DNA of 24,242 nt, from positions 1 through 24,242 of IMG/VR virus record IMGVR_UViG_3300023210_000217; one strand, written 5' to 3'. Positions 1-24,242 of this stretch are shown in pieces; the stretch's first letter is position 1; every line of letters starts with the position of its first letter. A program made the position numbers and the translations under genes. The notes beneath the pieces were generated by a model. It did no database searches and was not told the origin of the DNA. It saw only the letters and a program-made list of their open reading frames with translations. This DNA is from a virus.

Positions 1-573
1 CTCCGCGGGGATTTTGTTTTTGTCAACGATTTCAAAGTCCCAAACCTTTACGGACGTGTTGTTCATCGTCTTAGTCTTGGGCGGTGGTGGCGGTGGCGGG
101 GCGAACTGAGCCGGGGCGGGCTCCTCGGCGATATCAACGACCTTCCCTCCAAACGTGACCGGCGCGGCCTCGGCTTGCTCCTGGGCCTTGATTGCTTCCT
201 CCTGAGCCTTGCGTGCTTCCTCCTGAGCAACGCGACGAGCTTCGGCGTCGGCCTCGGCTTGCTTCTTGGTGGCGTAGTCGCCGTTGATTTTTCGGATTCG
301 ATCCGTTCCGGCCTTGAGCTCGTTTACCATTTCTTTCGCTTGAGTGTCAATCGCCTTGCTGAAATCGAGCGCGGGGCGCTTGACCTCCATCCGGATTTTG
401 TCGAGTTTCTTAGCATGTTTCGCGGCCCGCGTTTGAAGCGCGCCAGCGGCCTCAAATTGAGAGTCTGAGTCGATCGCTTCGACCTCTGCGAGTTCTGTGA
501 GGATTTCGTCGCGTTCAGCGACCCATTCAGCCCGGCATAGGCCGGTGGTGTCCAGTTTAATTACGTTAGGCAT
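1..573 (-). CDS. coiled-coil phage protein next to RecT-like gene (partial)
   Basis: This frame opens with ATG at 573 and runs off the left edge, giving at least 191 residues. The first ~100 residues are charged and helical. Residues ~100-135 are a Glu/Ala/Gln/Lys-rich coiled coil with a repeated AQEEA pattern, followed by a run of seven prolines near residue 165. The last visible part (VKVWDFEIVDKNKIP) resembles the C-terminal end of phage coiled-coil proteins often encoded beside single-strand annealing proteins. The start overlaps the stop of the upstream RecT-like gene by 8 bases, so the two are probably co-translated. A role as recombination partner is inferred from neighbourhood only; no catalytic motif is visible. 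Confidence 0.75.
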   Translation of the reverse strand, partial: MPNVIKLDTTGLCRAEWVAERDEILTELAEVEAIDSDSQFEAAGALQTRAAKHAKKLDKIRMEVKRPALDFSKAIDTQAKEMVNELKAGTDRIRKINGDYATKKQAEADAEARRVAQEEARKAQEEAIKAQEQAEAAPVTFGGKVVDIAEEPAPAQFAPPPPPPPKTKTMNNTSVKVWDFEIVDKNKIPAE

Positions 574-1375
574 TGTTTATCACCTTTTGTATTTCGTTTT
601 TGTGGTTCTGGGTTAGGGCCGGATCGGTCATCTTGAGCGCGAGTCCGAGCTGGTCGACCGGGATAGCTGACCAAGGCTGACCGTCGAACGTCGTGTTCAT
701 GGCCGGGCAAACCGTGTAGTCGACCTCGTCGAACGGAGTCGGGTCCGCTTCAAGCGTTGCCGGAACCATGTTCACCGCGGTTTGTGGCGTTGCCTGGGTT
801 GGTATGGCGTTCAGGTCCACGGCAACCGGCGCGGCGGCCTGTGCGGGCTGTTCTGCGTTGTATACGTCCTGCATTTCTTCAGGCGCGTAGACGCCTGCAA
901 CGGCGGCAGGGCAAATCATCCGGACCGCCCGAGTAATACAGCGAGCGCGTAATTGCGCGGCGGGATCCTTCTCCCAATTAGACCCCGGTTTGATATACCC
1001 GGCTTCCTCGGCCTCGGCATAGGTGAACGCGATTTCCTTGTCTTGGTTTTTGCCGAAGGACCATTTCCCGACCGCGGCGATTTTGTCCCATTGAGTCCAC
1101 TCGACCTCGCCGCCAAGCGCCATGAACTCGGCAAGCATACGGTCAGAGCGCATTGTTACTTTGCCGCGCCCGTCGACGTGATAGCGCCGCCCGAATTCGA
1201 GAAGGCTCATCCGCTCCTGGACGCATGTCGCGGCGATCACGAGCCCCGCCGCCGGAGACGATGCCCCGAGCATTTGAGACTGTGCGATAAAGTCGCCCAG
1301 AAGGACCATGTCATTCATTCCGTTAATAGGAAGGGGCGCGGTGTCCTCGCGTTTTGTGAGTTCGGCGTTACTCAT
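566..1375 (-). CDS. RecT-like single-strand annealing protein
   Basis: The 269-residue protein resembles phage RecT-family recombinases, which anneal complementary single strands in phage recombination and replication. The most telling part is at about residues 135-170, where a Trp-x-x-Asp-Pro stretch leads into an arginine-rich helix (LRARCITRAVRMICP) and then AGVYAPEEM; this arrangement is typical of the family. The N-terminal half contains the usual predicted alpha/beta core. The C-terminal third (from ~175) is Ala/Pro/Thr-rich and probably flexible. It overlaps the upstream CxxCxGxG gene (ATGAGTAA) and the downstream coiled-coil gene (8 bases each), as expected in one operon. No exonuclease partner is seen in the window; it may lie to the left. 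Family assignment is by eye. Confidence 0.7.
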   Translation of the reverse strand: MSNAELTKREDTAPLPINGMNDMVLLGDFIAQSQMLGASSPAAGLVIAATCVQERMSLLEFGRRYHVDGRGKVTMRSDRMLAEFMALGGEVEWTQWDKIAAVGKWSFGKNQDKEIAFTYAEAEEAGYIKPGSNWEKDPAAQLRARCITRAVRMICPAAVAGVYAPEEMQDVYNAEQPAQAAAPVAVDLNAIPTQATPQTAVNMVPATLEADPTPFDEVDYTVCPAMNTTFDGQPWSAIPVDQLGLALKMTDPALTQNHKNEIQKVINNA

Positions 1376-1907
1376 CGTCTGAGCCCTCCGCGGTTACGCT
1401 GACGATGATTTGGCCGGACCCGTCGCACTCTGAGCAAGGTTTCGGGTCGTCGTATCCATCTTGAGTGCTTCCGATCCCGTCGCAAGCGTGGCAATCAACG
1501 GTCGCGCTCGTTTCCGGTGGGTTGTCCTCGTCATAGTCGAGTTGCATCTGCTTTTCGAGCCCCTCCATTTCCCGATCCTCGATTACCTGGTCATTGTCGA
1601 GGCGGCGAACCGTGACGGTCCCGGCCTCGTAATCAAACACGGCCTCACATTTTACGTCGCGTTCCTCGACGCCCTCCGAGATGCTCTTTGAAAGGTCCGA
1701 CTGGCGAACTCTCAAGGCGTAAATGGCCTGTTCGATCACGTCCTTTTCCGCCTTGAACTCGGCCTTTCGTTCGAATAGTTCGAGGTGGTAGTTTGCAACG
1801 GACATAACGACCGAGGCAAGCGCCCCTCCTCGTTCCAGCCGCTCGGCCTCTGTGAGCTCGCACCCAAGGGCGCGGACTTCGATTTCTTTCTTCGTGGTTT
1901 CGTTCAT
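1368..1907 (-). CDS. coiled-coil protein with C-terminal CxxCxGxG zinc motif
   Basis: The protein has 179 residues. About residues 1-80 are charged and helical, consistent with a coiled coil. Residues ~80-120 look like a small beta segment (EAVFDYEAGTVTVRRLDND). The C-terminal part has two Cys pairs, CHACDGIG and CSECDGSG, about 14 residues apart. These match the DnaJ-type CxxCxGxG zinc-binding repeat, but only one zinc site's worth is present, whereas DnaJ has four repeats. There is no J domain, so it is not a DnaJ homologue. The start at 1907 is preceded by AACACAGGAACAG, a good ribosome site. It sits directly upstream of the RecT-like gene and may act with it, which is inference. Confidence 0.75.
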   Translation of the reverse strand: MNETTKKEIEVRALGCELTEAERLERGGALASVVMSVANYHLELFERKAEFKAEKDVIEQAIYALRVRQSDLSKSISEGVEERDVKCEAVFDYEAGTVTVRRLDNDQVIEDREMEGLEKQMQLDYDEDNPPETSATVDCHACDGIGSTQDGYDDPKPCSECDGSGQIIVSVTAEGSDDE

Positions 1908-1948
1908 TTTCTACTGTTCCTGTGTTGGGGGTTGTCCCGAAAGCCGGG

Positions 1949-2197
1949 CTATTTGGTCAATATTGCAAGATCCTGAATCTTGCGCGGTATCGTGCTTCGT
2001 CCTCCTATGTTGACGAGGGCGTATGTTTCCCCCTCGAATATGTTGATTTCGTCAAGAGTCCCGACGATCTCCACCTCGGGCGTTCCGTGTCGAGTTCCGA
2101 TAACCGCGACTGATTCGCCGCCCTTGGTGTACTGGATTGGCCGCGTGTAGATTTTCCCCTTGTGTCCGAAGGTTTCCATTTCGTTGGCAAGTTTCAT
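1949..2197 (-). CDS. small hypothetical protein (82 aa)
   Basis: A small, probably beta-rich protein that I do not recognise. Alternating hydrophobic residues and several glycines (YTKGGESVAVIGTRHG and EIVGTLDEINIFEG) suggest a compact SH3-like or OB-like barrel, but this is a guess from pattern. The start at 2197 is chosen because AGGGAG lies 8 bases upstream; an internal Met at residue 7 is less well placed. It begins 4 bases after the end of the zinc-ribbon gene, so it belongs to the leftward operon. Confidence 0.6.
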   Translation of the reverse strand: MKLANEMETFGHKGKIYTRPIQYTKGGESVAVIGTRHGTPEVEIVGTLDEINIFEGETYALVNIGGRSTIPRKIQDLAILTK

Positions 2198-2201
2198 CCG
2201 T

Positions 2202-2513
2202 CTAACTCCCTATGTTTTGATTGCGTATCCGGTCCAATATTGGCCGGGGTTCTCGTGATTGTCTGTTTTGTTCGCGCTTGCAAAAAAAGCACAGCCCCGC
2301 CTGATCCTTGACCGAGGCAAAATCGCGCCCGCAATTCGGGCAGGTGTGTTTCAGGTTCCGCGACTCCTTGAGGAGTCCAGCGAACGATTTACATTTACGG
2401 CAGATTCCCGAATTGTCAAGGTTTCCGATTAATGTCACGTCGCCGCACTCTGAGCAAGGTTTCGCTTTATGCGGGCATGAGTCGGTGAACAGTCGTATTA
2501 TTGATCTGAGCAT
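2202..2513 (-). CDS. small zinc-ribbon protein
   Basis: 103 residues with four Cys pairs: CSEC, CRKC, CPNC and CFFC. The pairs are spaced as two zinc-ribbon knuckle sets, and the protein is otherwise basic. This suggests two zinc sites and nucleic-acid or protein binding; no enzyme motif is visible. The start overlaps the end of the upstream HTH gene by 16 bases in a different frame. The exact start is somewhat uncertain because another Met is not available until late in the protein, but all Cys pairs lie within the called frame. Confidence 0.65.
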   Translation of the reverse strand: MLRSIIRLFTDSCPHKAKPCSECGDVTLIGNLDNSGICRKCKSFAGLLKESRNLKHTCPNCGRDFASVKDQAGLCFFCKREQNRQSREPRPILDRIRNQNIGS

Positions 2514-2719
2514 AGATCCAAGAGCTCCTGTGCGAGTTTTGACATGTGCTGTTTCTTGAGCCGGTCGCGGGCGGCCTCGATCTTTTTAGCGACCGAGCCG
2601 GAGACGTCGCCTTCGAGGTTGTTGTAAACGGTTTGGAGAGACACCCCGAGGGCTTCGGCGGCAATCGCCTTGCACCCTCCGCAATGTTCGTTGATGAATT
2701 GTTCAAGTTCGTTTGGCAT
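2498..2719 (-). CDS. small helix-turn-helix DNA-binding protein (Cro/YdaS-like)
   Basis: 73 residues. The segment at residues ~16-36 (CKAIAAEALGVSLQTVYNNLE) has the spacing of a helix-turn-helix: first helix, Gly at the turn, then a recognition helix beginning SLQTVYN. The length and single HTH match small phage regulators such as Cro or YdaS-type proteins. The start is supported by a strong ribosome site (AAGGAAGGAAA directly before ATG). As the second gene after the divergent control region, it is a natural candidate to bind the repeated TTAAYGGAAA sites there, which is inference. The C-terminal half is a charged helix and may dimerise. Confidence 0.7.
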   Translation of the reverse strand: MPNELEQFINEHCGGCKAIAAEALGVSLQTVYNNLEGDVSGSVAKKIEAARDRLKKQHMSKLAQELLDLCSDQ

Positions 2720-2770
2720 TTTCCTTCCTTCGCCGGGATAACCCGCCCGGCGCGGGGTGGTGGGTTAGAT

Positions 2771-3043
2771 TCAGTCGGTGAAACATTCCACCGCGCTAAC
2801 ATATTGCGCCTGTCGCATATTGCGCCAGGCCACTTTGTAGTCATTAATAGTTTCGTCAGATTCGCCACCGTTGGAATATTCGACCTCGGACTTGTCGTAT
2901 GCAACCGCAAAGGCCTTTTCAGTGTCCATCGCTCGTTGTCTGTCGTACTCTTGTCCATCCCTTGCGTAATCTTTACCAGACTCTAACATTTCTTTTCGCA
3001 AAGCTAATGTGCTCTCTCTTGTCGTTGTTTCTGCGTCTGCCAT
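2771..3043 (-). CDS. small acidic hypothetical protein (90 aa), first gene of leftward operon
   Basis: I do not recognise this protein. It is strongly charged, mostly helical and soluble, with no Cys pairs except a single Cys near the C-terminus, and no membrane segment. GGAGA lies 9 bases upstream of the ATG at 3043. It is the first gene leftward of the divergent promoter region, a position often held by early regulators or anti-host proteins, but nothing in the sequence shows a function. Confidence 0.6.
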   Translation of the reverse strand: MADAETTTRESTLALRKEMLESGKDYARDGQEYDRQRAMDTEKAFAVAYDKSEVEYSNGGESDETINDYKVAWRNMRQAQYVSAVECFTD

Positions 3044-3082
3044 CTTGCTTTTCTCCGTTTTGGTTACTGTTCCGTTTCTCCT

Positions 3083-3110
3083 AATTTAATCATCTATTAA
3101 CGGAAAGCAA
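3083..3110 (-). promoter_or_regulatory. candidate leftward promoter
   Basis: Reading the minus strand, TTGCTT (3110-3105) and TAAATT (3088-3083) are 16 bases apart. The match to sigma-70 boxes is modest, but this is the only intergenic region ahead of the leftward operon. It overlaps one TTAAYGGAAA repeat, so a protein bound there would block it. Confidence 0.35.
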
Positions 3111-3127
3111 GCGCATTTAATGGAAAA
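3098..3127. repeat. direct repeat, candidate operator pair
   Basis: TTAACGGAAA (3098-3107) and TTAATGGAAA (3118-3127) differ at one base and start exactly 20 bases apart, about two helical turns, so bound proteins would face the same side. A related inverted copy, TTCCGTT, is at 3071-3077. An 8-base inverted repeat, CCTAATTT (3080-3087) and AAATTAGG (3134-3141), brackets the pair. This layout fits an operator region for a small phage repressor. Confidence 0.45.
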
Positions 3128-3169
3128 AAGAGAAAATTAGGCAAATAAGAGCAAAAGAGGTTGCGCGTG

Positions 3170-3178
3170 TGGTATATT
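3170..3178 (+). promoter_or_regulatory. candidate extended -10 promoter for rightward genes
   Basis: TGGTATATT is an extended -10 element (TG-n-TATAWT form) with no clear -35 box. It lies 51 bases upstream of the terminase small subunit start and would drive the rightward transcript. Confidence 0.35.
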
Positions 3179-3228
3179 CTAGGTATTGTGAATTACTTAC
3201 TTATAAACTGCTTACGAGGGCTTGACAT

Positions 3229-3693
3229 ATGGCTAAAGGTGATCGACTCACGAACAAACAGCGGAAATTTGCGCTGAATGCCATATCTGGAATGGACAAC
3301 TCAGACGCCTATCGCGATGCTTACCCGGCGTCACGTAAGTGGAAGTCTTCCTCAGTGGCTAATTCCGCTCAAACTCTGCGCAGGAATCCACTGGTCTCAG
3401 CCTTTATCGAAGAGGGCCAGCAAAAAGCGCTGCAAGGCGCCATACTCACCCGCCAACGTGCTCTGGAGATCCTTTCAGAGCAGGCAGAGGGAAAAGCCAT
3501 GTCAGTCACCAGGACATCCACCAGCACACCGGAAGGTACGGTCACATCAGTTGCCGAAAAAACTCTTGTCAGCGACAGCAAGGCAGCTATCGACTCCCTA
3601 GCCAAACTGGAAGGCTGGAATAAGGAAAAATCCGTGGGCGAGTCGGAAGGCGTCATTTTGAATTTTAATCTCAGTCCGAGTAAGGGGAAGTAG
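3229..3693 (+). CDS. terS: terminase small subunit
   Basis: 154 residues. The N-terminus (LTNKQRKFALNAISGMDNSD followed by AY-x-AYP) and the following segment with NSA-x-x-LRRNPLV-x-x-FIEE match the DNA-binding N-terminal domain of phage terminase small subunits. This protein recognises the packaging site and hands DNA to the large subunit. Residues ~75-154 would form the oligomerisation and large-subunit-binding part. CGAGGG lies 8 bases before the ATG. It is the first gene rightward of the divergent control region. Oddly, the large subunit is more than 5 kb away on the other strand rather than adjacent. Confidence 0.85.
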   Translation: MAKGDRLTNKQRKFALNAISGMDNSDAYRDAYPASRKWKSSSVANSAQTLRRNPLVSAFIEEGQQKALQGAILTRQRALEILSEQAEGKAMSVTRTSTSTPEGTVTSVAEKTLVSDSKAAIDSLAKLEGWNKEKSVGESEGVILNFNLSPSKGK

Positions 3694-3829
3694 GCTAAAG
3701 ATAGCGGATTACACCCACTGGCACACATCGCAGCTACTTGCGCCGTCCTCCTCGATGCAGAGAACGCAGGCAAGCTAATTGATGATAGACCCCCAAATTA
3801 ATTCAACCAATAACAACAGGAGTAACAAC

Positions 3830-4297
3830 ATGTTCCCCATCCTAGCAGCACTCGCAGCAGCACCCCAGATCATTGACGCAGGCTCAGAGCTTGTGTCCAG
3901 CCTGTCTGAACTTTTCGGCGCAGGCGAAGAGCAGATCAAGGAAGCGATGGAGCTTGACCCCAAATGCCCCGAGAATGGCAAGGGGATCGGCCTGGCCGCT
4001 CGTCACAATGCTATCTCCCATCTGATCGCCTCGTTCCAGCCTGGCGAGGAAGGCGAGCTTGACGAGTCAGAAAAGGTCCTCAGCGATTATATCCAGCTCA
4101 ATTTGCAGGGCGCTGTGCGGGGCATCGAGTCCAGAATGGAGCTCATCAAAATGCAAAACGCGATGATGGCCATGCAAAATGGCAAAACTCCAGCAGAACC
4201 CATGGAGTTCGTCGAAGCGCCCAACGGCTACACGCCCGATGGACAGGTCGCAGCGTCAGAGCCTATCCAGATGGCATCAGACGACGAAAATTTCTAA
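3830..4297 (+). CDS. hypothetical protein (155 aa), possible structural or membrane-associated
   Basis: The start at 3830 is chosen because AACAGGAG lies 7 bases upstream; an in-frame ATG at 3779 lacks a ribosome site and would add 17 Asn-rich residues. The first ~30 residues are hydrophobic and helical (Ala/Leu/Ile-rich), followed by an acidic helical domain and a Met-rich segment (residues ~100-120: ELIKMQNAMMAMQNGK). I do not recognise the family. Its N-terminal layout (hydrophobic helix, then acidic stretch ending in a DP motif) loosely resembles that of the next gene, so the two may be distant paralogues; this is weak. Confidence 0.65.
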   Translation: MFPILAALAAAPQIIDAGSELVSSLSELFGAGEEQIKEAMELDPKCPENGKGIGLAARHNAISHLIASFQPGEEGELDESEKVLSDYIQLNLQGAVRGIESRMELIKMQNAMMAMQNGKTPAEPMEFVEAPNGYTPDGQVAASEPIQMASDDENF

Positions 4298-4321
4298 GCC
4301 GGTTGCCTCAGGTTCCCCACC

Positions 4322-4358
4322 GGCTGGCCGCATTACGCCATTGCGGTCGGCCATTTTT
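4322..4358 (+). terminator. Rho-independent terminator
   Basis: An 11-bp stem pairs 4322-4332 with 4342-4352, including two G-U pairs and no mismatches, with a 9-base loop. It is followed by A and five Ts. It lies 25 bases after the stop of the 155-aa gene and before the 108-aa gene, so it probably reduces read-through from the terminase small subunit transcript. Confidence 0.75.
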
Positions 4359-4381
4359 CCATTTACGCAAGGAAACACATT

Positions 4382-4708
4382 ATGAACATCCTATCAGTAA
4401 TCAAAAACGTCACCCCCACGATAGCCAGTGCCATCGCCGCCGTCGACATCGTGGCAGACCTCATCAGGGACGAGGACCCCGCAGAGGTCCAGCAACTCAT
4501 TGACTACGATCCTGAGTTGACTAACTACACCGCCCGCATGGTTGAGGAACTGGCAGAGCTCAACGCCAGACTTAACACGCTGGCCGACTTCCTTGATGAT
4601 GACCGCTTCGAGGAGCTGACTCACGAGGCCCAGCACCGCGTAATCGACCAACGAAACTACATGACCAGGTACGCCAAGGTCCTTCGAGTCAGGATCGAGC
4701 GGGACTAA
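4382..4708 (+). CDS. crAss001_48-like small phage protein
   Basis: 108 residues. Residues ~55-108 show the pattern ELAELNARLNTLADFL, then F-x-x-L, a Gln/Asn-rich helix, and a final MTRYAKVLRVRI. This matches a widespread small phage domain found in crAssphage ORF 48 and many unrelated phages, of unknown function and predicted to be a helical hairpin. Residues 1-35 are a hydrophobic helix preceding an acidic stretch (IRDEDPAEV). AAGGAAAC precedes the ATG. The domain call is by pattern recognition. Confidence 0.65.
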   Translation: MNILSVIKNVTPTIASAIAAVDIVADLIRDEDPAEVQQLIDYDPELTNYTARMVEELAELNARLNTLADFLDDDRFEELTHEAQHRVIDQRNYMTRYAKVLRVRIERD

Positions 4709-4739
4709 TCATTCAAACACACACAGGAGACGATCAGTA

Positions 4740-5072
4740 ATGGGAACGATAAAAAATGAAAAATTCGGCGGTATTATCAAGGAAGAATCACGCAGGTTGG
4801 CACTTCTTCCCATAACATCAGGACTTATTATCGATGTACTAACAGGGAAGGCTACAGTAGGTGGCATGCCAGAAGGTGCAACTATTATCGATTGTCACTA
4901 TGAATTCCAATACAACGCCTTCATGATCAAGCTTGAACACGAAAGCTTTGATAAGCTATCACCAGGGCAAATGTTGCCTATGCTTAATACCTACGCAACT
5001 TACTCATCGTCTATCCCACATGGAGAAGTTGTAGCTGAACTATCAACGCACACAGGAGAACAGATAGCATGA
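4740..5072 (+). CDS. hypothetical protein (110 aa)
   Basis: Unrecognised. The sequence looks alpha/beta, with a central predicted beta segment (ATIIDCHYEFQYNAFMIKLEH) that could form a small sheet. ACAGGAG lies about 10 bases upstream of the ATG. The stop overlaps the next start (ATGA), indicating coupled translation with the Cys-rich gene that follows. Local base composition is somewhat more AT-rich than the genes on either side. Confidence 0.65.
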   Translation: MGTIKNEKFGGIIKEESRRLALLPITSGLIIDVLTGKATVGGMPEGATIIDCHYEFQYNAFMIKLEHESFDKLSPGQMLPMLNTYATYSSSIPHGEVVAELSTHTGEQIA

Positions 5073-5305
5073 AACGAGTATTCAGGTCCCTAGCCATTCC
5101 AGTCACCACCCACAAGAATACAAGCGTCCTCACAACTCCGTGCCCAGCTGGCAAGTCCTGCATGGTTGCGTCTGGAGCGTGTAACGATTGCCCTAGCCGC
5201 GCAGACTTCAAACGAGTAGACGTTGATACGGTATCGTGTGCCAAGCGGATCAACCGGCCGCCAGATGTGCTCTATAGCAATCCGTTCACGCGAGGGTTGC
5301 GGTGA
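5069..5305 (+). CDS. small Cys-rich hypothetical protein (78 aa)
   Basis: The centre carries four clustered cysteines in the pattern C-x5-C-x6-C-x2-C (around CPAGKSCMVASGACNDC), suggesting a small metal-binding knuckle, plus one more Cys near residue 58. I do not recognise a family. It is coupled by ATGA to the gene before it, with ACAGGAG upstream, and overlaps the following mini-gene by one base (TGATG). Confidence 0.6.
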   Translation: MKRVFRSLAIPVTTHKNTSVLTTPCPAGKSCMVASGACNDCPSRADFKRVDVDTVSCAKRINRPPDVLYSNPFTRGLR

Positions 5306-5415
5306 TGCCTGACCAAGAATTTACAGGGCTCTGCATAGGTGGGCCGCTGGATGGCAAAATGCTGACACGACAACGGAAGCTCAAACATATGTGCCCATTG
5401 CTTCAAACCCGCTAA
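5305..5415 (+). CDS. 36-aa mini-protein with GGPLDG motif
   Basis: The start overlaps the preceding stop (TGATG), so it can be translated by re-initiation. The motif CIGGPLDGK at residues 10-18 is familiar from longer small phage and bacterial proteins that begin with a GGPLDG turn. Here the protein stops soon after, so it may be a truncated copy. No function is known to me. Confidence 0.45.
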   Translation: MPDQEFTGLCIGGPLDGKMLTRQRKLKHMCPLLQTR

Positions 5416-5430
5416 ATCAAGAGATAAAGC

Positions 5431-5458
5431 TTGACATACCACACCGATTAGTTATTGT
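5431..5458 (+). promoter_or_regulatory. sigma-70-like promoter for the tRNA cluster
   Basis: A perfect TTGACA (5431-5436) is followed after 16 bases by TATTGT (5453-5458); overlapping alternatives such as TAGTAT follow within a few bases. It lies in the only gap before the tRNA genes and would start transcription about 60 bases upstream of tRNA-Thr. Confidence 0.6.
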
Positions 5459-5480
5459 AGTATTTTCAATGTATAACGCA

Positions 5481-5505
5481 TAACAGGAGTGGCATTATGA
5501 TTTAG
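5481..5505 (+). other. orphan gene leader: ribosome site plus ATG-ATT-TAG
   Basis: The AACAGGAG leader used before many genes in this window occurs here at 5482-5489 with an ATG at 5497 in the right place, but the frame stops after two codons (TAG at 5503). It is either a remnant of a gene replaced by the tRNA block or a minimal ORF. Confidence 0.4.
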
Positions 5506-5523
5506 TATAACCCTATCCCCTTA

Positions 5524-5599
5524 GCTTTCTTAGCTCAGTTGGTAGAGCTCTTCCTTTGTAAGGAAATTGTCGTCAGTTCGACTCTGACAGAAAGCTCCA
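5524..5599 (+). tRNA. tRNA-Thr (anticodon TGT)
   Basis: A complete cloverleaf. The acceptor stem GCTTTCT pairs fully with AGAAAGC. The D-stem is GCTC/GAGC. The anticodon loop TTTGTAA has T33 and anticodon TGT at 5557-5559. The T-arm is GTCAG-TTCGACT-CTGAC, and the CCA end is encoded at 5597-5599. The outermost anticodon-stem pair (C5550-A5566) is mismatched; the other four pair. Confidence 0.9.
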
Positions 5600-5659
5600 A
5601 GGCACATTTAACCTTCAAACGATAAAGTGCCGCCCCCTGCTTGGTGTAGGGGTTCTTAT

Positions 5660-5736
5660 TGACTCATAGCTCAGCAGGTTAGAGCGCCAGTCCGATAAAC
5701 TGGGTGTCCTTGGTTCAAATCCAAGTGAGTCAACCA
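5660..5736 (+). tRNA. tRNA-Ile (anticodon GAT) with C33
   Basis: A complete 77-base cloverleaf. The acceptor TGACTCA pairs with TGAGTCA over 7 bp. The D-stem is GCTC/GAGC, the anticodon stem CCAGT/ACTGG (5 bp) and the T-arm TTGG-containing with loop TTCAAAT. ACCA is encoded at 5733-5736. The anticodon loop is CCGATAA, giving GAT at 5694-5696 but a C at position 33, where nearly all tRNAs have U. Confidence 0.85.
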
Positions 5737-5793
5737 GACCTACAGTATCCGCATTTAGTTGCAGTCTGGATCCGGGCTTGGTGCTGTAGTGTC

Positions 5794-5869
5794 GCGAGAG
5801 TGGTGTAAGTGCACTGCCGGCCCTGGTTGCCAATGGAAAGTATAGGTTCAAATCCTATCTCTCGCACCA
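5794..5869 (+). tRNA. tRNA-like gene, isotype unclear, distorted D and anticodon arms
   Basis: The acceptor GCGAGAG pairs with CTCTCGC (7 bp). The T-arm ATAGG-TTCAAAT-CCTAT is perfect, and ACCA is encoded, for a normal total of 76 bases. The D-arm is short (GTG-TAAGTG-CAC) and lacks the usual GG pair. No clean 5-bp anticodon stem can be drawn: GGC/GCC closing the loop CCTGGTT would give TGG (Pro), while a TTGCCAA loop would give GCC (Gly) with an unpaired stem. It may be a decaying tRNA or one with an unusual fold. Confidence 0.5.
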
Positions 5870-5941
5870 AGGCAATCAGCCCCGGTTCAACTCCGGGCCG
5901 GGATTAATCACCCCGGTAGTGTAGTGATAGCACAGTTGCCA
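5870..5941 (+). tRNA. permuted tRNA: 3' half placed before 5' half
   Basis: Bases 5872-5904 read as positions 39-72 of a tRNA: anticodon-stem 3' strand GCAAT, 4-base variable loop, T-arm CCCGG-TTCAACT-CCGGG, and acceptor 3' strand CCGGGAT. After a 5-base linker (TAATC), bases 5910-5939 read as positions 1-31: acceptor ACCCCGG, TA, D-arm GTGT-AGTGATA-GCAC, A26, and anticodon 5' strand GTTGC. The two halves are complementary: the acceptor pairs at 6 of 7 positions, and the anticodon stem at 5 of 5 with one G-U, plus a further C5940-G5871 pair. No complete linear tRNA can be drawn. CCA is not encoded. The anticodon is not defined. It could be a true permuted gene or what remains of a tandem pair after deletion. 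Confidence 0.5.
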
Positions 5942-5967
5942 CGTTTTAATTCACAACAGGAATAACC

Positions 5968-6312
5968 ATGACCAAGATCCACCGCAAGGTCAGGCTGCCA
6001 ACCGACCTGATCAGCATCCTCCGCTATATCCGTGACTCCATAGGCAACCGCTCAGTCCCGGTTCTCGTGAACATCTGCCTCAAGCAGACTCGGGGTGTTA
6101 GTTGCCTAGATTACGCACCTACCACACGATATTCGAGCGAGGCCATTGACTTGTGGCTGTATGAGGAGTATGCTAATCTTGAAGCCGCAGAGCTCCGCGC
6201 ACGGATAGCGCATGCCCTGGTAGGCGTTGACACCACGATCGACTGGAACAGAACAGGAGTGACAGTATGCCCAGCAATGGAATGCCTTCAACAGCAACCG
6301 GCCTGCAGATGA
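5968..6312 (+). CDS. hypothetical protein (114 aa)
   Basis: AACAGGA lies 7 bases before the ATG. The N-terminus is basic (MTKIHRKVRLPTDLI), followed by an alpha-helical region with an acidic helix at residues ~70-90. It is not recognised. The last 15 residues are encoded over the start of the next gene (46-base overlap in another frame), so the C-terminus is constrained by that gene's leader. It follows the tRNA cluster without a terminator. Confidence 0.6.
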   Translation: MTKIHRKVRLPTDLISILRYIRDSIGNRSVPVLVNICLKQTRGVSCLDYAPTTRYSSEAIDLWLYEEYANLEAAELRARIAHALVGVDTTIDWNRTGVTVCPAMECLQQQPACR

Positions 6313-6575
6313 TGTACGATGCCCAGATGAGTCGCGCTAGGCGAAGGATACAGGCCATAAACGATAAGCTCATTATTACCCCATTAATGAACAGACTGGT
6401 TGACATGGTTCAAGGGGATGCCAAGAGGAAGCTCCTGAAGGAATACCACCAATGTATCAATGCCGAGCAGTATGCCAGACTGAAGGCTAGAGTCTGCTTT
6501 ACCGGACTCAATCAGTTTCATGTGTACGGCAAGGGCATAGTAGCCGCCAAGCGGGCACTCATGGTACATTCATGA
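6267..6575 (+). CDS. hypothetical protein (102 aa), basic helical
   Basis: The start is set by AACAGGAG 7 bases upstream, inside the end of the preceding gene. The protein is rich in Arg, Lys, Met and Ala and predicted helical throughout; the motif SRARRRIQAINDK near residue 22 is strongly basic. No family is recognised. The stop overlaps the next start (ATGA). Confidence 0.65.
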   Translation: MPSNGMPSTATGLQMMYDAQMSRARRRIQAINDKLIITPLMNRLVDMVQGDAKRKLLKEYHQCINAEQYARLKARVCFTGLNQFHVYGKGIVAAKRALMVHS

Positions 6576-6994
6576 TGCGCACCGAAATAGTCTGGGTTAA
6601 TGTAGGTTCTGCGGGTTCGTTTGCTGCTTGTAGCAGGTGGGCAGTGCGTTCTCATACTACTCTTACATGCGGCGATGACATCTACCCCGGCGAAATTGGC
6701 ATGCAGAAATCGCGACTCATGTTACATCATCTTGGCGAGGTTGTAACTGGCGAGGCAGAAACCCCAGACTGGCTACACGATGCCCACGCCGTAATCAATG
6801 AGCAACCGCTATTCCCACCTGACTTCTACCAGAAAAAGCCCAGAGGCAAGAGAACATTCAACTATTCACAATTCACACATAACAGGAAAGATCATGATCA
6901 ATCACATCAAGGCAGCATTATTCAATCTCGGAGCACAGTGCAGCCGCGCAAAGGGTATTGCAAGAATCGATTCAGATCCAGTCGAGATTATTAA
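6572..6994 (+). CDS. hypothetical protein (140 aa)
   Basis: Coupled to the previous gene by ATGA. The first ~100 residues look like a folded alpha/beta domain. The last ~34 residues, encoded over the start of the next gene, are rich in Ser, Arg, Gln and His and look like an overlap artefact rather than conserved sequence. I do not recognise the family. The overlap of about 100 bases with the DUF7448 gene is long for this window, so the true end might be affected by a frameshift; I see no slippery site. Confidence 0.5.
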   Translation: MMRTEIVWVNVGSAGSFAACSRWAVRSHTTLTCGDDIYPGEIGMQKSRLMLHHLGEVVTGEAETPDWLHDAHAVINEQPLFPPDFYQKKPRGKRTFNYSQFTHNRKDHDQSHQGSIIQSRSTVQPRKGYCKNRFRSSRDY

Positions 6995-8363
6995 CGAAAA
7001 GAAGCAGTACCAGGAGTTCCATGGTCAATCAATGATCAGCCTTCACGATGCCGAGCGCATGGTAGAGGCGTTTCGTAATGGCGACTTTGAAGCTGCCGTA
7101 GACAAGTTCCGAGCTGACGCCGAGGCGATAGAGTCCGATGATGTCAAGCGCCGGGAATCTGCCCGTATGCGCGCACTGTTTATCGACAAACTGGACGGTG
7201 ACGAAAGGGAAATGGCCGAGTGGGATGGTAAGGCCCGAGGCCCGATGAACACTGGCGATCGGCATGAGGACGATATGGGGCTGGACGAGCTGAGTGAGAT
7301 CTTTGCTGGACAGGGGGCGCATGAAGAGCAGATCGAAGAGGCTAAGGGGGAAGAAGATAAACCCATGCCAAAGCTACCAGATTCAGCACCGAAACCCAGT
7401 AGATTCAACATCAGTAAATGCACTATGGAGATCTGTGAGCAACACGGCGCATGCCGAGATTGTCCATGCCACCCGACTGATGATGTGCCAGCAGAGCCAA
7501 AGGTAACGATCAAGGACAAGCCCGCAGACCCGCCAGTGGACCAGCCCAAGCAGCCGGTTGTTGAGGCGCGTATCAACAAAGAAGCCCGCCTAGAAAATAT
7601 GATCGGCCTTACTATGACAAAGGTTGAGAATGTAAACGATGAAGAGCTCGTGTTCCACAGTGCTGACGGCCAGGAATTCATGCTCTTTCATAACCAGGAT
7701 TGCTGCGAAATCGTGGAGATCGAGGATATAACCGGCGAGCTTGAAACGCTAGTAGGTAATCCTATTACCATTGCCAGTTGCAGTAGTCAAGAAGATCCAA
7801 TGGCTGACGATTCCGGCACCTGGACGTTCTACAAATTTGGAACTAATCAAGGCTGGGTAGATGTTCGCTGGTATGGCCAGTCTAATGGATACTACTCAGA
7901 GGAGGTTAGCTTTAAGAGGTTGGCTCCAGCCGATGAAGCTCCAACTCCTCCGCCTGAAGAGCCCAAGGAATCCCTCAAGCAAGCCAAGTCCAGAATGGCC
8001 GACGAAGCCGCCTCTTCCCTGTCCAAGTCCATGCGTAAGCCCGAACCAGGAGAGCACACTGTCAAGGTGGGCAACACCGATGTCGTGGTCCCCGAGGGCA
8101 AGCCAGAACTCGAAGCCAAGGTCCGCGGATGGTATACTGGTTCTCTCGGAGCCGATACCGATCATGACGGAGTGCCTTGTTCCTTCACTTGCCCGGCCAA
8201 TGTGGATCAGCCTTGCGCGGAATGCGGCCGTCAGTGGCCCTGCAAGAACATCCACAGCTCAAAAGGCGGTGACTACTTCGAACGGAAGGGAGAGAGCAAA
8301 GAGGTCCTGTCTGAGGAAGATGAGAAGCTGAAGGACACGTTGACCAATAACGGGGGTGTGTGA
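6894..8363 (+). CDS. DUF7448-domain protein with two Cys clusters
   Basis: 489 residues. The start at 6894 follows AACAGGAAAGATC; an in-frame ATG at 6798 lacks a ribosome site. Residues 1-160 are helical and acidic. Residues 176-191 hold a Cys cluster (C-x4-C-x5-C-x2-C-x-C). Residues ~234-342 match the DUF7448 pattern, with NQDCCEIVEIEDI and, near the end, the aromatic RWYGQSNGYYSE; this domain is common in phages and has no known function to me. Residues 345-400 are a Pro/Glu/Lys-rich linker. Residues 429-450 hold a second Cys cluster (C-x3-C-x8-C-x2-C-x5-C). The two clusters flanking the domain suggest zinc binding. It is the largest protein in the small-gene block between the terminase subunits. 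Confidence 0.7.
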   Translation: MINHIKAALFNLGAQCSRAKGIARIDSDPVEIINEKKQYQEFHGQSMISLHDAERMVEAFRNGDFEAAVDKFRADAEAIESDDVKRRESARMRALFIDKLDGDEREMAEWDGKARGPMNTGDRHEDDMGLDELSEIFAGQGAHEEQIEEAKGEEDKPMPKLPDSAPKPSRFNISKCTMEICEQHGACRDCPCHPTDDVPAEPKVTIKDKPADPPVDQPKQPVVEARINKEARLENMIGLTMTKVENVNDEELVFHSADGQEFMLFHNQDCCEIVEIEDITGELETLVGNPITIASCSSQEDPMADDSGTWTFYKFGTNQGWVDVRWYGQSNGYYSEEVSFKRLAPADEAPTPPPEEPKESLKQAKSRMADEAASSLSKSMRKPEPGEHTVKVGNTDVVVPEGKPELEAKVRGWYTGSLGADTDHDGVPCSFTCPANVDQPCAECGRQWPCKNIHSSKGGDYFERKGESKEVLSEEDEKLKDTLTNNGGV

Positions 8364-8593
8364 TGAGTAAGCACAGCTTATTTGCAGGAATCGGCATCGC
8401 ATTGATTGCATTGATCTTATTGATTGCCCTCTCTGTCCGTATTGATGCAAACAACAAGGAGAGCCGTCGGCACATTACCCCCACAATCGTTATGATAGAT
8501 GGTTATTCATACTACTATACTCGCACTGCGATGGCTCCGACACCTGCAACTCTCAAGAGGTGTATAATTGAGGCTAAGGATTGTGATGAGTAA
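8363..8593 (+). CDS. small single-pass membrane protein (76 aa)
   Basis: One strongly hydrophobic helix at residues ~7-27 (Leu/Ile/Ala-rich), preceded by a short basic N-terminus. The rest is hydrophilic, with a Tyr-rich segment (GYSYYYTR). It resembles a small phage inner-membrane protein; a spanin or holin role cannot be shown because no lysozyme gene is nearby. The start ATG at 8363 overlaps the upstream stop (TGATG) and is preceded by GGGGG. A GTG three bases earlier is an unlikely start. Confidence 0.6.
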   Translation: MSKHSLFAGIGIALIALILLIALSVRIDANNKESRRHITPTIVMIDGYSYYYTRTAMAPTPATLKRCIIEAKDCDE

Positions 8594-8759
8594 GTATAAA
8601 CTAAATCCTATTGAATGGCCTATTGTTCAGCGTTGCTTTTGTAAGCATGAATTCAGATTGATGGATAAGCATTATGGTGATGCAATTAATCTATTTGGAT
8701 GTCGCGAGCGCTGGAAATGTTGGAAATGTGGAGCAATACAAGGAAGGAAGAAGCTATGA
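8586..8759 (+). CDS. small zinc-ribbon-like protein (57 aa)
   Basis: The start at 8586 is favoured by AAGGA 6 bases upstream and an 8-base overlap with the previous gene (ATGAGTAA, the same junction seen upstream of recT). Two Cys pairs, CFC near residue 17 and CWKCG near residue 46, are spaced about 25 residues apart, consistent with one zinc ribbon. A stretch of aromatic and basic residues lies between them. Function unknown. Confidence 0.6.
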   Translation: MSKYKLNPIEWPIVQRCFCKHEFRLMDKHYGDAINLFGCRERWKCWKCGAIQGRKKL

Positions 8760-9037
8760 GCAACGAACAAACACTCACCGTTGAAGAGGTGAAATCGATT
8801 CTGTCAGGAGACAGCGATTACAAGAAGATGGATGAGCCAGGGTGCAGCACACTGAAAGGCTTGAACATAATCGCTAAGTACTGCCCTAATAATGGAGTTG
8901 ACGCTGCGTGGCATGATCAGATATGGGGCGCAGAGGTTGAAAACGCTATCAAGAATGGACTCACTCGCAAGGATGCAGAGACGCTTCGTGACCTTAACTG
9001 GTTCGTTGACGACGGTGCGTTCTCATCCTTCGCCTAG
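8756..9037 (+). CDS. hypothetical protein (93 aa)
   Basis: Coupled by ATGA to the zinc-ribbon gene, with AAGGAAGGAAG upstream. The protein is helical and acidic, with one Cys pair too far apart to be a metal site. Not recognised. It is the last plus-strand gene before the inverted terminase; its stop is one base from the stop of the convergent gene, leaving no room for a terminator between them. Confidence 0.6.
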   Translation: MSNEQTLTVEEVKSILSGDSDYKKMDEPGCSTLKGLNIIAKYCPNNGVDAAWHDQIWGAEVENAIKNGLTRKDAETLRDLNWFVDDGAFSSFA

Positions 9038-9038
9038 C

Positions 9039-11549
9039 CTAAACAAAGCCACCAAAGCCGCCCTGGGTATCTGGAACTACCGGTGGCGGTAATGGCCTTG
9101 CCTTGTGGGCAGCTGCCGTATCCACGCCCAAACACATGTATTGCAGGGCATCAGCCAAGTGACTGAACTTGTTCTTGCTGGCAACGTCCTTGAACTTTTC
9201 ATCCTGACCACTGACTTGAACTCGCTCGAACTTATACCCACCTTTCAACCCTTTTAATATCATATGACATGACGGGTCAATCAGTATGGCCGGTTGCCCC
9301 ACAGCATCCAGTCTGGTCAACCTATCAAGTACAGCCTGCCTACGTGGCAGAAAATCATTGGTAGACGCCGCCATAGTAGGTATCTTCAGGTTAGCCAGGA
9401 CGCGGGCACATGTAAGCTCGTCAGCCTGGCTCCGTTGTTCACCCGCAGGATCCCCAACAGATGAGAACGGTATACCCGGGAATGTGTTGGCCAGCATCGG
9501 CTTGACGGCGTTTTCTGTAAACTGCTTCAATCCACCATCCTCGCACCATAGCTCACGCAGTATCCTGAGTTGGCCGGTAGGTGTTACCTGCCCGAATAGG
9601 CATGCTGGTGTCAGTCCATAATCCCAGGCAAGCATGATAGGTATCCCGCCAAACAGCCCAAGCGGTACTGGCGATTTGTGAACAAACTCATTGAAAGCAT
9701 CGCCGTACACGGGCTTTCCGTCAAAGATGGCGCCATAGTCACCCATGCAATGAACCTTGATCCAGTCGCTATCGGCACTCCCAACATTCTTCATCCAGTA
9801 GCGATAACCCTGCTTATGGTTCTGAACATTCTCCGCAATGGGGTTAGCCTCGTACCCGACAGTTCTACCCCTGGTATCCAGGACTGGCAATAGCCCGCCT
9901 GGCTGCCTGAAGAATTCCCAATTAGGTAGCTTCGACTTTTCTGCCAGCTTGTAATACCAAGAGTCATCGTCCGGAGGGTTAGTGTCTGCGATCATACCGG
10001 TCCATGATGTGTCATCAGGACAGTCAGCCATTGACGGGTAACGCCCCGTTCTGGATAAGCCGGCATCAACAAGAGTCTTTGGTATCTCGCGCACCTCGTT
10101 GAACCATATCCCGGTCAGCTCCAGGGATAATAATCGCTTTGCATCCTTCGGCTTGTCCAATGCGAGGAACATTATCTCAAGGTCCATGGTCGTTTTATCC
10201 GGTAGTACCATCCTAATTCTACCGCGAATAGGCGAGTCATAGACAATAGGGCATAATGTGTCAGGAAACCATTCCTGCCAGGTTTTGATAGTCGTAGTCT
10301 TGAGTTCCCCATAGGTCTGAGAGCACCACATTGCCTTACCGTTGCGACGAACGTATATCTTATGAGTTGGAACCTCTATACAGTACACCATGTCGTCATA
10401 CTGCTCTTTGTACCATCCATAGTCTTGCTTGCAATGGCTCTTGATTACATTAAGCCTGGGGTGATGTTTTTTTTCTGAAAGTATCGTTACAAGGTAATGG
10501 TCGTAATTGTTATTGAACCCTGTTTTTGACTTAATTCCTGCTTTTGTTTTTAATGCTACATTCATTACCATGCCTGCACGCAGGCCTATTTCCTGGAAAT
10601 CATCCGCTAATTGCTTGCTGCTTGTTGAAAGAAATCTAGTACTACCGCTACTATGCCCGTCTCCCATATGGAATCCATCTATGAATGCTTCGAGATGTTC
10701 TTGGGGGGCATTCTTTAGCCAATCCGGAGCATACTTGCTGTAAGATTTGCCAAGTGTAGAAAGCATTTTTATCAGCGGCTTAGTTTTATCAGTGACCGAT
10801 AGCCGATATGTTTTGCAATTTCCGTCAGGGCGATCAGCTACAGTGTATGGCAAGTTAGCATTGCGAAACAGTTCCTCAGAATCATATCTGGATGGATCTT
10901 GAGTAATCACACATTGATGGCGTGTGTAACCGTCGTTACATTTGTACACCCCACATGATCCTTCGGCATACCAGAACCCAAGCCACTTGAAGAAATCAAC
11001 AGAATACCCAGGATGAGTGCCGATCCAATCAGCGTCACGCTTTACCCTGTAGCTCGACTTCCCATATACTTCATGAGCCTTCTTAAACTCGTACTCACCC
11101 CATATTTGTTTTCTAGTTCTTTTCTTTGAAACCATCATGTGATGATCTGGAGTGACGAGGAAATTGACGCCTTCAGACTTAAAGCCCATCATCTCCCCAG
11201 AATAATGCTTTTTGTAGTAATAAGTCGGTTCAACGAATTCCATTTGCCCTGAGTCGTTCAACTGGGAGACGCGTTCCCCCGGCAATAAATCCTTGAATAG
11301 CTTCCATCCATTTTCGGTTAATAGTTCTGTTTCTTTGTCGTAGCAATTCCGGACTATCGCCCACCGCGAACGCCTGATTCCATCCTTGCTAGGCTTCTGC
11401 TTTGTTGCCCTGGCGTATACCTCGATGCAACAGCCCACTGACTTTCCGCTGCCTATCGGCCCCATGATCATACGGACCTCTGCATCGCTGCAATGGAATT
11501 GCTCAAGGGTGGGGAGAGCAGTGTAGTCGATAACCTTTTTTTCTGCCAT
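9039..11549 (-). CDS. terL: terminase large subunit, interrupted by an intein
   Basis: 836 residues, of which 69-411 are an intein, leaving a 493-residue terminase of normal size. The ATPase has a Walker A motif at 30-37 (GPIGSGKS), Walker B ending at N484-E485 (GIWFNE), and a coupling motif near 519-526 (MIADTNPP). The RNase H-like nuclease shows acidic residues D643 (AWDYG), D700 (VGDPAG) and D800 (HLADALQ). It packages DNA into the prohead using ATP and cuts concatemers. The start at 11549 follows CAGGAATACAT. It is transcribed opposite to the terminase small subunit and all structural genes, with its own candidate promoter at 11572-11599. Confidence 0.93.
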   Translation of the reverse strand: MAEKKVIDYTALPTLEQFHCSDAEVRMIMGPIGSGKSVGCCIEVYARATKQKPSKDGIRRSRWAIVRNCYDKETELLTENGWKLFKDLLPGERVSQLNDSGQMEFVEPTYYYKKHYSGEMMGFKSEGVNFLVTPDHHMMVSKKRTRKQIWGEYEFKKAHEVYGKSSYRVKRDADWIGTHPGYSVDFFKWLGFWYAEGSCGVYKCNDGYTRHQCVITQDPSRYDSEELFRNANLPYTVADRPDGNCKTYRLSVTDKTKPLIKMLSTLGKSYSKYAPDWLKNAPQEHLEAFIDGFHMGDGHSSGSTRFLSTSSKQLADDFQEIGLRAGMVMNVALKTKAGIKSKTGFNNNYDHYLVTILSEKKHHPRLNVIKSHCKQDYGWYKEQYDDMVYCIEVPTHKIYVRRNGKAMWCSQTYGELKTTTIKTWQEWFPDTLCPIVYDSPIRGRIRMVLPDKTTMDLEIMFLALDKPKDAKRLLSLELTGIWFNEVREIPKTLVDAGLSRTGRYPSMADCPDDTSWTGMIADTNPPDDDSWYYKLAEKSKLPNWEFFRQPGGLLPVLDTRGRTVGYEANPIAENVQNHKQGYRYWMKNVGSADSDWIKVHCMGDYGAIFDGKPVYGDAFNEFVHKSPVPLGLFGGIPIMLAWDYGLTPACLFGQVTPTGQLRILRELWCEDGGLKQFTENAVKPMLANTFPGIPFSSVGDPAGEQRSQADELTCARVLANLKIPTMAASTNDFLPRRQAVLDRLTRLDAVGQPAILIDPSCHMILKGLKGGYKFERVQVSGQDEKFKDVASKNKFSHLADALQYMCLGVDTAAAHKARPLPPPVVPDTQGGFGGFV
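10317..11345 (-). mobile_element. intein with LAGLIDADG endonuclease domain in terL
   Basis: The intein runs from C69 to Q411 (343 residues), inserted between VRN68 and T412, so splicing would rejoin the common terminase sequence VRN-TYGEL. Block A is CYDKETELLTENGW. Block B is VTPDHH (T133, H136). Two LAGLIDADG-type motifs are LGFWYAEG (190-197) and FIDGFHMGDG (289-298), each with an acidic residue in the catalytic place. Block F includes H396. The C-terminus is WCSQ with T412 as +1 nucleophile, whereas most inteins end in His-Asn. The DNA is visibly more AT-rich than the flanking exteins, suggesting separate origin. Confidence 0.9.
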
Positions 11550-11571
11550 ATGTATTCCTGATGTTGCAAAT

Positions 11572-11599
11572 ATTCTAATCAGTTTTGAAAAATATGCAA
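11572..11599 (-). promoter_or_regulatory. candidate promoter for terL
   Basis: On the minus strand, TTGCAT (11599-11594) and TAGAAT (11577-11572) are 16 bases apart. Transcription would begin about 15 bases before the terL start, giving a short leader containing the ribosome site. A dedicated promoter is needed because neighbouring genes run the other way. Confidence 0.5.
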
Positions 11600-11618
11600 G
11601 TTTTTAGGTGCTTAAAAA

Positions 11619-11644
11619 TTGTACAGTTGTGGCTAGTTGTACAA
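11619..11644. repeat. TTGTACA direct repeats in the terL-portal divergent region
   Basis: TTGTACA (11619-11625) and the palindrome TTGTACAA (11637-11644) are 18 bases apart. They lie between the candidate promoters for terL and for the structural operon and could be a shared regulator site. Confidence 0.35.
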
Positions 11645-11664
11645 ATATTTTACGGGGTGGTGCA

Positions 11665-11670
11665 TATAAT
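11665..11670 (+). promoter_or_regulatory. candidate -10 box for the structural operon
   Basis: A perfect TATAAT preceded by TGCA. A -35 box at the usual spacing is not evident; TTGTAC is 22 bases upstream. It may need an activator or a phage-modified polymerase. Confidence 0.35.
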
Positions 11671-11729
11671 CTATTGATTCCGCGAAATAATGTGCTTAAA
11701 TTGTTAGCACTGTTCTGTGTGAATGATCA

Positions 11730-11762
11730 AGCGCACTGGAAGGCATCCTCTTTCAGTGCGCT
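11730..11762 (+). promoter_or_regulatory. stable hairpin in the portal 5' leader
   Basis: AGCGCACTG (11730-11738) pairs perfectly with CAGTGCGCT (11754-11762), extended by three more pairs including one G-U. It lies 19 bases before the portal start and just upstream of the AAAAAAGG ribosome site, and has no T-run. It may protect or process the late mRNA. Confidence 0.5.
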
Positions 11763-11781
11763 ACTTCAAAAAAGGTTAACA

Positions 11782-13791
11782 ATGCTAACGGCAAGATCCG
11801 ACAACGAATTAGTCACTGACGAGCTCGCCGCAATCGAAGAAGGCAAGCAAGCCCAGCAACCTGTTGTCTGCGCACTATCGCTGCATGTAACCAAGTCATT
11901 CGAAGACGCCAAGATGTTCCGTGAAACAGTCGGCATCTCCAACCGCCTACTAAAATCACGCAGACTCAAGGCTGGCAAGTACAGCCCCGAACAAGCTGCA
12001 GCCATAGCCTTGAAGGGTGGTACTCAATTATTCTTCAATGTCACCGAGCAGAAATGCGAAGCTGCAGAAGCATGGCTGACCGACGTACTTACACCTACAG
12101 ATGATCGATCCTGGGATATACGACCTACACCAATCCCGACATTGCCCGGAGATATGGGCGAAGCAATTTTACAAGCAGCCGTCCAGCAGTTCGCACATCT
12201 GGAAGCGTTCACGCCTGAGGACATTGACGCCCGCGGGCTGATGGTCCAGGAATACGCAACTCAGATGTATGATGAGATGCTCAAGCAGCTATCTGAGGAG
12301 GCACAGGAGATCAACGACCGGATGTCCCAGAAGATGGCTGACCAGACTATTGAGGGTGGATGGGCAGAGGCTGTAGGCGAGTTTGTCAACGATCTCGTAA
12401 CCTATCCGACAGCAATACTCAAGGGACCGGTCATGGTCCAAAAGAAGGTTTTGGCCTACGAGAACGGTGAGCCGGTTGTCAAGGAAGAGATCGTGCCGAC
12501 TTGGAAATGTGTTGACCCAATGAATTTCTATCCAGGCCCCAATGCCCGCAATGTGGAAGAGTCGTACTTGTGCGAAATCTTATACATCGACAAGGCGAAC
12601 CTGTCCCTCATGCGTGGTGTGCCTGGCTGGAATGTAGATGCGATCAATGCCGTTTTATCGATGAACCAGCAGAGCATTACCAACCCACCGGACCAGGACC
12701 TTTCCATCCATACCGAGAAGGCAACCCTTGAGGACCGTGACGACATTTACAATAACGGCATTGCCGTAGGATCCGTGTCAGCCGTTGAGTTCTGGGGTAA
12801 TGTACCGGGCTGGATGCTAAAGCAGTGGGGATCCAAAGAGGCAATAGCTGACGATTTTGCATACTACCCCGTCCAATGCATCAAAGTCGGTAATCTGGTA
12901 CTCCTGGCTAAACTCAATGCTGATCCACTCAGCCGCCGCCCATATTTCGCTGACTCATTCGTGCGTAACAAAAATAGTATATGGGGTTTGGCAAGTATTC
13001 CGGAAAAGATGGAAGATTGTCAGGACGGTGTAAACGGTACGCAGCGGGCGCTGATGAATAATCAGGCGCTGGCATCGGGACCTATGCAGGCAGTTGATCT
13101 GGACGCTATCCTTCCTCAATACATCCCGACCATCAACAACATCGCTCCATGGAAGGTTATCGGGTACAGCAGCAGCAAGTCTGGCGGGAGGGATCCGGTT
13201 AAATGGTTCCAGCCGAAGAGCAATTCAGCAGAGCTAATCAATACGTCAGACTGGTATGAGAAGAAGGCAGACGATAGGACGCTGATTCCGAGTTACGTGA
13301 CAGGGGACCAGGACATAGGCGGGGCAGGTCAAACGGCATCGGGATTATCCATGCTCATGGGCGCCGCTTCACGAGGGATCAAACGGGTTATCAAGTCTAC
13401 CGACAAGTATGTTACCAGACCGGCAATCGAGCGGTTATACAATCAAAACATGCTTGACCCCAACATAGACAAGAACTGTAAGGGTGACGCCCAGGTAATA
13501 GCCCGAGGCGCACTAGCCCTATTGGTCAAGGAACAGACCCAGTTACGCCGCCAAGAATTTCTCGCACTCACGAATAATCCCACTGACCTGGCCATCATCG
13601 GCGTTGAAGGTAGGGCGACTGTTCTCCGTGAAGTCGCGAAGGCACTAGATATCCCCGTTGACAAAGTAGTCCCGAGTGAGGAGGCTCTTCGTCAGCAGCA
13701 CAACGCAGAGATGCAGAGGCAAGGAGTTGGACCGGACGGTCAACCGCTAACTCCTGATCAACCAAAACCACAACAGGAAGCAGCACAATGA
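11782..13791 (+). CDS. portal protein
   Basis: 669 residues from the ATG at 11782, which follows AAAGG; an in-frame ATG at 11608 would add 58 residues translated from the promoter and hairpin region and is rejected. The sequence matches large portal proteins of short-tailed phages: a helical N-terminal part, a wing region with VDPMNFYPGPNA near residue 250, and a late segment around residues 518-533 (TASGLSMLMGAASRGI) followed by long helices. The C-terminal ~30 residues are Gln/Pro-rich. The portal forms the dodecameric ring through which terminase pumps DNA. Its stop overlaps the next start (ATGA). Confidence 0.88.
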   Translation: MLTARSDNELVTDELAAIEEGKQAQQPVVCALSLHVTKSFEDAKMFRETVGISNRLLKSRRLKAGKYSPEQAAAIALKGGTQLFFNVTEQKCEAAEAWLTDVLTPTDDRSWDIRPTPIPTLPGDMGEAILQAAVQQFAHLEAFTPEDIDARGLMVQEYATQMYDEMLKQLSEEAQEINDRMSQKMADQTIEGGWAEAVGEFVNDLVTYPTAILKGPVMVQKKVLAYENGEPVVKEEIVPTWKCVDPMNFYPGPNARNVEESYLCEILYIDKANLSLMRGVPGWNVDAINAVLSMNQQSITNPPDQDLSIHTEKATLEDRDDIYNNGIAVGSVSAVEFWGNVPGWMLKQWGSKEAIADDFAYYPVQCIKVGNLVLLAKLNADPLSRRPYFADSFVRNKNSIWGLASIPEKMEDCQDGVNGTQRALMNNQALASGPMQAVDLDAILPQYIPTINNIAPWKVIGYSSSKSGGRDPVKWFQPKSNSAELINTSDWYEKKADDRTLIPSYVTGDQDIGGAGQTASGLSMLMGAASRGIKRVIKSTDKYVTRPAIERLYNQNMLDPNIDKNCKGDAQVIARGALALLVKEQTQLRRQEFLALTNNPTDLAIIGVEGRATVLREVAKALDIPVDKVVPSEEALRQQHNAEMQRQGVGPDGQPLTPDQPKPQQEAAQ

Positions 13792-14021
13792 GGAAGGAAT
13801 TCAGAGCCAGAACCTGCAACACGGTTAACGAGATCCGCAAGGCGCGGAAGAAGGCCAAGCGCGAACTCAAGCGAGTAGAGGACGACGGCCAAGAGCTCTA
13901 CACTAAGGCAATCGAACGCGGCCACAAGATGCAGTCAGAGCTCCAGGGAGCAATCAATCACATGCCATTAATCCCCCGCGCATTTCTGGCGCTCAAGATA
14001 CTATTCGGGCGGTGGAAATGA
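13788..14021 (+). CDS. small basic helical protein (77 aa)
   Basis: Strongly basic (KARKKAKRELKRVEDD near residues 18-33) and helical, with a hydrophobic C-terminal segment (residues ~58-75). It is coupled to the portal gene by ATGA, with AACAGGA upstream. Unrecognised. Its place between portal and scaffold suggests a role in head assembly or DNA handling, which is inference. Confidence 0.6.
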   Translation: MRKEFRARTCNTVNEIRKARKKAKRELKRVEDDGQELYTKAIERGHKMQSELQGAINHMPLIPRAFLALKILFGRWK

Positions 14022-14296
14022 AACAGGCCGAGCCAGAACTAATCAGACAGATTGCCATGGGCAACATGGACGCTCTCGTAAATTTCATGAAGGACGCAAA
14101 AGAGCATAGCGTTGAAGTTATGCTTGGCGCATCAGACAGGGAAAGCCTACCGGAACACCGGTCAGAGATCAAAACCCTACACGAACTGATCAAGCTCATC
14201 GAAACCGCGCCGGAAACGGCAAGGCAAATAGAAAATTTAGCGGATTCCGAAACCGGCTCCGCGTCTCCTGGCGATCTCCAATCGAATAGTTTCTAG
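14018..14296 (+). CDS. hypothetical protein (92 aa) between portal and scaffold
   Basis: The start is ATG at 14018, overlapping the upstream stop (ATGA), with GGGCGGTGG upstream; a GTG six bases earlier is less likely. The protein is acidic and helical, with a regular heptad-like stretch (residues ~45-70: EIKTLHELIKLIETAPETAR). Many podovirus-like phages have a small helical protein here of unknown role. No specific family is recognised. Confidence 0.65.
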   Translation: MKQAEPELIRQIAMGNMDALVNFMKDAKEHSVEVMLGASDRESLPEHRSEIKTLHELIKLIETAPETARQIENLADSETGSASPGDLQSNSF

Positions 14297-14304
14297 ACGT
14301 AGAA

Positions 14305-14415
14305 ATGAAGCGAAAGGTCTCCCCAGAAACAACGGACAATGCGTTCTCAGGCTCCTAAATGGATTCCTCAGAGGCACCCGTAAAAAACAGCAGGAAACAA
14401 GGAAGAAAACAATGA
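14305..14415 (+). other. two micro-ORFs in the scaffold leader
   Basis: In the gap before the scaffold gene, ATG at 14305 opens 17 codons ending TAA at 14356-14358. The next base begins an ATG (14359) opening 18 codons rich in Lys, Arg and Gln, which end by overlapping the scaffold start (ATGA at 14412). Neither has a strong ribosome site. They could couple translation or be chance. Confidence 0.2.
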
Positions 14416-15548
14416 GTGACCAACCAACAGCATTAGCCCAGCAGTTAGCTCAAGTCCAAGCACTTGCGCCGCAATCACCCGTGCCCGCACAGGTGATGCA
14501 GCAGGTATTGCCAGACGCTTCAAACCCGCAGATGCCGGAAACGGCTACCCTACCGGGAATGGAACAGGCATTACCACAGACGCAACAGCCTTCAGAGTAT
14601 AACCAACTGGCACCCGCTCAGGCTCCACAGGCTCCACAGCCAATGCAGCAGCAACAGCAAGGGATTGCCCAACAGCCTCCCCAGCAGATGCCGCAGCAGG
14701 ATCCACAGCAACTCAATATGATGCACGGACGGTTACGTGCCGCAAATGACGAAATCCGGATGCTCAAGCAGCAAGCCGCGATGTCAGCCGCACAGCCAGC
14801 CACCGCAAATCAACCGCAACCCGCACCGCCAGTTCAGATCACAGCCGCCGACGTGACAGATGCAGATTGCATCCAGCATTACGGCCAGGCCTACTTTGAC
14901 GAGTGGGGTGTAGATGCGGTCAAGCAACAGCTTGTCGCCACCAAAAACATGATCGAGGCATCCACCCAACCAGCAGCCCCCGTCCAGAATATGGATCAAG
15001 TCCAGAAGCTGTCCAGTCAGTTCTTCCATGGCGAGTTATCGCGCATGGTACCGAATTACCAGACGGTCGAAGGCAATCCACAGTTCGAAACGTGGTTAAC
15101 CGGCAGCGTGGATCCAATGTCGGGGATGTCCTACAGCGACTGGCTCAATGATGCTTATAGTGAGGGTGATGCTTCAAGGGCCGCCCATATCTTCCAAATG
15201 TTCCTGGGACAAGGAGCCGGTGTTCCGGTCTACCAGCAACAGCCAACGCAACAGCCGATTCTGCAGGCCCAACAGCCCGCATACCAGCAGCCCGTACAGC
15301 CGTACATGCCGGTGAACCAGCCAATGCAGCAAGCAGTGATGCCTAACACAACTGGCGCCCCCGTTCAGCAGATGAACGCAGCTCCGGTGATGTCAAAGGC
15401 TCAGATCTTGCAGGCTCTTGTTGCTCTCCCAACTCAAGGTCTACAGCCATTAGAGTTGTCGACAGAAACCGCAAAATTAACGGCCCTCCTGAAGACGGCC
15501 CAAGCAGTCCCGCAACAGCCTCAACAGCATGCGGGAAATGTTTGGTAA
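14412..15548 (+). CDS. scaffolding protein, Gln/Pro-rich
   Basis: 378 residues. Residues ~1-100 and ~275-330 are low-complexity Gln/Pro/Ala. Between them is a helical segment (LRAANDEIRMLKQQ) and a folded region at ~200-270 containing HGELSRMVPNYQ, then WLTGSVDPMSGMSY and a GDASRAAHIFQMF helix. That middle pattern recurs in scaffold proteins encoded just before the major capsid protein in short-tailed phages. Scaffolds guide capsid assembly and leave before maturation. The long Gln-rich tracts are unusual for the family. GGAAACAAGGAAG precedes the ATG. Confidence 0.75.
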   Translation: MSDQPTALAQQLAQVQALAPQSPVPAQVMQQVLPDASNPQMPETATLPGMEQALPQTQQPSEYNQLAPAQAPQAPQPMQQQQQGIAQQPPQQMPQQDPQQLNMMHGRLRAANDEIRMLKQQAAMSAAQPATANQPQPAPPVQITAADVTDADCIQHYGQAYFDEWGVDAVKQQLVATKNMIEASTQPAAPVQNMDQVQKLSSQFFHGELSRMVPNYQTVEGNPQFETWLTGSVDPMSGMSYSDWLNDAYSEGDASRAAHIFQMFLGQGAGVPVYQQQPTQQPILQAQQPAYQQPVQPYMPVNQPMQQAVMPNTTGAPVQQMNAAPVMSKAQILQALVALPTQGLQPLELSTETAKLTALLKTAQAVPQQPQQHAGNVW

Positions 15549-15590
15549 GCATCTTCGCGATTGAGCCATAAACGATAAGGCATTTTTACA

Positions 15591-16514
15591 ATGGCATATC
15601 CTACCGCAGATGGACAACCGCAGCTGTCCGGAAGTTACATTCCAATGCTGTACGCAACTATGTTGCTCATTGAGTTCTATAAGACTACGGTCTTTGGAGC
15701 AATCGCTAATACTGAACACGAAGACCAGCTGAAGAAATTCGGTGACACTCTTCGGATCCGCACACTGCCTGACATCATCGTTCAAGACTATGTTAAGGGC
15801 CAAGACCTCAACTACCAGACCCCCGATCCTGGCTACATCGATCTCCTGATTGATAAGGGCAAATATTGGGCTATGGCTATCAACGCACTGGACAAAAAGC
15901 AGAGTGATATTGCTTACGTGGAGAAGTGGGCTGCTCATGCCTCACAGATCCAGGCCATTGCCATTGATACTGATGTCTTGCACAATACATACTCTACCTC
16001 GCATGCTAGTAACATGGGTGCCACAGCTGGCCTCATCTCTCAGTCTATTAATCTTGGTGCATTGACAGCCCCCAAGCTGTTGACTAAATCCAATATTATC
16101 GACTGGATTGTTGACTGTGGTGTCGTCCTTGACGAACAGGACGTACCTGCAGACCAGCGTTGGTTGACTCTTCCTGCCTGGGCATGTGGACTGGTTAAAA
16201 CCTCTGACCTTAAAGACGCAAGTCTGACAGGTGACAAGGTTTCCCCACTCCGCAATGGCCGCATTGGTATGATTGATCGCTTCGAGATCTATGCTACCAA
16301 TAACCTGGCTAAGGTTACTGACTCATCCGGTCCTATCTCCACCTACAACATCTTCGGACAGAAGAACGCATTGACCTTTGCATCGCAGATGGTTAATACC
16401 GAGACTCTGAAGAATCCGAAGGACTTTGGTGACTTGATCAGGTCCCTTCAGGCATACGGGTACAAGACCCTCAAGCCAGAAGCAATGGGTACTGGGTACA
16501 TCGCCCGCGGATAA
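15591..16514 (+). CDS. major capsid protein
   Basis: 307 residues, directly after the scaffold and before a decoration-like protein, the standard place for the major capsid gene. The segment YIDLLIDKGKYWAMAINALD near residues 83-102 and the following DKKQSD match HK97-fold coat proteins of podovirus-like phages. The protein is made in hundreds of copies per head. The ATG follows AAGGCATTTTTACA. A terminator-like hairpin follows 15 bases after the stop. Family is by pattern and position. Confidence 0.85.
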   Translation: MAYPTADGQPQLSGSYIPMLYATMLLIEFYKTTVFGAIANTEHEDQLKKFGDTLRIRTLPDIIVQDYVKGQDLNYQTPDPGYIDLLIDKGKYWAMAINALDKKQSDIAYVEKWAAHASQIQAIAIDTDVLHNTYSTSHASNMGATAGLISQSINLGALTAPKLLTKSNIIDWIVDCGVVLDEQDVPADQRWLTLPAWACGLVKTSDLKDASLTGDKVSPLRNGRIGMIDRFEIYATNNLAKVTDSSGPISTYNIFGQKNALTFASQMVNTETLKNPKDFGDLIRSLQAYGYKTLKPEAMGTGYIARG

Positions 16515-16529
16515 TGATTCCTGTTGTGA

Positions 16530-16563
16530 GGGAGCGGGTGTTTGATCGCGCCCGTTCCCTTTT
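16530..16563 (+). terminator. Rho-independent terminator after the major capsid gene
   Basis: GGGAGCGGG (16530-16538) pairs with CCCGTTCCC (16551-16559) with one G-U pair. The stem can be lengthened inside by three weaker pairs, leaving a 6-base loop. Four Ts follow. It is probably partial, so that downstream structural genes are made at lower levels than the capsid protein. Confidence 0.75.
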
Positions 16564-16609
16564 CACAGTTCCACTTTTTTAATTTCAATGCCAAAGAGAG
16601 ATTTGTATA

Positions 16610-17041
16610 ATGGCTGTTGATACTACTTACCTGAAAGGTGAAGGCAACTCCCTCAACAATGTATGTTTGGGTAATGCTTTCACAAAATCCTTCGTAATTG
16701 ACGCGGCGGTAAATGCAATCACAAACGCTGATGTCCTCAAACTGATGACTATTCCAGCTGATACCGTGATTGAAGGTGCCGTGTGCAATGTTATCACTGC
16801 TGAAGGTTCCGCCCTCACAGTAAATGTCGGCGATTACACCATCGCGACTGACATTGCTATTGATGCTGATAATTTCCTGGGCGCTATCGACTGTAATGCA
16901 GTTGCTAAGACCCTCGACGCAGCTCCTGTCACTGCTGCCTACTATGGCGCGAAGACCGCCTATGTCGGTGCTCTGTTCAGTGCTGCCGTTGCTGCCGCTA
17001 AGGTAGAGATCATCATCTACGGTCGTAAACTGACTGTTTAA
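16610..17041 (+). CDS. probable capsid decoration/cement protein
   Basis: 143 residues, rich in Ala, Val and Thr with short alternating beta strands (VIEGAVCNVITAEGSALTVN and KVEIIIYGRKLTV at the end). Small beta-rich proteins of this size directly after the major capsid gene are commonly head decoration proteins, which bind the outside of the capsid and stabilise it. The assignment rests on position and pattern. GAGAG lies about 10 bases upstream of the ATG. Confidence 0.6.
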   Translation: MAVDTTYLKGEGNSLNNVCLGNAFTKSFVIDAAVNAITNADVLKLMTIPADTVIEGAVCNVITAEGSALTVNVGDYTIATDIAIDADNFLGAIDCNAVAKTLDAAPVTAAYYGAKTAYVGALFSAAVAAAKVEIIIYGRKLTV

Positions 17042-17052
17042 TGATCATTGCT

Positions 17053-17087
17053 CTGGAAGGTGCCCGTATTATGCAGGTACCTTCCAG
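17053..17087 (+). other. 12-bp hairpin without T-run after the decoration gene
   Basis: CTGGAAGGTGCC (17053-17064) pairs with GGTACCTTCCAG (17076-17087), all 12 positions with one G-U. No T-run follows, so it is not a standard terminator. It may protect the 3' end of the capsid and decoration mRNA. Confidence 0.5.
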
Positions 17088-17124
17088 GTCACTCCCCAAC
17101 TGAAAACAACAGGAGAACAGTTCA

Positions 17125-17757
17125 ATGTCACAACCAATGAAAATCGTACAGCGACTTGGCGATGGTGCTATCTTTGCATGGACAGCCCTATTGCACAAGG
17201 ATCCCAATTTCCGAGCAGGCTACCTTGAAGTCAAGGACGGCAAACAGACCGTCACGCTCGACACACCTGAACCATTAGTGATTGACAATCGTAGTCAGTC
17301 CGAAATGGAACGTGTGCTGATCGAGGAGAACGCCCGCCTCAAAGAAATGCTGAGAGACCTTGGATGGGATGGCCGCATGGTCCCCGTCAACAAGCATGCT
17401 CCCGACGTGGTTGCAGCCCCCTTGGCCGCTGGCGAATCAGCATTGCCCCCGGTTGCCGGCGCAGTTGTCTCTGCTGACGATGTCCCTGGCGTCCCTACCG
17501 AGATCGAGCTACTCCCTGCCGACCCAGCTGTTGAGCTGCCCTTGCCTGACGCTCCGGTTGTAAGCACGTTGCCGACACCTCCGGTAACTCCACCTGTCAC
17601 CGGGCACCTTTCGCGGAGCAAGATGACGCAGATGCGCAATGAACTCCTTATTGTCCATGCTCATGCGTTGAAACCTGATGTCGACCTCCCTGACGGTGCG
17701 ACTAAGAAGGTCCTCATTGAAGAGGTCCTGAAGATCCAAGCGGAGCTATCTGAATAA
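17125..17757 (+). CDS. virion-associated protein with coiled coil and Pro-rich linker
   Basis: 210 residues. The N-terminal ~55 residues look like a small folded domain (GDGAIFAWTALLHKDPNF). A coiled coil follows at ~57-78 (SEMERVLIEENARLKEMLRD). Residues ~90-165 are a Pro/Ala/Val linker. The last ~45 residues form a SAP- or Rho-N-like helical domain (LSRSKMTQMRNELL then KKVLIEEVLKIQAEL). AACAGGAG is upstream. Its place between the decoration protein and the adaptor suggests a head protein; the family is not recognised. Confidence 0.6.
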   Translation: MSQPMKIVQRLGDGAIFAWTALLHKDPNFRAGYLEVKDGKQTVTLDTPEPLVIDNRSQSEMERVLIEENARLKEMLRDLGWDGRMVPVNKHAPDVVAAPLAAGESALPPVAGAVVSADDVPGVPTEIELLPADPAVELPLPDAPVVSTLPTPPVTPPVTGHLSRSKMTQMRNELLIVHAHALKPDVDLPDGATKKVLIEEVLKIQAELSE

Positions 17758-18350
17758 TGGCTAATGTACTTCTATCAACTCTACTGCCGCTCATGAGACT
17801 TAGGCGATGCCCTGAGAACCTCATGCTGCAGGAATTGCGTAACGCACACCGTCAGTTCTGTATTGATACGGAAATCTGGCAGGAAGCTCTCCCTGACATC
17901 GACTCTGTTGAAGACCAGGTAGACTACCAGTTGACGGCCGTCCCAGGCGATACGTATATCCACAGAGTTGTAGAAGTATACATTGACACCGCGTACCAGT
18001 ATGAATATCAATGGTCCGTTTCCAATGACATGATTTTGACATTGGATTCGGCGCCAGTTGAGGAAGATACACCAATCAAGGTGAAGGTCGTATACATTCC
18101 TACATTCACCAATATCAACGCTATCAACTGGTTATCCCAGGAATACGGCATGGCTATAGCTAAGGGTGCGGAAGCCAGGCTCAAAGAGGATCCAGTCAGT
18201 GCAGAAGACCCAGTTCCATGGTTCGACCCGTCCGGAGCCTTGACCGCTCAAGTCAAGTACGACGATGGGGTAGTATCGGCAAAAGCAAACCGCCTAGAAA
18301 AACGTCAATCAGCAAACATGCAGGCTCACCTGCCGTCATTTTATCTATAA
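17757..18350 (+). CDS. head-tail adaptor-like protein
   Basis: 197 residues. The N-terminal pattern (CPENLMLQELRNAHRQFCID followed by W-x-E-x-LPDI and VDYQL) matches phage proteins that sit between portal and tail, where an opening helix pair is followed by a beta domain. Such adaptors extend the portal ring and seal the head after packaging. The start overlaps the previous stop by one base (TAATG). No named family can be assigned with certainty. Confidence 0.65.
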   Translation: MANVLLSTLLPLMRLRRCPENLMLQELRNAHRQFCIDTEIWQEALPDIDSVEDQVDYQLTAVPGDTYIHRVVEVYIDTAYQYEYQWSVSNDMILTLDSAPVEEDTPIKVKVVYIPTFTNINAINWLSQEYGMAIAKGAEARLKEDPVSAEDPVPWFDPSGALTAQVKYDDGVVSAKANRLEKRQSANMQAHLPSFYL

Positions 18351-18361
18351 AGGGATTTTTA

Positions 18362-18595
18362 ATGGATGTGTTACTAGAAGTAATCAAGGCAAACGGTCTA
18401 CCAGCAGGATTACTCATTTACCTCATATGGCAGGGAAGAAAAGATTACGCCGCAGTATGCCACCGCTTGAACGCTGTCGAGGATTACGTGAAGAACGAAC
18501 TAGTAGCACTTGTTCAGAAGACAACCAAGACCATCGATAAGAATAGTGCAGTTATCCAGAAATGTAAACAGATTCAGCTAGGCAGGGACGATTAA
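18362..18595 (+). CDS. small membrane protein, holin-like candidate
   Basis: 77 residues. Residues ~3-23 form one hydrophobic segment (VIKANGLPAGLLIYLIW), followed by a charged coiled-coil helix. This layout is common among small phage proteins of the XhlA or accessory-holin kind, but also among others of unknown role. AAGGGA precedes the ATG. It lies between two adaptor-like genes rather than beside a lysozyme, so the lysis role is weakly supported. Confidence 0.55.
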   Translation: MDVLLEVIKANGLPAGLLIYLIWQGRKDYAAVCHRLNAVEDYVKNELVALVQKTTKTIDKNSAVIQKCKQIQLGRDD

Positions 18596-18596
18596 C

Positions 18597-18938
18597 ATGA
18601 CCGCACAAGACGTGATAGACGAGGTACGCGAGCAGCTTAACGACATGAGCGAACAGAGCGATAACTACCGGTTCAGCGATGCTGAGATGTTACGTGCGGT
18701 AACTGATGCGAACTACCAACTTGCAGGCGACCGGAAAGATCTACTTCTAACCGCAGCCGGTGCCTATGAAGTAATTGTCGACATTACCACCACTGGACAG
18801 ACGCTCTTCTTCGAATCGAACATGCGCAGTGCACTCTCCCATTTTGTTTCCCAGATAATCCTCACCAAGGACAGCGAAGACGATCAAAACATGAAGCTCG
18901 CTGGCTTTCACCTCAACAAGTACAACTCGCTAATCTAG
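18597..18938 (+). CDS. phage adaptor-like protein (113 aa)
   Basis: The start VIDEVREQLNDM with RFSDAEMLRAVTDANYQL is the typical opening of a phage adaptor family (DUF6682-like) found between portal and tail fibre genes in short-tailed phages. The rest is shorter than usual members and ends in a helix. AGGGA is 6 bases before the ATG, and only one base separates it from the previous gene. Confidence 0.55.
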   Translation: MTAQDVIDEVREQLNDMSEQSDNYRFSDAEMLRAVTDANYQLAGDRKDLLLTAAGAYEVIVDITTTGQTLFFESNMRSALSHFVSQIILTKDSEDDQNMKLAGFHLNKYNSLI

Positions 18939-18962
18939 CAACAACACAACAGGAAAAACATT

Positions 18963-19454
18963 ATGAAGCTCAAACTCACCTACCAGGAAATCATCGACCT
19001 TAACGATGCACTGAAAGCAGTGGGCAGCGCAAAGAGTAGCCCCAAATTCAGCCTTCGTATAGCACACAACCGGCATGCCCTTAAGAACCACATCAAGTTC
19101 GTCAAAGAGGGTGAGGTACCGTCTGCAGAGATGATTCAGATTGATAAGGACCGTCGTGACATCTTCGAGAAATACGCACTCCCGGTTGAATCAGGGCAGT
19201 TAAAAGTACCTAACGAGAAATGGCCGGAGTTCAAGGCTGAGATTGATGCGTTCAAAGAGAGCAACAAGAAAGTAACAGACGCTTACGACGCTCAGATGAA
19301 GAAGTATGTAGAACTTTTGAAAACCCAGCCTGTTACCGGAAAGCTTGACAAGGCCGAAGCTGTTGAACTGGTAGAGATACCAGAGGCATCATTGCCCAAG
19401 GAATTGAACGGCAATCAGCTTGAGGGTATCTTTGCCCTGATTAAGCTGAAATAG
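18963..19454 (+). CDS. hypothetical helical protein (163 aa)
   Basis: Helical and highly charged, with a long Lys/Glu-rich middle (residues ~85-120) and no membrane segment or Cys. AACAGGA lies upstream of the ATG. Its place just before the tail fibre suggests a virion or assembly role. The overall pattern, with a short N-terminal helix then a long basic-acidic helix, recurs in small phage proteins of this position, but I cannot name a family. Confidence 0.6.
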   Translation: MKLKLTYQEIIDLNDALKAVGSAKSSPKFSLRIAHNRHALKNHIKFVKEGEVPSAEMIQIDKDRRDIFEKYALPVESGQLKVPNEKWPEFKAEIDAFKESNKKVTDAYDAQMKKYVELLKTQPVTGKLDKAEAVELVEIPEASLPKELNGNQLEGIFALIKLK

Positions 19455-19476
19455 GCACAAACTAAGGAATAACGGC

Positions 19477-22299
19477 ATGCCGATTACCATCATCCCCAAG
19501 ATCCCGCAAGCGACAATAGCGCCACCTAACCCTCTCGACGAAGAGGCCGTGTTGACGTATGTATTCAGCTTCAAATCTCGCACAGGTGATGTATCCCCGG
19601 CAACAAACGATTATTCCGCGTCAATGATCGGTAATGACTCTGGGGTAACTGGCGGCAATGTGTCAGCTGCCCTGGATCAACTTGATTCCGACATAGATGG
19701 ACTAAGCTCTGTTTACCAGCCGCTTGACGCTGGCTTAACCAGTATCGCAGGACTGACAACTGCTGCAGACAAGATGATCTACACGACTGCCAGCGATACC
19801 TATGCTGTCACGTCGTTAACGGCATACGGACGGTCCTTACTGGACGATGCTGATGCTGGAACCGCCAGGGGTACTCTTGATGCCGTAGGCGGGCGCTCTG
19901 TACTTACCCTGAACACTATCCCCAAGGCAGATGCCAGTGGGGACGCGGTAAACTCCTCGATCACTGATGACGGATCCACTGTTACGATTGGCGGCAACCT
20001 CGATGTTACCGGCACTACCACAACCTTTGACAGTACAGTTGTAGCCATTGGCGATAGTCTGATGAAATATGCCAAGGATAACACGGCCACCGACATAATA
20101 GATATCGGCTGGTACGGCGTTTATGGCAGTGGCGGGACTAAGTATTCTGGCATGTTCAGAGACGCTTCGGATGGCAAGTTCAACCTTTACTCTGGACTTG
20201 AGGTCGAGCCCACGACCACCGTCAACAAGGCGGGATCGGGGTACACACTTGGCAATCTGGTCATTGGCACCCTGGACAGCACCGGAATCGATGTGGTAGG
20301 GAATATCACAGTCTCTGGCACGGTTGACGGAGTTGATATCAGCGCCCTTGATACTGATGATGTTGCATATTGCGGGACGCATGGGCACATAGCCACGATG
20401 CAGGATGTAATCAGCCATCAATGGAGCGCCGGCACAAGTGACTCCACGGAGAGCGAATTTGTCATTACAGAGGTCGGTGATGGTAGCATAAATATTACTG
20501 CAGGTTCTGCCGTGCTCCGTGCTACGAACTCGCCTCATGGCGACTTGTGCGGGTACGCACTGAGCGCAGTCACCGGCATGACGTTTGTCGATGGTAAGAC
20601 CAATTATATCATGGCTGACTACAACAGTGGCAGCCCACAACTACTCTCAACTGATAACCCTGCCATAGTATGGGGAGATCAGACGAAAGCGATCATCTAT
20701 GCGGTCAACCGACTAGGCACTCAGCTAAATATTGTAGATTTTCGTGGGACCAACATAGATTTTATTCGCAAGAACAATATCAAGGATGCACAAGTCAGAG
20801 GCACGGAACATGCCAGCGGCGCGTTTATCGCAGATGAAGGCTCTCGAAACATCTCGATTACGGCAGGATCCTTCTACCTCCTGAACAGTGCGCTATCGAC
20901 ACCAGCACTTGATACGAGTGTTGCAGGCACTTTTGAATACCTTTACCGTGACGGTGCTTCGGGATGGACTCGCGTTGCGTCCCAAACACAGATCAACGTG
21001 ACTCAGTACGACGATGATAGCGGGACACTTGCGACCTTGAGCAATAATAAGTATGGCGTCCATTATGTGTATGCCGTCTTAAACACACCGTCCCATTATA
21101 AAATCGTCTACGGCATCGCGGAATACGCCTCCCTGTCAGACGCGCAAGCCGCAGAACTGCCGGCGGAGCTTCCTTCCGATCTTGACGCAGACTCTACAGC
21201 GGAATTCGTTGGTAAGATCATCATCCGGAAGAGTGTTGACGCTTTCGAGGACATCCAAAGCCCGTACACGCAGGCGCTCACTTCAGCCACGGCATCAACG
21301 CATAACGCCCTTGCAGGACTCCAGGGCGGCACTGTCGATGAGTACTACCATCTGACGAGTACTGACTATACCGCTTGGACTACGACGCGAGCCAACCTGA
21401 CGACTCAGTACCGCATGGGCTACGTTAGTGCCGCGGGCGTGTTGACTGAGAGTAGCACGCTCAAGACCAATGCGACCGGAAATTTGATTATCGATACCGG
21501 CGCAAACTCGATAGCGTTGACGTTCGATGACAACTCAGTCACGAACCGGTTTCAGTTTAACGATGGCGGGAACCCGCTCGACACCTATTTCAAGGCCAAT
21601 GCAGACTCAACTAGAGCCGCGCATATCCAGGCGGTCTGCGGGTCTCTGAGCTGCGACGTGACGAGCGGCTTTGGCCGTAACGGGTTCGAGTTCACCGGCG
21701 CCGATTTCTATCTACGGTCCGCAGGTAACAACATCCTGCGGGTGTCCACATCAGCGGCAGCCAATTCATTGTATCTGGACGGGAGCTCGAATTTCCTTGT
21801 CGGCACCGTCTCCGGTTCAGGCACGGCCAAGATGGTCGTAAACGGGTATATCGCGCAAGATGGTGTGTTCGCTGAGATCCACACCCACGACGCGAGTACC
21901 GCGCAGACCATTGCTACCGGCGCGACGTACACCAAATCAACAGCCTTCACCGATAACGGACAGAGTTCCAACTGTACGGCAGACGTGGCTAACGATAAGA
22001 TCACGATCACGAAGGCTGGACGCTACCGTATCGAGGGCACTTTCAGTTTTACAAGTGACACTAACAACGTCATAATTAAGGGGTCCGCGTTTGTCGGAGG
22101 CGTTGAGTCTGATAACGTCCACTGGGAACGTAAGGTGGGGACAGGGGCAGATGTAGGTAACGCCGGGTTCACCGGGTTTATTGACATACCCTCTGACAAC
22201 ACAGATGTTGATTTCCGTATGGCCCACGATGCTGTAGGAGCGGTGGACATTACTATATCCTATGCAAATATGAACGTATCTTATCTAGGGAAAACCTAA
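19477..22299 (+). CDS. tail fibre protein
   Basis: 940 residues. Residues ~29-55 (FSFKSRTGDVSPATNDYSAS) are a typical virion-attachment opening of phage fibres. Residues ~85-140 carry a common fibre repeat (LTSIAGLTTAADKMIYTT then SLLDDADAGTARGTL). Residues ~190-265 (VAIGDSLMKYAKDNTATDI then GWYGVYG) match a fibre segment seen in many phages. Residues ~600-630 contain HNALAGLQGG and YYHLTS. Residues ~800-940 look like a C-terminal jelly-roll of the C1q/TNF kind (ITITKAGRYRIEGTFSF). The fibre binds the host surface. AAGGAATAACGGC precedes the ATG. Confidence 0.85.
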   Translation: MPITIIPKIPQATIAPPNPLDEEAVLTYVFSFKSRTGDVSPATNDYSASMIGNDSGVTGGNVSAALDQLDSDIDGLSSVYQPLDAGLTSIAGLTTAADKMIYTTASDTYAVTSLTAYGRSLLDDADAGTARGTLDAVGGRSVLTLNTIPKADASGDAVNSSITDDGSTVTIGGNLDVTGTTTTFDSTVVAIGDSLMKYAKDNTATDIIDIGWYGVYGSGGTKYSGMFRDASDGKFNLYSGLEVEPTTTVNKAGSGYTLGNLVIGTLDSTGIDVVGNITVSGTVDGVDISALDTDDVAYCGTHGHIATMQDVISHQWSAGTSDSTESEFVITEVGDGSINITAGSAVLRATNSPHGDLCGYALSAVTGMTFVDGKTNYIMADYNSGSPQLLSTDNPAIVWGDQTKAIIYAVNRLGTQLNIVDFRGTNIDFIRKNNIKDAQVRGTEHASGAFIADEGSRNISITAGSFYLLNSALSTPALDTSVAGTFEYLYRDGASGWTRVASQTQINVTQYDDDSGTLATLSNNKYGVHYVYAVLNTPSHYKIVYGIAEYASLSDAQAAELPAELPSDLDADSTAEFVGKIIIRKSVDAFEDIQSPYTQALTSATASTHNALAGLQGGTVDEYYHLTSTDYTAWTTTRANLTTQYRMGYVSAAGVLTESSTLKTNATGNLIIDTGANSIALTFDDNSVTNRFQFNDGGNPLDTYFKANADSTRAAHIQAVCGSLSCDVTSGFGRNGFEFTGADFYLRSAGNNILRVSTSAAANSLYLDGSSNFLVGTVSGSGTAKMVVNGYIAQDGVFAEIHTHDASTAQTIATGATYTKSTAFTDNGQSSNCTADVANDKITITKAGRYRIEGTFSFTSDTNNVIIKGSAFVGGVESDNVHWERKVGTGADVGNAGFTGFIDIPSDNTDVDFRMAHDAVGAVDITISYANMNVSYLGKT

Positions 22300-22302
22300 A
22301 CC

Positions 22303-24242
22303 ATGAGACCTGACTACAGAAGCCTATACCGATTCGCCAACCGAATGCGTACACCTACGGGGATGATGCCAGGGCTAGACATGGACCTGGCCCACAAGCT
22401 AATGACCGAGGCCAAATGGGTTGGAACGGACATTGCGGCGACGAACGACTCAAGCGGCAACCGCAAAAGCGGAACGGCAGGCGGCGATGATCGGGCGACC
22501 TTGATGCGCCGCAATTACAACTGGATCACGGCTGACCCCGCGACACAGTGGGCGGTTGCTAATGCTACTTATGTCACGGGCACGCAGGTTGACACTCAGA
22601 TAGTACGGGCACAGACCGCCGAACCGCCGAGCGATGTGGATCGAAAAATATGGGGGCGTGAACTAGGCGCAAACGGTGACTATACGTTCTCTATACAGGT
22701 CAAGTCCAATGTTGTAGCTACTCAATCAGGATTCATCGCCATTGTGAACGCTGGGAGTGATACGATAAAATCCCAGACCAATTTTACTGCGACTAGCGAA
22801 TGGCAAACAATCAACGTGACCGGAACCACGGATGGGAGCACCGCAGGGGTTCGCTACAACATCTACGGTGCAGATAATACAGATATTCTATATCAGTTAC
22901 CGTCGACCGTCGCATTCGCATCTGATACAGCCATTGAGTTTCCTGCTACCAGCGACGCGGGCTACACCAAGACAGACCTCACGATGTTTGGCCAAATCCC
23001 TGTGATCGGCGCGTTTGAGGGTCGGACGAATTTGGTCAGTACGGTTATTACGAGCTGGGATGCATCAACTCTTGGCGGTGGTACTATTAATGTTACTGAT
23101 CAAGGCGATGGGGTATTTCGTGTGACAGTAACACAAACCGCGGGTCAGACCAGCGCCCGTGTTCGCGATGTGTTCGCGGGAACATCGGGGCAACCCTATA
23201 CAGGCGCATTCTCCATGCGATTAATCAATGGCGATCCAAGCGCAATGCGGTTAATGATTCAGCGCGAAGATTCACCATTTACGCAGGTTACTAAAGATAT
23301 CACACTGACCTCTGAATGGCAAAATTTTGATATTTCCTCTACGATCACATGGACCGCAAACACAAGGTTACAGATAGACACGACCGAAAAAACTGTAACC
23401 TACGAGGTCAAGTGCTCTCGTTGCCACAACTCCTCAGCCCCCGGCCCAGCGCACGTTGACGGAAGCGGCGCAGGCGATGTCTATGCTACGGATATTGTAT
23501 CGGCTACCCTTCATGATAATCTGGTCAGCGAGGATTTGACGGATTGGAGCGTAGGTGCGCAGGCCACAGTGACAGAACCAAGTGACTCCATATACAGGAT
23601 TGCTTGCGGCACAGGTGCGGGTCGGATTGCTTTTGCTACCTTTGCAAATGCGAGCCTCGATAGAAGTGGGAAATGCGAGGTTCGGCTGGTCAGTGGAAGC
23701 GTGACCAGTAACACCTTTTTTGGGTTCCTTAATAGTTCATACACGCAAGTTGGAACGGCGGCTACTCTTGAAGGATTAACAAGTGAGTGGCAGGAGTATG
23801 ATTGTTCTGTAACGAGTTCTCACGCCTCTGCTAGGTTGGCGTTTTCTTGCGACGAAGAAATTACCATCGAAGTTCGATTCATGCGAGCAACGGACACAGC
23901 AGCGCCCGTCGATTGGGACCAGATATGGCACCCGCAAGGCACGATTGTTCAGGCTCTCACTCCTTATGGATATTCGGGTTCGGCTAATCCGGTTAGTGCG
24001 GGCGCAAAATCATTTATAGCGAATGCTTTTGAGGTTAATAACACTGCCAATCAAACATTAATAGGGAGTGGTGGCGCCCCATCTATACCTAGCGGTGTAG
24101 CCGTGTCAGAGGGACAAGTAACAATAGAGGCAAGCGACTGGAACGGGATTGATATAGGTTTTCGGGTTAACCTGGAAGCGCGGCAAACGGCGACCGAATC
24201 TTCACCCCCTAGTGGCACGCTCTACATCGCCAATAGATCGGC
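22303..24242 (+). CDS. tail-associated protein with tandem beta-sandwich repeats (partial)
   Basis: The frame is open from ATG at 22303 to the right edge, at least 646 residues. After a ~65-residue N-terminal part, three repeat units each contain a SEWQ motif with its Trp at residues 167, 339 and 496, preceded by alternating strands. Units two and three open with FEGRTNLVS and LHDNLVSE. The pattern resembles carbohydrate-binding beta-sandwich modules. It starts 3 bases after the tail fibre stop, with AGGGA upstream inside that gene, so it is probably a second host-recognition protein. Confidence 0.75.
   Translation, partial: MRPDYRSLYRFANRMRTPTGMMPGLDMDLAHKLMTEAKWVGTDIAATNDSSGNRKSGTAGGDDRATLMRRNYNWITADPATQWAVANATYVTGTQVDTQIVRAQTAEPPSDVDRKIWGRELGANGDYTFSIQVKSNVVATQSGFIAIVNAGSDTIKSQTNFTATSEWQTINVTGTTDGSTAGVRYNIYGADNTDILYQLPSTVAFASDTAIEFPATSDAGYTKTDLTMFGQIPVIGAFEGRTNLVSTVITSWDASTLGGGTINVTDQGDGVFRVTVTQTAGQTSARVRDVFAGTSGQPYTGAFSMRLINGDPSAMRLMIQREDSPFTQVTKDITLTSEWQNFDISSTITWTANTRLQIDTTEKTVTYEVKCSRCHNSSAPGPAHVDGSGAGDVYATDIVSATLHDNLVSEDLTDWSVGAQATVTEPSDSIYRIACGTGAGRIAFATFANASLDRSGKCEVRLVSGSVTSNTFFGFLNSSYTQVGTAATLEGLTSEWQEYDCSVTSSHASARLAFSCDEEITIEVRFMRATDTAAPVDWDQIWHPQGTIVQALTPYGYSGSANPVSAGAKSFIANAFEVNNTANQTLIGSGGAPSIPSGVAVSEGQVTIEASDWNGIDIGFRVNLEARQTATESSPPSGTLYIANRS

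What the first reader, a model, noticed from the sequence alone, without database searches (positions are those of the whole stretch)
5870..5941. Permuted tRNA gene: 3' half upstream of complementary 5' half
The two halves fit one cloverleaf only when reordered. The acceptor strands pair 6 of 7 and the anticodon strands 5 of 5 (one G-U) plus a sixth pair, with a normal T-arm, D-arm and 4-base variable loop, joined at the acceptor end by just TAATC. Permuted tRNA genes are established in some red and green algae and archaea, where tRNA-splicing endonuclease processes them. Bacteria lack that enzyme, so a functional version in a phage would need another route. The simpler explanation is a deleted tandem duplicate.
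Basis: partly seen in the sequence, partly recalled or inferred. Interest (0 to 1): 0.75.

Follow-up and report, generated by a model that had tools for sequence, protein, structure and literature searches.

The report
Anticodon-less permuted tRNA mimic in phage
Next to its tRNA genes a bacterial virus carries a sequence that folds like a tRNA cut open at the anticodon and sealed at the amino-acid end; it is most likely a tRNA look-alike of the kind found in Y RNAs, though a broken leftover of duplicated tRNA genes is not ruled out.

Summary
At 5870-5941 a 3' tRNA half precedes a 5' half, and they pair in permuted order: acceptor 6/7, anticodon-equivalent stem 5/5 plus a sixth pair, T arm 5/5, D arm 4/4. 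It is the only such structure in 3.9 Mb of related sequence and far above shuffled controls. A covariance model of permuted tRNAs finds such modules next to Ro60 genes in phages (48-66 bits); the window scores 53.5. A relative (TerL 49% identical) carries three permuted units and no detectable Ro60. I favour a TLM-type tRNA mimic (0.55). Membership in the Y RNA family is not shown: no Y-RNA flanks, no RF02553 match, no Ro60 gene in this 24-kb fragment. The main rival is a deletion remnant of tandem tRNA genes (0.30), favoured by the neighbouring defective tRNA at 5794-5869 and by TLM-trained models that do not separate the element from ordinary tRNA junctions.

The parts
5870..5904 (+). upstream piece of the module (3' tRNA half): closing-stem strand 5871-5876, 4-nt spacer, T arm 5881-5897, acceptor strand 5898-5904
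5905..5909 (+). TAATC: 5-nt loop capping the acceptor hairpin (or spacer between two tRNA halves); no CCA
   Evidence: short caps without CCA are usual in Ro60-adjacent modules
5910..5941 (+). downstream piece (5' tRNA half): acceptor strand 5910-5916, TA, D arm 5919-5933, A, closing-stem strand 5935-5940
   Evidence: D arm 16/17 identical to the D arms of phage modules in L259, L267 and L284
5794..5869 (+). neighbouring tRNA-like gene 'A': 7/7 acceptor, T arm, encoded CCA, but a 4-nt D loop and no anticodon stem; segment 5810-5831 is complementary to the module
5524..5599 (+). intact tRNA-Thr(TGT), first of the array
5660..5736 (+). intact tRNA-Ile(GAT)
5867..5874 (+). CCAAGGCA at the A/module junction, repeated at 5597-5604 after tRNA-Thr: candidate deletion microhomology under the remnant hypothesis

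Best explanation
The element is a tRNA mimic built like the tRNA-like module (TLM) of bacterial and phage Y RNAs. Shown: the sequence can form T arm, capped acceptor hairpin and D arm in permuted order, closed by the stem that equals the anticodon stem. Inferred: it is transcribed with the tRNA array, is freed on its 5' side when the upstream tRNA-like gene is cut after its CCA, and works as an RNA that looks like the elbow and acceptor of a tRNA but has no anticodon loop and no free 3' acceptor end. It would therefore not be decoded or charged; it would bind tRNA-handling proteins as decoy or tether. For Salmonella YrlA, published authors suggest that the tRNA-like domain could competitively inhibit an anticodon nuclease (PMC7790460), and YrlA's domain binds PNPase (PMC8394870). 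Which protein this phage element would bind is unknown.
For: Order of elements, 4-nt spacer, capped acceptor and TA + D arm match the RF02553 (YrlA) consensus structure and the modules found upstream of Ro60 genes in 8 of the 12 Ro60-encoding phages examined, 48-66 bits with R1, not called as linear tRNAs apart from two partial overlaps (L224, L235), as well as next to a TROVE gene in a bacterium. Those 16 modules show strong covariation in the permuted structure (94.6% of cells paired). Modules with the same GTGT/GCAC D stem exist in viral contigs, some beside a Ro60 gene (L239, L278, L302). A relative with 49% identical TerL has three permuted units, GGAGG/CCTCC closed, and no TROVE gene found. 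tRNA-specific features are missing while 20 of 21 pairs stand: no CCA (Thr, Ile and A have one), no U33 (40 of 42 real tRNAs have T33), and C32-G38 would be a Watson-Crick pair (0 of 42). Both cut points lie exactly in the anticodon loop.
Against: No basal stem from the flanks (p 0.15-0.28) and no Y-RNA flank motifs (ACUUC, UUCCCC). No RF02553 match at the element, although that model also rings on ordinary tRNA arrays at 33-42 bits. No Ro60 gene in the 24-kb fragment. Models trained on true modules do not separate the element from tandem-tRNA junctions (R2 38.1 bits; R3 42.6 bits). A permuted-tRNA model scores tandem copies of one tRNA 57-64 bits too. The long transcript prefers another fold. 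G19 is A. No close relative was found to test conservation.
Confidence: 0.55

Rival explanations
1. Deletion remnant. Two tandem copies of one tRNA (possibly a Trp-type) stood after gene A; one deletion removed the first copy's 5' half, perhaps through the repeat CCAAGGCA, and another removed the second copy's 3' half. What is left has no function.
For: It lies in a tRNA array, flush with the CCA of gene A. Gene A is itself defective: no anticodon stem, shortened D loop. CCAAGGCA occurs after tRNA-Thr and at the A/element junction. A carries GTTGCCA, the element's closing strand, as a 7-nt repeat, and its odd segment is complementary to the element (p<0.001 in 1000 shuffles), so the array has been rearranged. 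Tandem copies of one tRNA give the same permuted pairing. TLM-trained models score the element no better than ordinary junctions.
Against: None of the neighbouring tRNA pairs seen in the phage relatives and Ro60 phages was a tandem copy of the same tRNA. A CCA would be expected in the TAATC spacer. Both breakpoints would have to fall in the anticodon loop by chance. 20 of 21 pairs survive while the tRNA-specific signals do not.
Confidence: 0.3
2. A joint structured RNA of gene A plus the element (5784-5959), in which A's middle pairs with the element and the tRNA-like parts are alternative states.
For: The combined fold is unusually stable: z -4.0, -4.2 and -5.6 for two spans against +0.7 to -3.2 for tRNA-array controls, with helices of 11, 9 and 8 bp; shuffling 5810-5831 never reaches it.
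Against: A's perfect 7-bp acceptor, T arm and CCA are wasted in that fold. Part of the complementarity follows from shared D-stem sequence and the GTTGCCA repeat. It was noticed after the fact and there are no homologues to test covariation.
Confidence: 0.1
3. A functional circularly permuted tRNA gene, matured through a circular intermediate as in red and green algae and Thermofilum.
For: Junction in the anticodon loop and a 5-nt intervening sequence, as in some algal genes (intervening sequences 5-85 nt; PMC3218864, PMC3978253). ARAGORN calls a cloverleaf when the halves are reordered with a suitable loop.
Against: No bulge-helix-bulge motif and no splicing endonuclease in bacteria; no U33; the anticodon would have to be borrowed from A's CCA end; G19 lost; no group I intron match nearby.
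Confidence: 0.04

Closest known systems
tRNA-like module of bacterial/phage Y RNAs (YrlA, RF02553; published structure PDB 6CU1, cited in PMC8394870)
   Same: same permuted order of arms, capped acceptor hairpin, anticodon stem used as closing stem, no anticodon, no CCA
   Different: no Ro60-binding basal stem or flank motifs, no Ro60 gene in the fragment, a 6-bp closing stem flush with a tRNA-like gene
Three permuted units of IMGVR_UViG_3300009788_000012 (record G005, 10825-11149)
   Same: phage of the same TerL family; permuted units with 5-6 bp closing stems, no CCA, no Ro60 gene found
   Different: closing stem GGGAGG/CCTCCC, D stem GCTC type in two units (the middle one is degenerate), units partly separated and preceded by an AAATTTGAAT motif; U3 has only 4 acceptor pairs
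Circularly permuted tRNA genes of algae and Thermofilum (PMC3978253, PMC3218864)
   Same: 3' half before 5' half with a short intervening sequence
   Different: those have a BHB junction, a full anticodon and a splicing enzyme; here none of these
Tandem same-tRNA arrays (L213 Gly x4, L216 Asn x5)
   Same: their junctions show the same permuted pairing
   Different: outer halves and CCA are present and gaps are 26-49 nt; here outer halves and CCA are missing and the gap is 5 nt

Membership tests
Y RNA / YrlA | tRNA-like module with T arm, capped acceptor hairpin and D arm inside a closing stem | tested here: met
   against RF02553 structure and phage modules; topology only, not homology
Y RNA / YrlA | basal stem from the RNA's ends that binds Ro60/Rsr, with conserved flank motifs | tested here: not met
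   flank duplex p 0.15-0.28 and motifs absent; six of 15 control modules reach p<=0.01
Y RNA / YrlA | match to the curated family model | tested here: not met
   nothing at the element up to E 10; the model also misses Ro60-adjacent modules at its cut-off (36.9 of 69 bits)
Y RNA / YrlA | encoded near a Ro60/TROVE gene | tested here: inconclusive
   no TROVE in the 24-kb fragment; the record is incomplete
circularly permuted tRNA gene | 3' half upstream of its matching 5' half | tested here: met
circularly permuted tRNA gene | BHB motif at the junction and a splicing endonuclease | tested here: not met
   no such motif is seen at 5860-5875 / 5935-5950; bacteria lack the enzyme (general knowledge)
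circularly permuted tRNA gene | complete anticodon loop with U33 after joining | tested here: not met
   position 33 would be A5941 and the anticodon must be borrowed from A's CCA
canonical tRNA gene | linear cloverleaf | tested here: not met
   no Rfam tRNA match at 5870-5941; ARAGORN's linear call is spurious

The most novel reading that the evidence does not exclude
A functional circularly permuted tRNA gene in a bacterial virus, matured without the tRNA-splicing endonuclease by an unknown cut-and-ligate route.
Probability: 0.04. Interest if true: 0.9.

Novelty: new variant of a known kind. Interest (0 to 1): 0.4.

Why it matters
If it is a tRNA mimic, phages carry stand-alone permuted tRNA look-alikes without the Ro60 partner, which tRNA-gene finders misread or miss and which could act on tRNA-cutting host defences or RNA decay. 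It also shows that 'permuted tRNA gene' hits in bacterial viruses should first be checked against Y-RNA modules and tandem-tRNA junctions.

Tried and rejected
(1) Chance: rejected. (2) ARAGORN's linear tRNA-Leu: rejected. (3) Group I intron or permuted intron-exon arrangement: no intron match and no room before the next ORF at 5968. (4) Isotype: Trp-, Gly- or His-like features do not settle it. (5) Close relatives with the same array: none by TerL, MCP, portal, DUF7448 protein, junction 19-mer or D-arm pattern, so conservation could not be tested. (6) RF02553 score as proof of Y RNA: rejected, since it rings on tandem tRNA arrays. (7) R1, R2 and R3 bit scores as proof: rejected, since tandem junctions can score alike. 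(8) A basal stem around A plus the element (CTGTAGTG / CACAACAG): shuffle p about 0.4.

Full report
What was checked. The window is a whole IMG/VR record, a linear 24,242-base fragment of a podovirus related to HMO-2011 (portal, major capsid). Three tRNA-like genes stand in a row: Thr 5524-5599, Ile 5660-5736 and a poor one, here called A, 5794-5869. Directly after A's CCA comes the finding, 5870-5941.

The acceptor strands pair 6/7 (C5911 faces A5903), the anticodon-equivalent strands 5/5 with one G-U plus C5940-G5871, the T arm 5/5 and the D arm 4/4. The halves are joined by TAATC. A scanner for permuted cloverleaves found this site and no other in 3.9 Mb, and one weaker hit in 114 Mb of shuffled sequence. 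Unlike tRNA halves pair this well in 1 of 1190 combinations and in 0 of 28 real neighbouring pairs. The isolated segment folds this way by energy.

It is not a good tRNA. Position 33 is A. The only possible anticodon is the CCA end of the tRNA before it. G19 is A. No CCA follows the acceptor strand although Thr, Ile and A encode one. The pair C32-G38 occurs in none of 42 tRNAs examined. A permuted tRNA gene of the algal type would need a BHB motif and splicing endonuclease (PMC3978253, PMC3218864); no BHB motif is seen here, and bacteria lack the enzyme.

What has this topology. I built a covariance model, R1, from 24 tRNAs permuted in silico. It gives 53.5 bits here and at most 45 bits at ordinary tRNA junctions of the relatives. 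The scan led to a relative (TerL 49% identical, record G005) with three permuted units closed by GGAGG/CCTCC. Rfam aligned two of them, below its cut-off, to YrlA, a Y RNA. Y RNAs carry a tRNA-like module that mimics the D, T and acceptor arms and binds PNPase, and a basal stem that binds Ro60/Rsr (PMC8394870).

Controls. Next to a TROVE (Ro60) gene in a bacterium R1 finds a module at 61.9 bits. Of twelve Ro60-encoding phages examined, eight have one to three modules at 48-66 bits upstream of the Ro60 gene, not called as linear tRNAs apart from two partial overlaps with ARAGORN or annotated tRNAs in L224 and L235. Sixteen such modules covary strongly in the permuted structure. A final scan of viral contigs for T arm followed by a GTGT-type D arm found modules with the window's D-stem type, several beside a Ro60 gene; their D arms differ from the window's at one of 17 positions in three cases. 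Negative controls: tandem copies of the same tRNA also score 57-64 bits with R1, and YrlA's own model rings on tandem arrays, so a bit score alone proves nothing. Models trained on true modules (R2, R3) do not lift the window above tandem junctions.

Weighing. For the mimic: exact topology, both cut points in the anticodon loop, a 5-nt cap instead of CCA, loss of tRNA-only signals with 20 of 21 pairs intact, and permuted units known in phages, including a relative without a detectable Ro60 gene. Against it: no Y-RNA flanks, no basal stem, no Ro60 in the fragment, and a long transcript that prefers another fold. For the remnant: the tRNA-array setting, a defective neighbour A, and repeats CCAAGGCA and GTTGCCA that look like traces of rearrangement. 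Against it: no same-tRNA tandem pair among the phage neighbours seen, and two coincident breakpoints. These weights are my judgement; I set 0.55 for a TLM-type mimic, 0.30 for a remnant, 0.10 for a joint A+element structure and 0.04 for a working permuted tRNA gene.

What is shown and what is inferred. Shown: sequence, pairing, rarity, likeness of topology to Y-RNA modules, presence of such modules in phages with Ro60 and of similar permuted units in a relative without a detectable one. Inferred: transcription, release by processing at A's CCA, and a decoy or tether role. Membership in the Y RNA family is not claimed, since the basal stem was tested and not found.

Noticed in passing
window 10317-11345 (- strand), inside TerL 9039-11549: TerL carries an intein of about 343 residues between ...RWAIVRN and TYGELK... 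(weak Hint and LAGLIDADG signals); the relatives' TerL compared here lack it. TerL also points opposite to the portal gene, unlike in relatives L003 and L004.
   Followed up: partly
window 5794-5869: tRNA-like gene with perfect acceptor, T arm and CCA but no anticodon stem and a 4-nt D loop; its segment 5810-5831 is complementary to the permuted element (shuffle p<0.001).
   Followed up: partly
L199 (IMGVR_UViG_3300009788_000012, 10300-11700), minus strand: Three permuted tRNA-like units in a row with GGAGG/CCTCC closing stems, two stretches preceded by an AAATTTGAAT motif, in a phage without a detectable Ro60 gene.
   Followed up: partly
L239, L259, L267, L284, L302, L315, L278: Apparent phage Y RNAs whose module has a GTGT/GCAC D stem; some lie beside a TROVE gene.
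   Followed up: partly
L003 183-247 and 752-817 (- strand): Two type II hammerhead ribozymes above Rfam's cut-off, about 500 bases apart on the same strand.
   Followed up: no
L225 6369-6714 and L232 6791-7048: Brevundimonas phages Gurke and Marchewka carry a permuted tmRNA (RF04321) near their Ro60 gene and Y-RNA modules.
   Followed up: no
window 5634-5652: Terminator-like hairpin CCCCTGC..GTAGGGG with T-rich tail between tRNA-Thr and tRNA-Ile.
   Followed up: no
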